From positions 1 to 64,000 of the forward strand of contig VXRG01000100.1 in NCBI GenBank assembly GCA_009838625.1: a stretch of DNA of 64,000 bases, written 5' to 3'. Under the pieces are notes generated by a model, which saw nothing but the letters and a program-made list of their open reading frames with translations, did not search any database and was not told where the DNA came from. The DNA is from Caldilineaceae bacterium SB0664_bin_27. Its GTDB lineage: Bacteria; Chloroflexota; Anaerolineae; Caldilineales; Caldilineaceae. The stretch's first letter is position 1. Each line of letters starts with the position of its first letter. A program made the position numbers and the translations under genes. This document shows positions 1 through 64,000 of the stretch, piece after piece.

Positions 1-18
1 CCGCAAGCCAACATGCAC

Positions 19-55
19 ATATGAAAGCATCCCAAATGGCGACGATCTTTCATAT
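19..55. repeat. 9-bp inverted repeat, possible operator
   Basis: ATATGAAAG (19-27) and CTTTCATAT (47-55) are perfect inverted copies separated by 19 bases. They lie about 135 bases upstream of the promoter of the nitrite reductase operon. The spacing could suit a dimeric regulator or a hairpin. No gene was found in 1-190, so what the repeat serves is unknown. Confidence 0.3.
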
Positions 56-190
56 TTCTCAGCGGACAACACCGCGGCCGGCCCCCGATCCGATCTCCTG
101 CAGGGGCGCCGGCAGTTCCCGCTCCTCGCTCCTCACGCCTTGCCTCTGTTCCCGCCCCCAATCTGGGATGCACCCCCCACAATTACCAGC

Positions 191-220
191 TTGACAGATC
201 AAGCGTCGCTGCCCTACAAT
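191..220 (+). promoter_or_regulatory. sigma-70-type promoter of the nitrite reductase operon
   Basis: TTGACA (191-196) and TACAAT (215-220) are separated by 18 bases, close to the consensus for housekeeping sigma factors. Transcription would start near 227. That leaves a leader of about 23 bases before the small ORF at 250, and about 187 bases before the reductase itself. Confidence 0.7.
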
Positions 221-249
221 TGTCGGCAAGTACAAACCAATAGGAGAAC

Positions 250-393
250 ATGTCGAAAGAGACCGAAGAGGCTCTACCGTTCTGGTCCGAAGGCACACCT
301 GCTATTCCGTACTATGGGCCAAAGGGAAGGGGAAACGAGCTTGGGCAGAGGTTTCCGGCTTCATACCCACTGACCTACTGGCGACGAAACTGA
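250..393 (+). CDS. 47-residue small protein, first ORF of the nitrite/sulfite reductase operon
   Basis: An ATG at 250 is preceded by AGGAGA (242-247) and opens a 47-codon frame ending in TGA at 391. The Shine-Dalgarno-to-start spacing is short. The predicted start lies about 23 bases after the expected transcription start, and the reductase GTG follows 20 bases after the stop, so it sits as the leading gene of the operon. The product is soluble, begins with acidic residues, and is rich in Pro, Gly, Tyr and Trp (FWSEGTPAIPYYGPKG near residues 11-26; ends TYWRRN). There is no membrane segment and no Cys. I do not recognise the family. It could be a small partner of the reductase or a leader peptide controlling downstream translation. 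Support is positional and statistical only. Confidence 0.55.
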   Translation: MSKETEEALPFWSEGTPAIPYYGPKGRGNELGQRFPASYPLTYWRRN

Positions 394-413
394 CAACAGG
401 CAAGGAGACAACT

Positions 414-2672
<2,259 letters not shown>

Positions 2673-2680
2673 TAACGGCC

Positions 2681-2716
2681 TGCCGGCTGTGCTTGATCAT
2701 ACAAGCACAGCCGGCA
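2681..2716 (+). other. 15-bp perfect intergenic hairpin
   Basis: TGCCGGCTGTGCTTG (2681-2695) pairs perfectly with 2702-2716 around a six-base loop. It begins eight bases after the reductase stop codon and ends 20 bases before the Shine-Dalgarno of the next gene. No U tract follows, so it is more likely a 3'-end stabiliser, processing site or partial attenuator than a simple terminator. It could lower expression of the two downstream genes relative to the reductase. Confidence 0.6.
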
Positions 2717-2746
2717 AGCAGCCTTTCATCCCCGCTGGAGCAAACA

Positions 2747-3352
2747 ATGATTGCACCCCATCGCCTGAGCATAAAGTTCTTTTTTGAAGACTTTTCCGTA
2801 GACGTCGAATCCTTTATCCCTGTTTTCCATCGCTGGATTCGGGAAGATGTTGTGCCCAACGAGTTGCTGCTCGACGTGGCCGACTACAAGCACATCATGG
2901 ACGGTCCGGCGATTCTTCTCGTCGGCCATGAAGCCGACTACGTTATCGACTTGACCGACGGCAAGCCGGGCCTGCTCTACGTGCGCAAACGGGATGCCGG
3001 CTCCGATCTGTCGGAAGCCCTGAGCACGACGCTCCACCAGGCATTGAACGCGGCAAAATTGACAGAGAATGACGTGGAGCTCAAAGGAAAACTGAAGTTG
3101 CGCACCGACGGGGCTGCGATCGTCCTGTTGGACCGGCTCAACTACCCCAACACTGCAAATGGAGACGGCGCAGATGCCCCCGCCAGTGCTGCTCAGGCCC
3201 AGCTCTCGGACAACCTGGCCGCCGTCTTCGGGGACGACGCCACAGTAACCCGACTCGCTAACGACGCCCGTGAACCTCTGACTTTCAAGTTGGACGCGCC
3301 TTCCGCTCCCGATGTTAACACGCTTCTCAACCAATTAGGGAGTGGGGACTGA
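2747..3352 (+). CDS. uncharacterised protein of the nitrite/sulfite reductase operon
   Basis: The frame is open from 2669, but the ATG at 2747 has GGAG at 2737-2740 with ideal spacing, giving 201 residues. The protein is soluble with alternating alpha/beta character: an N-terminal LSIKFFFED strand, a central LLVGHEADYVIDLTDG segment, a helix-forming middle, and a Pro/Ala-rich linker near residues 140-155. There is no Cys-rich cluster and no membrane segment. I do not recognise the family. Its position between the reductase and the TrpD2-like gene, on the same strand with short gaps, suggests a shared function, perhaps an accessory or assembly protein. That role is inference. Confidence 0.8.
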   Translation: MIAPHRLSIKFFFEDFSVDVESFIPVFHRWIREDVVPNELLLDVADYKHIMDGPAILLVGHEADYVIDLTDGKPGLLYVRKRDAGSDLSEALSTTLHQALNAAKLTENDVELKGKLKLRTDGAAIVLLDRLNYPNTANGDGADAPASAAQAQLSDNLAAVFGDDATVTRLANDAREPLTFKLDAPSAPDVNTLLNQLGSGD

Positions 3353-3401
3353 ACGACTGACCTCGTCCCGTCCTCCCTGTACCTGTTAAGGACCGACATT
3401 C

Positions 3402-4475
3402 ATGCTGGCCGCGACCCCGGAAGTCCGCTCAATTTATGATACGGACAGGGACCCGGCCCCCTTTGTCCCTTTCATTCAAGCGGTCGGGCGCGGCGAGAAG
3501 CTGAAGCGAGATCTTACTTACGAGGAGTCAGTCGAAGCCCTGCGCCAGATTGTCGACCAGACCTGCTCCCCGGCGCAGGCCGGCGCTTTTCTGATTACGC
3601 AACGGGTCAAAGGTGAGGCCGTCGACGAGGTTCGGGGTTTTACTGCGCTCTTGCGGGCAGAGACAATCACGCGGATTTATCCCCGGATCGAGGGGCTGCT
3701 CGATCTGGCAGTGCCCTACGACGGTAAGGTGAAGAGTGCGCAGCTGGCCCCCGCCGTAGCGGTTGTCCTCTCCGAAGCCGGAATGCCGGTTGTCCTGCAT
3801 GGCGATGAAGGCGTACCCACTAAAGAGGGCATTGGGCCGGGGCCAGTTCTGAGGGAACTGGGCATTGCCGACGACCTGGAACCGGAAGCAGTCCAGTCAA
3901 TGATCGAAGCGGTCGGCATCGGCTACCTGTCGGCAGAAAGATTCGCGCCGCAATGGCATGACCTGCTGCCGCTGCGGCGCCAGTTTGGCCTTCGAACTGT
4001 CCTCAACAGTGTCGAGAAACTCCTCAATCCGGGCAACGCCCCATACCAGGTCAGCGGATTCTTCCATGGAAACTACATCGAGCGACTGCGAGAAGTGCAG
4101 ACAGGCGCTGTACGCAGCTTTATCGTCCAGGGCGAAGAAGGCTCAGTCGAAATGGCCGTAGGCCGCAAGTCTCACGTATTTGCCGAAGATGCGGCCAACG
4201 ACCTGATCCTCGATCCTGAAGCCCTCGGTCACAAAGAACGCGTACGCGTACCCGGACCCGCAGACGCCGCCGGCCATGCCGAACTCAATGCAAGGGTACT
4301 CGCTTCAGAAAACTGCGACGCGACCGAGCAGGTCTGCCTGACTGCAGGTGTCATTCTCCATCTCTTTGATCTGGCGCAGAGTGTTTCCGATGGGATAAAT
4401 CGCGCCAGGCGTATCATTGAAAGCGGTGCCGCGCGTGCCCGTCTGGAACGAGCCGCGGCGAAGCATCTGGTGTGA
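3402..4475 (+). CDS. anthranilate phosphoribosyltransferase-like protein (TrpD2/YbiB group)
   Basis: 357 residues with the nucleoside-phosphorylase/TrpD fold. A helical N-terminal domain (about 15-85) contains EESVEALRQIVD and SPAQAGAFLITQRVKGE. It is followed by the alpha/beta domain with YDGK (near 107), HGDEGVPTKEGIGPG (near 133) and a TrpD-like NPGNAPY segment. The canonical TrpD glycine-rich PRPP loop is altered (HGDEGVPTK), as in the YbiB/TrpD2 group, whose members bind nucleic acid rather than make tryptophan. No other trp genes are nearby. The ATG is preceded by AAGGA. Its place behind the siroheme reductase suggests an accessory role, but the true activity is unknown. Confidence 0.75.
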   Translation: MLAATPEVRSIYDTDRDPAPFVPFIQAVGRGEKLKRDLTYEESVEALRQIVDQTCSPAQAGAFLITQRVKGEAVDEVRGFTALLRAETITRIYPRIEGLLDLAVPYDGKVKSAQLAPAVAVVLSEAGMPVVLHGDEGVPTKEGIGPGPVLRELGIADDLEPEAVQSMIEAVGIGYLSAERFAPQWHDLLPLRRQFGLRTVLNSVEKLLNPGNAPYQVSGFFHGNYIERLREVQTGAVRSFIVQGEEGSVEMAVGRKSHVFAEDAANDLILDPEALGHKERVRVPGPADAAGHAELNARVLASENCDATEQVCLTAGVILHLFDLAQSVSDGINRARRIIESGAARARLERAAAKHLV

Positions 4476-4511
4476 GCAACAAACAGGCCCAAAACGGAAG
4501 CGGCTCTTAAC

Positions 4512-6164
4512 CTAATTCACCCCTCTCTCCAACAGACTTCTTGCCAGCGTCTCCGCCTCGTCCGGGGTTGTTACCGCGCCCGCCGCCTGCGCCTCCGCCA
4601 GTTCCCGCACAATGGACCCCAGAACCGGCCCCGGCTCCAGCCCCAGGAGCCTCATCAGCGCATGGCCATCCACCAGCGGCGCGGCCGGAAGGTCCGCTGG
4701 CCGCGAAAAGGCAAAGGCAAACAGTCCTTCCACGGCCCTGAGGAATCTTCCCCACTCTTCCCCTCTCTCTCGCCCTGTTGCCTGCAGATCCGAGATTGCC
4801 TGCAGAGTCACATCCAGCCCGTCGAGACGTTGCTGCGCGCCGCTCGACTGCAGACGATGCTCAATTTGATGCCCCGAAGTCACGCTGCCTGCGTCGCGAA
4901 AGAGCCGGTACGCCATTCGCGGACCGATGCGGTTCCCGTCTCTGGGAAGGGATCTGACCAGGTTGCGAGGCACGCTGTGCATCGAAGCCACTGTCTCCGT
5001 CAACAGGACTTCACGCCTGCTGAAGCGCAGGTGTGCAACGCGCCGCCCGGCTATCTCCGCGCTCAACTGCTGGTGGCCGGTATAGGACTGTCGTTCCTCG
5101 CTGTCCATGGAATCCGCGGCAAGACTACCGGCCTTTCCCGTGTCGTGAAACAGGGCGTGCCAGACCAGCCACCCGGCACGGTCGCGGCCGGACGCAATTT
5201 CTTCGCCGAAATGGGCGCGAAGCGGGTCCGCCCATGGTTCCAAAGATCCTCTCAGGTCGCCATCTTCCAGCGGCGCACCACCGCGCAGCCAGTCTCGAAG
5301 TTCGGCTGCGCGGCGCACCGTCAACAGGCTGTGGTCGTATGCATCAAGATGGTGGCGGGATGACTGCGTCACCCCTTGCAGTGCGCTGACCTCAGGCAAT
5401 AGTTGGTCAAGCAGCCCGAGCGCATTCAACTCCCAGACTCCGTCGTCCGGGCGCGGACAGTCCAACAGCTTCCACAATTCCTGCCTCAGACGCTCGGCAC
5501 TAACGCGAAGGACCGTCCCGGCCAAGTCAGCGATCTGCCCTCGAGTATCATTCTCGATCGTGAAGCCCAGTTGAGCAGCCAGTCGCACCGCGCGCAACAG
5601 CCTGACCGGATCGTCGCGCAGACTCTCGTCCGAAATGCGCCGCAGTGTGTGCGATGTGATATCCGCAATGCCGCCGCATACGTCAATCAGCTGGGCTGGA
5701 CTGTCCGCCGAAAGTTCCAGTGCCAGGGCATTGGCGCTGAAGTCACGCGCCAGCAGGTCGGTCTGCAGGTCGCCTCGCAATGCCGCGGCGTCACACTCAA
5801 TTCGTCGACCGTCGCTGCCTTTGCCGATAAGACGGGCGACGTCCCTCGCTTCGTCCAGGGGATAGTAGGCCCAGCCCAGCCTGTCCGCCACTCGTCGCGC
5901 CATGGGCAATACCGGACCTTTCAGCACAAGATCCAAGTCCGTTGTCGAGGCAGGGGTGCGAGCGCATGCGGAGGAGGCCCTGGCCCGGCCGTGCGTGTGC
6001 CCGTCCAAGCCCGCTCGCGTCCAGCCCGGAATCGAAGAGACGCCCAGCAGATGATCCCGCACCGCGCCGCCGACTATGTAGACCGGCTCTCGCTCCGCCA
6101 TGAAGGCGTCAACGACCCGCGCGACTGCATCTGCTGATGGCTGGCTCGATTCAACTGCGTCCAT
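4512..6164 (-). CDS. CCA tRNA nucleotidyltransferase / poly(A) polymerase family, HD-containing
   Basis: 550 residues. The polymerase-beta-type head has YIVGGAVRD (GG at 32-33) and the metal-binding DLDLVLKG (DLD 76-78). An RRIECDAAALRGDLQTDLLARDFSANALA segment (split here by function: template and flexible loop) follows, then the neck (LLRAVRLAAQLGF) and an HD phosphohydrolase-like domain (WHALFHDTGK). The family adds or repairs the 3' CCA of tRNA, which agrees with the tRNA-Ser in this window lacking an encoded CCA. Residues about 43-73, between GG and DLD, form an unusual insertion rich in Gly, Ala, Arg and His, longer than the short loop normally there. It is convergent with the upstream operon. 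Whether it is a full CCA-adding or a partial enzyme is not decidable. Confidence 0.85.
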   Translation of the reverse strand: MDAVESSQPSADAVARVVDAFMAEREPVYIVGGAVRDHLLGVSSIPGWTRAGLDGHTHGRARASSACARTPASTTDLDLVLKGPVLPMARRVADRLGWAYYPLDEARDVARLIGKGSDGRRIECDAAALRGDLQTDLLARDFSANALALELSADSPAQLIDVCGGIADITSHTLRRISDESLRDDPVRLLRAVRLAAQLGFTIENDTRGQIADLAGTVLRVSAERLRQELWKLLDCPRPDDGVWELNALGLLDQLLPEVSALQGVTQSSRHHLDAYDHSLLTVRRAAELRDWLRGGAPLEDGDLRGSLEPWADPLRAHFGEEIASGRDRAGWLVWHALFHDTGKAGSLAADSMDSEERQSYTGHQQLSAEIAGRRVAHLRFSRREVLLTETVASMHSVPRNLVRSLPRDGNRIGPRMAYRLFRDAGSVTSGHQIEHRLQSSGAQQRLDGLDVTLQAISDLQATGRERGEEWGRFLRAVEGLFAFAFSRPADLPAAPLVDGHALMRLLGLEPGPVLGSIVRELAEAQAAGAVTTPDEAETLARSLLERGVN

Positions 6165-6228
6165 AGCTGCCGAAAGGGAAAGTGTCTAAGTTGAACGACT
6201 GTGGAGTTTCTTCGCAGGCATCTTGCCG

Positions 6229-7779
6229 TCAGACCATCGCCTCTATCAGCATAGGTCCCGGCTCTTCGATTCCGCGACCCAGCGCTTGGACGAAAGCATC
6301 TGCAGTCTCGACGCGTACTGCTGGAACTCCCATACCCTCGGAGATCGAGACCCAGTTCAACTCCGGAGAATCAAGGCGCATCATCGCCTGGGCATGGGGT
6401 CCCGGGTCAGCGCCGCCCCCCACATTCAGAAGTTCGCCCTGCAGAATGCGGTAACTTCGATTGGCGAAGATGACGTTCACGACATTCAGCGACTCTCGCG
6501 CCTGCGTCCATAGGGCCTGCAAAGTGTACATGCCGGAGCCGTCGCCCTCCATGGCAAACACCTGCCGGTCTGGGCAGGCCACGGCCGCTCCCGTGGCCGC
6601 CGGCAGGCCCTGGCCGATGGAGCCTCCCGTCACGTGAAGCCAGTCGTGAGGCGGCGCCGTCTCCGTGTGGGGATACGCCTGCCGGCCGCAAGTGACCGAT
6701 TCATCGGCAATGATTGCATTTTCCGGCATCAGCGCGCACAGAGCGGTCCAGGCTGCCTCCGGAGTGAGTGCGCCTGTCGGTAGGGCAGGGCGTTCCAATC
6801 GGGCCCCTGCAGTCGAAGTTGCCGGCGCTCCCAACTCTTCACTCAAGGCATCGAGCGCGGCGGCTACGTCCTCGTCCTCGGAAGCAAGAAGATGGATGCC
6901 TGCGTCGGGCGGCGCCAGCCGGCTGGGGCTGTCCGGATAGGCAAAGAATCCCACCGGGTCTTTGGCGCCCGCAAGAACGACGTGGCGTGCACCGGCCAAC
7001 AGAGAGAGAGCCTGATCGACAGGATAGGGCAGGCGAGCAAGGACAGGGCGCCCCGCGCCTCTCGAAACCCGCGCCGCGGCGCGATTGCCAACGACCCTGG
7101 CGTTTGCGCCCGCCGCGATCCGGCAGGCAAGTTCGCTGACTCCCGCGTTGCACATCACCTGGTCGCCCACGAGAAGGACCGTTTCTTCTCCCCCCCTCAA
7201 TAGACGGGCGATGGCTGAAATACGCTCCTCGGGTACGACGGCCATAGCCGGCGCGCTCTGTGGGGGAGCAGGACCGTCCGCCGCCCCCCAAGCCGTATCC
7301 GCCGGCAGTATCAGTGTCGCAACCTGTCCGGGAGGCGTACAGGCCGCGGCGATGGCCTCGGCACCGTCTTGGGCAACCGCACGCGAATTGGGTGATGTGC
7401 GCACCCAGCCCGAGACCGGCCGGGCCAGCCCCTCGATGTCCGCTGTCAGGGGCGCGTCATACTTGAGGTGATAGGTCGCATGGTCCCCCACGATGTTGAC
7501 GATCGGGGAGTGGGCCTTGCGTCCGTTGTGCAAATTGGAGATACCATTTCCCAGACCTGGGCCCAAGTGCAGCAGCGTCGCCGCCGGCTTGCCGGTCATG
7601 CGGGCGTAGCCGTCTGCGCAACCTGTTGCTACCCCCTCAAACAGGCACAAGACCGAGTGCATCTCCGGCACGTAGTCCAGCGCGGCAACAAAGTGCATCT
7701 CCGACGTGCCGGGATTCATGAAGCAGGTTTCTACTCCGCCGTCATACAGAGTTCGAATGAGTGCCTGGGCACCGTTCAT
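6229..7779 (-). CDS. thiamine-diphosphate-dependent enzyme, acetolactate synthase-like
   Basis: 516 residues with the three-domain ThDP-enzyme fold. The N-terminal pyrimidine-binding domain contains the activating Glu in LFEGVATGCADGYAR (near 49). A middle domain near 190-330 follows, and the C-terminal diphosphate-binding domain has EGDGSGMYTLQ followed about 25 residues later by an Asn (VNVIFANRSYRIL). The family includes acetolactate synthase, benzoylformate decarboxylase and related 2-keto-acid decarboxylases or lyases. No IlvN regulatory subunit gene is adjacent, so a catabolic role is more likely than branched-chain amino acid synthesis. The substrate is unknown. It stands between the nucleotidyltransferase and the DUF4129 gene. 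Confidence 0.8.
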   Translation of the reverse strand: MNGAQALIRTLYDGGVETCFMNPGTSEMHFVAALDYVPEMHSVLCLFEGVATGCADGYARMTGKPAATLLHLGPGLGNGISNLHNGRKAHSPIVNIVGDHATYHLKYDAPLTADIEGLARPVSGWVRTSPNSRAVAQDGAEAIAAACTPPGQVATLILPADTAWGAADGPAPPQSAPAMAVVPEERISAIARLLRGGEETVLLVGDQVMCNAGVSELACRIAAGANARVVGNRAAARVSRGAGRPVLARLPYPVDQALSLLAGARHVVLAGAKDPVGFFAYPDSPSRLAPPDAGIHLLASEDEDVAAALDALSEELGAPATSTAGARLERPALPTGALTPEAAWTALCALMPENAIIADESVTCGRQAYPHTETAPPHDWLHVTGGSIGQGLPAATGAAVACPDRQVFAMEGDGSGMYTLQALWTQARESLNVVNVIFANRSYRILQGELLNVGGGADPGPHAQAMMRLDSPELNWVSISEGMGVPAVRVETADAFVQALGRGIEEPGPMLIEAMV

Positions 7780-7837
7780 AGCAAGTTCTCCGAAAAGCCG
7801 CTTGAGACAAACTACAAGGAAGGAACTGCGCGCCGCG

Positions 7838-9430
7838 CTAAGACTCTTTATGAGGTTGGTCAGGGGTCAGATCGGAAACCATTGCCCGCCACGCCTTATC
7901 TGCCTCAGCCGCAGTCTGCTCTGAAGGCGGCTCATCACCATAGCGGGCTTCGCCGTAGGCGTCGGTGATGGTCTGCACAAGTCCTTCGTCAAACCTTGGC
8001 TTGCCTGCCAGGCGGCCTCCAAAGCGACTGGGCGTCTCACTCTGCAAGCGGGGAACGTTATGCATTTGAGCAGCTTCCAGCAGCCGCTGATAGATCAGAC
8101 GAATCAGACGGCGGGTGTCGACTTCGCCTTCCAGCGACAGATAAGGGTCCGGTTCCTCCGGAGGCGGGCCGAACCGCGAACGCAAACGGGCCCACAGGTC
8201 TGCAAGCTGAGACTGCAGAAGACTGGCTGTCAGGACCGATTCCCGTATCTCGTCGCTTTCCTCTTCGGGATTGCTCCTCAACTGACGCAAAACGAGCATG
8301 AAAATGATAAATACGCCTGCTGCCACCACGATCAGAGCAATCCACCGGAAAGGCTCCGGCATTCCTTCGACGGCCCTCTCCGGAAGCTCGGGCATCGGCT
8401 CAGGCGCGGGAGGCTGGGCAATCTCGGCGCGCTCCGTCTCCTGCGAACGGTCACCGAACAGGCTGCGAAACAGGCGCATCAGATACTCAAGGATCAGGAA
8501 GATCGGATAGGCGATGACTGTAATGATCCAAATGAGAACTTGACTAACCCCCTGCCAGATCAGTCCGAGCGCCTTCCAGAGTATGGCAGCGTCCTCCGGC
8601 TGGATGATCGACGCCATAAGCAAGGCCACTCCGAGCATCACGAAGATCGTCAGCCCGATTCCAGCCATCCAGCCGCGGTTGGGACGCAATCTGGCTACAC
8701 GCGCACGGCGTCTCCATCCGCCCGATTTCCCCAGGTTCGCGATGCCCATCCCTGCAAGTCCTGAGGCCGCAAAGAGTATTATCAGCCAGATGGAGTTGGA
8801 AAGTTGGCCGCCAGCCGACATGAATGGGTTCGCTGCAGCCTCAGATTGCCCAATCGCCGGTACAGGAGGAACGATCCAGGCAAAAAGTGCCAGAGCGGCG
8901 CCTCCTGAGAGAAACGCCCTCCAGATCTCATCGTGGCGATACTGGCCATGGCCGTCCAGCGCGCCGCGCAGCCAAAGAAAGACTCCTAAGAGCAGAAAGA
9001 GAAAAGTGCCCGGTACTTCAATCGGAATCGCATCCCAGTAGATCAGGTCGTACCCTGCGGCTAGCAGCCAGCGCGGGTCCACCAACCAGAATTCTGGTCG
9101 CTGGAAGCGGAGCCAAACCAGAAAGAGGATCGCCGCAAAGCCGAACGTGGCAATCTGTTGCCGTATCTGATTCGTCCTGCGATAATCCCTGCGCTCAGCC
9201 AGCGTCGGCATGGACCAACGTGCAAAGGTAAAGCTGAGTATCGGCAGGACAATCACCATCCAGGGGTACATCAGAGGCGCAGAGAGGGAGGGAGCCAGAA
9301 ACCCCTGCAGCAGCAGCATCCAGGGCCAAATCCAGCAGAAGCGCATGACACCGACAACGGCCGGCAGCAGTCCGCCGTCCACGACGTTCCATTCCTTATG
9401 GTCCCACGGCAGAGAAAAAGTCAGATTCAT
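7838..9430 (-). CDS. membrane protein with C-terminal DUF4129
   Basis: 530 residues. At least eight hydrophobic membrane segments occur between about residues 20 and 395, with a Pro/Glu-rich cytoplasmic stretch near 340 (PAPEPMPELPERAVEGMPEP). The C-terminal soluble domain (about 410-530) has the DUF4129 pattern: RLIRLIYQRLLEAA, then ETPSRFGGRL and a tail with ITDAYGEARYGDEPP. DUF4129 normally ends transglutaminase-like membrane proteins encoded with MoxR and DUF58 genes. Here no transglutaminase domain is visible. It is the last gene of the MoxR-DUF58 group. The function is unknown, probably envelope-related. Confidence 0.8.
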   Translation of the reverse strand: MNLTFSLPWDHKEWNVVDGGLLPAVVGVMRFCWIWPWMLLLQGFLAPSLSAPLMYPWMVIVLPILSFTFARWSMPTLAERRDYRRTNQIRQQIATFGFAAILFLVWLRFQRPEFWLVDPRWLLAAGYDLIYWDAIPIEVPGTFLFLLLGVFLWLRGALDGHGQYRHDEIWRAFLSGGAALALFAWIVPPVPAIGQSEAAANPFMSAGGQLSNSIWLIILFAASGLAGMGIANLGKSGGWRRRARVARLRPNRGWMAGIGLTIFVMLGVALLMASIIQPEDAAILWKALGLIWQGVSQVLIWIITVIAYPIFLILEYLMRLFRSLFGDRSQETERAEIAQPPAPEPMPELPERAVEGMPEPFRWIALIVVAAGVFIIFMLVLRQLRSNPEEESDEIRESVLTASLLQSQLADLWARLRSRFGPPPEEPDPYLSLEGEVDTRRLIRLIYQRLLEAAQMHNVPRLQSETPSRFGGRLAGKPRFDEGLVQTITDAYGEARYGDEPPSEQTAAEADKAWRAMVSDLTPDQPHKES

Positions 9431-9530
9431 CAGTCAGAGTCGTACCCAGCTCGGTCAGGAAGGGGAGCGCAGAATCTCTTGCAGCAGCCTGAGAACGCCC
9501 AGTTCCATGCGTCCTGTCGCGAACGGGCCT

Positions 9531-10778
9531 TCAATCCGCCAGGACAGGCGTCTCAGCGTCGTGCATCTCCTGTTCCGCTTCATCAGTCAAGTAGCTCAAC
9601 GCCTGTTCCGACAACTTCTGGAAAGCGACGCCGGGGATAGCTCTTTCGAGCGTCAGTTCGCCGATTCCCAGCAGCGTGACGGCAAATCCCCGACGCTGCA
9701 AATCGATGAGCACACGACGCAGGTTATCCGACAAAGTCGCGCTGACCACCACGATCGAAGTCCCGATGCGAAGATGGTCGGCCTCCTGTTGCAAGACCCT
9801 TTCAATCGACGTATGCGGTATACCCACACAGTAGGCCAGTGCCTCCAGGACGCTGGTAAGCTGCCTTGGATGTGCGCTGGGCAAAACGCGCACACGCCTG
9901 CCGGCGTACATCATGCTGTTGGCGAAAACACCGAACTCCTCGCCTTGCATCTGCGCCCAACGGGCAATGGAGGCGCCGACACTGATGGCAAACTCCCGCA
10001 GCTCCGGGTCTACCCCTTCAAAGCGGTGTTGAAATGTTCGAATGTTGACAAAGATTGCCAGGGGGCGCGAAGCAGAAGGTTCGAACAGCTTTGTCTGAAG
10101 TTCCTGGCGGCGTGCTGTCGCCTTCCAGTGGATGTAGCGAAAATTGTCGCCGGGCAGATACTCCCGTACACCGCTCAGCCGCAATGGGTCTTCGATCAGT
10201 CGGTTTCGACTCTCGTGGTCACCAAATGGGTGGCGGGCCTCGAGACCCAGTTCAGGCAGTGTATACATTCGGGGATAGACCAGAAGCAGCGAGGTTTCCG
10301 GATCCTCCAGCAGCTGGCTGCGAAATCCAAAAATGTCGCCGCAGATGAGCTGCACCGGCCCGAATCTCCAGGCCCCACGATGGGTACCTGTGACGGTATA
10401 GCGGCGTATGACCCTCTGGTAGATACCGAGTGAGAAGAGGTTGACGAGAACGCGGCGCGTGGGCAGATAGTGCCTCGCTCGTTCTTCCGGCTCCAGGGCG
10501 AGGGCAACCGGAATGTCATCTTCGCAGCGCAGCCAGGCAAGCGGCAGCGGTTTGGCGTTGGTCACTTCCAGATGAAGATCAGTCTTTTCGCCGAAAAAGA
10601 CGTGGTCGACGTCGAACCGGCGCCTGTAGCTCACCTCGGAAAGACTGTAACGGCTCCATAGCCAGACAACGAGCCCCAGCAGCCCGAGGATCAGCGCCAT
10701 CGTGAAAATCAGACTGTTGCGCGTGGAAAGCGCCACAATCAGTATGACAACCGCGGCGGTCCAGCCAGCTCGCCCCAT
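9531..10778 (-). CDS. DUF58 domain protein (MoxR partner)
   Basis: 415 residues. Two adjacent N-terminal membrane helices (about 5-45) precede a beta-rich region and the DUF58/VWA-like domain with the signature REYLPGDNFRYIHWKATARR (near 195-214), then a Rossmann-like part (LAIFVNIRT; GTSIVVVSATLSDNLRR). DUF58 proteins act with MoxR ATPases, probably as co-chaperone scaffolds in metal insertion or envelope stress. The start codon overlaps the MoxR stop by one base (TGATG), indicating translational coupling. Confidence 0.9.
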   Translation of the reverse strand: MGRAGWTAAVVILIVALSTRNSLIFTMALILGLLGLVVWLWSRYSLSEVSYRRRFDVDHVFFGEKTDLHLEVTNAKPLPLAWLRCEDDIPVALALEPEERARHYLPTRRVLVNLFSLGIYQRVIRRYTVTGTHRGAWRFGPVQLICGDIFGFRSQLLEDPETSLLLVYPRMYTLPELGLEARHPFGDHESRNRLIEDPLRLSGVREYLPGDNFRYIHWKATARRQELQTKLFEPSASRPLAIFVNIRTFQHRFEGVDPELREFAISVGASIARWAQMQGEEFGVFANSMMYAGRRVRVLPSAHPRQLTSVLEALAYCVGIPHTSIERVLQQEADHLRIGTSIVVVSATLSDNLRRVLIDLQRRGFAVTLLGIGELTLERAIPGVAFQKLSEQALSYLTDEAEQEMHDAETPVLAD

Positions 10779-11875
10779 CAGTCTGAAAGAGAGGTGCGCT
10801 CGTCAGCCGGTGGGCCGCTGACCGAAGCTTCCGGGGAGACAGCTGCCTCCAGCTCCTGCTCCAAATCGGTGCCGAATGCGCCGACAACGGTAGCCGATTC
10901 TGTCTGGGCAGGGCTATCCTGCCAGTTTTCCTCAACCGGAACCGGCACAGTACGAATGATGTCTTCCAGAACCTTGGCGACGGAAGTGCCGTGCAGGCGT
11001 GTGTCGGGGCCGGGAATCAATCGGTGGCGGAGAACGGGCGGGGCTAGTGTCTGAATATCATCCGGCGTAACGTAGGACCGCCCTTGAATCGCGGCCCGGG
11101 CCTGTATCGTGCGGTAGAAAGCAAGACTGCCGCGCGGGCTGACGCCCAGATCGAGCGCGCTGTCGACGCGCGTGGCCTGGACCAGGTCGAGGAGATAGTC
11201 CTCCAGTACGGGGTGAACGAAAACATCACGGCAGACTGTTACAGCGCGGCGGATGTCGTCAGCCTGGACGATAGCCTTGACGCGGGAGAGAGGATTGTCT
11301 GCGCGAAAACGGTGCAGGATCAGGCGCTCTTCTTCGCGCTCAGGATAGCCCAGCGCCAGTTGAATCAGGAAGCGATCCATCTGCGCCTCAGGCAGGGGGA
11401 AAGTTCCTGCAAGTTCGACCGGATTCTGTGTTGCCATGAGGAAAAACGGGTAGGGAAGCGCATGGCTGATGCCATCAACGGTGACATGCCTCTCTTCCAT
11501 TGCTTCCAACATGGCGCTCTGTGTACGGGGACCGGCGCGGTTGATCTCGTCTGCAAGGACTATTCCCGCCAGAATCGGGCCAGGACGGTATTCGAAGTCG
11601 TCGGTCTTACGATTGTAGACGCTAACGCCTACGATGTCGGAGGGGAGCAGGTCGGGCGTGAACTGGATTCGCTGAAAGCTGATGCCCAGAGAAGCGGCAA
11701 GCGTCTTCGCCAGCATCGTTTTGCCAATACCGGGTACGTCTTCAAGCAGTACGTGCCCTTCGCAGAAAAGGGCCACCAGCACCTGGTCTACAACTTCGTC
11801 CTTGCCAACGATCACCTGGCCAACATTTTCCCGTAGTCGTTGTGCTAGGTCCTGAACAAAGGCGATGTCTGTCAT
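10778..11875 (-). CDS. MoxR-family AAA+ ATPase
   Basis: 365 residues with the MoxR core: Walker A DVPGIGKT (46-53), Walker B LADEINRA (near 107-114), sensor 1 ATQNP, the arginine-finger region FLIQLALGYP, and the lid domain (VSPRGSLAFYRTIQARA). GAGGAG lies five bases before the ATG. A non-family tail of about 50 acidic residues follows position 310. MoxR proteins are chaperone-like ATPases that act with VWA/DUF58 partners, here encoded by the next gene. The 265-base gap upstream (11876-12140) contains no convincing gene. Confidence 0.93.
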   Translation of the reverse strand: MTDIAFVQDLAQRLRENVGQVIVGKDEVVDQVLVALFCEGHVLLEDVPGIGKTMLAKTLAASLGISFQRIQFTPDLLPSDIVGVSVYNRKTDDFEYRPGPILAGIVLADEINRAGPRTQSAMLEAMEERHVTVDGISHALPYPFFLMATQNPVELAGTFPLPEAQMDRFLIQLALGYPEREEERLILHRFRADNPLSRVKAIVQADDIRRAVTVCRDVFVHPVLEDYLLDLVQATRVDSALDLGVSPRGSLAFYRTIQARAAIQGRSYVTPDDIQTLAPPVLRHRLIPGPDTRLHGTSVAKVLEDIIRTVPVPVEENWQDSPAQTESATVVGAFGTDLEQELEAAVSPEASVSGPPADERTSLSD

Positions 11876-12140
11876 TTATGCTCCTCAATCGACGGCAGCC
11901 CTGGGATGCCCAGGCGAAGTCGACGAAAGGACAAGTGGCCTGTTTACCCTGACAATCAAGAGTCCCGACTGAACGGATGAACCGAACGGGGCTGTCAGAG
12001 AAGCCATGAGATAGAGAACCTGCAGAAGGTGGTCAGTTGAGCCTGCAATTGAGGGAGTATAACAGCGGGCCGACTGAACGCCAAAGGAGAAGGGATCAGT
12101 TATGGCCGCAAAGAGGGCGGCAGCTTCAACGAACTGCCGC

Positions 12141-13103
12141 CTACAGTACGATTTCGGATAGAGGATCCTCCCCCGCCCAGACTCGCCGGAGGTTCTCGAA
12201 GATGAAAACACCGCGACGCTGCCACGTGTCGTAAGTGACGCCGGCAATATGCGGTGAGAGAATTACGTTGTCCAATTGCAGGATCGGGTTGCCTGGGTCG
12301 GTCGGTTCATCCTTGAGAACGTCTAAGCCAGCTGCCTGGATCTTACCACTGGTCAGGGCTTCGGTCAGTGCATCTTCGTCCACAACCGGGCCGCGACACG
12401 TATTGACGAGGATCGCGCTGGACTTCATCCGAGCCAGCTCCTCAGGGCCGATGAGATGGTGGGTCTGGTCATTCAGCGGGACGTGCAAGGTGACAATATC
12501 GGATCTCTCCAGCAACTCGCCTAGCGGGACCCGCTCAACCTGCAAATCCCGTTCCACGGCGTCCGGAACGGGGAAGGGGTCGAAGTAGATTACATTGGCC
12601 TGGAAGGGGACCAGCCTCTTGGCCACCTCTTTGCCAATGTGACCCAGTCCAACAATGCCAACCGTCTTGCCGTGAACTGTGAAGGTCGTCATTCCACTGT
12701 CGATTTCTTTCCAACCGTCGTTGCGCACGTTTCGGTCCATCTCCGTCAACCGGCGGTAGACGCTCAGGATGAGGGCCAAGGTGTGCTCCGCCACGTCGAT
12801 CGAATTCGTACCGCCGTTGTTGGCCAGTGGAATCTCAAGTTCTGACAGCACGTCGAGCGGCATGCGATCGAAACCGGCGCTTACAAGCTGCACCAACTTC
12901 AGACTCTCCGCCGCCCGCAGTACGGCCTCGTCCAGCTCGCCGGGAAAGAGAATCAGGAAGTCGGCATCGGAGGCCAGGCTCGCCTTTTCCTCCGCCGGAA
13001 GTTCAAATGGCTGCACGGATACATCCCATTCCCGAGGAGCCGGGGCAATGACCTGTAGGGCCAGTTCGCTGGCCAGATTGGTGAAGAAGATTACTTTGGG
13101 CAT
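12141..13103 (-). CDS. D-2-hydroxyacid dehydrogenase, NAD-dependent
   Basis: 320 residues of the formate/glycerate dehydrogenase fold. The N-terminal catalytic half carries VSAGFDRMPL and ANNGGTNSIDVAEH. The NAD-binding half has GIVGLGHIGKEVA (near 148-160) with Asp in the following YFDPF. The catalytic set is visible as R in NTCRGPVVDE, E in LDVLKDEP and H in SPHIAG. The family reduces 2-keto acids to D-2-hydroxy acids or oxidises them. Its position at the end of an acid-sugar catabolic run suggests it handles the 2-keto acid or hydroxy acid product, but the substrate is not determined. Confidence 0.88.
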   Translation of the reverse strand: MPKVIFFTNLASELALQVIAPAPREWDVSVQPFELPAEEKASLASDADFLILFPGELDEAVLRAAESLKLVQLVSAGFDRMPLDVLSELEIPLANNGGTNSIDVAEHTLALILSVYRRLTEMDRNVRNDGWKEIDSGMTTFTVHGKTVGIVGLGHIGKEVAKRLVPFQANVIYFDPFPVPDAVERDLQVERVPLGELLERSDIVTLHVPLNDQTHHLIGPEELARMKSSAILVNTCRGPVVDEDALTEALTSGKIQAAGLDVLKDEPTDPGNPILQLDNVILSPHIAGVTYDTWQRRGVFIFENLRRVWAGEDPLSEIVL

Positions 13104-13186
13104 CAGGGAATTCCTGGGTGGACGCTGCTGTTTTCTGTTGCCGGAGACGCTAGTCAGAACCGCGCAAGCGACGGGGCCGATACTTT

Positions 13187-13960
13187 TCAGCTGTTCAGAT
13201 TCCAGACCTGCCTGGCAGTCTTGCCGAATATCCAGGCGCGCTCGTCTGTGCTCAAGGCCGAAAAATACTCAAGAGGGAACGCCAGTGAGTTGTCGAAGCC
13301 CTCGCGGCTGCTCACAGGCGGCCAGTCGCTGCCCCACATGATGCGCCGCGCACCGAACGCCTCCAAAGAAAGCTCTGCGAGAGGAGGGACCTCCTGAAAT
13401 GGGCATGGGAGGTCGCAGAATTCGCCAAATCCTGGCAGCTTGATTGTCAGATTTTCGTGACGGGCCAGCGCGGTGATCCCAGCGAATTCTTCCAGGTCAA
13501 CGCCGGGCTTGACGCCTCCCAGATGCTCAATGATCATCGAGAGGTTTGGGAAGAGGCGCAGTACCTCATTGAACTCGGCGCTCTGAAGGAGTTCCGGCCG
13601 GCTGAAGACGCTGACTACCAAGCCCAGCTCGTCGGCAACGCGCCAGTGGGAAAGGGGATCACTTCCTTGACTCCGAAAGTCCGCCAGAAGACGAATGCCG
13701 GCGAGCCCCTGTTCAGCCCAAGCGCGAATGGCAGAGCCGTCGTCATCGTCGTCTACGATCATGGCGGCGGCAAATCGACCCGGGTTCGCCTCAATTGCCT
13801 CCACTATGTAGCCATTGTCGCTGTTGCCCATATACTGGATCAGTACCGCCTGGTCGACACTGGCTCGCTCCATGTGGAATAGCAAGGCCTCGACAGGCTC
13901 GTACTTGTGCAGGCCGACGTGACAGTGTGTATCAACGACGGAGAACTCTCTTTCACTCAT
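13187..13960 (-). CDS. amidohydrolase family 2 (lactonase-like TIM barrel)
   Basis: 257 residues from the ATG at 13960, which follows AAGGAG at good spacing. A GTG nine bases earlier lies too close to that site. The metal-binding HxH is in DTHCHVG, a His occurs in IIEHLGG, and the terminal Asp in MWGSDWPP. This is the COG3618-type metal-dependent hydrolase family that includes L-rhamnono- and L-fucono-lactonases and gamma-lactone hydrolases. Next to two sugar-acid dehydratases and an aldolase, a sugar lactonase is the best guess. A decarboxylase-like member is an alternative. Confidence 0.78.
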   Translation of the reverse strand: MSEREFSVVDTHCHVGLHKYEPVEALLFHMERASVDQAVLIQYMGNSDNGYIVEAIEANPGRFAAAMIVDDDDDGSAIRAWAEQGLAGIRLLADFRSQGSDPLSHWRVADELGLVVSVFSRPELLQSAEFNEVLRLFPNLSMIIEHLGGVKPGVDLEEFAGITALARHENLTIKLPGFGEFCDLPCPFQEVPPLAELSLEAFGARRIMWGSDWPPVSSREGFDNSLAFPLEYFSALSTDERAWIFGKTARQVWNLNS

Positions 13961-13980
13961 CCCTAACACTCCTTCCGTAT

Positions 13981-15153
13981 TCAGCCTTGATTGATTGCAA
14001 AACTCAGCGCCTCTTCCGTGGGCTCTACACCCAGGCCGGGCCCTTCCGGAAGCGTAAAAAAGCCGGCGCGGCAGTCCATCGTGCTGCGGATGAACTGTTT
14101 ATTGCGATCGAAAATGGAATGCTGGTACTCATGCATGACAAAGTTGGCCAGTGTGGCGGATGCATGCAGGCTGGCCGCCTGGGCGATGCCGACATTGATC
14201 GTCGCGTGGGGCATCACCTGGCAGTGAAAGGCTTGCGCCAACTCACAGATGCGGACGAAGCCGGTAATGCCGGTGTGGGCCATCTCCGGCTGGATGACGT
14301 CCATACAACCGGCTTGCAGGCGTGGAAGGTATTCGTGGACGGTTCGCCACTCCTCTCCCAGACCGATGCGCGTCTTGACCGACCGGGCCACGTGCGCCTG
14401 ACCTGCCAGGTCCTCCGGCGCGACCGGCGCTTCAGCCAGATACAGGTCGCAGTCGCATAGTTTCTCGATCAATTGAACAGCTTCCAGCGCAGTGTAGCGC
14501 CAGTGAAGATCCGCGAGGATCTTCGGTACAGGCCCAACTTCGCCGCGGATCGCTTCAATCTCCGCGATCTCTCCTTCGTCCGCAACGACAGCTGCGAACT
14601 TCAATGCCGAAAAGCCACGCTCGATCCACTGCTTTCCCAGCGCAGCCCGGTCCTCCTTTGTCGCGCCCGGCAGCCCCGACACGTAGACGGGCAGCCTCTC
14701 ATTCCGCAGGCCGCCCAGCAGCTGCCACACCGGCTGCCCCGACAGTTTGCCCCGCAGGTCCCAGAGAGCCATGTCCAATCCGGCGATGGCATCGAGCGCG
14801 TATCCACCGAAATGGCCCCGCACTCGCTGCAGGTCGTACAAGTCCTCGTAAATGCGCTCGACGTCGTGTGAACTACGGCCAATGACAAATGGGATCAGCA
14901 ACTCATCCAGGATCGTCCGTGCGACCTGTGGCGCCACCACACCGAAACATTCACCCCAACCGACCGTTCCGTCACTTGCTTCGGCTCTGACCAGCAGCGT
15001 CTGGTCGCATACCGGATAAACAGTGCGGTTGCCGGGTCGCACGATGTAGCCCTTTGGGTTAGGCCGATTATCTTCTTCCAGCGGTCCCAGGTAGGGAACG
15101 TCGCGCGGGATGCGAATAGGGAAGAGCTCAATTGCAGATACTTTAGCGTTCAT
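13981..15153 (-). CDS. mandelate racemase/muconate lactonizing enzyme family protein
   Basis: 390 residues of the enolase superfamily: an N-terminal capping domain with GWGECFG (near 65-71), and a barrel with Lys185 (ALKFA), metal ligands Asp215 (LADLHW), Glu241 (YLAEAPV) and Glu267/268 (GLGEEW), and a His at 316 (MPHATIN) in the place of the general acid/base of acid-sugar dehydratases. Only one Lys is seen in the usual KxK region. The gene lies 20 bases upstream of the lactonase-like gene on the same strand, so both are probably co-transcribed. Substrate unknown, probably an aldonic acid or related hydroxy acid. Confidence 0.88.
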   Translation of the reverse strand: MNAKVSAIELFPIRIPRDVPYLGPLEEDNRPNPKGYIVRPGNRTVYPVCDQTLLVRAEASDGTVGWGECFGVVAPQVARTILDELLIPFVIGRSSHDVERIYEDLYDLQRVRGHFGGYALDAIAGLDMALWDLRGKLSGQPVWQLLGGLRNERLPVYVSGLPGATKEDRAALGKQWIERGFSALKFAAVVADEGEIAEIEAIRGEVGPVPKILADLHWRYTALEAVQLIEKLCDCDLYLAEAPVAPEDLAGQAHVARSVKTRIGLGEEWRTVHEYLPRLQAGCMDVIQPEMAHTGITGFVRICELAQAFHCQVMPHATINVGIAQAASLHASATLANFVMHEYQHSIFDRNKQFIRSTMDCRAGFFTLPEGPGLGVEPTEEALSFAINQG

Positions 15154-15274
15154 GCAGTTGTATAAACAGTCGTAGATAGCCGTCGATCAGCTGGCTTGGT
15201 GTCTGTCGGAAAACGCTGTGCCATTCCTGGGCTTGACCCACCCGGCGGTGAGAGGCTTAACTCTCAACTGGCTT

Positions 15275-16174
15275 TCAGGATTCCAGAAGGGGCTCAACGT
15301 CCTGCCAGATGGCTTCAAACTCAAGCAAGTCCTCATTGTCCAGGTAGGCGCCGGGAATGCGGCTGGCGGCCGACGCAAAGATGTCGCGACGCAAAAAGAC
15401 CTGTTTGTAAACGGCAACACCGTGCATGCGCTCGAAATTGAGCAGTGGAAGCAGTTGGTTAAAGAGTGCCCTCGCACCGAGCTCGTCGTTCTCTTCGAGA
15501 AGACCCCAAATCCTCGTGTGCAGGTCTACGGACTGGCTGGCGGGCATATTCCCGCAGGCCCCCCGCCGCCACTCATCGATCATGTAGATGCCGCCCTGCC
15601 CTCCAAAAACGCCCTTGCAGGCATCCCCTGCCGCAGCCAGCGAGCGCGAAATGGCGCGCGGCTCCGGTAACGTTTCCTCCTTCAGATACTGGACCCACTC
15701 CAGTTCCCTGCACATGCGCGCCAGCAACTCCGAGGACATAGGTGTTCCAATCGGCCCCATGAAATTCTGAATGCAGATCGGAATCGCCAAGGCGTCATTG
15801 AGAGCCTGGTAATACGCATAACAGCCGTCCGCGTCAGGATGCAGGATGTGGGGAGGCATCGCCATGATGCCGTCTGCGCCCACATCCTGGGCAAAGCGGC
15901 TCAGGGCCACTGCGGGCACCCTGTGCCCGTGCGTGGTAGCAGCTATGACCGGTATCCGCCCGTCGGCCTCCTCGACGACAATCCGTATCCAGCGCTGACG
16001 TTCATCATCCGACATCGTCGCGAATTCGCCCGCATTGGCCGGCCCTACGAGTCCGGCCGCGCCCGCCTGAACGCAAAACTCCACCTGACGGCGAAGGGCG
16101 TCCTCGTCCAGTTCAAGGCCGTCATCAAAAGGAGTTACGACAATCGCGAATATGCCGCGCCAATCCTTGCTCAT
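15275..16174 (-). CDS. dihydrodipicolinate synthase-family aldolase (not canonical DapA)
   Basis: 299 residues from the ATG at 16174, which has GGTGGAG eight bases upstream; the frame extends 33 bases further. A DapA/NAL-type barrel with FAIVVTPFDDG at the N-terminus, the Schiff-base lysine Lys165 in QYLKEE, and a GGQGG segment near 200. The tyrosine that DapA uses for proton relay (normally in a YN-P motif) is replaced: IPICIQNFMG has Gln. This argues against lysine biosynthesis and for a 2-keto-3-deoxy sugar acid aldolase or dehydratase. That role would fit the two dehydratases on either side. A promoter for the opposite gene lies upstream. Confidence 0.85.
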   Translation of the reverse strand: MSKDWRGIFAIVVTPFDDGLELDEDALRRQVEFCVQAGAAGLVGPANAGEFATMSDDERQRWIRIVVEEADGRIPVIAATTHGHRVPAVALSRFAQDVGADGIMAMPPHILHPDADGCYAYYQALNDALAIPICIQNFMGPIGTPMSSELLARMCRELEWVQYLKEETLPEPRAISRSLAAAGDACKGVFGGQGGIYMIDEWRRGACGNMPASQSVDLHTRIWGLLEENDELGARALFNQLLPLLNFERMHGVAVYKQVFLRRDIFASAASRIPGAYLDNEDLLEFEAIWQDVEPLLES

Positions 16175-16364
16175 CACCTTTGCTCCACCAAATCCAGTTC
16201 GGGTCACACAGTTGGATGCCTCGAGGTTGACCCGACAGCACTCCGTCTTCGACCACCGCCCTCTGGCAATTTGCGACCAAGGAAGAGCCGGGAGAGTATC
16301 GATCCTGACGCAAAGTCTGACTGCTTCAACGGAAACGGCCGGGCTCGTTTGGAGCGCCCGTTTG

Positions 16365-16392
16365 TTGCCTTGCCCCTTCGGATCAGTATACT
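16365..16392 (+). promoter_or_regulatory. predicted sigma-70 promoter for the rhamnonate dehydratase-like gene
   Basis: TTGCCT (16365-16370), a 16-base spacer and TATACT (16387-16392) lie 37 bases before the ATG at 16429. The element is in the divergent gap between the aldolase (-) and dehydratase (+) genes. A regulator site serving both directions is likely, but I saw no clear operator. Confidence 0.45.
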
Positions 16393-16428
16393 ACACTTAG
16401 GAAGCCATTCCATTTACAAGCGAGCGAA

Positions 16429-17622
16429 ATGAACATGAAAATCACTGAGGTTTCGGTAGTACGGTTGCAAGGCGTATTGGAGTCTGAAGGGGAGTTCTGG
16501 GAGGAGCGGCTGGTGCGTCCCCTCGACATCTACCCGGAACACAAAGCGGAAGGCCCGCACAACATGTTTGCCGCCGGCGACGACCGCTACAACATCACCG
16601 CCTACTTTGTCGAAGTCGAGACCGACGAAGGCGTATCCGGGCGCGGCGGTCCTCTTCCTTTCGACCAGGCCTTCATCATCCAGACCCAGCTGGCGCCCCT
16701 CCTGATTGGTCACGACCCTCTGGCGACCGAACGGCTTTGGGACCGGATGTACCGCTCCCAAGTACATGGACGCAAAGGCACAGAAATGATGGCCCTGAGC
16801 GCGGTGGACTGCGCGCTTTGGGACCTGAAAGGAAACTATTTCCAGGCCCCTGTCTGCCAGCTGCTGGGCGGGCCCACACGTACCGAGGTCCCAGCATATG
16901 CCAGCGCCCTGGGTTACTCAATCGATCCGGAACTGGTCCAGGAACGGGCCAGGCAGTTTGTGGCCGAAGGCTATAGGGCCACGAAATGGTTCTTCCGCGA
17001 CGGCCCTACCGACGGCAAGGCGGGAATGGAGCGAAATCTCCGCCTCGCGCGCACATTGCGCGAGAGCGTCGGCCCGGACGTGGACATCATGTTGGACTGC
17101 TGGATGAGTTGGGATGTGCCATACGCGGTGCAGATGGCCCGCCGGCTCGAAGAATACGCCCCCCGCTGGCTCGAGGAGCCGGTACTGCCCGACAAGATCG
17201 AACAGTACGCCCAGATCCGCCGCGCCGTAAACATCCCTATCAGCGGCGGCGAACACGAATACACGCGCTGGGGGCTGAAACAACTGATGGACGCAGGAGC
17301 CTGCGACGTCTACCAGCCCGACATCTACTGGTGTGGGGGAATTTCTGAGACCCAGAAGATCCTGGCGCTGGCGTCAGCCTACGACGTACCCGTGATTCCC
17401 CACGGCCACTCGACTCCCGCAAGTATCCACGTTATCGCTGCCTGGCCGGAGCCGACTACCCCAATGTTGGAATACCTGATCAAGTGGAACGAGGTCCACC
17501 AGTTCTTCCTGAAGAACCCGCTCAAGCCGGTCAACGGCAATGTCAGCGTGCCTACTGCACCCGGCATCGGCATGGAACTGGATGACGCCAAGGTCCAGCA
17601 GCGAGAGGTTGTGACTTTCTGA
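16429..17622 (+). CDS. L-rhamnonate dehydratase-like enolase-superfamily enzyme
   Basis: 397 residues. An N-terminal segment (VRLQGVLESEGEFWEERLVRP, listed as a loop) and a barrel with Lys186 (ATKWFFRDGPTDG), metal ligands Asp223 (MLDCWMSW), Glu249/250 (WLEEPVLPD) and Glu275 (SGGEHEY), and His at 325/327 (IPHGHSTP). The WFFRDGP, DCWMSW and GGEHEY motifs and the overall spacing match the rhamnonate dehydratase group, which dehydrates aldonic acids to 2-keto-3-deoxy acids. The gene is transcribed away from the aldolase gene and ends 15 bases before the convergent TPP gene. Confidence 0.85.
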   Translation: MNMKITEVSVVRLQGVLESEGEFWEERLVRPLDIYPEHKAEGPHNMFAAGDDRYNITAYFVEVETDEGVSGRGGPLPFDQAFIIQTQLAPLLIGHDPLATERLWDRMYRSQVHGRKGTEMMALSAVDCALWDLKGNYFQAPVCQLLGGPTRTEVPAYASALGYSIDPELVQERARQFVAEGYRATKWFFRDGPTDGKAGMERNLRLARTLRESVGPDVDIMLDCWMSWDVPYAVQMARRLEEYAPRWLEEPVLPDKIEQYAQIRRAVNIPISGGEHEYTRWGLKQLMDAGACDVYQPDIYWCGGISETQKILALASAYDVPVIPHGHSTPASIHVIAAWPEPTTPMLEYLIKWNEVHQFFLKNPLKPVNGNVSVPTAPGIGMELDDAKVQQREVVTF

Positions 17623-17637
17623 GGTGGAGGGACAAGA

Positions 17638-19305
17638 CTATCGAGGTGTGGTTGGATAACCGACAGGATCGATAATGGCTTCGATCAGGTAGGGTGCCCT
17701 TGCAGCGGCTGCACATGCCAGCGCTTCATCGCACTCTTCCTGCGTCGAAACACGGGCCGCCGCAATGCCGTATCCTGCAGCGATCTTGCAGAAATCCGGC
17801 GCAGGAAACTCAGTTCCGAAAGGCTTCTTGCCCTGCCTGATCTGGTGTGAACGGATGAGATCGATAGCGTTGTCGACCGCCACGACGACGATCACAGGCA
17901 GATCAAGCCGGGCCAGGACCGCCAGTTCTCCCAGGCACATCAGCAAGCCGCCGTCGCCGATAAGGCAGGCCGCGGATTCGTCGGGCCGAGCCAGGGCGGT
18001 TCCGATAGCTGCCGGCAGGCCGAATCCCATGCAGGACAGTCCATTGGAAAGTGCGAAGCTGTTCGGGGTCAAGGTCGGCCACTCCAGGCTCCCGAAAATC
18101 TTGTGGCTGCCCACGTCTACCGCAAGCAACGTCTCCTCGCTCATATGACGGCGCATACCCTCCAACAGCTGCTGAGGCAACAGATGGCCGTGCCGGGGCG
18201 TGGGCAAAGGCAACGCAGCCAGTTGCTCGTGAAACGCACGCACCCTGGTCTCTCCCCACTGCCCGTCGGTGCAGAATGCACTGCCGGCAAGTTGCATCAG
18301 GGCCGCCGTCATCGACCCCACGAGCTCCACGTCAGCCGGCAGCACCGGGTCGTAGTTGGGCCAGTTCGCAATCCAAATGAGCGGTACGTCATCAGCCCCG
18401 CCTGACGATTTGCCTTCCCCGCTCTGCGGCAGCGAAAACTCCTTCACCAGCTCGACTACATCGAAACCCACGGCGACGACACAGTCCGATTCCTCCAGGA
18501 TTTCGTACACGGGATCGGTGCGGGTCAGACCGATGACCCCCGCGCTCAGCGGATGACCATCCGGCAACGCCCCCTTTCCCTTGGGAGACAAAATTACCGG
18601 TGCGTTGGCCGCCTCAGCCAGCGCCCTTAGCGCATCGTAAGGGGCCTCCGGCTCCAGACCGAGGCCGGCAAGAATTACGGGACGTGACGCCTTCGCGACA
18701 ATGTCTCTGGCCCGGGATAGTCGCTCTCCATCGGGCAGATCTCCGTTCCCGCCCACTTTGCACTGGCCGGTCGAATTACGGGCTACCTGCTGCCCCCTTA
18801 AGCGCGCGACCGGAAGTTCCGCCTCCTCATTGCTTATCTGCAAATGCACCGGACCCGGACGGCCCTGCATCGTCAGTGCAACTGCTGCCGGCACCTCCGC
18901 CGCTGCGTTCTCAGGCGTGACTTTGAGGGTGCGTTTGGTGATGGGCGAGAAGACGGTCTGCAAGTCGACCACCTGGTGCGTATAGTCCGGCAGCAGCGAA
19001 TCAGGCTTTTGCGCCGTAATCAGCACAACCGGCGCCCGGTCCAACCATGCGTGGCCAATGCCGGGCACAGCATTGAGTGCGCCCGGGCCCAACGTAGTGA
19101 GCGCACATCCCGGTTTGCCCGTTGCCCGCGCGTACGCATCGGCTGCAAACACCGCGCTCTGTTCATGGTGCATCAGCTCAAAGCCGATACCTACGCGCTG
19201 TAACGCCTCCAATACCGATACCACCTCTCCTCCCGGCATTCCGAAGGCAAGGCGGACGCCGGCGTCATGTAGAGACTGGGCAATTGTCTCGGCAACAGTG
19301 GCCAT
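17638..19305 (-). CDS. thiamine-diphosphate-binding protein, acetolactate synthase-like
   Basis: 555 residues, separate in sequence from the TPP enzyme at 6229. The catalytic Glu is in LMHHEQSAVFAADAYAR (near 49). The middle domain starts near 200. The C-terminal GDGGLLMCLGELAVLARL is followed by a VVVAVDNAIDLI segment for Mg/ThDP binding. No ilvN/ilvC genes are adjacent. At the end of the acid-sugar cluster it may cleave or decarboxylate a 2-keto acid. Identification beyond the superfamily is not supported. Confidence 0.82.
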   Translation of the reverse strand: MATVAETIAQSLHDAGVRLAFGMPGGEVVSVLEALQRVGIGFELMHHEQSAVFAADAYARATGKPGCALTTLGPGALNAVPGIGHAWLDRAPVVLITAQKPDSLLPDYTHQVVDLQTVFSPITKRTLKVTPENAAAEVPAAVALTMQGRPGPVHLQISNEEAELPVARLRGQQVARNSTGQCKVGGNGDLPDGERLSRARDIVAKASRPVILAGLGLEPEAPYDALRALAEAANAPVILSPKGKGALPDGHPLSAGVIGLTRTDPVYEILEESDCVVAVGFDVVELVKEFSLPQSGEGKSSGGADDVPLIWIANWPNYDPVLPADVELVGSMTAALMQLAGSAFCTDGQWGETRVRAFHEQLAALPLPTPRHGHLLPQQLLEGMRRHMSEETLLAVDVGSHKIFGSLEWPTLTPNSFALSNGLSCMGFGLPAAIGTALARPDESAACLIGDGGLLMCLGELAVLARLDLPVIVVVAVDNAIDLIRSHQIRQGKKPFGTEFPAPDFCKIAAGYGIAAARVSTQEECDEALACAAAARAPYLIEAIIDPVGYPTTPR

Positions 19306-19324
19306 AGTCGCAATCTGTCCTTCC

Positions 19325-20212
19325 CTAGCGGTCGAAGTATTTCCCGACGATCAGTTCCAGGCGGTCGACGACCTCCGGCGGAACGGCCTTCTTATCGGTA
19401 ATCAACGCATCCCGGAGCGCATCGGCATGGGGCGAAGGACCGCTGTCAGCCAGCAGTTCGATCGCGTTGGCCACGGCCTCTACCGCCACTTGCGCGTTAT
19501 GCATCAGCATCCTGATGACGGCTTCGACCGTCACCGCCTCTTCTGTTTCGTGCCAAACATCATAGTCGGTCACATGGGCCATGCAGGCGTAGCTCATTTC
19601 CGCTTCCCTGGCCAGGAATGCCTCCGGGGTCGTGGTCATGCCGATAATGTCCATCCCCAGCTGGCGGAAGGCGATACTCTCGGCTTTTGTGCTGAAGCGC
19701 GGGCCCTCGATCGTAACGAAACTGCCGCCAAGGTGTGCTGTTGCGTCGGTCTGCTCTACCGCCCTGTGGCAGACGTCACTGAGGAAATCGCAGAATGGAT
19801 GGGCGACGCTAACATGCACAACCAGACCGTCAGTTCCAACGTCGGGGTCATCAAAGAAACTGAGCCCTCGCAGCCGCGTGCGATCGAATATCTGGTCGGG
19901 GATGACAATGTCACCTGGCCTCAGCCTCTCCTGCAGGCTGCCGCAAGCGCTGACCGCGATCAGGTACTCGACGCCCAGCATTTTGAAACCGTAGATGTTG
20001 GCGCGCTGGTTCAACCGCGTGGGGCTGATACGGTGCCCCCGTCCGTGCCGGGCAAGAAATGCCACTCGCTGACCGTGCAAGGTACCAACAATATAGGCGT
20101 CCGACGGTTTGCCAAAAGGTGTGTCCAGTTCGACTTCTTCGACATCAGACAACGTATCCATCTGGTAAACGCCGCTGCCCCCGATTACTCCGAAGCGAAT
20201 AGGTCCTGTCAT
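19325..20212 (-). CDS. mtnP: S-methyl-5'-thioadenosine phosphorylase
   Basis: 295 residues of the PNP/MTAP family: IGGSGVYQMD at the N-terminus, RHGRGHRISPT (phosphate binding), SACGSLQERLRPGD, IEGPRFSTKAE and DIIGMTTTPEAFLAREAEM (nucleobase/ribose site), and a terminal DYDVWH. The enzyme splits methylthioadenosine to adenine and methylthioribose 1-phosphate in the methionine salvage route. A GAAGACT/AGTCTTC inverted repeat (20239-20254) lies in the leader and could be a regulatory hairpin. Confidence 0.92.
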   Translation of the reverse strand: MTGPIRFGVIGGSGVYQMDTLSDVEEVELDTPFGKPSDAYIVGTLHGQRVAFLARHGRGHRISPTRLNQRANIYGFKMLGVEYLIAVSACGSLQERLRPGDIVIPDQIFDRTRLRGLSFFDDPDVGTDGLVVHVSVAHPFCDFLSDVCHRAVEQTDATAHLGGSFVTIEGPRFSTKAESIAFRQLGMDIIGMTTTPEAFLAREAEMSYACMAHVTDYDVWHETEEAVTVEAVIRMLMHNAQVAVEAVANAIELLADSGPSPHADALRDALITDKKAVPPEVVDRLELIVGKYFDR

Positions 20213-20329
20213 CTAGAGAACTCCGTGTAATATTGAAAGAAGACTCTAGTCTTCCCATGGAGGGCGTATTGTAATCACTGCGCGGCACCATTTATTTCGG
20301 GGTGAAGGAATCATTGCATCCTTCAACGC

Positions 20330-20809
20330 TCACCGCGTCGCCAACAGAGCCGCGGCCGTGCCGAGAACTCCCGCGCGGCCGCGTTTGTTGAGCACAGGAA
20401 AGCGGATTCGGGCGATTCCGCCGTTTCGCTTCAGGAATATCTTTCCCCGACGCTCGTAAAAGCGGGCATCAGCATCCTCGGAAAGCTGGGGCCAGACCGA
20501 AAAGTAGGCAATTTGCCCCGCCTCGTCGTACGTAACTGTGTCAGAGGGCATCGGTTCGCTGGCCGTGTACGGGATTTCATTCCCGTTTGCACGGAGCCAG
20601 CGGCCAAGACCCAACCTCTTGTGGTCTTTGACGCTTACGCCAACTAGACGGAATGCGCTGACGTGGGCCACGATATCGGCATTCGTCCAGTTATCCCTTT
20701 CGGGAGTGCTCCTGGAAAGGCGCAGGTCTATCGAGTCTTTCCTGCGAACCCAGACAGCCCGGAAAGGTAGGTCATATGCCCGGACGTTCATTCCAACCTC
20801 TGCAATCAT
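20330..20809 (-). CDS. conserved-looking hypothetical protein (159 aa)
   Basis: 159 residues, start overlapping the upstream membrane-protein stop by four bases (ATGA), so translation is probably coupled. The product is basic, has no signal or membrane helix, and includes YFSVWPQLSEDADARFYERR near 110-130 and an Arg/Lys-rich end. I do not recognise a family. Codon use and coupling support a real gene. Confidence 0.6.
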   Translation of the reverse strand: MIAEVGMNVRAYDLPFRAVWVRRKDSIDLRLSRSTPERDNWTNADIVAHVSAFRLVGVSVKDHKRLGLGRWLRANGNEIPYTASEPMPSDTVTYDEAGQIAYFSVWPQLSEDADARFYERRGKIFLKRNGGIARIRFPVLNKRGRAGVLGTAAALLATR

Positions 20810-21615
20810 TCTCTAAAAAGCGAGGAGATTTCGCTTAGTCCGTGCCAGAGCAGACCTGCCAGACCAGCAACCATCAGTGCAGGACCCCATCCGATTTCAG
20901 GCGTCTGTCCGTACAGTTCGGCCAAGGTCGGCAGGACCTCGCGAAACTGGGCAATGGGAAAGTAGATAGCGGCGCCCGCGCTGACGACGAGAAGAAGACC
21001 GCGCACAAGAGCAACCGACCAGGCGGCCCGCCAAAGGCAACCGCGGCGGCCGTTGCCGTCCGCAGTACCGCCAAGTGATTCAACTAGCGTTCGGGGAGAC
21101 TGGAAAAGCCCAGCCACGGGGCTGAGAGCAACCAGCGCCAGGCAAAGAACCATTGCAATCGTTTGCAAGCGAAATTCAGGGGTGAGCAAGAGCCGGGGCG
21201 TCCACGCAGGGGGCAGGAGATTCAGCGCTGTCACGATAGCAAGCAGCAAGAGCGCGATGCGGACAGGCCAACCGTAGCGCGGGCCGCCTTCTTCGGCTAC
21301 CGTTCCATCAGGACTCGCCTCCCGCCGACGCGAAGCACTGGAATCGCGGCAAAAAGCGTTCAGACTGAGGCTGACACTCATCGCGACCAACGGCAGATAA
21401 AAACCCTCTCGCCACAGGCGGATTTCACCCTGTTGCACGGGGTGCAGGAACTTCACGAGCTCTCCCAAGTCCAGTCCCAATACAGCCAGCCCTGCCGCCT
21501 TATGCGCTATCCATGGTCGGACGTAGCCAAAGAATGCGCACAGCGCGGCGGCGGGCAGCAGCCACTTGTTCAAAGAATTCAGGACTTGGGTTAAAGAGTG
21601 TCGAAAGGGTTGCAT
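20806..21615 (-). CDS. hypothetical polytopic membrane protein
   Basis: 269 residues with six or seven hydrophobic segments: near 15-35, 70-85, 115-135, 145-165, 190-215 and 240-260. A charged cytoplasmic stretch follows the second helix (CRDSSASRRREASPDGTVAEE, near 89-108). No known transporter or enzyme motif was recognised. It lies 19 bases after the thioesterase gene on the same strand and is coupled to the downstream hypothetical gene. Confidence 0.65.
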   Translation of the reverse strand: MQPFRHSLTQVLNSLNKWLLPAAALCAFFGYVRPWIAHKAAGLAVLGLDLGELVKFLHPVQQGEIRLWREGFYLPLVAMSVSLSLNAFCRDSSASRRREASPDGTVAEEGGPRYGWPVRIALLLLAIVTALNLLPPAWTPRLLLTPEFRLQTIAMVLCLALVALSPVAGLFQSPRTLVESLGGTADGNGRRGCLWRAAWSVALVRGLLLVVSAGAAIYFPIAQFREVLPTLAELYGQTPEIGWGPALMVAGLAGLLWHGLSEISSLFRE

Positions 21616-21634
21616 CTGCGGGTTGAGGCGGGTC

Positions 21635-22117
21635 CTACTTCACTTTCTTGCCGGCGCGCTTGAGTCTCTGGCGTTGCCGCTCCTCGCCCTCTTCGAATCG
21701 CCGTCGTTCCGCTTCGTTCGTCAGTTCCAGCCGCGGCACTTCGGTCGGCTTGCCCCTTTCGTCAAGGGCCACAAAGATGTAGTAAGCGCTGTTGGTGTGC
21801 GAAATCCCACCGGTCAGAAGGTCCTCCGCCTGGACGATGACTTCGACCTCCATGGACGTGCGGCCAACATAGGTGATCCGCCCGCGCAACCTCAACAGCT
21901 GGCCGACCCGCACTGGCTCATGAAAGGCCATGCTGTCAACGGCGACCGTCACCGCGACTCGCCGTGCGTGGCGTGCAGCTGTGATGCCGCCGCATTCGTC
22001 GCACAGCTTCAGAATCACCCCGCCGTGCACGTTGCCCAGCAGGTTCGCATGCTCGGGATTCATTATCTGGCTGATGCGCGTAGTCGAGTCGGCGACAGTC
22101 TTGCTCATGGCTTCCAA
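21635..22117 (-). CDS. acyl-CoA thioesterase, hotdog fold (YciA/BFIT-like)
   Basis: Up to 160 residues; the ATG at 22108 may be the real start instead of TTG at 22117. The hotdog signature is MNPEHANLLGNVHGGVILKLCDECGG (seen as NPEHAN...HGGVILKLCDE), with the Asp in KLCDE being the usual catalytic residue. It continues with DSMAFHEPVRVGQLLRL, typical of single-domain acyl-CoA thioesterases. The C-terminus is strongly basic and charged (ERQRQRLKRAGKK). Substrate chain length is unknown. Confidence 0.85.
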   Translation of the reverse strand: MEAMSKTVADSTTRISQIMNPEHANLLGNVHGGVILKLCDECGGITAARHARRVAVTVAVDSMAFHEPVRVGQLLRLRGRITYVGRTSMEVEVIVQAEDLLTGGISHTNSAYYIFVALDERGKPTEVPRLELTNEAERRRFEEGEERQRQRLKRAGKKVK

Positions 22118-22161
22118 GTGTAATGAGTTGACGGCTGGGTGCTGTGCATTGTATCACATAC

Positions 22162-23301
22162 TCAGGCCAGCGCCCGTTCGTAGGCGTCGAGGAGTTGCCG
22201 CAGACTCCGACTCCAGGTAAAAGAGCTGGCATGCGCCTCTCCGGCGGCCGCCAACTGGGCCCGCAACTTGGGCTGCGAGGCAAGGCGTGTGATGCCGCCG
22301 GCGATGCTCTCGACCGACTCGGCATCAACGTAGAGGGCGCCCTCTCCCCCGGCCTCCGGCAGACAAGAGTTGTCCGACGTGAGCACCGGTGTTCCGCAGG
22401 CCAGTGCCTCCAGAATCGGGAGCCCGAACCCTTCGTATAGAGAAGGATAGGCAAAGAACTCCGCCCCCGAATAGAGGGCCGGCAGATCAGCGTCGTCAAT
22501 GAATCCGGGAAAGTGAACTTCACGCTCCATTTCAAGCTCTCGAACCGTGGCGAAGATCTCGTCAAAAAGCCAACCTCTCTTGCCCCCAATGACAAGCCGG
22601 TGAGGCAGGCCTGAATCCCGGCGGGCCGCGTGAAATGCGCGAATCAACCTGGGATAGTTTTTGCGGGGCTCAAGTGTGCTCAGAGCGAAAATGTATGGCC
22701 CGTCTCCAATTGAGTACTTCTGACGTGAAGCATGCAGAGTCTCAGGATCTGATACGCGTCGAAAGAAACTGTGGTCGACCGCGCCCTGCACAACGCTGAT
22801 CTTTCCTTTGAGTCGCGGCCAAGCCGATTCGAGGTCCTCCGCCGTGTTGCTGCTGTCTGCGACGAGGTGGTCTGCCCGGTTGATGCTGCGGGGCACGACG
22901 ACGTTCAGGTAGTGATGCAAAGAGGGCATGGCCGCCTGGGGATAGTGCATGAAGGCCAGGTCGTGTACCGTCAGCAGCTTCCTTGTCGCGCTCACCGGTG
23001 GCATAACGAAGTCGGTCGCGTGAAACAGATCGACAGCGCTTCCAGTCAGCCACTCGACGCGCGGGGCGGGAATGTTAAGGCGGTGCCAGATGCGGGTCAG
23101 ATTGCGTTCGGAAATGCCGGGAAAAGTGTGCAGAGGAAGAGGGCTTGCGGCGCTCTGCTGGTGCGTAACCGTCCCGGCCACAAAAAGTGAGATTTCAAAG
23201 CCGGGATTGTGCCGGACCAGCGCGTCAACCTGCCCGCGTATGATGCGGCCGATGCCGGCCGTCTGCCGCACGGCCGGAGTATAGTCGATTACAAGCTTCA
23301 C
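22162..23301 (-). CDS. glycosyltransferase family 4 (GT-B)
   Basis: About 379 residues from a GTG at 23301 that overlaps the GtrA stop (GTGA); an upstream GTG at 23319 is possible. GT4 features are TAGIGRIIRG near the N-terminus, LEPRKNYPRLIRAF, HFPGFIDDADLPALYSGAEFF and the EX7E motif in YEGFGLPILEALACGTPV (near 280-295 of the longer form). The family moves a sugar, often mannose, onto a lipid- or glycan-acceptor. It is coupled to a flippase-like gene and an O-antigen ligase, indicating envelope polysaccharide synthesis. Confidence 0.88.
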   Translation of the reverse strand: MKLVIDYTPAVRQTAGIGRIIRGQVDALVRHNPGFEISLFVAGTVTHQQSAASPLPLHTFPGISERNLTRIWHRLNIPAPRVEWLTGSAVDLFHATDFVMPPVSATRKLLTVHDLAFMHYPQAAMPSLHHYLNVVVPRSINRADHLVADSSNTAEDLESAWPRLKGKISVVQGAVDHSFFRRVSDPETLHASRQKYSIGDGPYIFALSTLEPRKNYPRLIRAFHAARRDSGLPHRLVIGGKRGWLFDEIFATVRELEMEREVHFPGFIDDADLPALYSGAEFFAYPSLYEGFGLPILEALACGTPVLTSDNSCLPEAGGEGALYVDAESVESIAGGITRLASQPKLRAQLAAAGEAHASSFTWSRSLRQLLDAYERALA

Positions 23302-23768
23302 AGCCCTTTGAAGGTCCACAAGCGATTGGCGGCGAAGTTCCAGAAGAGCACGACTCCGATAGCGAAAAGCTTGGCGGAACTGTAGCTCAAAGTAAATCCC
23401 AGTTCGGCACTTGACAGCCAGTCAACCCAGTAGGGGCGCAGAAGCTCATCGGAGAATCCAAAGACGAACTGATTGATCCCCAGGCCTACCAGGCTGACTA
23501 AGGCAAACTTCGCCATCTGCTGGCGAGTATTGTGGATTCGACTCTCTGGATAGGTCCACCAGCGGTTGAGGATGAAGTTTTGGAGCACGGCCGCACTGAA
23601 GCTGAAGCCGTTCGCGATTAATGGGACCAGGCCCACTACTTCGACCAGAAAAAAGAGGAGACTGAAATCGGTGACGGATCCAAGCGCGCCAACAATTGCA
23701 AACTTGGCAAACCGTTTCGTCTCTTTGCGTCTGCTGCTTTCCAGACTCAGGGGTTTGGCCCTGTTCAA
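23298..23768 (-). CDS. GtrA-family membrane protein
   Basis: 156 residues with four membrane helices and the GtrA pattern: FAKFAIVGALGSVTDFSLLFF at the start, NRWWTYPES after helix 2, and NFAANRLWTFKG at the end. The TTG start is preceded by AAAGGAG and overlaps the ligase stop (TTGA). GtrA proteins move polyprenyl-linked sugars or form part of glucosylation systems. The set ligase-GtrA-GT4 is one translationally coupled operon. Confidence 0.88.
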   Translation of the reverse strand: MNRAKPLSLESSRRKETKRFAKFAIVGALGSVTDFSLLFFLVEVVGLVPLIANGFSFSAAVLQNFILNRWWTYPESRIHNTRQQMAKFALVSLVGLGINQFVFGFSDELLRPYWVDWLSSAELGFTLSYSSAKLFAIGVVLFWNFAANRLWTFKGL

Positions 23769-25477
23769 AAGTAACTCCTTTTAGCATTTTCATGGCTGCC
23801 GCCACTTCGGGCCGGCCGCAGAGCAGTGCGCTCCGGCACTTCCTGCATAATGTCTGCGCCGCGTCTGCGAGCTCCAGAAAAACTGGAAGTGTGAGAATCA
23901 ACGCTAGCAGTCGGTCGGTCGCTGACCAGCGCAACTGCAGCGCCAAGCCACAGTGCAACATGCAAGTACATCCCCTGCACGTAAAGATTGTCAAACAGGT
24001 GATGTACCGAGAGATGGACAACCACACCTAGGACGCCGAGAAGTACTGCTGCGTTCCACTCAGGCGACGGATTCGCAAATGTGCGGCCCGGTTCCGGACT
24101 GACTTGGGAGTCAAGTTCTTCCCGCCGTCCGCGCAGAATACGCCTGCGCATGCATATCAGCCAGGCGACTACGCCAGCCCACAGCGCCAGATAAGCAAAC
24201 ATCCCGATAAGTCCGTTCTCGGCAAGTACGTTCAAATAAGTGTTGTGGGCGTGCCCCAATGCATCTTCCCATCGAGCCAGCCGAACTTTCGGGTAGACGG
24301 CCGCGTAGTTGCCAGGTCCTACGCCAAGCCAGGGCGACATCTCCCACATCCGCAGGGCAGCGATCCAGTGGGCCAGACGCTCGATTACAGAAAAGTTGCT
24401 ATCCGTTACCGGTTGTTGAACGATTTCCCACATCCCCGTCCCAAAATAGGCAGGAAGATCGGCTAATCGATCGGTCAAGGAGCTGGGAATGTAGCGGTAA
24501 GTGATTGGCCCCAGCAACATAATGGCACCTGCTGCGGCGAGCGCAGCCCCCTTCACCATCCGTCCCCCTTGAACGAAGAGGACAACCGCCAGACCAGCGG
24601 CAGCGCCAAGCCAGCCGCCCCGACTCCAACTTGCCAGAAGTCCAATTCCGATAATGGCCGCCGCTCCCCCATAAGCACCCGCGCCCGCAAGAATCAGACC
24701 CAAGCTCATGCCCTTTCTTCTCAAAATCGAGGTGAAACAAAAGAGGAAAAGGGCCGCAGCCACCGGCAAGGTCAATCCCAGGTAACCTGCAAACGGATTC
24801 GGCTGGCCGAATGTTCCCGCCGCTCGCATGAATCGGTCCAGCAATAGAAAGTTGGGCGGACCGATGCGGAAAACAAACTGGTAAATGCCGAGCGCGGCTT
24901 GCAGTACGCCGCCGGCCAAAAGACCCCAAACGAGCCAGCGTATCTGTCTCTGCGACAGTGCCTCCTGGACCAGAAGAACCGCCACAAGCATCTGCAGCCA
25001 CTTGATTGCGCCTTCGACTGCTTCTTGCAGGTCTATCGCATTAGAAAATGAGAGCAGCAGCGCAAACAGATAGACGACAAACAGAATCGGCAGTGGGCCC
25101 GAGGCAAGGCGAAGTCGGCCCTTTCTCACACCGTCAACAAACCACAGCAGTACCGCAGTAGCCAGCATCAGGTCGGCCAGGCTGATTGGACCCCTCTTGA
25201 GAGCGCTGGCAAAAGGAAGCGCGACGGCAAGTCCCGGCCAGATCAGGTGCGGGAAACGCAGCAGGATTATGCCCGCGCCGCCGGCCGCTACCGCAGCCGC
25301 CGCCCAGAGCAGCGGCAGCTCAGCAAGCAGCCAGGCCAGAACTATCAGCCCGCCTACCGCAGCAATAGCGCGAACCTTTCGGCCGGAGGCGTTAGCCAGA
25401 CCGGTTGGCGGCCCCGGCAGCCCGCCGGTCATTGGCGTCTTGAGTGTCCAGCCCAACCCCATACCTGCAGCCCCCAC
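23765..25477 (-). CDS. O-antigen ligase/polymerase family membrane protein (Wzy_C)
   Basis: 570 residues with about 10-12 membrane helices and the Wzy_C signature WSRGGWLGAAAGLAVVLF (near 283) and GVGPGNYAAVYPKVRLARWE followed by HAHNTYLNVLAENGLIG, the large periplasmic-loop pattern of O-antigen ligases and polymerases. A soluble Arg-rich tail of about 50 residues ends the protein. Start could be GTG at 25477 or ATG at 25462. It likely polymerises or transfers surface glycan. Confidence 0.85.
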   Translation of the reverse strand: MGAAGMGLGWTLKTPMTGGLPGPPTGLANASGRKVRAIAAVGGLIVLAWLLAELPLLWAAAAVAAGGAGIILLRFPHLIWPGLAVALPFASALKRGPISLADLMLATAVLLWFVDGVRKGRLRLASGPLPILFVVYLFALLLSFSNAIDLQEAVEGAIKWLQMLVAVLLVQEALSQRQIRWLVWGLLAGGVLQAALGIYQFVFRIGPPNFLLLDRFMRAAGTFGQPNPFAGYLGLTLPVAAALFLFCFTSILRRKGMSLGLILAGAGAYGGAAAIIGIGLLASWSRGGWLGAAAGLAVVLFVQGGRMVKGAALAAAGAIMLLGPITYRYIPSSLTDRLADLPAYFGTGMWEIVQQPVTDSNFSVIERLAHWIAALRMWEMSPWLGVGPGNYAAVYPKVRLARWEDALGHAHNTYLNVLAENGLIGMFAYLALWAGVVAWLICMRRRILRGRREELDSQVSPEPGRTFANPSPEWNAAVLLGVLGVVVHLSVHHLFDNLYVQGMYLHVALWLGAAVALVSDRPTASVDSHTSSFSGARRRGADIMQEVPERTALRPARSGGSHENAKRSYF

Positions 25478-25583
25478 TCTTTACATCTGTACAGTTCGTC
25501 CCGCTGGAAGCCAGTGCGAGTTTCTGTCACTTCCAGCTTCCCGAGCAAAGAAAATTCCCGGACACGCTATGTCCGGGAAACGA

Positions 25584-25673
<90 letters not shown>

Positions 25674-25680
25674 AAATACT

Positions 25681-25708
25681 GCCCGTGCCGGGCAGGCGCA
25701 GCACGGGC
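25681..25708 (-). terminator. hairpin between the HAD gene and tRNA-Ser
   Basis: GCCCGTGC (25681-25688) and GCACGGGC (25701-25708) form an 8-bp stem with a 12-base loop. On the minus strand it is followed by AGTATTTT, a weak U tract, immediately before the tRNA 5' end. It may end transcription from the HAD/LarA-like genes, or act as a processing element upstream of the tRNA. Confidence 0.4.
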
Positions 25709-25824
25709 AATACTAGCACATTTCTCAATCACTGTACAGTTTTTTGATGAACTGTCAGCCCTGGAAATACGACACCGACTCTGTCAGTCCGACCGCTGAA
25801 TGCGCTTTCTGATGGTGACCGCTC

Positions 25825-26520
25825 TCATAACAGGGCGTCAGCCAGTTGCGTGAAGTCGGCCACCGTCAGCGCCGGCTGGAAGGGCGAGTCCTCGACCGGC
25901 ATCTCGTAGCGGTCCACATACGCTGCCTGGAATCCGCATGCGCGTGCACCCACGCAGTCAAATGCATTGGCCGATACCATCAGGCACTGGTGGACCTCCA
26001 GTCCAAGTAAATGGGCAGCCCGCCGGTATACGCCGGGATGCGGCTTGAACGCGCCGTTGCCGGTGGCGGATATTACATCGTCAAACGGGTACGGCACCCG
26101 ATTTTCGACCAGATGATCCAGGTAGTGGGGATCTCCGTTGGAGAGAACAACCAGTCGATACCGGTCATGCAGGCGCTCCAGCGCCGGAACAACCTCAGGA
26201 AATGGGGAGAGCCACTGCCATGCAGCCATCAACTCCTGAATGCGTTGCTCTGTCGGCTCCAACTCGTTCATTCGCAACACGTAGTGCAACGCACGCCGCA
26301 CCGTTTCGAGATAGCCGGCGTGGCCCATCATCATGATCGTGTCCTGGTACTGTTCCAGTCGTTGACGAGTCCGCCACTGATCCCAGAAGGCATCCGGCGA
26401 TCTGCCAGGCGCGTCCCTTTCGAGAAGTTCTGTGATTGCAGGTTTCAGACTTCCACCCAGATCCAGGATAGTGCCGAAGAGGTCGAAAGTCAGTGCAACG
26501 GCGCCGTCGGTCGGGCCCAT
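25825..26520 (-). CDS. HAD-superfamily hydrolase, (S)-2-haloacid dehalogenase-like
   Basis: 231 residues with HAD motifs: I in TFDLFGTILD (nucleophile Asp near 12), II in VVLSNGD, III in Lys of AFKPHPGVY, and IV in MVSANAFDCVGARACGF. The SNGD, KPHP and SANxFD motifs and the cap-1 domain are typical of type II 2-haloacid dehalogenases. It is 18 bases downstream of the LarA-like gene, suggesting an operon handling hydroxy or halo acids. Confidence 0.82.
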   Translation of the reverse strand: MGPTDGAVALTFDLFGTILDLGGSLKPAITELLERDAPGRSPDAFWDQWRTRQRLEQYQDTIMMMGHAGYLETVRRALHYVLRMNELEPTEQRIQELMAAWQWLSPFPEVVPALERLHDRYRLVVLSNGDPHYLDHLVENRVPYPFDDVISATGNGAFKPHPGVYRRAAHLLGLEVHQCLMVSANAFDCVGARACGFQAAYVDRYEMPVEDSPFQPALTVADFTQLADALL

Positions 26521-26538
26521 GGATTCTCCTCTTTGGCA

Positions 26539-27771
26539 TCAAGAGACAATCTGCACCGGCGCCGGCGGCTGCAGCGCGCCTTCCGCGGTGAACTCGACAG
26601 ACTGCAGAGACCCAACATCCGTTAGAGCGGGTATATCGCGGGCCTCTTCCAAAAGCGCCGGCGACAGCCACAGTGTATCCAGTTCAAGCGTGTTCCTTAT
26701 CCAGACGACCCGCGCCGAGTCTGCTGCCTTGCCCATCAACCCGGTCTGGATTACCTCCTGGTCGGACGGCAGAACGACAGGTTGCTTTGCAGCCGCGAAG
26801 TTGCCGGCGGTCAGGCAGTTCGTATAGGTGGCATGCCAGTCGACCTTGGCTCGCAACCGTTCAGGGATGAGATCGGCCAGGCCGACACCGGAGGCATTGC
26901 CGTGGCTGCCGTCCGTCAGATCCAGGACCGCCAGCACACGAAAGTTTGGTTCCCTCGGACCGCCGTTGCGCCGCCACATTCCGATGATGTTTGTATCCAT
27001 GCCCGTGCCGCTTATGTTTTTGCCCATCTCCTGCACGATCAGCAGATCGAGGTCGTCAAAAGGAATAGACGGTTGCAGCGCTTTCGCCTTGCGCAACAGC
27101 TCCGGCTCCTCTTCGAATATTCTTTCGCCCGCCAGGACCGCAATCTCCGCGGGCTCGTGGCGGCCGTTCTCCACGATTGCAACGCCGGCGACGACCGGCA
27201 TCGTCTTCAGGATGACCTGAGCAGCACGGGGAATCGCAGTTACAGCGTCGTGGGCATGGAGCGTCGCCGCACCCTTCCTTTTCCCCAGCCCAATTGTCAT
27301 GATTTTGCACAGACCGCTCTCGTGGTCTGCGCGAAATGCCGTGTGGGCCTTGACGCGATTGACAGGAATCACCGCATCGGCCTCGGCCGCGTGACGATCC
27401 CAGTAGACCGGCATGCCGGCCGCTTCACCAATCTGCTTCACCTCCAGGCTGCTGTGAATGGGGACGCCCAAATCATCCATTCCGTATCCGACGAGGACGG
27501 CATGTTGACCTTCGGCTGTACCTCCTCCGTGGCTGCCCATTGCCGGGACGAGAACCGGCTCCGCCCCCAAAGACTTCAAAGTCTCGACTACGGCCTGCAC
27601 CACTTCCTTGTAGCAGGAGATTCCCCGGCTGCCTACGGCCACCGCCACTCGCATTCCAGGCCGCACACGCTCAGACAGTGCCGCCGCGTTAAGTCCGTTC
27701 CATACGGCGGCTGATACATTCTCTTCTCTCTGTTCAGAGACCGACTGCCGCACCGGCGCGAGTTGAATCAT
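26539..27771 (-). CDS. lactate racemase N-terminal domain (DUF2088/LarA-like) protein
   Basis: 410 residues. Visible motifs are VAVAVGSRGISCYKEVV, PAMGSHGGGTAEGQ (near 80-95), NRVKAHTAF with conserved Lys/His, and GLCKIMTIGLGKRKG. These match the DUF2088 family, to which the nickel-pincer lactate racemase LarA belongs. No larB/larC/larE pincer synthesis genes are seen nearby, so whether it binds that cofactor is unknown. The length resembles the N-terminal-domain-rich relatives more than typical LarA. Confidence 0.75.
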   Translation of the reverse strand: MIQLAPVRQSVSEQREENVSAAVWNGLNAAALSERVRPGMRVAVAVGSRGISCYKEVVQAVVETLKSLGAEPVLVPAMGSHGGGTAEGQHAVLVGYGMDDLGVPIHSSLEVKQIGEAAGMPVYWDRHAAEADAVIPVNRVKAHTAFRADHESGLCKIMTIGLGKRKGAATLHAHDAVTAIPRAAQVILKTMPVVAGVAIVENGRHEPAEIAVLAGERIFEEEPELLRKAKALQPSIPFDDLDLLIVQEMGKNISGTGMDTNIIGMWRRNGGPREPNFRVLAVLDLTDGSHGNASGVGLADLIPERLRAKVDWHATYTNCLTAGNFAAAKQPVVLPSDQEVIQTGLMGKAADSARVVWIRNTLELDTLWLSPALLEEARDIPALTDVGSLQSVEFTAEGALQPPAPVQIVS

Positions 27772-27796
27772 TGTTACCTCCGTGGAGCGAATCTGC

Positions 27797-28889
27797 CTAA
27801 GTACCTACCTGACTCTTCAACCATGCCTCGATAAACTGGTCCAGGTCACCGTCCAGGACCGTCTGAGGTGAGGCGGTCTCAACTTCGGTGCGCAGGTCCT
27901 TCACCATCTGATAGGGATGCAGGACATAGGAACGGATCTGGCTGCCGAAGTCGGCCTGGACATTCTCCCCCTTTAGCCGTGCCTTTTCAGCAGCGATCTT
28001 TTCCTGTTCGATGGCGTAGAGCTTCCCTCGCAGAATCCGCATTGCGATTTCCCGGTTCTGCGTCTGGCTGCGCTCATTCTGACACGATACGACAATGCCT
28101 GTCGGCAAATGGTGGAGGCGAACAGCCGTCGCGTTCTTCTGCACGCTCTGTCCTCCGGCCCCACTGGACAGAAAGACATCCATTCGAATTTCGTTTTGTG
28201 CGATTTCTATTTCGATGTCTTCGTCGATGATCGGCATGACCTCAAGTTTGGCAAAGGAGGTGTGTCGCCTGTTGCCTGCGTCGAATGGGCTGAGCCGTAC
28301 AAGACGGTGTGTGCCCCGTTCCGCCTGTAGATAACCGTAAGCGTAGGATCCGTCTACCGTGATCGTAACGCTCTTGATGCCGGCCTCTTCGCCCTGAGTC
28401 ATGTCTGTGATTTCTGTCGCGTAATCCTTTTTCTCAGCCCAGCGCAAGTACATGCGCTGTAACATCGCCGCCCAGTCCTGCGCCTCGGTACCGCCGGCCC
28501 CGGCATGAATGCTGATGATTGCCCCGCCCGAGTCATACTTTCCATTGAGCGCCAGCGTGAATTCGCGCCTTTCCAGCTCCTCGTCCAATGAGCTGGCCTC
28601 ACTGTCCAGTTCCTCCAGCAACTCCTCGTCGTCGTCGGCCATCTCCGCCAGATCGAGCGCGTCCTGGGTGCGCTGACTTAACCCATCCCAAACTCCGATC
28701 TGTTCCTGCAGGGCATTCAGTTCCTGCATCTTCTGCTGGGCGGTTCTCTGATCGTCCCAAAAATCCGGCGCTATTGACGCCTCTTCCAATGCTTTTGCCT
28801 GCGCGACTTTGTCCGGCAGGTCAAAGCCGCCTCCGTATCGTGTTGACCCGCTCTGCAAGCAGATGAAGTCTGTCAGTTAACTCGCCCAT
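27797..28889 (-). CDS. prfB: peptide chain release factor 2 with +1 programmed frameshift
   Basis: The gene begins at the ATG at 28889, ten bases after AAGGAG. After 22 codons (MGELTDRLHLLAERVNTIRR then RL) the frame meets TGA at 28823-28821 in the context CTT TGA C. A +1 shift on CTTTGAC gives LDLPDK and a 363-residue protein. The RF2 marks are visible: SPF tripeptide (about 200-202) for UGA/UAA recognition and GGQ (about 245-247) in SSGAGGQSVQ for peptidyl-tRNA hydrolysis. The usual sequence around GGQ is altered at flanking residues. A start at 28858 in the downstream frame would drop the first helix and is not preferred. The shift is autoregulatory: low RF2 pauses at UGA and promotes frameshifting. 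Confidence 0.93.
28820..28834 (-). promoter_or_regulatory. prfB +1 recoding site with SD-like stimulator
   Basis: Minus-strand order is GGAGG, then CGG, CTT, TGA, C. The GGAGG stretch sits three bases upstream of CTT, the same relative position as in the E. coli prfB stimulator. Slippery codon CTT followed by UGA C is the conserved recoding heptamer. Confidence 0.9.
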
Positions 28890-28927
28890 GTGTCACTGTC
28901 TCCTTCGATGAAATAAGATGGCATTCC

Positions 28928-28945
28928 GGGGCCTCCGCTGGCCCC
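28928..28945 (-). other. short GC hairpin between ftsY and prfB
   Basis: GGGGCC (28928-28933) and GGCCCC (28940-28945) form a 6-bp stem with a six-base loop in the 104-base gap between ftsY and prfB. On the minus strand no clean U tract follows. It may be an mRNA stability element. Weak evidence. Confidence 0.3.
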
Positions 28946-28993
28946 AGCATTCAGGACAATCGCAGTCCACCACCAATCCAGGCGCAGGCCCCG

Positions 28994-29944
28994 CTACTCT
29001 CCCAAAAGTCCTTCTACAAACGTTACCGGTTCGAACTCGGCCAGATCTTCAAGTTTTTCCCCTGTGCCAACGAAGCGCACGGGAATCCCCAACTGTTTCT
29101 TGATGTTCAGAACCGCGCCGCCCTTGGCAGTGCTGTCCAACTTGGTCAATATGATTCCGGTTACGCCGGACGCCTCTTCAAAACCCTTAGCTTGCAGAAT
29201 GGCGTTTTGGCCCGTGGAAGCGTCGAGAACCAGCAATGTCTCGTGCGGCGCTCTGTGTACCTGTTTCCCAGCAACTCGCCGCATCTTCTCCAACTCCTGC
29301 ATAAGATTGAATTTGTTCTGCAATCTGCCTGCCGTGTCGGTGATCAGCAAGTCGGCGTTTCGACTCTCCTGACTCGCCCGTATTGCGTCGAAAAGCACCG
29401 CCGCCGGGTCGGACCCGGGCGCCTGCGCGATAACGTCCACGCCCGCCCTTTCTCCCCAGATCTGGAGCTGATCGATAGCCGCCGCCCGGAATGTATCGCC
29501 TGCAGCGAGTACGACTCTTTTGCCCTTTTCCTTGTACCGCAACGCCAGTTTGCCAATCGTAGTAGTTTTGCCCGACCCGTTCACGCCAACGACCAGCACA
29601 ACAGTCAGAATGCGCGGCTCCTCTATCTGTAACGGTTCCTCAGCCTCCAACAGCTTCACCATCTCCTGCTTCAGGATCAGGTAGGCATCCTCACTGCGTC
29701 TAACCCCTTCTTTCTGCACCCGTTCTCGAGTGGATTCGACGAGTTCGACCGTAGTGTCCATCCCTACGTCGGCTACGATCAGTGCCTCCTCCAGCTCCTC
29801 CCACAACTCATCACTGACCTCGTTCTCCTGAAATATCGAGCCGATCTGGCTGAAGATACCCGAACGGGTCTTCTGCAGACTTTCTTCAATTCGTACATCG
29901 TCCGCCGTCTTCTCTTCCTGGCGGCCAAACAAGCGCCTGAGCAC
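28994..29944 (-). CDS. ftsY: signal recognition particle receptor FtsY
   Basis: 316 residues from the GTG at 29944, which has AGGAG eight bases upstream; an upstream start at 29980 is less likely. The NG domain is complete: N-domain helices (about 10-95), P-loop [24 protein letters not shown], and [10 protein letters not shown]. The N-terminal acidic A-domain is almost absent, as in many short bacterial FtsY. It docks SRP-ribosome complexes at the membrane and works with Ffh encoded at 36824. Confidence 0.92.
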
Positions 29945-30215
29945 GTGGGAGTCTCCTGAATTGGGCTCTACACGAGGCAATTATAGCACGGGCGGGAACG
30001 TTAGAAAGAACATCCACCCCATACGCGTCCGTTTACGAAAGTGTCCACGGAATTGTCCACGAAGTGCAGGCAGAACCGTAATCAGACTTGAATCCTCTGT
30101 TGGCGAAATTGGGTCTTCTGCCTGTATACTGGGTTTAGTGGGGAGTTCTCATTCTGCAGCACCATTCTGGTAAAGCAAGGACTGCCTCGCCCCCGTACCG
30201 CCTCAGGCCAAAGAG

Positions 30216-31379
30216 ATGGTGACCAGAGAAGAGTTGGAGCAGAGGGAAGCCAGAGAGCTGGCCGCATACGCCATGGCCAGTTGCCGCAGCCGCGGGCGGG
30301 TTCATCCTGCTGCCGAGCACCCCTATCGCACCGCCTACCAGCGGGACCGCGATCGAATCATCCACACAACGGCATTCCGCAGGTTGCAGTACAAGACCCA
30401 GGTTTTTGTTTACAACGAGGGCGATCACTACCGGAACCGGCTGACCCACACCATCGAAGTGGCACAAATTGGCCGCACTCTTGCTCGAACCCTGTCCTGT
30501 AACGAAGACCTGACAGAAGCGATCTGCCTCGCCCATGACCTTGGACACCCACCCTTCGGCCATACCGGCGAAGAAACGCTGGATGACCTCATGCAAGGGC
30601 ACGGCGGCTACGATCACCAGAAGCAGACTTATCGCATAATCACCAGGTTGGAGCGCCGCTACCTCGAGCATCCAGGCCTGAATCTGACATTCGAGGTGCG
30701 TGAAGGGGTGGTGAAGCACGACACCGACTATGACGTTGTCGATGCCCGTGACTACAATCCCGATGAAAAGGGTACCTTGGAATGTCAGGTAAGCAACCTG
30801 GCGGACGAAATTGCTTACAGCACCAGTGATTCAGATGACGGCTTGCGGGCTGGCATTCTGGACCCCCGCGCGTTCCTTGAACTGGCCATCAGCCGGCGCG
30901 TCCTGAACTCACTTGGAGAATCCGCGAACTCGATTGACCTCACTCAGCCCTTGGACCGTTACCGATTCATCCGCCGGTTGGTTGGGATCGAAGTCAACGA
31001 CGCCATCCAGGCCACGGCCGCGAATCTGCGCGCCGCCGGCGTAGAGAGTATCGTCGATCTGCGGGCGCAGACAGCTAACGTCGCAGCATATTCGGATGAA
31101 CTCGCAGAGGAAAACCGGGAGCTGAAACGATTTCTCTTCGATCGCTTTTACCGGCACTACCGTGTAGCCCGCATGGCGGCCAAGGCAGACAGGACGATTC
31201 GCGCCCTCTTTTCCGCATTTGTCGAGGAGCCGGCCCAGCTCCCTCCTGAAACGCAGGCCGACTTTTCTGACCCAGGTACAGACCTCCACCGCGTAGTCTG
31301 CGATTACATCGCCGGCATGACCGACCGCTACGCCATTGCCGAGCACCGCCGACTGTTTGATCCGGAAGAGGTGGTCTAA
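30216..31379 (+). CDS. deoxyguanosinetriphosphate triphosphohydrolase-like protein (HD family)
   Basis: 387 residues with the dGTPase pattern: RDRIIHTTAFRRLQYKTQVF (about 46-65), the metal-binding His78 in NRLTHTIEVAQIGR, HD at 107-108 in CLAHDLGHPPFGHTGE, and a distal Asp in SDSDDGLRAG. The enzyme cleaves dNTPs to deoxynucleoside and tripolyphosphate, helping balance dNTP pools. It is divergent from ftsY and convergent with the membrane-protein gene. A TATACT at 30125-30130 may be its -10 element, but the -35 is poor. Confidence 0.9.
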   Translation: MVTREELEQREARELAAYAMASCRSRGRVHPAAEHPYRTAYQRDRDRIIHTTAFRRLQYKTQVFVYNEGDHYRNRLTHTIEVAQIGRTLARTLSCNEDLTEAICLAHDLGHPPFGHTGEETLDDLMQGHGGYDHQKQTYRIITRLERRYLEHPGLNLTFEVREGVVKHDTDYDVVDARDYNPDEKGTLECQVSNLADEIAYSTSDSDDGLRAGILDPRAFLELAISRRVLNSLGESANSIDLTQPLDRYRFIRRLVGIEVNDAIQATAANLRAAGVESIVDLRAQTANVAAYSDELAEENRELKRFLFDRFYRHYRVARMAAKADRTIRALFSAFVEEPAQLPPETQADFSDPGTDLHRVVCDYIAGMTDRYAIAEHRRLFDPEEVV

Positions 31380-31410
31380 ACACCTGACAACCAGTCGCCT
31401 TCTCTACAGA

Positions 31411-33042
31411 TCACGACTGCACGTGGATAGCCAAGCTTGCGCTGACCGAGCGGAACGGCATTGGCGCCTGCTCGCCGTCCAGGAATGTTAAACTCTTGAT
31501 CGTGCATTCCAGGACAATGTGGTCGGACCGAAGTGTGCAAGTCAGGCCGGGGCGAACCTCGAGTGGGGCCGACGAAGCCGAGCCGCTCCCCTCCTCGAAT
31601 CCGTCCAGCCCCGACACGTCGAAGCCAGGCGAGACAAGGGGCTGGCTGACACTGCGAACGGCCGTGCGGTCATATAGCCAAATGTCGAGAAGCCGTACTT
31701 GGCCCGAAGTCGCGGCAGCGCGGTCCACCGATTCGTTAATTCCCATCCCGCAGGCGCCCAGCAATTCACCGTCCGCTGCGTTGATGGTAAAGCTCTCATC
31801 GTAAGTCTGGACACCGAAAGCGAAATTCGCCTCAAACTGGCCAACCTGCTGCCCGGATGAATGGGAAACCGGCGGCGTTTCCCCCTGAATGCGGACGGAA
31901 TCTACGATCTCAGGCTCCAGCGTCTGGAACCGGGCAAATTCAGTATCCTGTTCAGCAAGCTCCTCGCCGCCGCTTATCTCGTCTGCAGGCATACCTGCGT
32001 CAACACCTGCATCCGTCCCTGTTTCCGGTCTGTCCTGGCCCTCGCGGAATGTCGTCTCGGCTGGAGCCGTTTCCCAACCGTCATCCCATTGTTCCCGGGC
32101 CTCGCCGTCCCGGCGCTCTCCAATCTCTTCGTCTTCGGAAACAGCCGGTAGAGCGCCGGACTGAAACACGTCGTCCCGCCTTCCTGCGTCCCCGTCTGCA
32201 GCCGGCTGCCGCGGGCTCAGCTCCTCTCTTTCCCAGTCAACGTACCGCTCGCCAACCGGCTCATCGTCGCCCGCCTGCTCAGGAGCCGCAGGTGGGGCAT
32301 ACGAAATAGGACTGCCCGGCCCTTGTTCTGGCTCGACCGGCCGCTGTTGCGGCGCAAATGAAGAGCCGGCTTCACCTTCTGCCCAGGGCTCGTGAGACGG
32401 ACCGTCATCATGCTGGCTCCAGGGACCGTCTGCTTCATTCCTCTGGGTTTCCTGAGGGGAGGTTTCGCTGTCCGGCATCCGTGATATGGGAGACCGTTCA
32501 CCTGTACGCAGTTCGTCAACAGACTGTTCTCTGAATACGGGCTCTTCGGTACTTTCCGCATTCTCGGATTCCGCCCCCCTTCGCAGCCAGTTCAGGGTGG
32601 GTTGACGGGGCCTTGCTGGTCTACCCGCAAGAGGTGGAGATTGGGTCCGCCGATCACGCGCGACAGTGGCTTGTTTGGAGCGGCTTCTGCTGAAAGGCAG
32701 CGGAAATGGCGATTCCTTTGAATCCTTGTCCTGAGATTGACGCAAAAGCTGGTAGCCGATGACGACGCCCCCGACCAGCAAAAGCGCCGCGGCTAAATAG
32801 AGCAGCCCTTGATTCACCCACTCCATCAGGACCGAATAGTTGGATTCGGAGTTTCCGCTCTCTTCTGCAGGACTCTCCACTGACTGAGCCGGCGCCGACG
32901 CGGCAGGCGCCGTTGCAGGAGCCGTCCCAGGCGCATCGATCCACTGTACGGGCCACACCCACCAACCGACAAAGAGGCCGAGCGTCAACCCGACCAAACC
33001 GGCCATTAGCAAATGGATGAGTGACCTGTTACGGTCGATCAT
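31411..33042 (-). CDS. two-helix membrane protein with long disordered linker
   Basis: 543 residues. A short N-terminal helix (about 9-27) and a second (about 77-98) flank an Ala/Pro/Ser stretch. From about 105 to 390 the chain is low-complexity, rich in Glu, Pro, Ser and Arg. A compact C-terminal domain (about 400-543) has conserved-looking features: FEANFAFGVQTYDESFTI, then ECTIKSLTFLDGE near the end. No known family recognised. The layout resembles bitopic envelope proteins with a folded tail. It follows manC on the same strand and may be an envelope protein. Function unknown. Confidence 0.7.
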   Translation of the reverse strand: MIDRNRSLIHLLMAGLVGLTLGLFVGWWVWPVQWIDAPGTAPATAPAASAPAQSVESPAEESGNSESNYSVLMEWVNQGLLYLAAALLLVGGVVIGYQLLRQSQDKDSKESPFPLPFSRSRSKQATVARDRRTQSPPLAGRPARPRQPTLNWLRRGAESENAESTEEPVFREQSVDELRTGERSPISRMPDSETSPQETQRNEADGPWSQHDDGPSHEPWAEGEAGSSFAPQQRPVEPEQGPGSPISYAPPAAPEQAGDDEPVGERYVDWEREELSPRQPAADGDAGRRDDVFQSGALPAVSEDEEIGERRDGEAREQWDDGWETAPAETTFREGQDRPETGTDAGVDAGMPADEISGGEELAEQDTEFARFQTLEPEIVDSVRIQGETPPVSHSSGQQVGQFEANFAFGVQTYDESFTINAADGELLGACGMGINESVDRAAATSGQVRLLDIWLYDRTAVRSVSQPLVSPGFDVSGLDGFEEGSGSASSAPLEVRPGLTCTLRSDHIVLECTIKSLTFLDGEQAPMPFRSVSASLAIHVQS

Positions 33043-33079
33043 TTTTCTGACTGCAACTTTCGCCGCGATCGAAGGACCG

Positions 33080-34156
33080 TTAGAGGAATTCGTCGCGATC
33101 AGCGGCCTGCAACTCGGCGACGACCTGCTTCACCTGTTGAATACTTTCCTTTTTGCCGATCAATAGTGCGTCACCGGCATCAATCACGATCAAGTCGTCG
33201 ACGTCGATCAGCGCCACCAGCCGCTCTTGGGCTGCGACAATGTTGCCCCGGCTATTCAACGGCAGGATCTCCCCTTCCACAGGGTAGTTCCCGGCGTCAT
33301 CCTTGGCGACGACTGATTCAAGCGAATCCCAACTTCCCAGGTCGTTCCATCCAACCTGCATCGGCACCACAGCCACTCCGTCGGCGCCTTCCATGAGCCC
33401 ATAGTCTATCGAAATGTCGGGCATGGTCGGCCAGATCTCAGCCAGCACGACTTCCTGTTCCCCGGTGCCAACTGCCGCGGCGATGGAGTTCATCGCATCA
33501 AACAGGTCGGGCATCTGTCTTTCATATTCGTCCAGCAAGCGTTCGACCCGGCTCACGAATATGCCGCCATTCCAGTAGTATCCGCCATCCGCAAGAAAGC
33601 GCTCGGCGGTGGCCTGGTCGGGCTTTTCCAGGAAGCGGTTTACCGCGAAAGTCGGAAGATCTCCTGCCAGCGGCAGACGCCCGTCCTCCCGCTGAATGTA
33701 GCCATAGCCGGTGTGGGCCTTTGTCGGCTCGATTCCCAACACGGAAAGATAGCCTTCGCGAGCGCTTCGCTCCGCCTGCCGTAACGCCCTCTGAAAGCCG
33801 TCAAAGTCCTGAATGAGGTGGTCCGCCGGCAAAACCGCAACCACTTCATCCGGATCGCGCCGCTTCAGATGCGCGCAAGCGAGCGCAATCGCCGGGGCCG
33901 TGTTGCGGCCTTCCGGCTCCACCAGCACATTCGAGTCGGGCAGACCGTCCAACTGCAGGGCGCAGAGATCGGCATAGCGTCTGCCCGTAACTACATAGGT
34001 GTCCTCCATGCTGACGAGCCCCTCGAGCCGGGCGACGGTTGACTGAATCATCGTCTGGCCGCTGCCGGTGACGTCGCTGAACTGTTTTGGAGTGCTTTGC
34101 CGGCTGCGGGGCCACAATCGTGTACCTACACCGCCGGCCAGAATTACAGCGTACAT
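33080..34156 (-). CDS. manC: mannose-1-phosphate guanylyltransferase
   Basis: 358 residues with the nucleotidyltransferase signature AGGVGTRLWPRSRQSTPKQF (about 7-26), ADHLI for metal/nucleotide binding, GYGYIQ, FLEKPD and DISIDYGLMEGADG. The enzyme makes GDP-mannose from mannose 1-phosphate and GTP. There is no C-terminal phosphomannose isomerase domain, so it is the single-function form. It is 13 bases after dprA and supplies GDP-mannose to glycosyltransferases such as the GT4 at 22162. Confidence 0.9.
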   Translation of the reverse strand: MYAVILAGGVGTRLWPRSRQSTPKQFSDVTGSGQTMIQSTVARLEGLVSMEDTYVVTGRRYADLCALQLDGLPDSNVLVEPEGRNTAPAIALACAHLKRRDPDEVVAVLPADHLIQDFDGFQRALRQAERSAREGYLSVLGIEPTKAHTGYGYIQREDGRLPLAGDLPTFAVNRFLEKPDQATAERFLADGGYYWNGGIFVSRVERLLDEYERQMPDLFDAMNSIAAAVGTGEQEVVLAEIWPTMPDISIDYGLMEGADGVAVVPMQVGWNDLGSWDSLESVVAKDDAGNYPVEGEILPLNSRGNIVAAQERLVALIDVDDLIVIDAGDALLIGKKESIQQVKQVVAELQAADRDEFL

Positions 34157-34168
34157 TTGGTGACAATA

Positions 34169-35257
34169 TCAGTTGACGCGTACATACTGCAGCAGCCCCA
34201 CCTGGCGTACCAGGCCCTTGAGCTCCATCATTGCCAGCAAACTGCTGACCTCCGAGGTCTCCAGTGGGGCCGCCCGCACGATTTCATTCATGTGCTGCGG
34301 CTCGGTCGAAATATGTTGGAGAATCATCTCCTCTGTCGGCGATGCCGGGACCGTGACGCGGGCCTCCTGCTGCGCGACTGCGTCCGCAATCTGGAGACGT
34401 TCCAGCAGATCGCTGGTGGACGTTACGGGGATTGCGCCGTCCCGAATCAGCCGGTTGCAACCTGTGCTGCCCGGACTGAGAATCGAACCCGGAACTGCAA
34501 ATACGTCGCGAGACTGTTCCGCGGCAAAACTGGCAGTAATCAGCGCGCCGCTGCGTTTACCGGCTTCGACGACGATCACGGCCAGGCTCAGCCCGCTGAT
34601 GATGCGGTTTCGGGGCGGAAAGTTGCTGGCCTCCGGCCTTGTTCCCATCGGGTACTCGCTGACCAATGCGCCCTGTTCGATGATCTGCAGCGCCAGCTTA
34701 CGGTTCCTCGCCGGGTAGATCTGGTCGACCCCGCTCCCCAAAACAGCGATCGTTCGGCCGCCGGCGTCGAGGGCGGCCTGATGTGCGATTGCGTCTACAC
34801 CCAGTGCCAGCCCGCTAATCACGGTTATGCCGTGCCGACCCAATTCAGTGCCCAGCTCACGGGCCACCTCCCGCCCGTAGGTGGAAGCTTGCCGCGTGCC
34901 GACAATGGCCACTGCCAGCTCGTCCTGTTCCTCGAGCTGGCCCCGAACGTACAGGACCGGTGGGGGTTGTGGAACCTTGCGCAGGTTGGCGGGATAGCAG
35001 TCCAAGTCCCAGCAGAAGACGCCGCAACCGCTGCGCAAAACCCTGTCCAACTCTGCTTTGGGGTCCAGACGCTGCCGGGCATTCAACAGGTTTTCGATAC
35101 TGCGCCGGTCGAGACCTGCCTCCTGCAACGTCTGTATGGGCGCCTTCCAGGCCTCGGCGATGCCTCCGCATTTTTCCAGCAGCGCGGACAGCCGCGCAGG
35201 TCCAATGCCGGGCACACGGTTGAAGGCAATCCAAAAAGCTCGCTCGTCCATATTCAC
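34169..35257 (-). CDS. dprA: DNA-processing protein DprA
   Basis: 362 residues. An N-terminal helix-hairpin-helix/SAM-like region (about 10-60) is followed by the DprA Rossmann core with VAIVGTRQASTYGREVA, SGLALGVDAIAHQAAL, VLGSGVDQIYPARN, SEYPMGT, FPPRNRIISGLS and AGKRSGALITA. A C-terminal winged-helix-like region (ISTEPQHMNEIVRAAP) follows. DprA binds single-stranded DNA and loads RecA during natural transformation. No other competence genes are adjacent. The order rpsP-khpA-rimM-dprA is likely one transcription unit. Confidence 0.92.
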   Translation of the reverse strand: MNMDERAFWIAFNRVPGIGPARLSALLEKCGGIAEAWKAPIQTLQEAGLDRRSIENLLNARQRLDPKAELDRVLRSGCGVFCWDLDCYPANLRKVPQPPPVLYVRGQLEEQDELAVAIVGTRQASTYGREVARELGTELGRHGITVISGLALGVDAIAHQAALDAGGRTIAVLGSGVDQIYPARNRKLALQIIEQGALVSEYPMGTRPEASNFPPRNRIISGLSLAVIVVEAGKRSGALITASFAAEQSRDVFAVPGSILSPGSTGCNRLIRDGAIPVTSTSDLLERLQIADAVAQQEARVTVPASPTEEMILQHISTEPQHMNEIVRAAPLETSEVSSLLAMMELKGLVRQVGLLQYVRVN

Positions 35258-35295
35258 GCGAAAGAGTTCAAATGCCAGCGGCTGCCGGTTCCCGG

Positions 35296-35913
35296 TTACT
35301 CTCCACCTTCTTCGAGTAACCCAGGCTGCAGGCGAACGGTCAAAGTTCCGGCCTCAATGTCCACGGATCGCACGACCTCCTCCAGGGCAGGGATCAGCAG
35401 GTCCCGGTCACGGTTAACACCCGGCGCCGGTCGGACAATGTAGACCTCGTTCGCCCCGGTAAACAGTACATCGACCACTTCGCCCAACTGGCTCCTGGAC
35501 TCTGTTTGCACTGTCAGGCCGACAATGTCGTGAACCCAATAGGAGTCATCTTCCAACTCCATTGCAGCCTCTTCCGGAATGTACAGCCACTCATTATAGA
35601 GATCTTCGGCTCCGTATCTGTCCGAAATCTCGGAAAACTGGACCAGGAAAATACCTTTATGAGGCCGCGACGCTGTGATCTCCGCCAGGAGCAGCTCCTT
35701 TCCGACCAGGAGTTGCTGCCCTGGATCGAAGCGGGAGTCAAAGTCGGTATGCGATTCAATCTTCACTTCTCCACGCAGACCATGCGCGCCAAGGACTCGA
35801 CCGACGGCAAGGTGCCCGTCAGGGACCGAGGTTGAGCGCTGACGAAAGCGGCTCTCACGTGGACGGCGGCCCCTGCCAGGCCGGCCGCGCTTTGTCTTTG
35901 ATCGGTTTCTCAT
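35296..35913 (-). CDS. rimM: ribosome maturation factor RimM
   Basis: 205 residues. The RimM core has HLAVGRVLGAHGLRGEVKI (about 34-52), a PRC-barrel-like region with VHDIVGLTV and LGEVVDVLFTGANEVYIV, and the LLIPAL end motif. The first 33 residues form an Arg/Lys/Ser-rich extension (RGRPGRGRRPRESR) not part of the usual core. No better in-frame start was seen, so it may be genuine. RimM assists 16S rRNA/30S head assembly and normally lies with rpsP, as here. Confidence 0.9.
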   Translation of the reverse strand: MRNRSKTKRGRPGRGRRPRESRFRQRSTSVPDGHLAVGRVLGAHGLRGEVKIESHTDFDSRFDPGQQLLVGKELLLAEITASRPHKGIFLVQFSEISDRYGAEDLYNEWLYIPEEAAMELEDDSYWVHDIVGLTVQTESRSQLGEVVDVLFTGANEVYIVRPAPGVNRDRDLLIPALEEVVRSVDIEAGTLTVRLQPGLLEEGGE

Positions 35914-36043
35914 TCTGACAGTTCCAGCGCCCGCAGATTCATTCTCTTTGTCAGGTGACCGTCCTGTCTAAATCACGTCGCCGAAAACTGCGGCCAAACC
36001 GTTCAATCATTTGACCGCCCGTCCCTTCATCAAGAGGAATCAA

Positions 36044-36082
36044 GGCCCGCCTTCCCCAGGGGAGCCAGGGACCAGGCGGGCC
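36044..36082 (-). repeat. inverted repeat in the khpA-rimM gap
   Basis: GGCCCGCC (36044-36051) and GGCGGGCC (36075-36082) form an 8-bp stem enclosing a smaller CCCC-AG-GGGG palindrome at about 36054-36063. It lies in the 240-base gap between khpA and rimM, unusually long for this cluster. No U tract was seen. It could be a processing site or a regulator of rimM. Confidence 0.4.
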
Positions 36083-36153
36083 AGTTTGCGGTCGTGAAAA
36101 CGGGCAGTTCCAAGCGGTCTGCCTGCAACGGAGGAATTAAACTGTTGCAGCGG

Positions 36154-36381
36154 CTACATGATTTTCAGAATCACATCACGCGACTGGCGAATCGACGCGA
36201 CCTTCAGCACGGACCGCATAGCGTTGGCTACTCTCCCGTTCTTGCCGATCACTCTTCCGGCATCCTCCGGAGCAACCTGCAGGCGCAGAACCACCCTTTC
36301 CCGGTATACGCGTTCCGAAACGTGCACCTCATCGGGAGACTCCACGAGAGCTCTTGCCATGAATTCGACCAGTTCTTTCAT
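36154..36381 (-). CDS. khpA: KH-domain RNA-binding protein KhpA
   Basis: 75 residues, the usual length of KhpA. It consists of a single KH domain with the GxxG loop in VIGKNGRVANAMRSV (about 43-57) and VHVSERVYRERVVLRLQV before it. KhpA binds RNA, often with KhpB, and affects cell division and envelope genes. The 5' neighbour rpsP is 15 bases away, as in many genomes. Confidence 0.9.
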   Translation of the reverse strand: MKELVEFMARALVESPDEVHVSERVYRERVVLRLQVAPEDAGRVIGKNGRVANAMRSVLKVASIRQSRDVILKIM

Positions 36382-36396
36382 CGGATGCTCTCTCTA

Positions 36397-36717
36397 TCAG
36401 GCAGCTTCCGGCTCTGCCGGCGCCTCTTCGGCTGCCCCGTCTGACCCGGCTTCAACCTCTTTCAGCTTGCCGTGTTCATCTGTGATTCCGGTCTTTTTCA
36501 ACAATCGGGCCACGGCCTCACTGGGCTGGGCGCCGACACGCAACCAGTGACCGGCGCGTTCGCTCTTGACGTTGATAGTGGGTGGATCTGTCATTGGATC
36601 GTACGTGCCGATGTTTTCAATGAATCGACCGTCCCGCGGGCTGCGCTGGTCGGCCACGACAATTCGGTAAAATGGCTTCTTTTTGGCGCCCATGCGGCGC
36701 AAACGGATGCGGACCAC
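36397..36717 (-). CDS. rpsP: 30S ribosomal protein S16
   Basis: 106 residues. [20 protein letters not shown] (1-20) followed by [21 protein letters not shown] is the S16 signature. The C-terminus carries an acidic Ala/Glu tail of about 20 residues ([13 protein letters not shown]). It stabilises the 30S body. The gene is about 106 bases after ffh. Confidence 0.95.
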
Positions 36718-36823
36718 TGATTACGACTCCTTGGTTACTGGCTTTCAATAATCGTTTTATAACAGTTCGCCGGTTACGAACCCGGCATGCCTTTACGTTA
36801 CGGCGTTCCTGATTCTGATGCCT

Positions 36824-38218
36824 TCAAGAAAGGCGTCCCTGACGCAACGACGCCAGAATTCCCTCAGAATCCGGTTCGCGCTGGCGCTGGCGTCGTCGCC
36901 GCCTCTTCTTCGTTCCGCCCTGATCGCCGAGCATGCCCGCTTGCTTCATCATCTTCTGCATATCTCGGAATCGTTTGACGAGCTGATTGACGTCCTCTAC
37001 GGATGTGCCGCTCCCAGTTGCGATCCGGCGCCGCCGGCTCGCGTTGAGCACACTGGGCAGGCGTCTTTCCTGCGTCGTCATACTGTTTATTATGGCTTCG
37101 ATCTGCTTGAGGTCGGAGTTGATGTCCTGGCCGTCAAGCTGCTTGGCCATCTGCCCCATACCCGGAACCATCTTCAAAATGTCCTGGATAGAGCCCAGTC
37201 GTTGAAGCTTCTCCAACTGATCGCGGAAGTCTTCGAAATCGAACTGACCACCGGCCAACCTCTCTTCCATCGCCAGGGCATCCTCTTCACTGATGCCGTC
37301 CGAGGCCTTCTCGATCAGTGTCAGTACGTCCCCCATGCCGAGGATTCGCCCTGCCAGCCGGTCCGAATGGAACGGTTCGAGCCCGTCCATCTTTTCGCTC
37401 GTGCCGAGAAACTTGATGGGAACGCCCGTTACCTGGCGGATGCTGAGCGCAGCCCCGCCCCTGGCATCCCCGTCAATCTTAGTCATGACCAGCCCAGTAA
37501 CCGGCACCCGCTCGTGGAAGCCCTGGGCGACCGACACGGCCTCCTGCCCCGTCATTGCGTCGACCACCAGCAGTACATCCGCAGGTCGCGCCACCAGGCG
37601 AATCTGCTCCAATTCCTGCATCATCGATTCGTCAATCTGCAAGCGGCCGGCCGTGTCCAGAATCAAGACGGTATAGGCTTTCTCTCGGGCAATTCGCATC
37701 GCATTCTTGACGATAGTGCTGGGCGCGACCTCCGTTCCTTCGTTGTGGACCGGGATATCGATCTGCCGGGCCAAAGTCTCCAACTGCGCGATCGCCGCTG
37801 GTCGGTAGATGTCAGCTGCGACCAGCAAAGGGCGCTGCCCCTGCTTGCGAAGACGCAGCGCAAGTTTTGCAGCCATCGTCGTCTTGCCTGCCCCCTGCAA
37901 ACCAACCAGCATGAGAACGAGAGGCGGCGGCCCGGACAGGTTCAGCGGCGCCGGATCACCCAGAAGCTTGACCAACTCCTCGTTGACGATCTTGACAACC
38001 TGTTGAGCCGGCGTGAGGCTTTCCATCACCTCCAAACCGATTGCCCGCTCCTTTATCCGCCCAACGAACTCTCTGACAACCTTATAGTTGACATCGGCCT
38101 CAAGAAGGGCCAGCCGTACTTCACGCAGTGCCGCGTTCACATCGCGCTCTGAGAGCCTGCCGCGAGTGGCCAGATTCTCAAATACCCCTTGAAGCTTGTC
38201 AGACAGACTTTCAAACAC
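36824..38218 (-). CDS. ffh: signal recognition particle protein Ffh
   Basis: 464 residues from GTG at 38218 (VFESLSDKLQGVFENL), which matches the normal Ffh N-terminus; the frame is open 132 bases further but that part is not Ffh-like. NG domain: GLQGAGKTT, DIYRPAA, DTAGRLQ, TKIDGDARGG. The M domain is Met-rich (MVPGMGQMAKQL; MMKQAGML), and the C-terminus has a basic run KKRRRRRQRQR. Ffh binds signal sequences and 4.5S RNA and pairs with FtsY. Start of the ffh-rpsP-khpA-rimM group. Confidence 0.93.
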   Translation of the reverse strand: MFESLSDKLQGVFENLATRGRLSERDVNAALREVRLALLEADVNYKVVREFVGRIKERAIGLEVMESLTPAQQVVKIVNEELVKLLGDPAPLNLSGPPPLVLMLVGLQGAGKTTMAAKLALRLRKQGQRPLLVAADIYRPAAIAQLETLARQIDIPVHNEGTEVAPSTIVKNAMRIAREKAYTVLILDTAGRLQIDESMMQELEQIRLVARPADVLLVVDAMTGQEAVSVAQGFHERVPVTGLVMTKIDGDARGGAALSIRQVTGVPIKFLGTSEKMDGLEPFHSDRLAGRILGMGDVLTLIEKASDGISEEDALAMEERLAGGQFDFEDFRDQLEKLQRLGSIQDILKMVPGMGQMAKQLDGQDINSDLKQIEAIINSMTTQERRLPSVLNASRRRRIATGSGTSVEDVNQLVKRFRDMQKMMKQAGMLGDQGGTKKRRRRRQRQREPDSEGILASLRQGRLS

Positions 38219-38470
38219 GTTGTCTTTCCCGTTTGCTTCTCTCAACTGCCAATCTGCGACAACACAGATGCCCTGTTCTGGACTGGAACGGGTGTGCCGG
38301 GCTAAAGTCAGGTCACACAGCACAGCAACGGTCGCGCCGCGCGCAGCCATTCCCCAAAGTTTATACTGAATTGGGCATTTCTGCCAATAGGGAGACCCGC
38401 CGGGAATACTGGCAAAACGGGGCGAGGAGCCTTCAGGTCGCGGGCGCTGCGGCGGCAGGATCCGCCTGAC

Positions 38471-39079
38471 TCAGTTGCCCGTGGGCTCCTCTCCCTGGGA
38501 TGTCGACGTGCGTACGTAAACTTCATGGATGCGCTGGACCGCAGTGATGTTCGTCATCACCGCCAGCACCCACAGGACGGGCAGCACAAGTCCCAGAATC
38601 AGTCCGGCAATGAGCAAAACGAGACGCTCCGGTCTTTGTAGAATTCCTGCCTTACATTCGACATCCAGCCCTTCGGCCCTGGCTCGGGTGTAGCTGACTG
38701 CCCAGGAGCCGACCAGAGTAAAGAAGATCAGAAGGAGGTGGGTCTGAGTGTTACTCTGATTGGCATAATATATCGCCAGTCCCAGGAATGTTATGCTTTC
38801 GGAGTAACGGTCCAGTGTACTGTCCAGAAAGGCGCCGAACTTGCTCTCAGTTTGACTCAGACGCGCCAGTGCGCCGTCAACCATATCGAACATCGCTGCC
38901 ACCCACAGCACACATCCGCCGATTCTCAGAATACCCGCGGCCAACATGGCTGCGGAGCCGATCGTCAGCGCAAAGCCGGCCAAAGAGACCATGTTCGGAG
39001 TTACGCCGATGCCATGCAGCCAGCGAACGATTGCGCCCACCGCAGAAGAAAGCATTGGCCGAACGTGCTTCGCCAACAT
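38471..39079 (-). CDS. CDP-alcohol phosphatidyltransferase
   Basis: 202 residues, about five or six membrane helices. The signature D-G-x2-A-R-x8-G-x3-D-x3-D is present as DMVDGALARLSQTESKFGAF followed by LDSTLDR (about 65-91). The family transfers phosphatidyl groups from CDP-diacylglycerol to an alcohol such as glycerol phosphate, inositol phosphate or serine; the exact acceptor cannot be read from the sequence. It precedes ffh by about 250 bases. Confidence 0.87.
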   Translation of the reverse strand: MLAKHVRPMLSSAVGAIVRWLHGIGVTPNMVSLAGFALTIGSAAMLAAGILRIGGCVLWVAAMFDMVDGALARLSQTESKFGAFLDSTLDRYSESITFLGLAIYYANQSNTQTHLLLIFFTLVGSWAVSYTRARAEGLDVECKAGILQRPERLVLLIAGLILGLVLPVLWVLAVMTNITAVQRIHEVYVRTSTSQGEEPTGN

Positions 39080-39356
39080 CGATCGACTTCTTTCAGAATC
39101 TCTTGGGTAGGTGGAATGGGTTTGGACAGGTCGGGTGCAGTATACATTCCCCGCGCCACGATGGCAAGAAGCCGGCGAAAGGGCGTTTATCCTGGATCTG
39201 GTGTGGGCACGGCAGGGGTTAGGCGCGAGTGGTCAGAGCTGCAGTGGACAGAGTTGCGGCAGTAGTCAGTGACTGCGGTGACTGATAGAGGATAAGCGCG
39301 GCTAGCGTGCGCGGCCTTGCGCGATTAGGCCGTTTGCGGCAGTAAACAGCTCTGCT

Positions 39357-39391
39357 GAAAAAAATCAACGAGCCGTTTGATTCAACGGCTC
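39357..39391 (-). terminator. intrinsic terminator, minus strand
   Basis: GAGCCGTT (39370-39377) and AACGGCTC (39384-39391) form an 8-bp stem with a six-base loop. Read on the minus strand it is followed by GTTGATTTTTTT. It could end transcription from the phosphodiesterase gene, although that stop is over 600 bases away, or from an undetected RNA. Confidence 0.55.
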
Positions 39392-39415
39392 AAAAAAGGG
39401 AGCACAGAAGGGTTT

Positions 39416-39461
39416 TGGCACAAAATGGCACAAAATGGCACAAAATGGCACAATTTGGCAC
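39416..39461. repeat. 10-bp tandem repeat TGGCACAAAA
   Basis: Units at 39416 (TTGGCA-related), 39426, 39436 and 39446 are TGGCACAAAA or close variants; the fourth ends AATT and a partial TGGCAC follows at 39456. The 10-base period equals one helical turn, as in iteron-like protein-binding arrays, but it may be simple slippage. Confidence 0.65.
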
Positions 39462-39999
39462 GGATTTAGGGGGTTCCCCCCTTTTGCATCGGTTCAACAG
39501 TGACGGCACTGAAGAATTTCCTTAGGTACTTTCATGTTTACAAGGGGACCCCAACACATCCTGTCGATGGCCGAAGCGTGGTATGACCGCGATGCGGCGG
39601 TGGCAGAGGCGGGGATGCGTCAATAGAGATGCGAACGAAGATGCAAATACTATTTCCTTCTATCAACTGAGGGCCGAACAGGTCCCTTCGCTGTAACCAC
39701 CACTGTTTGAGCGATCACCCCAAATAACCGGAATGCACGCGCGCAAGACAGGCGGGTCGGACGTGTGCCTCCTACTCGACAGGCCACTGACTTCACCGCT
39801 GAAAATGAGTGAGCCGCTCAACGCATTCAGGACGCGGGCCGTTCAGGGTTTGCTGTGGCGGGGGGGAACAGGCCTTGAACCATGCGCTTTCATTCGCGGG
39901 GCAATAGGTTCGAGAGTTCTGCAATCTGACGGCGACCAGATCCGAATTGAATCGCCTCAGCCGCCCGTGCTCATCTTTACCGGCGGCTCTTCGGGATAC

Positions 40000-40788
40000 T
40001 CAGACTTGCACTGGCTGCCCGTACATGGAAATTGGATTCGCGTAGAGTTGCCCGCCGCGCAGCGAAACGAGCGTGAATCCCCACCCGTCTCTTTGGCGGG
40101 TCTTTTGCTGTGACCCCGGGTCAAGAATGTACGCGGTAGCAGGCGTTGTGATCGAAATCGTATCCTGAAAGGGCGTGACATGGGAGTAATGGATGTGCCC
40201 GCTCAATAAGGCGTGAACATGGTGGCCGGCGATAGCATTCGCCAGCTCATCCGGGTTGTGAAGGCAATGATGGCTCAGCGGCTCAACCGTGCTGAAAACG
40301 GGCGGGTGGTGAATCGCTATCAGATTGCCGAGCGGAGCAGGTTTTCGCAATTCTTCCGACAGCCACGCCAGCTGAGGCCCGTCCAGGTCGCCATAGACTG
40401 CGTCCGGCAACTTGCTGTCCAACATAATCACTCGCCGTCCGCCGAACATGGTGCTGTGGTAGTAGCGCTGCGATTCGTCCTCAGCCTCTTCTCCCAATAC
40501 GATCCGGCGAAAGTTGACCCGGCAGTCGTGATTCCCCAGACCTAGAACCAGCGGCACGCCGAACTCTCGCAACTCATCCAGAACTGTGTTGAGCATTCTG
40601 TATTCGGCTTCTTTCCCATCGTTTACCAGGTCACCGCTCAAGATGAAGAAGTCGGGACTGACGTCCATGTTGCGGACATGCTCCACGATGCCCCGCAGCT
40701 TGTCAGTAGTCCGCCGTCCGTAGAGCAGGTCATCGTCGTTGGCCAATATGTGTAGGTCGGACAGATGCACAAAGGTCATGTCGGTCAT
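40000..40788 (-). CDS. metallophosphoesterase (CpdA-like cyclic nucleotide phosphodiesterase)
   Basis: 262 residues with all five calcineurin-like motifs: DLH in LSDLHIL, GDLVNDG, GNHD, HHPP (AIHHPPVF) and GHIH (LSGHIHYSH). These ligate two metals. The family includes class III cAMP phosphodiesterase CpdA and related enzymes. A substrate is not proven. Divergent from ettA. Confidence 0.88.
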   Translation of the reverse strand: MTDMTFVHLSDLHILANDDDLLYGRRTTDKLRGIVEHVRNMDVSPDFFILSGDLVNDGKEAEYRMLNTVLDELREFGVPLVLGLGNHDCRVNFRRIVLGEEAEDESQRYYHSTMFGGRRVIMLDSKLPDAVYGDLDGPQLAWLSEELRKPAPLGNLIAIHHPPVFSTVEPLSHHCLHNPDELANAIAGHHVHALLSGHIHYSHVTPFQDTISITTPATAYILDPGSQQKTRQRDGWGFTLVSLRGGQLYANPISMYGQPVQV

Positions 40789-40793
40789 TGTTG

Positions 40794-40822
40794 TTGCGCC
40801 TTCCCACTAGGGGCTATATATT
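40794..40822 (+). promoter_or_regulatory. candidate promoter for ettA
   Basis: TTGCGC (40794-40799), a 17-base spacer and TATATT (40817-40822) lie about 110 bases before the ettA ATG in the divergent gap. Weakly supported. Confidence 0.35.
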
Positions 40823-40931
40823 GATTGTAGACTCTCCAGGGCCAGCGGACAGGGCCGGCGTCGGTATCCAAGGTCCCATGATAAACGCCTGATGGTCACT
40901 GAACAAACACCGAATTGGAAAGAGTATCGAG

Positions 40932-42611
40932 ATGAGCGACAAGATTATCTACTCGATGGTGGGCGTCGGCAAGAGCTACGGCCCCAACCAGCGCGTTCTC
41001 CGAGACATCAGCCTGGGGTTTTTCCTTGGGGCAAAGATCGGAGTTCTGGGCCTCAACGGCGCCGGAAAATCCACGCTACTTCGAATTATGGCGGGTGAGG
41101 AAGATCAGTTCGATGGCGAAACGATTCTTGCCGAGGGCTATACGCGCGGCTTTCTGCCCCAGGAGCCGGTTCTCGATCCATCCAAAACGGTTCGAGAGAT
41201 CGTGGAAGAGGGCGCGCAGGAAGCGGTTGATGCCCTTGCCGAGTTTGACGCAATCAACGCCCGCTTCAATGAAGACCTCACGCCCGAAGAGATGGACAAA
41301 CTCATCGAGCGGCAGGGCGCAGTTCAGGATCAACTGGACGCACTGGACGCCTGGGACCTGGATAGCCGCCTTGAACTTGCGATGGACGCGCTGCGCTGTC
41401 CGCCTGGCGAAACTCCCGTGGCCATCCTCTCCGGAGGCGAACTGCGGCGTGTCGCGCTGACGAGGCTTCTCCTGAAGAAGCCGGACATCCTTCTCCTGGA
41501 CGAGCCTACCAACCACCTGGACGCGCAGTCGGTTGCCTGGCTGGAGCGCCACCTGCAGGAGTACGAGGGGACCGTCATTGCCGTTACCCACGATCGCTAC
41601 TTTCTCGACAACGTAGCCGGCTGGATCCTCGAACTCGATCGCGGCCACGGCATCCCCTGGCGGGGCAACTACTCAGGCTGGCTGCAACAAAAGCAACAGC
41701 GCCTTGCCCAGGAGGAAAAACAGGAAGGCGCCCGCCAGAAAACGCTCCAAAGAGAGCTGGAGTGGCTGAACATGTCACCCAGAGCCCAGCAGACAAAGCG
41801 CAAATCGCGCGTCAACGCCTACAACGATCTCCTCAGCCAGGAGTTCGAAAGAGCGCGCGAGGACAGAGAGATCTACATCCCGCCCGGCCCCCGCCTGGGC
41901 GACCTGGTAATACGGACTGACTCTCTGACGAAAGGATTCGGGGAAAACCTGCTTTTTGAGGATCTCACGTTAGACATTCCGCCGGGCGCAATCGTGGGCA
42001 TAATTGGCGCCAACGGGGCCGGCAAGACCACCCTGTTTCGACTGCTGACCGGGGCAGACGCGCCTGATGGTGGCCGCGTGCAGCATGGTGAAACGGTCAC
42101 ACTCGCCTACGTGGACCAGAGCCGCGACAGTCTCGAATCTGAAAACAGTGTCTGGGAGGAGATCAGCGGCGGGAATGAGCAGCTGCTGCTGGGCGACCGG
42201 CAGGTAAACAGCCGCGCTTACGTTGCCCGCTTTACCTTCAGCGGCCAGGACCAGCAGAAGAAGGTCGGCACCCTGTCAGGGGGCGAGCGCAACCGGGTCC
42301 ATCTCGCCAAACTCCTGAAGTCCGGCGCCAATGTGATCCTGTTGGACGAGCCGAGCAATGACCTGGATGTCAATACGTTGCGGGCGCTGGAAGACGCCCT
42401 GGAAACTTTCGCCGGTACCGCAATGGTTATCTCCCACGATCGCTGGTTCCTGGATCGCGTCGCCACACATATACTTGCCTTTGAAGGTGACAGCGACGTG
42501 TTCTGGTTTCCAGGAAACTACAGCGAATACGAAGAGGACAGAAGCCGCCGTCTCGGCCCTGCGTCTTCGCGGCCCCATCGTATCACATATCGAAAGCTGA
42601 GTCGCGCCTGA
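40932..42611 (+). CDS. ettA: energy-dependent translational throttle protein EttA (ABC-F)
   Basis: 559 residues. Two ABC domains with Walker A GLNGAGKST and GANGAGKTT, signatures LSGGELRR and LSGGERNR, and Walker B LLLDEPTNHLD and LLDEPSNDLD. The EttA-type interdomain linker (about 245-310) contains the arm sequence ELEWLNMSPRAQQTKRKSR. ABC-F proteins bind the ribosomal E site and adjust translation to energy supply. The last 25 residues after YEEDRSRRLG are a little longer than usual. The 3' end is nine bases from the convergent gene. Confidence 0.93.
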   Translation: MSDKIIYSMVGVGKSYGPNQRVLRDISLGFFLGAKIGVLGLNGAGKSTLLRIMAGEEDQFDGETILAEGYTRGFLPQEPVLDPSKTVREIVEEGAQEAVDALAEFDAINARFNEDLTPEEMDKLIERQGAVQDQLDALDAWDLDSRLELAMDALRCPPGETPVAILSGGELRRVALTRLLLKKPDILLLDEPTNHLDAQSVAWLERHLQEYEGTVIAVTHDRYFLDNVAGWILELDRGHGIPWRGNYSGWLQQKQQRLAQEEKQEGARQKTLQRELEWLNMSPRAQQTKRKSRVNAYNDLLSQEFERAREDREIYIPPGPRLGDLVIRTDSLTKGFGENLLFEDLTLDIPPGAIVGIIGANGAGKTTLFRLLTGADAPDGGRVQHGETVTLAYVDQSRDSLESENSVWEEISGGNEQLLLGDRQVNSRAYVARFTFSGQDQQKKVGTLSGGERNRVHLAKLLKSGANVILLDEPSNDLDVNTLRALEDALETFAGTAMVISHDRWFLDRVATHILAFEGDSDVFWFPGNYSEYEEDRSRRLGPASSRPHRITYRKLSRA

Positions 42612-42620
42612 TCGGCGCCT

Positions 42621-44387
42621 CTACCGTTGGTCAGCCAGCTCTCTTGCATTCTCCCGCAGGCGTTCTCGTTCCACACGGGATGCAGGGCAGCCGAGAATTT
42701 CCGCGATCTGCTGCGCGTCCAGCGCTGCCAACTGGGAAAACCTGCTGACGCCGGCGTTCTGCAGTCGCCGGGAATAGACCGGGCCGATGCCCATCACCCG
42801 TGTCAGATCGTCCGCTTCGCCCAGCGGCGTGGGATCCTCGCGTGGTGATTCTGCCGGCCCCTGCTCTCCATCTTCAGGTGGGTTCTCCACTTCCACGGTT
42901 TCAATCTGTTCGTCCTCTTGCAGCCCGGCGGCTTCGCCCTCCGGTTTCGACAAGCCAGGGCTCTGCGCCGCGGAACCTGTACTGCTGTCTGTTGCTGTCG
43001 CCTCTCCGTCCGGTCCAGGACCGTCCGGTCTGCTTCCCAGAACGCCCGCGGGAAGGCGTCCGGTGCCCCGAGCAACATGCACTATTGCCGCGCCCGTTCC
43101 GGTGGAGCCGATAAGCAAGCCAATGATGATGCCCAGGCAGGGAAAGATCACCCAGGAAAAAGCTGTGACGCCGGTGATGACCAGCGAGCTCAGGCCCACC
43201 GAAATCATCGGATTCCAGTAAAGCTCGCCCTGTCCCGAAACAAGCTCATCCAGGCGGCGGCCCAACCAGTAGGACGTTACCGTCCAGCCGCATAGCACTA
43301 CCAACGCCAGCAGGGCTAGAAGCGGCAATGCAAGCAGGGCAAAGCAGATGGTGATCGTCAGGATGGCGGTCAGTATTGCCGACCCTGCAATTCCGATCGC
43401 TCCAGTGGCGAAACTGAGCGCTGTCTCTCTTTCCGCGGTCTTGGAAACTGCTCTCACCTGCTTGGGGAGCAACCAGTTGAAGAGCAGAACAAGGCCGGTG
43501 ATGAGCAACGTCCACAAAAAGGCCTGTACCAGCTTTCCGAGAAAAACAAGGAACCAGGGCGTCCGATGGGAGGCCGCCTGGGCACGCGCTGCTTCTGCCC
43601 ACTCTTCTGCAGCCTTCTCCGCTGCGTCTGCCCATTCCTCTGCAGCCTCTTCCGCCAGCTCTGCAGCTTCCTCTGCAGCCTCCTCTGCCAGCTCTGCAGC
43701 TTCCTCCGCTGCCTCCTCCGCAGCTTCTGCCGCCTCCACCGCTGCCTCGCGAAGCAGTTCGGCCCGGGCGTGGGCTCGTTCTCCTGGTCGTGCTCTTTCG
43801 ACGACCTCTGCAATTGGGGGATCAGGCTGTCTGGGCGGGTCCGTAAAGGCAAGTGGAGCCGGCGCAGCTGAATGAAGATTCTCCTGAGAGACTCGACTCG
43901 TGTAGTTGCGCCAGCTCACGTCGCCGCCCACGTGAACGGCCGGATCCTGCTCGATGCGACCGCCGACAACCCTGACGCTGCCGCCGACGCGTGAGTGTCC
44001 GGCCAGATCAACGTCGCCGCCAACAGCAGCAACGTTGCCGCCGATCACAGAGGATCCCTCAACGTCGGCATCTCCGCCAACCACACTGACATTGCCGCCG
44101 ACTTGAGCCTGTCCGGTCAATTCAACGTCGCCGCCGACTACAACGAGATTGCCGCCGATTCGCCCTTCCAATGTCAGATCGTCGCCTACGACCAGCAGGT
44201 TGCCTGCTATCTGCTCGTCTTCGCCGATCCGCACGTCGCCGCCGAACATGGTTACGTTGCGCTGTACATGACTGACACTGACTTCGTTTCGTCCCTGTCT
44301 TGACTGTGTGAACAGAAATATTACTGTCCCCAGCGCAAAGACAAGAATGAGCGTTGTCCAGCATCCCAACCTGCGTAACCACTTCAT
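42621..44387 (-). CDS. bactofilin-like/coiled-coil/membrane/HhH fusion protein
   Basis: 588 residues with four distinct parts. A short N-terminal membrane segment (about 8-27) is followed by four beta-solenoid repeats of 19 residues with GGN/GGS at 78, 97, 116 and 135 (for example GGNVSVVGGDADVEG), like polymer-forming cytoskeletal (bactofilin-type) domains. Residues 223-266 are four hendecad repeats (AEEAAEEAAEL and variants), an Ala/Glu coiled coil. Membrane helices span about 278-440. The C-terminal helix-hairpin-helix-like unit is at 526-570 (MGIGPVYSRRLQNAGV), after a long acidic linker. The combination suggests a sensor or scaffold linked to the sigma pair upstream, but function is unknown. 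Confidence 0.82.
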   Translation of the reverse strand: MKWLRRLGCWTTLILVFALGTVIFLFTQSRQGRNEVSVSHVQRNVTMFGGDVRIGEDEQIAGNLLVVGDDLTLEGRIGGNLVVVGGDVELTGQAQVGGNVSVVGGDADVEGSSVIGGNVAAVGGDVDLAGHSRVGGSVRVVGGRIEQDPAVHVGGDVSWRNYTSRVSQENLHSAAPAPLAFTDPPRQPDPPIAEVVERARPGERAHARAELLREAAVEAAEAAEEAAEEAAELAEEAAEEAAELAEEAAEEWADAAEKAAEEWAEAARAQAASHRTPWFLVFLGKLVQAFLWTLLITGLVLLFNWLLPKQVRAVSKTAERETALSFATGAIGIAGSAILTAILTITICFALLALPLLALLALVVLCGWTVTSYWLGRRLDELVSGQGELYWNPMISVGLSSLVITGVTAFSWVIFPCLGIIIGLLIGSTGTGAAIVHVARGTGRLPAGVLGSRPDGPGPDGEATATDSSTGSAAQSPGLSKPEGEAAGLQEDEQIETVEVENPPEDGEQGPAESPREDPTPLGEADDLTRVMGIGPVYSRRLQNAGVSRFSQLAALDAQQIAEILGCPASRVERERLRENARELADQR

Positions 44388-44565
44388 CCTGCAATCCTCT
44401 TCGTCACAAGAGACAGGGCCGCACTGCCGGTTACTCCCCTACCCGCTTGTTCACCCTTGATGGGGCTGCGCAGTCCTGCACAGCCCCGCACACTCTGCTC
44501 TATACCGTCATTTCTGAACTGTTGAATCCGAAAGTGTTTCACAACATCCACTTCGTTCAATCATC

Positions 44566-45159
44566 TCAACCCCGGGAGCGGAGAGGTTGGGTCGTACGCT
44601 GGATGATGACGCACCAAACCGCAATCGCAGCGACCGCGAGAACAACATAGGCCGATGCAACGCCCAGCGCGGTCGGCGTCGCCGTGACTTCGACAACTAC
44701 ATCCCAGAGCGAATGCCCTACTACGCCCGCCACTGCCCATACTTCATTCAGGAACAGACCCGTTTCCGTCAGGCGGTCCAGGTTGGTGTAGACGAGCGCA
44801 CCGGTCATTGTGCAAACACCGACCAGACCCAGCGACCAGATGAACAAGGTAAAAACGGTCAGCATCACGCCGATACGCAGATTGCGCAAGCGTTCCTGTT
44901 GGGCCAGTCGCTGCGCCACCGAACGGGAAAAACCGGGCGCCGGCACAGGTACAGGATCCGCACGCAGCCTTTCGTCGATAGCTTGCCACACGACCCACTG
45001 CGCCCGGCACCCTTTGCACTGCTCCAGATGCCCGTCAAGTTGCTCCTTCTCTTCCGGGCTCAGCATGCCGTCCAAAGCCAGCGAAATCAGCATCATGTAC
45101 TCGCTGTGATCCCTTGCCTTGCTGAGTGACATGCTTGTTCTGTTAAGCCTTTCCGCCAT
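44566..45159 (-). CDS. anti-sigma factor with zinc-finger (zf-HC2) and membrane helices
   Basis: 197 residues. The N-terminal anti-sigma zinc-binding motif H-x3-C-x2-C is DGHLEQCKGCRAQW (about 42-55). Two or three membrane segments follow, near 95-125, 140-160 and 168-190. The short gap of 18 bases to the sigma gene supports a cognate pair. The protein would hold the sigma factor inactive at the membrane until a signal arrives. Confidence 0.85.
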   Translation of the reverse strand: MAERLNRTSMSLSKARDHSEYMMLISLALDGMLSPEEKEQLDGHLEQCKGCRAQWVVWQAIDERLRADPVPVPAPGFSRSVAQRLAQQERLRNLRIGVMLTVFTLFIWSLGLVGVCTMTGALVYTNLDRLTETGLFLNEVWAVAGVVGHSLWDVVVEVTATPTALGVASAYVVLAVAAIAVWCVIIQRTTQPLRSRG

Positions 45160-45176
45160 CTTAGCCTCCTGAACTT

Positions 45177-45914
45177 CTAAAGGCTTGCACCGCTGGTGAG
45201 GGCCCTGTGCAAGAGAACTGTCTGCGCCGTCCAGCCTTCATCCTGCTCCTCAGACCGTCCTGCTGCTTCGAAGCGGGCGGACTGTTGGCTGGTTTCGTCA
45301 CTTTGTGCAGCTTGAATCTGGCCGGACAGCCCGGCTGAAGCCCTGGCGCCCTCCGCTCGATGCGTCTGCTGCGCCGCCTCGTACAGTTCAGCCAGCTTTT
45401 TGCGTGCGCGAAAGAGCCGGCTCTTGACAGCAGGCACGGAAATGTCCATTACGTCGGCGATTTCCTGGTAGCTGCAATCGTTCCAATAGCGCAGGACCAG
45501 GGGCGTGCGGTAGTCCGGTTCAAGTTGATTGACAAGCGCCTGCATCTCTTCAGCCTGTTCAACCGCCAAAGTCTCCTCTTCCGGCCGGGCAGATTCGCCT
45601 TCCAAGGTGAATACGACAGGCGACTCGTCCAAATCAACAAACTGTACGCGACGCTTTCGTAGCCTGTCAATGCAGTGGTAGTTGGCGATCGAAAACAGCC
45701 ATGTGCTGAACTTGCGTCCAGGATCATACTGGTTCAGTCGGGAATATGCACGCAGGAAAGTCTCCTGGGCGGCATCTTCGGCTTCGGATACGTCGCCGAG
45801 CATTCGATAGGCTAGTGCAAAGACCGGTCTCTGATATGTCTCTACCAGAAAGCCGAATGCCTCTTGCTCCCCAGCCCTGGCACGGTCCAACCAGTCTTGT
45901 TCCTGTTCATTCAT
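45177..45914 (-). CDS. RNA polymerase ECF-type sigma factor
   Basis: 245 residues. Region 2 is in YRMLGDVSEAEDAAQETFLRAY with FSTWLFSIANYHCIDRLRKRR, region 4 in LRYWNDCSYQEIADVMDISV with PAVKSRLFRARKKL. A Ser/Gln/Glu-rich tail of about 60 residues after region 4 is longer than in most ECF factors and could bind the anti-sigma factor. The gene is followed immediately by the zf-HC2 anti-sigma factor. Confidence 0.9.
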   Translation of the reverse strand: MNEQEQDWLDRARAGEQEAFGFLVETYQRPVFALAYRMLGDVSEAEDAAQETFLRAYSRLNQYDPGRKFSTWLFSIANYHCIDRLRKRRVQFVDLDESPVVFTLEGESARPEEETLAVEQAEEMQALVNQLEPDYRTPLVLRYWNDCSYQEIADVMDISVPAVKSRLFRARKKLAELYEAAQQTHRAEGARASAGLSGQIQAAQSDETSQQSARFEAAGRSEEQDEGWTAQTVLLHRALTSGASL

Positions 45915-45951
45915 TCCTGTGCACCTTTGGATGCTTATAGTCTACTACGCA

Positions 45952-45965
45952 TTTGCGAACGCAAA
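45952..45965. promoter_or_regulatory. perfect palindrome between sigma factor and chelatase operon
   Basis: TTTGCGAACGCAAA has two 6-base arms around AA. It lies about 38 bases upstream of the sigma-factor start and 20 bases before the -35 of the opposite promoter, a plausible site for a shared regulator. No matching family was recognised. Confidence 0.4.
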
Positions 45966-45983
45966 GTTTCGGGGGGCTGAGGT

Positions 45984-46013
45984 TTGTCTTGCCAATTGTC
46001 CTCGTTATATAAT
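45984..46013 (+). promoter_or_regulatory. sigma-70-type promoter of the chelatase operon
   Basis: TTGTCT (45984-45989), an 18-base spacer and TATAAT (46008-46013). Transcription would start near 46020, giving a leader of about 220 bases before the chelatase ATG. The rest of 45915-46239 holds no supported gene. Confidence 0.6.
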
Positions 46014-46239
46014 AAATCGGATACGGCATTTGGCGTCCTGCCATTGTCCTGACTGAAAGCTGACATTCATCTGCCTGGAGATTTCCGGCCCGGCGGACGA
46101 ACAGCGGTTTTCAAAGCGGTAGCTTTCATACTCGACTCCGCACCGCCGCAGTCACATCAGGATGCAAGCGCGATGTTCTCCGTTCGGAGGAACCACGACA
46201 TCCCGACTTCTGCCTGAATCTTGAAAGGAACGGAACACG

Positions 46240-47358
<1,119 letters not shown>

Positions 47359-48384
47359 ACTCCTCGCCGGAGAGCGGTGAAGGCGGCGTAGCACAGCCGG
47401 ACGCAGCTCCCCAACAGAGTTCATCACCCGGAGACGAGAAGGGAGCCCGCAAACCGGTCGACGTCGGCGAGGTTTTCGAAGCCAGGAAACTGGATACGCC
47501 TCTCGACAAAATGACGCGTGAAAAGTCCGGCAAGCGCTCCTACAGCCGGACCGACCGCAAGCGGGGCCGCTACATCAAAGCGCGACCTGCACATGACAAG
47601 GTCGACGACGTCGCCTTCGACGCCACGTTGCGGAACGCTGCCCCCCATCAGAAGGAACGCCGCGAAAGTGGCGAGAGCGACCTTGCGCTGCAACTGCGCA
47701 TGTCGGACCTGCAGCGCAAAATCCGCGTGCGCCGCACCGGCAACCTCATCCTCTTCGTCGTGGACGCCAGCTGGTCGATGGCGGCCAGCGAAAGGATGGA
47801 AGCCACCAAGGGCGCAATCTTCAGCCTGCTTGTCGAAGCCTATCAGCGCCGGGACCAGGTCGGGCTGGTTGTCTTCCAGCGCGACAAGGCTCGCGTCGTT
47901 CTGCCGCCGACCAATAGCGTCGAACTGGCCGAACGGGCCCTGCAAGATCTCCCTGTGGGTGGCAAGACACCACTCAGCAGCGGGCTCCTTGCAACTTGGC
48001 AGGTAGTCGAAAACGCTCAGCGCCGCGATCCGGAACTTCGTCCGCTGGTAATGCTGCTGACGGACGGCGCCGGCAATGTAAGTATGACCGGGATGCCTGC
48101 CCAGGAAGAGGCGATGAAGATGGCCTCACTTTTTGACAGTGAAGACGTCCGTACCATCGTCATCAACATGGAGCACATGGCTTTCGACCGCGGGCTGGCT
48201 CAGGCTCTCGCAGAGCAGATGGGGGGCGTCTGCTACAATCTGCCGGACCTGAGAGCCGATACACTCCTCAATACAGTCAAGCGGGAGATCGGTGGATAAG
48301 CGCGTTAGTTGAACTTGGCATGCGACGATGCCTGGCGCGGCACCGATTTCCCACATCAACCAATTCGCATCGCGGGAATCTCAG

Positions 48385-49749
48385 ATGACAACTGACACGC
48401 GCAGGTCGGGCAGCGCTGCCGCACTGAAAGGCTCCTGGGAGGCCTTGCACTCCGAGGCACTGGCCCTTTCACGACAGGGAAACGACGAGGCCCTGAACAA
48501 ATACGCTTTCCTCATTGAGCGTCTGGCCGCCCTGCCAGAGTCGCGTCGTACGGCCCAGGAACAGCGGCTGCAACAGATCCTGGACCAGAGTGTACTTGGC
48601 CTCCAGTCCCATTACGCCCGGCGCAACCGTCTTGACGACATGGCGGCCATTGATGATGGTGTCTTCAAGGTATTGAGCCAGGACGCCAGGTCGTTATGGC
48701 GGGAGAACCAGGCACGCGCCTATTGGTGGCAGGACCGCCAGGAAGAGGCGGCAGAGATCGTACGCACCGAATCAGAGAACCTGCCATTCGACGTGGACCT
48801 GCGCTGGTTGCTTTTCTCCATTTTGATCGACGACAACAAAATCAGCGAGGCCGACGCAGTCCATCAGTCATTGCGACTCCTACTGCAGAACCTGTTCCGT
48901 TCTCAGGGTCTTTCGGAGTCTCTCGTCGATGATGTAGATGTGCAGATGCAGGTCAAGGAGCGGCTCGACAGCGAGAGCGAAGCGAACCAGGTTTCAATCC
49001 AGTTCGGACTGATTCATTTCTTGCGCAGCTGCGTGGCGTTGGAGACGCAGCGCTGGCAGGAAGCCGCCGATGCTTTCGGCAAGGCTGCCAGAGTGTCCGA
49101 TGCCTATGGCGAACGCTGGCATCTACTCTATCGGCCTCTCATTCTGAATGGACAGGGCCGCTTGGCCCAGCGAGCGCTCAATCGTGAGAACTCCCCCGTC
49201 TCTCAGGGTTTCTGGCGGGGGCTGTCCGGCTACTATACCGGCGATCGCCGGGGCGCGGCGACTGAATGGCGCCGTGTGGTCCAGGTCCCCCTTGAGGAAG
49301 TTACCCTCACAGCGGTCGGCGACTGGATCCTGGCCCACTACTATCTGGGAGCGCTTCAAGCGCCGCCTCAGTCCGAGAGCCAAGGCGCGGCGCCGCCGGA
49401 TACCGGCGAAACGGATGACGGGGAAGACCAGGGAAGCGGCATTCAGTCCGACGAAGTCCGTCAGGGGCTGCACGTCGCCCTGAACCTCCTCGGGCAACAG
49501 GAAACGCGGCGGGACCCGCTCGTTCTGGGGCTGGCGGCGTTGGGATGGGGCATCAACGGCAATGAAGATCACCTGCATCGCAACCTTCGCCATGCCGTTG
49601 AACTGTTGCGAGCCTCCCTTCAGGACAACAGGCTTTCCGTCTTCAATTGGTACTTCTTCAGGGATTTGCTCACGCCGGAGGTCTTCGCAGAGGTAGAGGA
49701 CTTCCTCCGTGCACCAAGAGACGCAGGAGAGAAGCCGGCAGCGGCATAG
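48385..49749 (+). CDS. TPR-like helical repeat protein, unknown function
   Basis: 454 residues from ATG 48385 (GGGA at suitable distance); the frame is open from 48328. Helical throughout, with tetratricopeptide-like pairs: NDEALNKYAFLIERLAALPE, LDDMAAIDDGVFKVLSQDAR, SLWRENQARAYWWQDRQEEA, WQEAADAFGKAARVSDAYGE. A linker of Gly/Asp/Glu (about 350-375) precedes a last helical block. No signal peptide. It is downstream of the chelatase genes in the same direction, so it may serve them, but that is position only. Confidence 0.72.
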   Translation: MTTDTRRSGSAAALKGSWEALHSEALALSRQGNDEALNKYAFLIERLAALPESRRTAQEQRLQQILDQSVLGLQSHYARRNRLDDMAAIDDGVFKVLSQDARSLWRENQARAYWWQDRQEEAAEIVRTESENLPFDVDLRWLLFSILIDDNKISEADAVHQSLRLLLQNLFRSQGLSESLVDDVDVQMQVKERLDSESEANQVSIQFGLIHFLRSCVALETQRWQEAADAFGKAARVSDAYGERWHLLYRPLILNGQGRLAQRALNRENSPVSQGFWRGLSGYYTGDRRGAATEWRRVVQVPLEEVTLTAVGDWILAHYYLGALQAPPQSESQGAAPPDTGETDDGEDQGSGIQSDEVRQGLHVALNLLGQQETRRDPLVLGLAALGWGINGNEDHLHRNLRHAVELLRASLQDNRLSVFNWYFFRDLLTPEVFAEVEDFLRAPRDAGEKPAAA

Positions 49750-49818
49750 CAGGGGCGACAAACGCAGGCAACCAGGCTTTCCGCCCCATCCCCTGGGCAA
49801 GCCTTCACTTAGCGGTTG

Positions 49819-50514
49819 CTAAGAACTCTTTCTGTATGTGTGGAGCACACCGCCGTACGGCACAGGCCGGATTCTCTTGCGCCACTTTGCCCACGTACTC
49901 ATCAGATGGGGCCAGAAGGGAGATTCCTTCCCCATAGGCTTCGCATACTGCAGCGCGTCAATAAACGACTCCGCATCGTCTTCAAACTCCGGCATCTCCG
50001 TGTAGCATCGCCCCAATTCAAACGGAATATGTGCGTCGCTTCCCGCCGTGGTAAAGAGCCCGCGCTCTTGCGCCAGCGACATCGCCGCGAGGTTGTCCTG
50101 CGGCCTGACGCAGCGTGCGTTTCGCACCTCCAGGGCGTCCACCAGGTCGATCACCTCCAGAACAGTGGACATCCCCATCGCCGAATTCCGCAGTGAGTCC
50201 AGCGGATGCGGAATGGCAACTACGGCGCCCTGGTCGCGCAGCCGGCGAATCGTCTCCTGCGGCGACAGGCCGCGCGGCACCTCCTCCTTGACAAAATAGG
50301 CGATCAGTTCACCGTGAGTCGTCATGATCTCTTCACCCACGATGATCAGATCGGGGGCCAGCTCTTTTGCTCTCAGGGCGCCGGCCAGATTGTCGTGTTC
50401 AGTGATCGCCAGCTTGTCCAGGCCGATGCTGCGCGCACGGGCAATCGTGTCCTCAGTCCGCGTGAGGCAATCCTTGCTGAAGATAGTGTGAGAGTGGAGA
50501 TCGACTTTCCACAT
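49819..50514 (-). CDS. PHP-domain phosphoesterase
   Basis: 231 residues. HxH in VDLHSHTIFSKD, ITEHDNLAG (second metal site), VGEEI, AIPHPLD and TAGSDAHIP (His/Asp pair). These are the PHP metal motifs shared by histidinol phosphatase-like and RNA/DNA phosphoesterases. No polymerase domain. Substrate unknown. Start is beside the divergence to the LPG-type gene on the same strand. Confidence 0.87.
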   Translation of the reverse strand: MWKVDLHSHTIFSKDCLTRTEDTIARARSIGLDKLAITEHDNLAGALRAKELAPDLIIVGEEIMTTHGELIAYFVKEEVPRGLSPQETIRRLRDQGAVVAIPHPLDSLRNSAMGMSTVLEVIDLVDALEVRNARCVRPQDNLAAMSLAQERGLFTTAGSDAHIPFELGRCYTEMPEFEDDAESFIDALQYAKPMGKESPFWPHLMSTWAKWRKRIRPVPYGGVLHTYRKSS

Positions 50515-50565
50515 GGTCTCTTTGTGTCCTGACTTTGCTTTAGAAGGAAAGGGCCCGGCCGGCTG

Positions 50566-51561
50566 CTATGTCTGCACCGCCTGCCCTTCGACCGTTGCTC
50601 CCTTTTGCGTCGTCAGCAAATGGGGCCACAGGGCCAGACTGACAAGGCCGATGGCTACACCGAACCACAGCGTGGCAAAGCGGATTACGAGTGCCGCAGC
50701 GGCGGCCGCCGGCCGTGACAGATCCAGCAACTGTATGCTGAGTGCCGCAAGCGAGCTCTCCACGCCCCCCAGGCCGCCGGGCGTCGCCACCACCGCGCCC
50801 ACGACCGTGCTCATATTGAAGGCAGAGACGGCGGTCAACATCGTATCAACACCCGCGTCAACGCCAAAGCCCAGCAAGACGAGATAAAAGCCAATGCCCT
50901 GGCTCGTCCAGCTGACCAGGCCGATGAGAACGGAGGTCAACAGGTACTTAGGTTGCAGAAGAAAGTAGCTGCTCTCGTAGAACGCGGCCAGCTTGTCCGC
51001 AAAGCGGTTGATCAGCGGCAACTTGTGGCCAAGCGCCAGGCACCACAACGCCAGCGGTCTTATCTGAATTGCGATTATGATTCCTGCAATGACCAGCAGC
51101 GCCGCCGCCGCCGCCAATCTCATCGACCCTTCTTCGATGGCCAGCAGCCCCAGCCCGGCCAGAAGAATCATGGCCAGCCCATCGGTCATCCGCTCCGCCA
51201 GTACAACCGGAGCAACGACAGAGAAGGGGGCGCCGCTGACATTGCGGACCATGAACGCCCGCACGAACTCTCCGACCTTGCCCGGCGTCATCATCATCAG
51301 GAAGCTGATGCCGTAAATGCGTGCGCTCTGGCCGAAGCTGATCGGCGTCTTTATCAGACTTAGATACCAGTGCCATTTCAGTAAACGGACGCCGAAGTTC
51401 ACGAGCGTCAGACCCAGTGTCGGCGGCAGCCATTTCCACGGAAAATCGGCCAGCAATGCGGACAGCTGACGCCAATCTCCGTATATGATCAGTCCTATGT
51501 ACACAAGCAGAGCCAGCAACACTGACCACAGGAACTGAACGCCCAGCCTTCTTCGGTCCAT
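50566..51561 (-). CDS. lysylphosphatidylglycerol synthase-type transmembrane protein
   Basis: 331 residues with about eight membrane helices and the UPF0104/LPG_synthase_TM pattern: LGLTLVNFGVRLLKWHWYL, TPGKVGEFVRAFMVR, LAERMTDGLAM and TPGGLGGVESSLAAL. The cytoplasmic aminoacyltransferase domain of true MprF is absent. It probably takes part in lipid or glycan transfer across the membrane. Function is not proven. Confidence 0.85.
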   Translation of the reverse strand: MDRRRLGVQFLWSVLLALLVYIGLIIYGDWRQLSALLADFPWKWLPPTLGLTLVNFGVRLLKWHWYLSLIKTPISFGQSARIYGISFLMMMTPGKVGEFVRAFMVRNVSGAPFSVVAPVVLAERMTDGLAMILLAGLGLLAIEEGSMRLAAAAALLVIAGIIIAIQIRPLALWCLALGHKLPLINRFADKLAAFYESSYFLLQPKYLLTSVLIGLVSWTSQGIGFYLVLLGFGVDAGVDTMLTAVSAFNMSTVVGAVVATPGGLGGVESSLAALSIQLLDLSRPAAAAAALVIRFATLWFGVAIGLVSLALWPHLLTTQKGATVEGQAVQT

Positions 51562-51703
51562 ATCTTATCCGTCTGTGTGAGCCAGGCATCTGAAAGTCTG
51601 CATCTATATTCACTGTGAGCAGAAACTGTATCCTCGCCCAGCGCGAATCCTCAATCATGCCCCCAAGGAGACAGGAGTGTGCCTGTGGTACAATTATGTC
51701 TTT

Positions 51704-52543
51704 CTACGCCGTCGCGCGCGAGTCCCCGCTCACTTGCCAGAAATCGAGGGCCGCCCGCGCGAATTTCTTCGGCCTCTCCAGTTGCACGGCATGACCGGCC
51801 CCAAGGACGACTACCTTTTGCGCCCCGGGAATGCGCTGCGCCATCTGCCGGTTGACGGCAACGAACTTCTCGTCCTCGGCGCCAACGATGAGAAGCGTGG
51901 GCAGAGCCAGTGATGGCAGTTCATCGAGTAGAACGGGTTGCGCGCCAGTACCCATCCCCCGCAGGCTGTTCGCCAGGCCGTCAGGTCTATTCCGCAGCCG
52001 TTGCGCTCGCAGCTGCCCCCGCTGCCTCACGGAAAGACTCTGCTGCTGGCTCTCCCACATCGGCAGAGATTCCCAGTAGTCTACGAAGGCGGCAATCCCG
52101 TCCCGTTCTATCCGGTCGGCCAGCGCATTGTCGCTGTCGCGACGTTCTGCCCGCTCGGTAGCCGCAGCGATGCCGGGTGACGCGCTCACCAGGCACAACG
52201 TCCGAACTCGATCCGGGTAGCTGAGGGCGAAAAACAGGGCAAGCCGCCCGCCCATCGAATATCCCGCGAGATGAACGGCCTCTGAGCAAGTCGCATCCAG
52301 CAGAAGATTCAGATCGGCGGCGGCGCAGGCCATCTCGTAGCGCGTCGACTCGCCGGGATGCGGCGAGCTTCCATGACCGAGCAGGTCCGGCGCCAAAACA
52401 TGAAATCCGGCCGCTGCAAAAGTCTGCCCCGCCTCGGCCCAGCTTCCCCCGTGTCCTGTGAATCCGTGCAAGAGCAGTACGGGCGGATCCCCTGCTCTGC
52501 CCCAGCTGTGCAGGTGATAAGGGCAGGCGGACGGCGGAGTCAC
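51704..52543 (-). CDS. menH: menH-like alpha/beta hydrolase (SHCHC synthase)
   Basis: 279 residues with the alpha/beta hydrolase core: LLHGFTGHGGSW, the nucleophile Ser96 in LAGYSMGGRLAL, catalytic Asp region IVGAEDEKFVAVN and His in GAGHAVQLERP. GFTG and GYSMGGR resemble MenH, which makes 2-succinyl-6-hydroxycyclohexadiene carboxylate. It lies on the same strand as menF-menD-menB-menE but separated by about 2.2 kb holding brnT, a repeat-antitoxin and a PhyH gene. Start is GTG with no strong ribosome site. Confidence 0.82.
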   Translation of the reverse strand: MTPPSACPYHLHSWGRAGDPPVLLLHGFTGHGGSWAEAGQTFAAAGFHVLAPDLLGHGSSPHPGESTRYEMACAAADLNLLLDATCSEAVHLAGYSMGGRLALFFALSYPDRVRTLCLVSASPGIAAATERAERRDSDNALADRIERDGIAAFVDYWESLPMWESQQQSLSVRQRGQLRAQRLRNRPDGLANSLRGMGTGAQPVLLDELPSLALPTLLIVGAEDEKFVAVNRQMAQRIPGAQKVVVLGAGHAVQLERPKKFARAALDFWQVSGDSRATA

Positions 52544-52616
52544 GGAGTCGGCCAGGTGTTTAAAGGGAACGACACTGAGGATTCAGGCTTTGCTGCCGCC
52601 GTGGTGTCGGGCCATG

Positions 52617-53504
52617 CTACGCCGTCACCTTCCAATTGCTGCTCTCCGGATTCGAAAGCGGGAACCCTTCGCCTACCAGCTCCTCGCCGTCGCCCACTGT
52701 GAAGCCAGGAATAAGTACGTGTTCGGGCGATTGGTCCAACTTTGTCCTCACACCCTCGGCCATGAAGATCATGACATGGGCGCGGCGCTGCCGGTTGGTC
52801 TCGTTGGCCGGGGTGGAATGAAAGTTGAGACAGTGGTGGAACATGCACTCACCGGCCTTCAATTCGACCGGCTTTCCAATGTCTGCCGGTTCATAGGCCA
52901 TCTTCTGCCGGTCTGTCTCTTCAATTTCGCGCCCTTCCGCCTCGGCCTCAGCCCGCGCGGCCAGTTCGGCCGCATAGGCCTCAAGGCCGAACCGTGGATC
53001 CCTGTGACTCCCCGGCACTACGTGCATGCAGCCGTTGTCGGGCGTCGCGTCATCAAGAGCCAGCCAGCAGGTTACGATTCGGGGTTCCCTCAGGGGCCAC
53101 AGATAGAAGTCCTGATGAAAGTGAAAGTGACGGTTCTCCTCCGGCGGCTTGGAGATGATCTGATCGTGCCACAGCCGCACACGCGGCGTGTCCAATAGAG
53201 CGCAGGCCACACCGGAGATCACCGGGTGGTGGAGTAGGCGCTCATACAAGGGCTCCCTTTTGAACATATTCACATATTGAACAATATGCCGCGGCTGATA
53301 CGCCTCCGCGTCGACCGCCTTTGGCGCTCCTCGACGGTGCCCGTACTGGAACTCTATTTCCGATTCATCGCCGCCGGCGTCTTCGATGGCGATTACACGG
53401 TCCAAGCCCGCCCGCAACGCCTCCACCTCGGTCATGTCCAGAACGCGGCCGTACCGCAGGTAGCCGTTCTCGTTGAAAAAGTCAATCTGTTTTTGGGTGA
53501 TCAT
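52617..53504 (-). CDS. phytanoyl-CoA dioxygenase family protein (canonical HxD)
   Basis: 295 residues from ATG 53504 (GAGGA at good distance; the frame extends 15 bases further). The Fe/2-oxoglutarate facial triad is complete: HQD with His130 and Asp132 in HFHQDFYL, and a distal His near 229 in CLNFHSTPANETNRQRR with the Arg that binds 2-oxoglutarate. VPGSHRDP precedes the distal part. The family hydroxylates varied substrates; several members in such genomes lack known targets. Located between the antitoxin gene and menH. Confidence 0.85.
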   Translation of the reverse strand: MITQKQIDFFNENGYLRYGRVLDMTEVEALRAGLDRVIAIEDAGGDESEIEFQYGHRRGAPKAVDAEAYQPRHIVQYVNMFKREPLYERLLHHPVISGVACALLDTPRVRLWHDQIISKPPEENRHFHFHQDFYLWPLREPRIVTCWLALDDATPDNGCMHVVPGSHRDPRFGLEAYAAELAARAEAEAEGREIEETDRQKMAYEPADIGKPVELKAGECMFHHCLNFHSTPANETNRQRRAHVMIFMAEGVRTKLDQSPEHVLIPGFTVGDGEELVGEGFPLSNPESSNWKVTA

Positions 53505-53515
53505 GGCTGATTTCC

Positions 53516-54382
53516 TCATTGTGAATTTGGAATGAGCTCTCTTTCAATGGCCGGAGAAACAGATCGATAATGTTCAATGGCCCATTTCTTGGCTTCCGTC
53601 AAAGTGGAGAATGAATGCCGTGTCTCGTCCAGTCGGGAGAAAATTGAGACTAATCTATGCCTCTCCAGCACTTGGCCTTCAGCAACGAGCATCCCTTCTA
53701 CAAACAGCCGGAAGTTCTCGCGGTCTTTGTAGGAGATCCAGGCAAACGAAGACCTGAGGTCAGAACTGTCCGGAGTGTGGGCCGTGCTTCGCCTGGAGTC
53801 GAACAAGCTGATCGCCCAACTTTTCGCTGCCCGCATAGTGCGAAACGAGCGCGTCGTCCCTTCCGGCCGGGAGGCAACTGTAAACAGGTCCCGTCTCTCA
53901 GAGACCCTACCTTTAGCAATGGGCGACCCATCGACAAACAACTGGAAATTCGTGCGGTCTTCGGAGGAGGCCCAGGTATAGTAGGCCCTGGAGGTAGAAT
54001 CGCCAGGCGGATCCTCAAGTGCGTGGTGAATGTCAAAGTGCTCGACAGCCCAGTTCTTCGCGTCCCGCATCGTCTGAAATACATGCGTCTTTCTGTCCAG
54101 TTCAGACGTTACAGTGAACAGGTCGCGATTTACTGAAACGTGACCTGATGCAACCAGCATCTTGTCCACAATCAGTTGGAAATCCGTGCGGTTGTCAGCA
54201 TTGATCCAGGAATAGGACGCCCTGACATGCGGCATCATTTCACGGGCTGGGCTTGCGTGGCGAAACCAGTCGGCATCCAGCTCGTAGGCGTCCGGGTCGG
54301 CCTCTATACCGGCCTGGATGGCAGCCTCTTCGCCTTTCTGGGCTGCAATTTCGTCGAATGTGCTTTTGCTATCCCTGTTCAT
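53516..54382 (-). CDS. BrnA-like antitoxin N-terminus fused to three tandem 78-residue repeats
   Basis: 288 residues. Residues 1-52 resemble BrnA: YELDADWFRHASPAREMMPH, the segment that in BrnA binds the toxin. In BrnA, a ribbon-helix-helix DNA-binding part normally follows. Here it is replaced by three repeats with exact 78-residue period: W59/137/215 in (S/T/A)W, then (D/E)RTNFQL-type, RDLFTV-type, and WA(V/I)xxF at 111/189/267. No family match is known to me. The start overlaps the brnT stop by 14 bases, with AGAGGTG before it. It is on the same promoter as brnT. Confidence 0.7.
   Translation of the reverse strand: MNRDSKSTFDEIAAQKGEEAAIQAGIEADPDAYELDADWFRHASPAREMMPHVRASYSWINADNRTDFQLIVDKMLVASGHVSVNRDLFTVTSELDRKTHVFQTMRDAKNWAVEHFDIHHALEDPPGDSTSRAYYTWASSEDRTNFQLFVDGSPIAKGRVSERRDLFTVASRPEGTTRSFRTMRAAKSWAISLFDSRRSTAHTPDSSDLRSSFAWISYKDRENFRLFVEGMLVAEGQVLERHRLVSIFSRLDETRHSFSTLTEAKKWAIEHYRSVSPAIERELIPNSQ
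53564..54214 (-). repeat. three-copy protein-level repeat, 78-residue period
   Basis: Copies cover approximately 54214-54032, 53980-53798 and 53746-53564 (antitoxin residues 57-117, 135-195 and 213-273). Shared features are a Trp near the start, Asp/Glu-Arg, Phe-x-Leu, a charged turn, a beta-like (L)FTVxS strand, a T(M/L)xxAKxWA end, and a Phe or Tyr. DNA identity appears lower than protein identity, so the duplication is not recent. Confidence 0.75.
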
Positions 54383-54635
54383 ATCGTTTCACCTCTCGCG
54401 GATTGGCCTTGCGCAAGCTTATGATTCGCCTACTATCGCCGCGCTCGGTAAACACGATCACGTGGAGCCGCTCGCCTATGTATCCGATAGCGACAAATCG
54501 AGGTTCATCGTGGCGGAGATCATCTGCCAAGGATGCCGTAGTCCAGTCAAATCTATTGACGGCGCTGAAGTCAACTCTATGTTTTTCCAGGTTTTCGCGG
54601 CGCTTATTTTCATCCCTTTCATACTTCTCTTCCAT
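54369..54635 (-). CDS. brnT: BrnT-family ribonuclease toxin
   Basis: 88 residues with the BrnT pattern: an early RDENKRRENLEKHRVDF, then RFVAIGYIGERLHVIVFTERG and RRIISLRKANPREVKRY. BrnT is a RelE-like ribonuclease in type II BrnT-BrnA modules, where the toxin gene usually precedes the antitoxin gene, as here. All the characteristic blocks are present. It overlaps the antitoxin start by 14 bases. Expected transcription start lies at the ATG itself, suggesting a leaderless mRNA. Confidence 0.85.
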   Translation of the reverse strand: MEEKYERDENKRRENLEKHRVDFSAVNRFDWTTASLADDLRHDEPRFVAIGYIGERLHVIVFTERGDSRRIISLRKANPREVKRYEQG

Positions 54636-54642
54636 TGTCTAT

Positions 54643-54670
54643 ATCATAGCGGCAATTTAACTCGCGTCAA
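54643..54670 (-). promoter_or_regulatory. sigma-70 promoter of brnT
   Basis: On the minus strand, TTGACG (54670-54665), a 16-base spacer and TATGAT (54648-54643). The brnT ATG at 54635 begins seven bases after the -10 element, so transcription likely starts at or just before the start codon. This position gives little room for a ribosome-binding site. It is separate from the men operon. Confidence 0.6.
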
Positions 54671-54774
54671 GGAGTTGGGTGAACTTGCCTCGTGCCTCCT
54701 GTGAACTTTCCAGCTGAGTCTGCAGGGAAGACGACACGGATGGCAGCGTTGTCTTCCGGCTGCCTGAACCCTCC

Positions 54775-56319
54775 CTAGCCCTCAAACATTGTCCTGACCG
54801 CCCGCCGAGCGATCTTGCCCGAAGCCGTTTCCGGCAGAGCATCGACGAAGCGGATATGTTTGGCTGAAGGCTGCTTATAGCCGGCCAGGCGCCCCCGGCT
54901 GAACGCCAGGAGCTCGTCGCGGGTCACGGTCTTGCCTGCATGTAGCTGCACTGCCGCCGCACAGCGCTGTCCCCATTCGGCGTCAGGCAGCCCTACCACG
55001 CAGACGTCGGCCACGGCAGGATGTTCCCGTAATACTGTCTCCACTTCGACCGGGTAGATGTTCTCTCCGCCGCTGACAATCAGGTCCGCCCGCCGTTGCA
55101 GCACAAACAGATCGCCGTCGCTATCAACGCGGCCCATGTCGCCGGTGCGCAACCAGCCTCCCTGCAGAGCCGCCGCGGTCGCAGTGGGGTTACGGTAGTA
55201 GGCCGTCGTCACCTGCGGTCCGCGCACCAGTATCTCTCCAACCTCCCCCTGATGGAGTGGACGCCCATCGGAATCCGCAATGCGCAGCTCCGTAAACAGC
55301 AGGGGCCGCCCTACTGTGCCCGGCTTTCTCCGAACATCGGCAGGCAGAGCTGTCGCCGCCTGGGTAGCGGCCTCTGTCAAGCCGTACGTAGGCGCAACCG
55401 GGACACCTTCTTCAAGGGCGGTATGCAGGAGTTCGGGCGAGGCAGCCGCGCCGCCAATCAGAACCGTTCGCAAACTCTGCGGCCATTCCGTCGCGGGGGA
55501 ACTGTGCAGCAGCCGGTGGAGTAGCGTAGGCACCAGCGAAGTCTGCGTTACCCTGTTCTCGCGCAGGCAGCTCTGAAACTCTTCCAGCTGAAAACGACGT
55601 TGAAGGACCACCGCGGTACCGTAAAGGCAGGAGCGGAACACAACGGCCAATCCGCTCACATGATACAGGGGCAGGCAGGAGAGCCAGCGGTCTTCCGTGC
55701 CCACACCCAGACGGAATGCAGAGGCGGTAGCACTCCAAAAATGATTGGCAAAACTGAGCTGAACGCCTTTGGGAGTCCCCGTCGAGCCGGAGGTGAAAAC
55801 AATCGACTGAAGCTGCCCTTCTTCCTGTTGGTGCGGCACTCGACGCTCGCTGCCCGCGCCTCTCCCGATCAAATGCTCGTCGCCGCCTAGCTTTGCCAGA
55901 GAAACGGTCTGCATAGGCTCGGACAGGAGCGTTTGAACATCTGGTGCTGGCCCCGGCCATTGCCCCGAGCTTTCGTCGCCCTTACCGACCGGTTCGTCGT
56001 CGACCACCAGCAGCGCCGGCTCGACCAGGTTAAGCTGCCTTCCAATCTCTGCGGCAGTCAGTCGCGTGTTCAAGGGCACGAAAACAGCGTCAATACGAGC
56101 GACAGCATGGATGAGAGCGACCGCCTCCAGGCTGTTTTCCAACCGTGCTGCAACCTTGTCGCCGGACTGTATTCCCTGCGCCGTGAGACCGGCGGCTTGC
56201 CCAGCGGCCATTCGGTCCAGTTCAGCGTAGCTCACCGACCGCCCCTCAAATACAACGGCTGTCTTTCCGGGCGTAGCCAGCGCTCGCCAGTACAACCAAT
56301 CTTTCTTCACTGAAAGCAC
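54775..56319 (-). CDS. menE: o-succinylbenzoate-CoA ligase
   Basis: 514 residues of the ANL superfamily: FTSGSTGTPKGVQLS (ATP/AMP loop), LPLYHVSGLAVVF, YGLTEAATQ, TGDMGRVDSDGD and the C-terminal lysine in ETASGKIARRAV. It adds CoA to o-succinylbenzoate in menaquinone synthesis, as expected beside menB/menD/menF. Broad acyl-CoA ligase is the only alternative, and context makes it unlikely. Confidence 0.9.
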   Translation of the reverse strand: MLSVKKDWLYWRALATPGKTAVVFEGRSVSYAELDRMAAGQAAGLTAQGIQSGDKVAARLENSLEAVALIHAVARIDAVFVPLNTRLTAAEIGRQLNLVEPALLVVDDEPVGKGDESSGQWPGPAPDVQTLLSEPMQTVSLAKLGGDEHLIGRGAGSERRVPHQQEEGQLQSIVFTSGSTGTPKGVQLSFANHFWSATASAFRLGVGTEDRWLSCLPLYHVSGLAVVFRSCLYGTAVVLQRRFQLEEFQSCLRENRVTQTSLVPTLLHRLLHSSPATEWPQSLRTVLIGGAAASPELLHTALEEGVPVAPTYGLTEAATQAATALPADVRRKPGTVGRPLLFTELRIADSDGRPLHQGEVGEILVRGPQVTTAYYRNPTATAAALQGGWLRTGDMGRVDSDGDLFVLQRRADLIVSGGENIYPVEVETVLREHPAVADVCVVGLPDAEWGQRCAAAVQLHAGKTVTRDELLAFSRGRLAGYKQPSAKHIRFVDALPETASGKIARRAVRTMFEG

Positions 56320-56373
56320 AAGAAACTCGCTCCGGACCTTGGAAGGTACGTATGCTTTCTCTTCTTTGCGCCC

Positions 56374-57225
56374 CTATGGCCTCCAGGGGAACTGCCGGAA
56401 ATCAGGCCGCCGCTTCTCGTTGAACGCGTCCCTCCCTTCCTTCCCCTCTTCCGTCATGTAAAAGAGCATTGTGGCGTCGCCCGCCAGAACCTGCAATCCT
56501 GTCTGACCGTCCAGGTCGGCGTTGAAGCCTGCCTTGAGGAACCGGATCGCAATCGGCGACTTCCGTAGAATCTCCTGTGCCCAGTCCACGCCTTCCTCTT
56601 CCAGCGCTTCCACTGTCGGCAGCACCTTGTTTACCAACCCCATCTCCAGCGCCTCCTGGGCCGAATACCGGCGGCACAGGTACCAGATCTCCCGCGCCTT
56701 CTTCTGGCCCACGACAGAGGCCAGGTAGGATGCCCCGAGTCCGCCGTCAAAGCTGCCGACGATGGGCCCGGTCTGGCCGAATTCGGCGTTTTCTGAGGCC
56801 AGGGAGAGGTCGCAGATGACGTGGAGCACGTGCCCCCCTCCAATCGCGAATCCGTTAACAAGCGCAATCACCGGCTTGGGCATGTTCCGCATGATCCGCT
56901 GGAGTTCCAGCACGTTCAGCTGTGCCACTCCCTGTTCATTCATGTATCCTGCATGCCCGCGAACGCCCTGGTCGCCCCCCGCGCAGAATGCGTGGACCCC
57001 GTCCTTGGGTGAAGGTCCGTTCCCCGTCAGGAGAACGACGCCGGTCCGGTCGTCCGCCCAAACATCCTTGAACGCCTCCGTCATCTGATCGATCGTCTCG
57101 GGGCGGAAGGCGTTGCGTTTCTCCGGGCGATCGAAGGCGATACGCGCCATTCCGTCCGCCTTGTGATAGGTGATGTCGCTGTATTCGGCGACCTCCTGCC
57201 AGTCTGCACTCTGAGGGATCGTCAC
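56374..57225 (-). CDS. menB: 1,4-dihydroxy-2-naphthoyl-CoA synthase
   Basis: 283 residues of the crotonase fold: [40 protein letters not shown] (read as two loops), [31 protein letters not shown] and a terminal [12 protein letters not shown] typical of MenB. GTG start overlaps menD stop (GTGA) with GAGGA in front. It cyclises o-succinylbenzoyl-CoA. Confidence 0.93.
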
Positions 57226-58982
57226 GTATATTCCTCCTGATGTTCTCTTAGAGATTCGATAAGTTCTCGCCGCATTCGCTCGTCACGCGCGCCGTCGGTG
57301 CACACTTCGATGACCATCGGCCTCCTGTCGCGGGTTGACGCGCAAATCGCCTGGGCCAGGCCCGCCCCGTTTTCACCTTGAATGCGTACAAAGTCCAGGC
57401 CGTACATCTCCGCTGCCAGTGAAAAGTCCAGGTCGGGAGGCGTGAGAAACAGCCCCTCAAACCGTGTTTGTTCCTCGGCAATTGGAAGTCTGCGGAAAAC
57501 GCCTCCGCCACCGTTGTTCAACAGCACAACCGTGACGTTGTCCAGCCCTAACTTGCCTACGGCCAGCAGCCCGTTCATGTCATGGTAGAAGCTGACGTCG
57601 CCAACAATCAGCATCATCGGTCTGCTCCGCTCGGCCGCGGCCACGCCAAGTGCACTCGACACTACGCCGTCGATCCCGCTTGCCCCCCGGTTGCCGTATA
57701 CGTGTACCCTCTTCGGATCAGGTTGGGCGAACTGGTCCACGTGGCGCACGGGCAGGCTGTTGCCAACGAAGAGATTGCTGTCTTCCGGCAGAGCCGTCAC
57801 CGCGGTCGCGGCCGCTGCCGCGTCAAACCAGCACTGCTGCAGGAGAGAATGCTGCAGCTGCCGGCAGCGTTCCTCGGCTGCCAGCACTGAGGCCGCCCAC
57901 TGGCCCGGCGTCCTGCAAAAACGTTCAGCTAACTGCCGGCAGAAGACGGCCTCGTCCACCTGCAGATAAGAGTGTACGCGGTGGCTGTCGTCTGCCCAAA
58001 CTCCGTCGCTGCGGACGTGGACCTGTATGGCCGGCGCAATGCGCTCCAGGTACGCGTTGAGGTACTTCGAAGTCGGTACGGCGCCGAACCGGATGACGAT
58101 CTGGGGAGCCTCGAAATCGGTCTGGTGCTGGAGAAAGCTCTCATAACTGCCTATGATCGGTGTTTTTCTCGTGTGCGGGCCAAAGCGAAGCCCTGAAAGC
58201 GGGTCCGCGAAAACGGGATACCCTGTCCTGCGGCCCAATTCCGCCACCGCGTCGACCAGGCTGCAGGGCGGGCGCCCGGCCCACGGCCCGCAGACGATCC
58301 AACCCCGCTCATGGGCGGAAACGAGCGCAACCATCTCTTCGATCTGCTCGGCGGTCGGTACCAGCACACCCCTCTGAATGGAGCTGCTCCGTCCCTTGTC
58401 AAAACTGGGGCTGTATGGAGCGTCAGGCTCCAGCGGTTTCCGGAAAGGGAGGTTGATGTGCACAGGTCCTTTTCGGATCCCGTTGGCTACTGCAAAGGCC
58501 CTGGCCGCCAGCGTGCGAGCATTCCTCAGGGCAACGTCCGGCGCGTCATCTTCCGGCAGCGCTGCCTCCACCGCCCATAGGACATGGTACCCGTACATCT
58601 TGACCTGGTCGATCGTCTGGTTGGCCCCGCTGTGGCGAAGCTCCGGCGGCCTGTCTGCTGTCAGCACCAGCAGGGGCACGCCGGCCACTTCCGCCTCTAC
58701 CACCGCTGCATGAAACTCCAGTGCCGCAGTGCCGGATGTGCAAACCAGCGCTACGGGCCGGCCGCTGGCCTGTGCCATTCCCAGTGCAAAAAAGCTGGCG
58801 CAGCGTTCATCCGGATGGACGAAGGTCTCGATCGATGGGTTGGCGTCAAAGGCGAGCGCCAGCGGTGTCGAACGCGAACCCGGCGCAATGCAGACCGCCT
58901 TCAGTCCGGCATCCGCCAACCCCGCGACCATTATCTCTGCGAAATGTATATTCGGGTTCCCACTGCTTGCGACACTGCTCAC
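57222..58982 (-). CDS. menD: SEPHCHC synthase (MenD)
   Basis: 586 residues from GTG 58982, which overlaps the menF stop (GTGA) and has GGGGAG upstream; the frame is open 63 bases further. Motifs: [33 protein letters not shown] (ThDP Glu region), [39 protein letters not shown] and [15 protein letters not shown] with [11 protein letters not shown] (ThDP diphosphate binding). It joins isochorismate and 2-oxoglutarate. Confidence 0.94.
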
Positions 58983-60487
58983 GCCGGCTCCCCGTCTACC
59001 GCTGAACGAATTACCGGCTGGAACTTCCAATTCGTCTCTTCCCACTCCGCCAGCGGAACGGAACCGGGTACGATGCCGGCCCCAGCATAGGCCCAGGCCC
59101 GTTCCTTCTGCACGACGGCCGACCGAATCGCCGCGGCAAATGCGCCCTCCATGTTGCTATCGATCCAACCGACCGGCGCCGCGTACCAGCCCCTCAGCGT
59201 CGGCTCATTCTTTCGGATGAACGCCATTCCCAGTTCGCGCGGTGTTCCGCCCATTGCCGGCGTCGGATGCAGAGCTTCCACCAGCGGCAGCACACCCTCA
59301 GGGCGGTGAAGTCTGGCCTTGACCGGCGTGTAAAGGTGCTGAATATTGCTGAGTGCCAGCACCGTCGGTTCGCTGGCGACGTTCAGCTGGCGGCACAGGG
59401 GTTGCAGTATGACCCGCAGCGCGTTCACCACGAGTGCGTGCTCGTGACGGTCCTTTGTCGAGGCCAGCAGCGCCGCAGCCAGTTGCGCGTCCTCATCTGC
59501 CGTCGCGCCCCGCTCAATCGACCCAGCTAGCGCCATAGTCTCCAGCTCCACCCCCTGTACACGCGCCAGTAGCTCAGGCGTGGCCCCGAGAAAGGCGTGC
59601 CCCGGTTGCGGCTCAAACAGGAAACTGAAGCAGTCTGGATAATCGGCGCAGAGATGCGACAGCATCCGCCTGATAATGAGCGGCTGCGGCGCCCGCAGTT
59701 GCGCGATCCGGGAAAGGACAACCTTCTCCAATGGCGTTGCGTCAAATGACAACAGGGCATTCTCGATCAACTTCGCCCAGTCGTCGTATCCCAAAGGGTA
59801 GTCGATCGCCAGGCCTTCCTGCTTCCCGTCCTGGAGACGTCCTTCTACCTCCCGGCCCTCGGCCTCGAATTCTCCCCTGGCCAGCAACGCGGCTTGAGCG
59901 TCCAGAGCCTCTTCGAGGAGAGGGAAAGTCGCCGTCGCGTCATCTTCGGGGGGCAGAAGTGCGTTCATGGTAAGCCAGCTGAGGCCGTCCTGCTCAACGA
60001 ACTGGTAGTGGGGCAGGATAAAATGTCCCGGATGGAAGCCCGTCCAGGTCATGTCCGGCACAAAATCTTCCCGAAAGGCAAATCCGCCGAACAGTCGAGG
60101 CAGCGCCAGTTCCGGTCTGGGCGCCTGCCCGAAGCGATGGGACGGGCGGGTTTCGGCGTATGCAAAGATCTCTTTCGCCTGCCGCTGAATGGCAGCAAAC
60201 CTGACGCGGCCGTAGCCAATGAGGTGGGCGGCCACCCCCGACCCCGCGAACGTGATGCCCTGTCTACCGTCGCGCCAAAAGAAGCGTTCCTGCCCTGACG
60301 CCGCCTGAAGAAAGCGCTCAAATGGCAGCTCGGCTACCGGCCGGCTGGCGCTCACCAGGCGCCCGTGGCGCTCCACGCTGTATTCGTCTCCGCCGCCGCC
60401 TTCGGCGCCTTCCAGCCAGCCGGCATCCTCAGTCAATTCAGGACCATTCCTGCCGGCCGCCTCTCCCACACGGTTTTGTACCGTCAT
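58979..60487 (-). CDS. menF: isochorismate synthase
   Basis: 502 residues. C-terminal chorismate-binding domain: FLGATPELLARV, AGSIERGATADED, STKDRHEHALVV, LHPTPAMGGTPRE and GWYAAPVGWIDSN, with GAGIVPGS. An N-terminal extension (about 100 residues) precedes the synthase fold. It starts the coupled men operon menF-menD-menB. The stop shares bases with menD's GTG. Confidence 0.92.
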   Translation of the reverse strand: MTVQNRVGEAAGRNGPELTEDAGWLEGAEGGGGDEYSVERHGRLVSASRPVAELPFERFLQAASGQERFFWRDGRQGITFAGSGVAAHLIGYGRVRFAAIQRQAKEIFAYAETRPSHRFGQAPRPELALPRLFGGFAFREDFVPDMTWTGFHPGHFILPHYQFVEQDGLSWLTMNALLPPEDDATATFPLLEEALDAQAALLARGEFEAEGREVEGRLQDGKQEGLAIDYPLGYDDWAKLIENALLSFDATPLEKVVLSRIAQLRAPQPLIIRRMLSHLCADYPDCFSFLFEPQPGHAFLGATPELLARVQGVELETMALAGSIERGATADEDAQLAAALLASTKDRHEHALVVNALRVILQPLCRQLNVASEPTVLALSNIQHLYTPVKARLHRPEGVLPLVEALHPTPAMGGTPRELGMAFIRKNEPTLRGWYAAPVGWIDSNMEGAFAAAIRSAVVQKERAWAYAGAGIVPGSVPLAEWEETNWKFQPVIRSAVDGEPA

Positions 60488-60560
60488 CTCACATCAACCC
60501 GGGAATTATCAGTCGCCTGCCTGCCGGACTGCGTCACCTCAGATTCACGGAAGGACCCGC

Positions 60561-61160
60561 TCAGTCCCTTCTGTAGTTCACGCTCCGCAGGAGCATAGGC
60601 ACCAGTGTGCTGACAATGCGGGACGGCTCCGGTTCACCGCTGTAAACCCAGCGGATCGTCAGATGGTAGATACTGCCCAGCCAAGCATAGGCGATAACGT
60701 CTGTATCAACTTCCTCGATTTCACCGGCGGCGACGGCCTCGTCCAGGTAGATTCGGATCAGATTCGCGAATCGCTCGTTGATTTCAAGCCGTTTTTCCTC
60801 GAATACCGTTCCCAGTCCGGTGGCCTGGACCAGCATAACCTTGGCCGGACGCCGGTAGCGGCCAAACGCCTCCAGGCAAGCCTCCAGCGCGGCCTCGACC
60901 TTCGCCATCGGGCTCGTCTGCCGCTCAATTGCTTCCGTGACACGTCGTTCAACCAGGTCGGCGAACTTCTCCACCAGCGCCAGAAAGAGCCGCTCCTTGT
61001 TGGGAAAGTGGAAATAGATCGAGCCTTTCGATGTTTCGGATTCAGCAACGATCTCGTCCAGGCGCGTGTCATGGTAGCCCTTGTGGCTGAAAACGCTTAG
61101 CGCGGCATCCAGGATGCGCTCCCTGGTCGATTCAGGACTGCGGATTGGCTCTTCGGACAT
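60561..61160 (-). CDS. TetR/AcrR-family transcriptional regulator
   Basis: 199 residues. N-terminal helix-turn-helix (about 12-58): STRERILDAALSVFSHKGYH, then TSKGSIYFHFPNKERLF, the classic TetR recognition helix. The ligand-binding C-terminal half contains VMLVQATGLG and AYAWLGSIYHLTIRW. It is 73 bases upstream of menF in the same direction, so may regulate the men operon and itself through the palindrome at 61189-61202. Ligand unknown. Confidence 0.9.
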   Translation of the reverse strand: MSEEPIRSPESTRERILDAALSVFSHKGYHDTRLDEIVAESETSKGSIYFHFPNKERLFLALVEKFADLVERRVTEAIERQTSPMAKVEAALEACLEAFGRYRRPAKVMLVQATGLGTVFEEKRLEINERFANLIRIYLDEAVAAGEIEEVDTDVIAYAWLGSIYHLTIRWVYSGEPEPSRIVSTLVPMLLRSVNYRRD

Positions 61161-61188
61161 AGTGATAACAGAGTTCAGACCGGCCTAA

Positions 61189-61202
61189 ACCGACCGGTCA
61201 GT
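61189..61202. promoter_or_regulatory. TetR-type operator
   Basis: ACCGACCGGTCAGT contains the perfect palindrome GACCGGTC (61192-61199) and matching outer pairs except one position. This resembles operators for TetR/AcrR regulators. It lies about 29 bases upstream of the tetR start, so autoregulation is likely. Confidence 0.65.
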
Positions 61203-61374
61203 CGAATGGGGCGTCAAAAAAAACTTCCGGCTACATTTTCCCCAAGAAGGCAGGCCGCTGCAACTTTGGCTACCGTCGAAACGGCTCAGTCTGAATGAAA
61301 GGACGGCCCTGCCGAAAATCCTGAGAAGACAAAAACGGGCGGCGGCGCAGCTGCGATTTTACCTGCCGGAATCT

Positions 61375-62871
61375 TCACCAGCCGCGGGGTACGGGGAAGC
61401 AGCGAAACTGCTGGGCCTGGGCGAATACGTCCCAGATCTGTGCCATCTGTTCAACGATACGCGTCGGCCTGCTCGCCATTTCGAATCCGCGATGCTGGCC
61501 TCTCACCACCCTCCTGGGCTCCCAACCGGTCCCCTTGCAGTAGTCGTAGTAGTCCCGGAATGTCGTGAACTGAACATTCATGCCGAAACTGTCGGGCTGA
61601 CGGCTCATCGGCGACATTGGGTCGAGCGTATGGCAGGGGTTGAGCATTCGCAACAGATGATGAGGGTAGGTCTTGCCGATCTGGTCAGCCAGATAGAGTG
61701 TCTTCTTGAAGGTCTGGGGCGTTTCACCGGGCAGATTCAGGCTGAAATAGATAAAAATTGGCACTTCATACTTCTTTAGCGTCTCCAGCATCCGCAGGAA
61801 GCGTTCATTCGTGTAGAACTTTCCGTTTTTCCGCCGCACCTCCTCGTCACCTGAAAGAGGAGAGATCGCCACCTCTGTGTGAGCAAGGTCGGCTGTCTTG
61901 CAAAGCTCGTCAATAAAGTCGTTCGAAGGAAGTTGGAAAAACTCGTTGTAGATTCCAATCCGTATTCCGTCGTTCCGCAGCTGCGCAAAGAAGGCGCGCC
62001 ACCACTTGGCCGGATAGGTGGCGATGTCCAGCGACAGATTGACCTGCTGAAAACCCTCCTTCGCCAAGCGGGCCACGTCCTCCACGACCCCCTCCGGCGA
62101 GCGAAGCACATAACCGTTGCGGCCGGCGAGCTCGCTGTGGGACTCCTTACCGCCGCCGCAGTAAATGCAGTCAAAGACGCAGCCGCGGCCTACAGTGAGC
62201 CAGTGGCTGAGCAGTTTCGGCTTGCGCAGCGTCATTAGCCCCGCGCCGGAGTACTGGAGTGCAGCATAGGCCCGCTGATTCGAAAGCCAGTCCATCGACA
62301 CAAAGTCGAGGCTGTCCAACGTAGCCGCGTCGGCGAAGTAGAAGCCGAGATTCTGTTCAGGCCTCTGACCGCTCCCGGGACGCTGAATCAGGTTGGGTAT
62401 ATCGTTGACCTGTGAAGAACCCTTCCCAACCACCTGGGCCGCCAGTTGACGCAGTGGTTCCTCGGCATCACCGCGTATCGCGTAGTCAACGTAGTCAAAG
62501 TCGGCCAGAATCTCTTCGCCGAAATACGAAGTCGTCAGTCCTCCGACCACAACCGTCGTATCCGGCAGAGTTTCCTTGACCGTCTGGGCAACCGACATCG
62601 CTCCGAAGGAATGCTCGTACCAGTGGAGATCGATCAGAACGAGCTTCGGCAGGATGCGCTGGCTCTTCAGCCACTGGCGCAGACTGAACGTGGGACGCTG
62701 CAGAAGTTCAACGGGAAGGTTTAGACCGCGGACCTGGTACCCCTCAGCCCGCAGCATGTTGACGAATCCGACGACCCCTACCGGAATGAAAGGATAGGGC
62801 GGACAGGAGCGAAACTTGTCATAGCGCGCCTCGACTTCCTGTTTGGCCGGATGAATATAGAGGATATCCAT
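61375..62871 (-). CDS. B12-binding-domain radical SAM protein
   Basis: 498 residues. The N-terminal Rossmann-like half (about 1-140) has DLHWYEHSFG and VVVGGLTTSYF, a cobalamin-binding-like fold. The radical SAM motif CxxxCxxC is C231, C235, C238 in GRGCVFDCIYCGG. Downstream are KNGKFYTNERFLRMLETLKK, SLNLPGETPQTF and a C-terminal region of 80 residues. Such enzymes methylate unactivated carbons or act in tailoring pathways. Substrate unknown. The gene stands alone between TetR and a PhyH-like gene. Confidence 0.86.
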   Translation of the reverse strand: MDILYIHPAKQEVEARYDKFRSCPPYPFIPVGVVGFVNMLRAEGYQVRGLNLPVELLQRPTFSLRQWLKSQRILPKLVLIDLHWYEHSFGAMSVAQTVKETLPDTTVVVGGLTTSYFGEEILADFDYVDYAIRGDAEEPLRQLAAQVVGKGSSQVNDIPNLIQRPGSGQRPEQNLGFYFADAATLDSLDFVSMDWLSNQRAYAALQYSGAGLMTLRKPKLLSHWLTVGRGCVFDCIYCGGGKESHSELAGRNGYVLRSPEGVVEDVARLAKEGFQQVNLSLDIATYPAKWWRAFFAQLRNDGIRIGIYNEFFQLPSNDFIDELCKTADLAHTEVAISPLSGDEEVRRKNGKFYTNERFLRMLETLKKYEVPIFIYFSLNLPGETPQTFKKTLYLADQIGKTYPHHLLRMLNPCHTLDPMSPMSRQPDSFGMNVQFTTFRDYYDYCKGTGWEPRRVVRGQHRGFEMASRPTRIVEQMAQIWDVFAQAQQFRCFPVPRGW

Positions 62872-62913
62872 TACGGAAACTACCGTGCACTGCGGCTGGC
62901 AGCGCCCTGGCAG

Positions 62914-63855
62914 CTAGACACTGCCCACCGGCGCCAGCATTCTGCCGCGCGGCGCAACCGGCTCGAGAATCTGCCGTCGCTCCGGTGTAAGCCGGGCGGC
63001 CAGTTCAGTTGACAATTGGTAGTTGAATCGTGTGCGCAGGTAGCGGGGCGAATAGCGGAAAATGACCGAGCGGCGGAAACCCGGATTGGTTCGCTCGGCT
63101 GAGCCGTGCGTAATGGCGTCGGTGAAGAAAACTGCGTCGCCGGCCTCCAGGTAGATCTCTTTCATACCGAGGGCCGTGCCGGCGGCCTCTCTTTCGTGAT
63201 GGGCGGCGACAATGCCCTTGCCATCCAGCTCCAGCCGCGGATGGATCTCCGTCGATTTGTGGCTGCCGGGTACCAGGACGGTTGGGCCGTCGCCGGGCCC
63301 GATGTCTTCGAGCGCCATCAGGACGTTTATCTGCCCCACCATCCACTCACCCGTGTTGTGCTGGCGGAATGTCAGATAGAAGAGGGGCGTGTGTCCGCCG
63401 CAATGAATGTACAGAAAGCCGCCTGGGCCCCGCACATTGAGCAGGTTTTCGTGTATTGATACGCCATTGACCTCGTTGATATACCGTGCAGCAAGCGGAT
63501 ACCAGGAAGGGTGGTCTATGAGTCTCTCAAAGACGGCGCCGCCTTCTACAATGTTCTGAAAGTTAACGCCATCGTCTTTGCCGTAGCTGTGGATCTCGAC
63601 GTTTCCGAGCCAGTACTCCGGATCAGGATTGACGCTTAGTTGCGCTTCGCCCAGGATTGGCGGGTCTTCGACATAAGCCCAATGGTCGTCCACCCAGCTG
63701 TTCATCTCCGCCAGGTCTTCCTTGGCGATGGCGCCCTTCAGGACGAGATATCCCTGCAGGTCAAACAGGTAATCGAGTTCCTTGACTTCTTCTTTGGAGC
63801 GCACAGTCGCAGTACCTCGTATTGTGAAGCGGGCCGCCGCCTGGGTGGCCTGCAA
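62914..63855 (-). CDS. phytanoyl-CoA dioxygenase-like protein with HxG in place of HxD
   Basis: Up to 313 residues; the start may be TTG 63855 or GTG 63804. The PhyH fold is recognisable by YLVLKGAIAKEDL, VLVPGSHKSTEIHP and distal ITHGSAERTNPGFRRS (His250, Arg261/262). At the proximal site, instead of HxD the sequence is FLYIHCGGHTP (His151-Cys152-Gly153). Fe/2-oxoglutarate halogenases replace the carboxylate ligand by Gly or Ala, which opens a halide site, so a halogenase-like role is conceivable; a pseudoenzyme or an alternative ligand (Glu/His nearby) is equally possible. The neighbouring permease and sugar/aldonate genes give no decisive hint. Confidence 0.78.
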   Translation of the reverse strand: MQATQAAARFTIRGTATVRSKEEVKELDYLFDLQGYLVLKGAIAKEDLAEMNSWVDDHWAYVEDPPILGEAQLSVNPDPEYWLGNVEIHSYGKDDGVNFQNIVEGGAVFERLIDHPSWYPLAARYINEVNGVSIHENLLNVRGPGGFLYIHCGGHTPLFYLTFRQHNTGEWMVGQINVLMALEDIGPGDGPTVLVPGSHKSTEIHPRLELDGKGIVAAHHEREAAGTALGMKEIYLEAGDAVFFTDAITHGSAERTNPGFRRSVIFRYSPRYLRTRFNYQLSTELAARLTPERRQILEPVAPRGRMLAPVGSV

Positions 63856-63888
63856 GGCAAGTGAAAGAGAGCCGAGAACAACGCGGCG

Positions 63889-64000
63889 CTACCCCTTTAC
63901 GCCTGAGACGACGATTCCCTGAACAAAGTGACGCTGGGCAAAGAAAAAGAGAATGATCGTCGGCAGGACGCCGAGAATCGATGCCGCCATCAGCGCTTGC
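63889..64000 (-). CDS. carbohydrate ABC transporter permease, 3' end only
   Basis: The last 36 codons before TAG (63891-63889) are [20 protein letters not shown] followed by [16 protein letters not shown]. This is the conserved end of MalG/ThuG-type inner-membrane permeases. The 5' part lies beyond the window. It suggests a sugar-uptake operon continuing to the right. Confidence 0.85.

Follow-up and report, generated by a model that had tools for sequence, protein, structure and literature searches.

We have found that a brnT gene in Caldilineaceae bacterium SB0664_bin_27 is followed by a gene for a 288-residue partner that begins like a BrnA antitoxin and continues, where the ribbon-helix-helix (RHH) half would be expected, with three tandem repeats. 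We give about an even chance to the following reading: the two genes form a BrnT/BrnA-like type II toxin-antitoxin pair whose antitoxin keeps its toxin-binding N-terminus and has had its RHH half replaced by repeats that probably mediate protein interactions. Type II antitoxins are usually described as having a toxin-binding part and a DNA-binding part, and whether the second part is needed is an open question for which the partner described here may offer a natural test.

Results

A toxin-first cassette with its own predicted promoter

The pair lies on the minus strand of the window, by which we mean the whole stretch of DNA that was analysed (64,000 nucleotides, positions 1 to 64,000 of VXRG01000100.1, our contig C98, from a genome of 5.35 Mb in 188 contigs). 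The features of the locus are as follows.

54643..54670, minus strand: promoter, -35 TTGACG, 16-nt spacer, -10 TATGAT (scan and alignment of four carrier loci)
54369..54635, minus strand: brnT, BrnT-family toxin (predicted RNase), 88 aa (PF04365, E 1.2e-23)
53516..54382, minus strand: partner, presumed antitoxin, 288 aa (ORF list; homologues in three more genomes)
54224..54382, minus strand: partner residues 1-53, BrnA-like N-terminal segment, pI 4.4, presumed to bind BrnT (alignment, pI)
54032..54223, minus strand: repeat unit 1, residues 54-117 (repeat analysis; AF2 model, pLDDT 91)
53798..53989, minus strand: repeat unit 2, residues 132-195 (repeat analysis)
53564..53755, minus strand: repeat unit 3, residues 210-273 (repeat analysis)
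53520..54774, minus strand: inserted cassette, approximate extent, from the ligase stop to the PhyH start (tblastn, 16 genus loci)
54775..56319, minus strand: flanking AMP-binding gene (acyl-CoA ligase, menE-like; PF00501, E 1.4e-81)
52617..53519, minus strand: flanking PhyH-family dioxygenase gene (PF05721, E 3.1e-35; orthologues in 16 of 17 genus genomes)

The toxin gene comes first, with the start codon of the partner lying inside the end of brnT (14-nt overlap), and the longest PhyH frame starts inside the stop of the partner (4-nt overlap). An earlier note on this DNA, made from the sequence alone, had credited the pair with its own promoter, and this is borne out: the site at 54670-54643 agrees with the consensus at 10 of 12 positions, ends 7 nt upstream of the brnT ATG and is kept across the four aligned carrier loci, with a weaker -35 element in one of them (G016). 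Four promoter-like sites were found in the 1701 bases scanned on both strands, against 0.7 expected. Judged from the sequence, the brnT mRNA would be leaderless, and brnT and the partner would share one transcript. The neighbours near the pair are metabolic or membrane genes, and no defence gene was found among the five window proteins scanned with Pfam.

The same cassette is present at the same site in three more genomes of this Caldilineaceae genus (the metagenome assemblies OX638330.1, here G016; OY282381.1, G004; VXMH01000023.1, G002), which rules out an assembly artefact, the case that the earlier note had named as one that would defeat its idea. The repeat protein is full length in three of the four carriers, and in the fourth, G002, a gap of 10 N conceals part of the repeats. 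The genus sample comprised 17 genomes, one of which (G010) has no PhyH match and was excluded from the count; at the 16 loci counted, the ligase-like gene and the PhyH gene are direct neighbours in 12, separated by a few tens of bases, and enclose brnT and the repeat gene in four.

The toxin had been called a clear BrnT, and it is one, scoring 83.7 bits against PF04365 (cut-off 34.5) over profile positions 2-77 of 77; there was no NCBIfam match. Its Lys-His pair aligns to the KH of the solved BrnT-like chains 7vd7_A (E 1e-4) and 3u97_A (E 0.021), and arginines are present within the stretch aligned to these chains. PMC13284704 gives K16, H17 and R72 as important residues of B. abortus BrnT. 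We regard the window protein as a BrnT-family toxin with the Lys-His pair kept and with predicted RNase activity.

A BrnA-like N-terminus in the partner

The first 53 residues of the partner align at 72-92% with three repeat-type relatives and at 38-49% with four other BrnA-like proteins of the genus, in agreement with the earlier description of about 50 BrnA-like residues. Compared with ten places of RHH type (one cut short; among the nine full proteins, two were assigned by Pfam BrnA and the other seven by eye from the alignment), the partner shows matches that begin at residue 4-7 (E 4e-10 to 5e-14), with an identity of 43-54% in nine and of 31% in the tenth, from G009, over a longer stretch that contains stops. 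Against Pfam BrnA (cut-off 26.1), two RHH-type relatives from the genus with this N-terminus reach 34.0 and 81.2 bits (E 4e-8 and 7.4e-23). Because the Pfam match starts at residues 31-33 of these two proteins, the shared segment corresponds to the start of the curated BrnA family together with about 30 residues before it. The window partner itself has no Pfam BrnA (PF14384) match at E<=1, no NCBIfam match and no RHH, as the earlier note had said of the RHH. The N-terminal segment has a pI of 4.1-4.4 in three carriers, and in the full-length AF2 model it appears as low-confidence helices with block means of 40-54. A search for a solved relative of an RHH-type partner, made for the toxin-binding part, gave none under E 0.17.

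Searching 46 family genomes with a profile built from residues 1-53 and their relatives gave 24 places, spread over 16 genomes that all belong to the genus of the window. Read by frame, these are four repeat-type partners, nine RHH-type partners, one RHH-type partner cut short (G015), one place that contains stops, one short partner adjoining an open BrnT-like frame (G016), seven short partners of another line that consist of the N-terminus only, and one P63C fusion of this N-only line beside an intact BrnT (G013). At the places of the N-only line, the P63C fusion included, the match covers only some 35 profile positions (E 2.5e-6 to 1.3e-4), and the kinship of these places is therefore weaker. 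The N-only partners (L056, L058, L060, L061, L062, L063 and L066) are about 67-73 aa long, the frame of L063 being open further upstream; an uninterrupted brnT frame was not seen in the 420 nt upstream of any of the seven, and remnants are found in several. The P63C fusion (L057 478-1650, minus strand; PF10546, E 1.5e-28; adjacent BrnT, 60.5 bits) is another replacement of the RHH half. By its sequence, the N-terminus of the partner is that of an ordinary BrnA and the C-terminal module alone differs, so that the new antitoxin class proposed in the earlier note is an overstatement.

A candidate new domain in three copies

The three units are spaced exactly 78 residues apart, as had been claimed, with 63 identities at offset 78 over residues 54-273, against a mean of 16 and a maximum of 24 in 2000 shuffles scored each at its best among 40 offsets. 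The units match one another in BLASTP at E 2e-23, 3e-20 and 2e-19 (43-52% identity), and the tryptophans listed earlier at 59, 137 and 215 and at 111, 189 and 267 are all in place, together with one more at 39. An AF2 model of window unit 1, made with 11 aligned units, has a pLDDT of 91 and a pTM of 0.75 and comprises five strands and a C-terminal helix; a full-length model of the partner, made with three sequences, has a pLDDT of 65 and a pTM of 0.37 and repeats the same elements three times over. Of the two kinds of support that the earlier note had looked for, homologues are thus at hand in three further genomes and a coherent fold of the repeat is predicted.

Searches of Pfam with the window protein and its units gave only matches below the cut-offs. 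Among them is Arm-DNA-bind_4 over partner residues 255-271 (E 0.0025; 17.8 bits, cut-off 22.3; E 0.079 in a relative), a weak likeness that keeps DNA binding by the repeats possible. FAM198, an animal protein family, scored 34.5 bits in the relative L034 (OY282381.1, G004), above its cut-off of 25, with a best stretch of 40 of 321 profile positions; it scored 18.6 bits in L033 and was absent in the window protein, and we set it aside as a chance likeness summed over the repeats. Nine PHROGs families were each matched by one of 11 units (best E 0.0077), and a sequence search of the PDB gave nothing under E 0.4.

The best Foldseek match of the unit in the PDB was to OspA variants at E 0.15, and among viral structure models the best was at E 0.022, with several small unnamed phage proteins at TMq 0.6-0.73; as far as the model goes, these viral matches reflect a common small fold and are uninformative on function. 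The likeness of the unit to YkuJ (2ffg; Z 5.6, rmsd 2.9, 59 aligned) is within the range of common arrangements. The full-length model had no match under E 0.001, with TMq under 0.2 among the 50 matches listed, and polo boxes appear only with this model, at TMq 0.12-0.17. Among the top-ranked fold-search matches listed, no plain DNA-binding family was present. The unit resembles no described family convincingly, and we propose it as a candidate new domain family with a confidently predicted fold.

The net charge of the unit runs from -2.4 to +3.6 over nine units from three genomes, with the sign flipping between units and between genomes; two of the three window units are basic (pI 10.4 and 9.4). 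Since the charge is not conserved, a conserved nucleic-acid surface is disfavoured.

The same domain on other proteins

A glyoxalase-like protein of G004 (L032 1-1794, minus strand; OY282381.1) carries one N-terminal copy of the unit (E 1.2e-5; profile comparison, P 4.6e-8), and in 13 other genomes it has orthologues whose alignment to it starts only at residue 101-107; the five of these that were read begin there. One N-terminal copy is likewise found on a nuclease-like protein of G005 (L136 5821-6936, minus strand; E 1.4e-4, P 1.4e-6), to which a relative in G009 (L120 227-1390, plus strand) is 51% identical over residues 1-365; the copy in G009 is claimed through this nuclease homologue, the profile having scored only 15 of the 29 candidates there and missed it. 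For a third nuclease-like relative, in G001, the match begins only at residue 104. The nuclease-like proteins of G005 and G009 stand beside an HTH gene and a conserved gene without assigned function. We call these proteins nuclease-like from a weak NucS_C match (E 0.015, under the cut-off), a D...ELK motif seen by eye, presumably a nuclease motif, and weak PADLOC PDC-S11 matches; the G009 protein has no Pfam match at E<=1.

A narrow repeat profile found the unit in one of 400 phylum genomes, its own, and in four of the 17 genus genomes. With a wider profile there were matches at E<=0.05 in seven of 396 class genomes (five genus members, two weak at 0.02 and 0.03), and with the widest there were matches at E<=0.01 in two of 400 phylum genomes, its own and one with a partial match at 0.004. 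We dismissed the partial match, which lies in a long frame whose motifs, read by eye, suggest a DNA polymerase with an inserted intein. The 288-aa protein has no match in phage records or plasmids; the nuclease-fused copy likewise gave nothing in phages, and in plasmids a single weak match (E 0.3). None of 60 pattern stretches in viral contigs was confirmed, and GTDB r220 contigs gave three loci, found with short peptide patterns, whose reach is limited to close relatives.

Occurrence on unrelated proteins is, at the level of sequence, the behaviour of an accessory interaction domain, and, as the domain can be found attached to enzymes and varies in surface charge, we favour protein binding over DNA binding.

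A site over the -10 box and the question of autoregulation

We compared the DNA upstream of brnT in ten RHH-type and four repeat-type loci. The site TTGTAGCTACAA, a motif drawn from the RHH loci themselves, several of which are near kin, is present at 10-12 of 12 positions in seven of the ten RHH-type loci (G001, G003, G009, G010, G014, G015 and G016); that of G014, a close kin of G009, was found later with the motif already fixed. The site lies at -19 to -8 before the brnT start in six loci and overlaps the likely -10 box (TACAAT in several). In G007, G011 and G012, where the brnT start is lost or rearranged, the best match within 420 nt is 7-9 of 12, which is the level of shuffles, and in the four repeat-type loci the best match is 7-8 of 12, no better than shuffles. 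As a palindrome the motif beats shuffles only in G010 and G016, two closely related loci, and G001 and G015 have a different inverted repeat further upstream. This pattern is suggestive of an RHH operator, and with it autorepression, having been lost together with the RHH. The earlier claim that autoregulation is changed gains indirect support, in that the -10 site of the RHH-type loci is absent from the repeat-type loci.

Antitoxins usually autoregulate, and it is conceivable, if unlikely, that the repeats form a DNA-binding module of a new kind, whose three beta-sheet domains bind direct repeats near the promoter and have assumed autorepression. The basic pI of two of the window units and the sub-cut-off likeness to Arm-DNA-bind_4 would fit such a role; the change of sign in net charge between units and genomes would not, nor would the presence of the same domain on a glyoxalase-like protein, and no perfect inverted repeat with arms of at least 6 was found in the 130 nt upstream of brnT at the four repeat-type loci.

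The state of the brnT genes

The brnT frame is open in three of the four carriers, where the product scores 83.7-85.0 bits in Pfam. In the fourth, G004 (L018 1190-1460), brnT is split over three frames beside an open repeat protein and an open PhyH gene, and a PF04365 search of the genus found only two BrnT profile fragments in that genome. Because this brnT is broken and its repeat protein is intact, the repeats may have a function other than toxin control; alternatively, the toxin may have been lost recently. Between the window and G002, dN/dS is 0.51 over the 88 codons of brnT, 0.28 over codons 1-152 of the partner and 0.09 in PhyH. In the window BrnT an arginine replaces the tryptophan of the EWD motif of its relatives, and another replaces the glycine of KHG, as it does in the G002 BrnT. 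From its sequence, the window toxin may also be in decay.

A full-profile open brnT frame is found at four of the ten RHH-type loci (G001, G010, G015 and G016). Next to the RHH-type partners of G009, G014, G012, G007 and G011, brnT is deleted, rearranged or fragmentary, and in G003 it is split. At L050 and L051 (G009 and G014) an internal deletion has put the brnT start in frame with the kept RHH-type partner; at L052 (G012) the open brnT frame upstream of the RHH-type partner opens like the start of a neighbouring amidohydrolase-like gene, as if rearranged. Either the partners persist beyond their toxins by chance or they may be retained for some function, such as protection from related BrnT toxins. 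The branching of a BrnT tree of 17 rows does not settle whether the repeat-type toxins arose from RHH-type ones.

These observations bear on the idea, improbable in our view, that the pair is decaying, the RHH having been lost, the repeats being a by-product held by drift or by an unrelated role, and BrnT disappearing. The broken brnT of G004, the dN/dS of brnT between the two nearest carriers, the W-to-R and G-to-R changes in the EWD...KHG motif of the window, the lost or split brnT genes of RHH-type loci, the N-only partners with no uninterrupted brnT frame seen upstream and the 12 of 16 genomes without the cassette all speak for it, and are countered by the intact brnT frame of three of the four carriers, the conserved promoter and a repeat protein that is full length in three of the four carriers, with a gap in the fourth, and under purifying selection.

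Evolution of the repeats and of the cassette

Compared position by position with G016, the window units share 69% (unit 1), 72% (unit 2) and 66% (unit 3) DNA identity with their counterparts, and from this positional orthology we conclude that three distinct units were probably ancestral. The units of G004 are 93-94% identical to one another in DNA (dN/dS 0.87-1.34, on very few changes), and unit 1 of G002 is 82% identical to window unit 2 against 71% to window unit 1; both point to units having been converted or re-amplified. Between carriers, the repeat regions have a dN/dS of 0.26, 0.22 and 0.17 in the three full pairs, all with dS saturated or nearly so, and the N-terminus one of 0.11, 0.09 and 0.06. 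The corresponding dN values are 0.34, 0.37 and 0.32 for the repeats against 0.16, 0.11 and 0.12 for the N-terminus. By these sequence estimates the repeat regions are under purifying selection between carriers.

A single insertion in an ancestor of the carriers only was rejected on the PhyH tree, in which the four carriers do not form a clade (AU p 4e-9 for such a clade). That tree has three cassette changes, at least two of which are forced by well-supported branches, and the carriers show no excess clustering on it (as low in 138 of 500 label shuffles). An ancestral insertion with clean losses and a repeated arrival at one site are both possible readings of these trees. For the closest pair, dS is 0.19 in brnT, 0.46 over codons 1-152 of the partner and 0.31 in PhyH, the values for distant pairs being high or saturated; because the divergence of the cassette broadly parallels that of PhyH, the data would favour vertical descent with repeated loss over recent transfer.

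The patchy presence of the cassette, the faster amino-acid change in the repeats, the homogenised units of G004 and the conversion in G002 might be expected if the repeats recognised a triggering phage protein or cellular signal and thereby exposed or released BrnT as an abortive-defence switch; the domain also occurs on the G005 nuclease-like protein, which is weakly like the PADLOC candidate PDC-S11 (E 5e-5). We nevertheless hold such a switch to be distinctly unlikely, in that neither BrnT nor the partner has a PADLOC match at E<=0.01, the toxin is broken in one carrier, selection is purifying overall, and the nearby genes (five window proteins) are metabolic or membrane genes and not defence genes. 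Phage records and viral contigs gave no relatives, and the defence or phage sensor suggested in the earlier note is, for this pair, possible and unsupported. Very unlikely is the broader proposal that the unit is an undescribed sensor domain of the genus carried by several effector-like proteins, its three copies here reading a trigger that is repetitive or multimeric, for instance a phage structure, and controlling the release of BrnT without transcriptional feedback.

Discussion

The explanation that we prefer is a BrnT/BrnA-kind pair with an exchanged C-terminal half. In such a pair, the acidic residues 1-53 would fold onto BrnT and silence the toxin, as in other type II pairs, and the N-terminus would thus be the part that binds and neutralises BrnT. 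In the antitoxin, three tandem domains of five strands plus a helix would have taken the place of the RHH half that binds DNA and dimerises, and these repeats may act as a multivalent protein-interaction or oligomerisation module that stands in for RHH dimerisation and perhaps tethers the complex to a cellular partner. With autorepression of the RHH type gone, it would follow that the near-consensus promoter drives the pair and that balance is kept through translational coupling, by way of the 14-nt overlap, and through sequestration of the toxin.

Within one genus, BrnA-like N-termini occur with an RHH, alone, fused to P63C or with three repeats, and the promoter site of the genus seems to track the presence of the RHH. 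Because the genus mixes partner types, and because the site apparently follows the RHH, the need for autorepression is directly testable in natural pairs.

Among the closest known systems is BrnT/BrnA of B. abortus (PF04365/PF14384), with which the window pair shares the toxin family, the toxin-first order, the overlapping genes and the BrnA-like N-terminus. It differs in that its partner has three 78-residue repeats instead of the RHH half, and the -10 site of the RHH-type loci of the genus is missing. RelS-RelI of M. tuberculosis (PMC13284704) is similar in having a toxin of BrnT-like fold, a toxin-first order and an antitoxin outside known families; in that paper, RelI figures as a putative HTH protein that lacks structural homologues. 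Antitoxins without a DNA-binding domain are also found in paaR-paaA-parE and omega-epsilon-zeta, where, according to PMC5086665, a third protein is the repressor, whereas the next gene in the window encodes a PhyH dioxygenase that is present at empty sites too. Finally, PMC11980606 reports that 31 of 33 BrnT-BrnA fusions have an RHH and two an HTH, which shows that BrnA can vary in its DNA-binding type; nevertheless, the replacement in those fusions still binds DNA, whereas that in the window partner is not recognisably DNA-binding, and its toxin and partner are encoded by separate genes.
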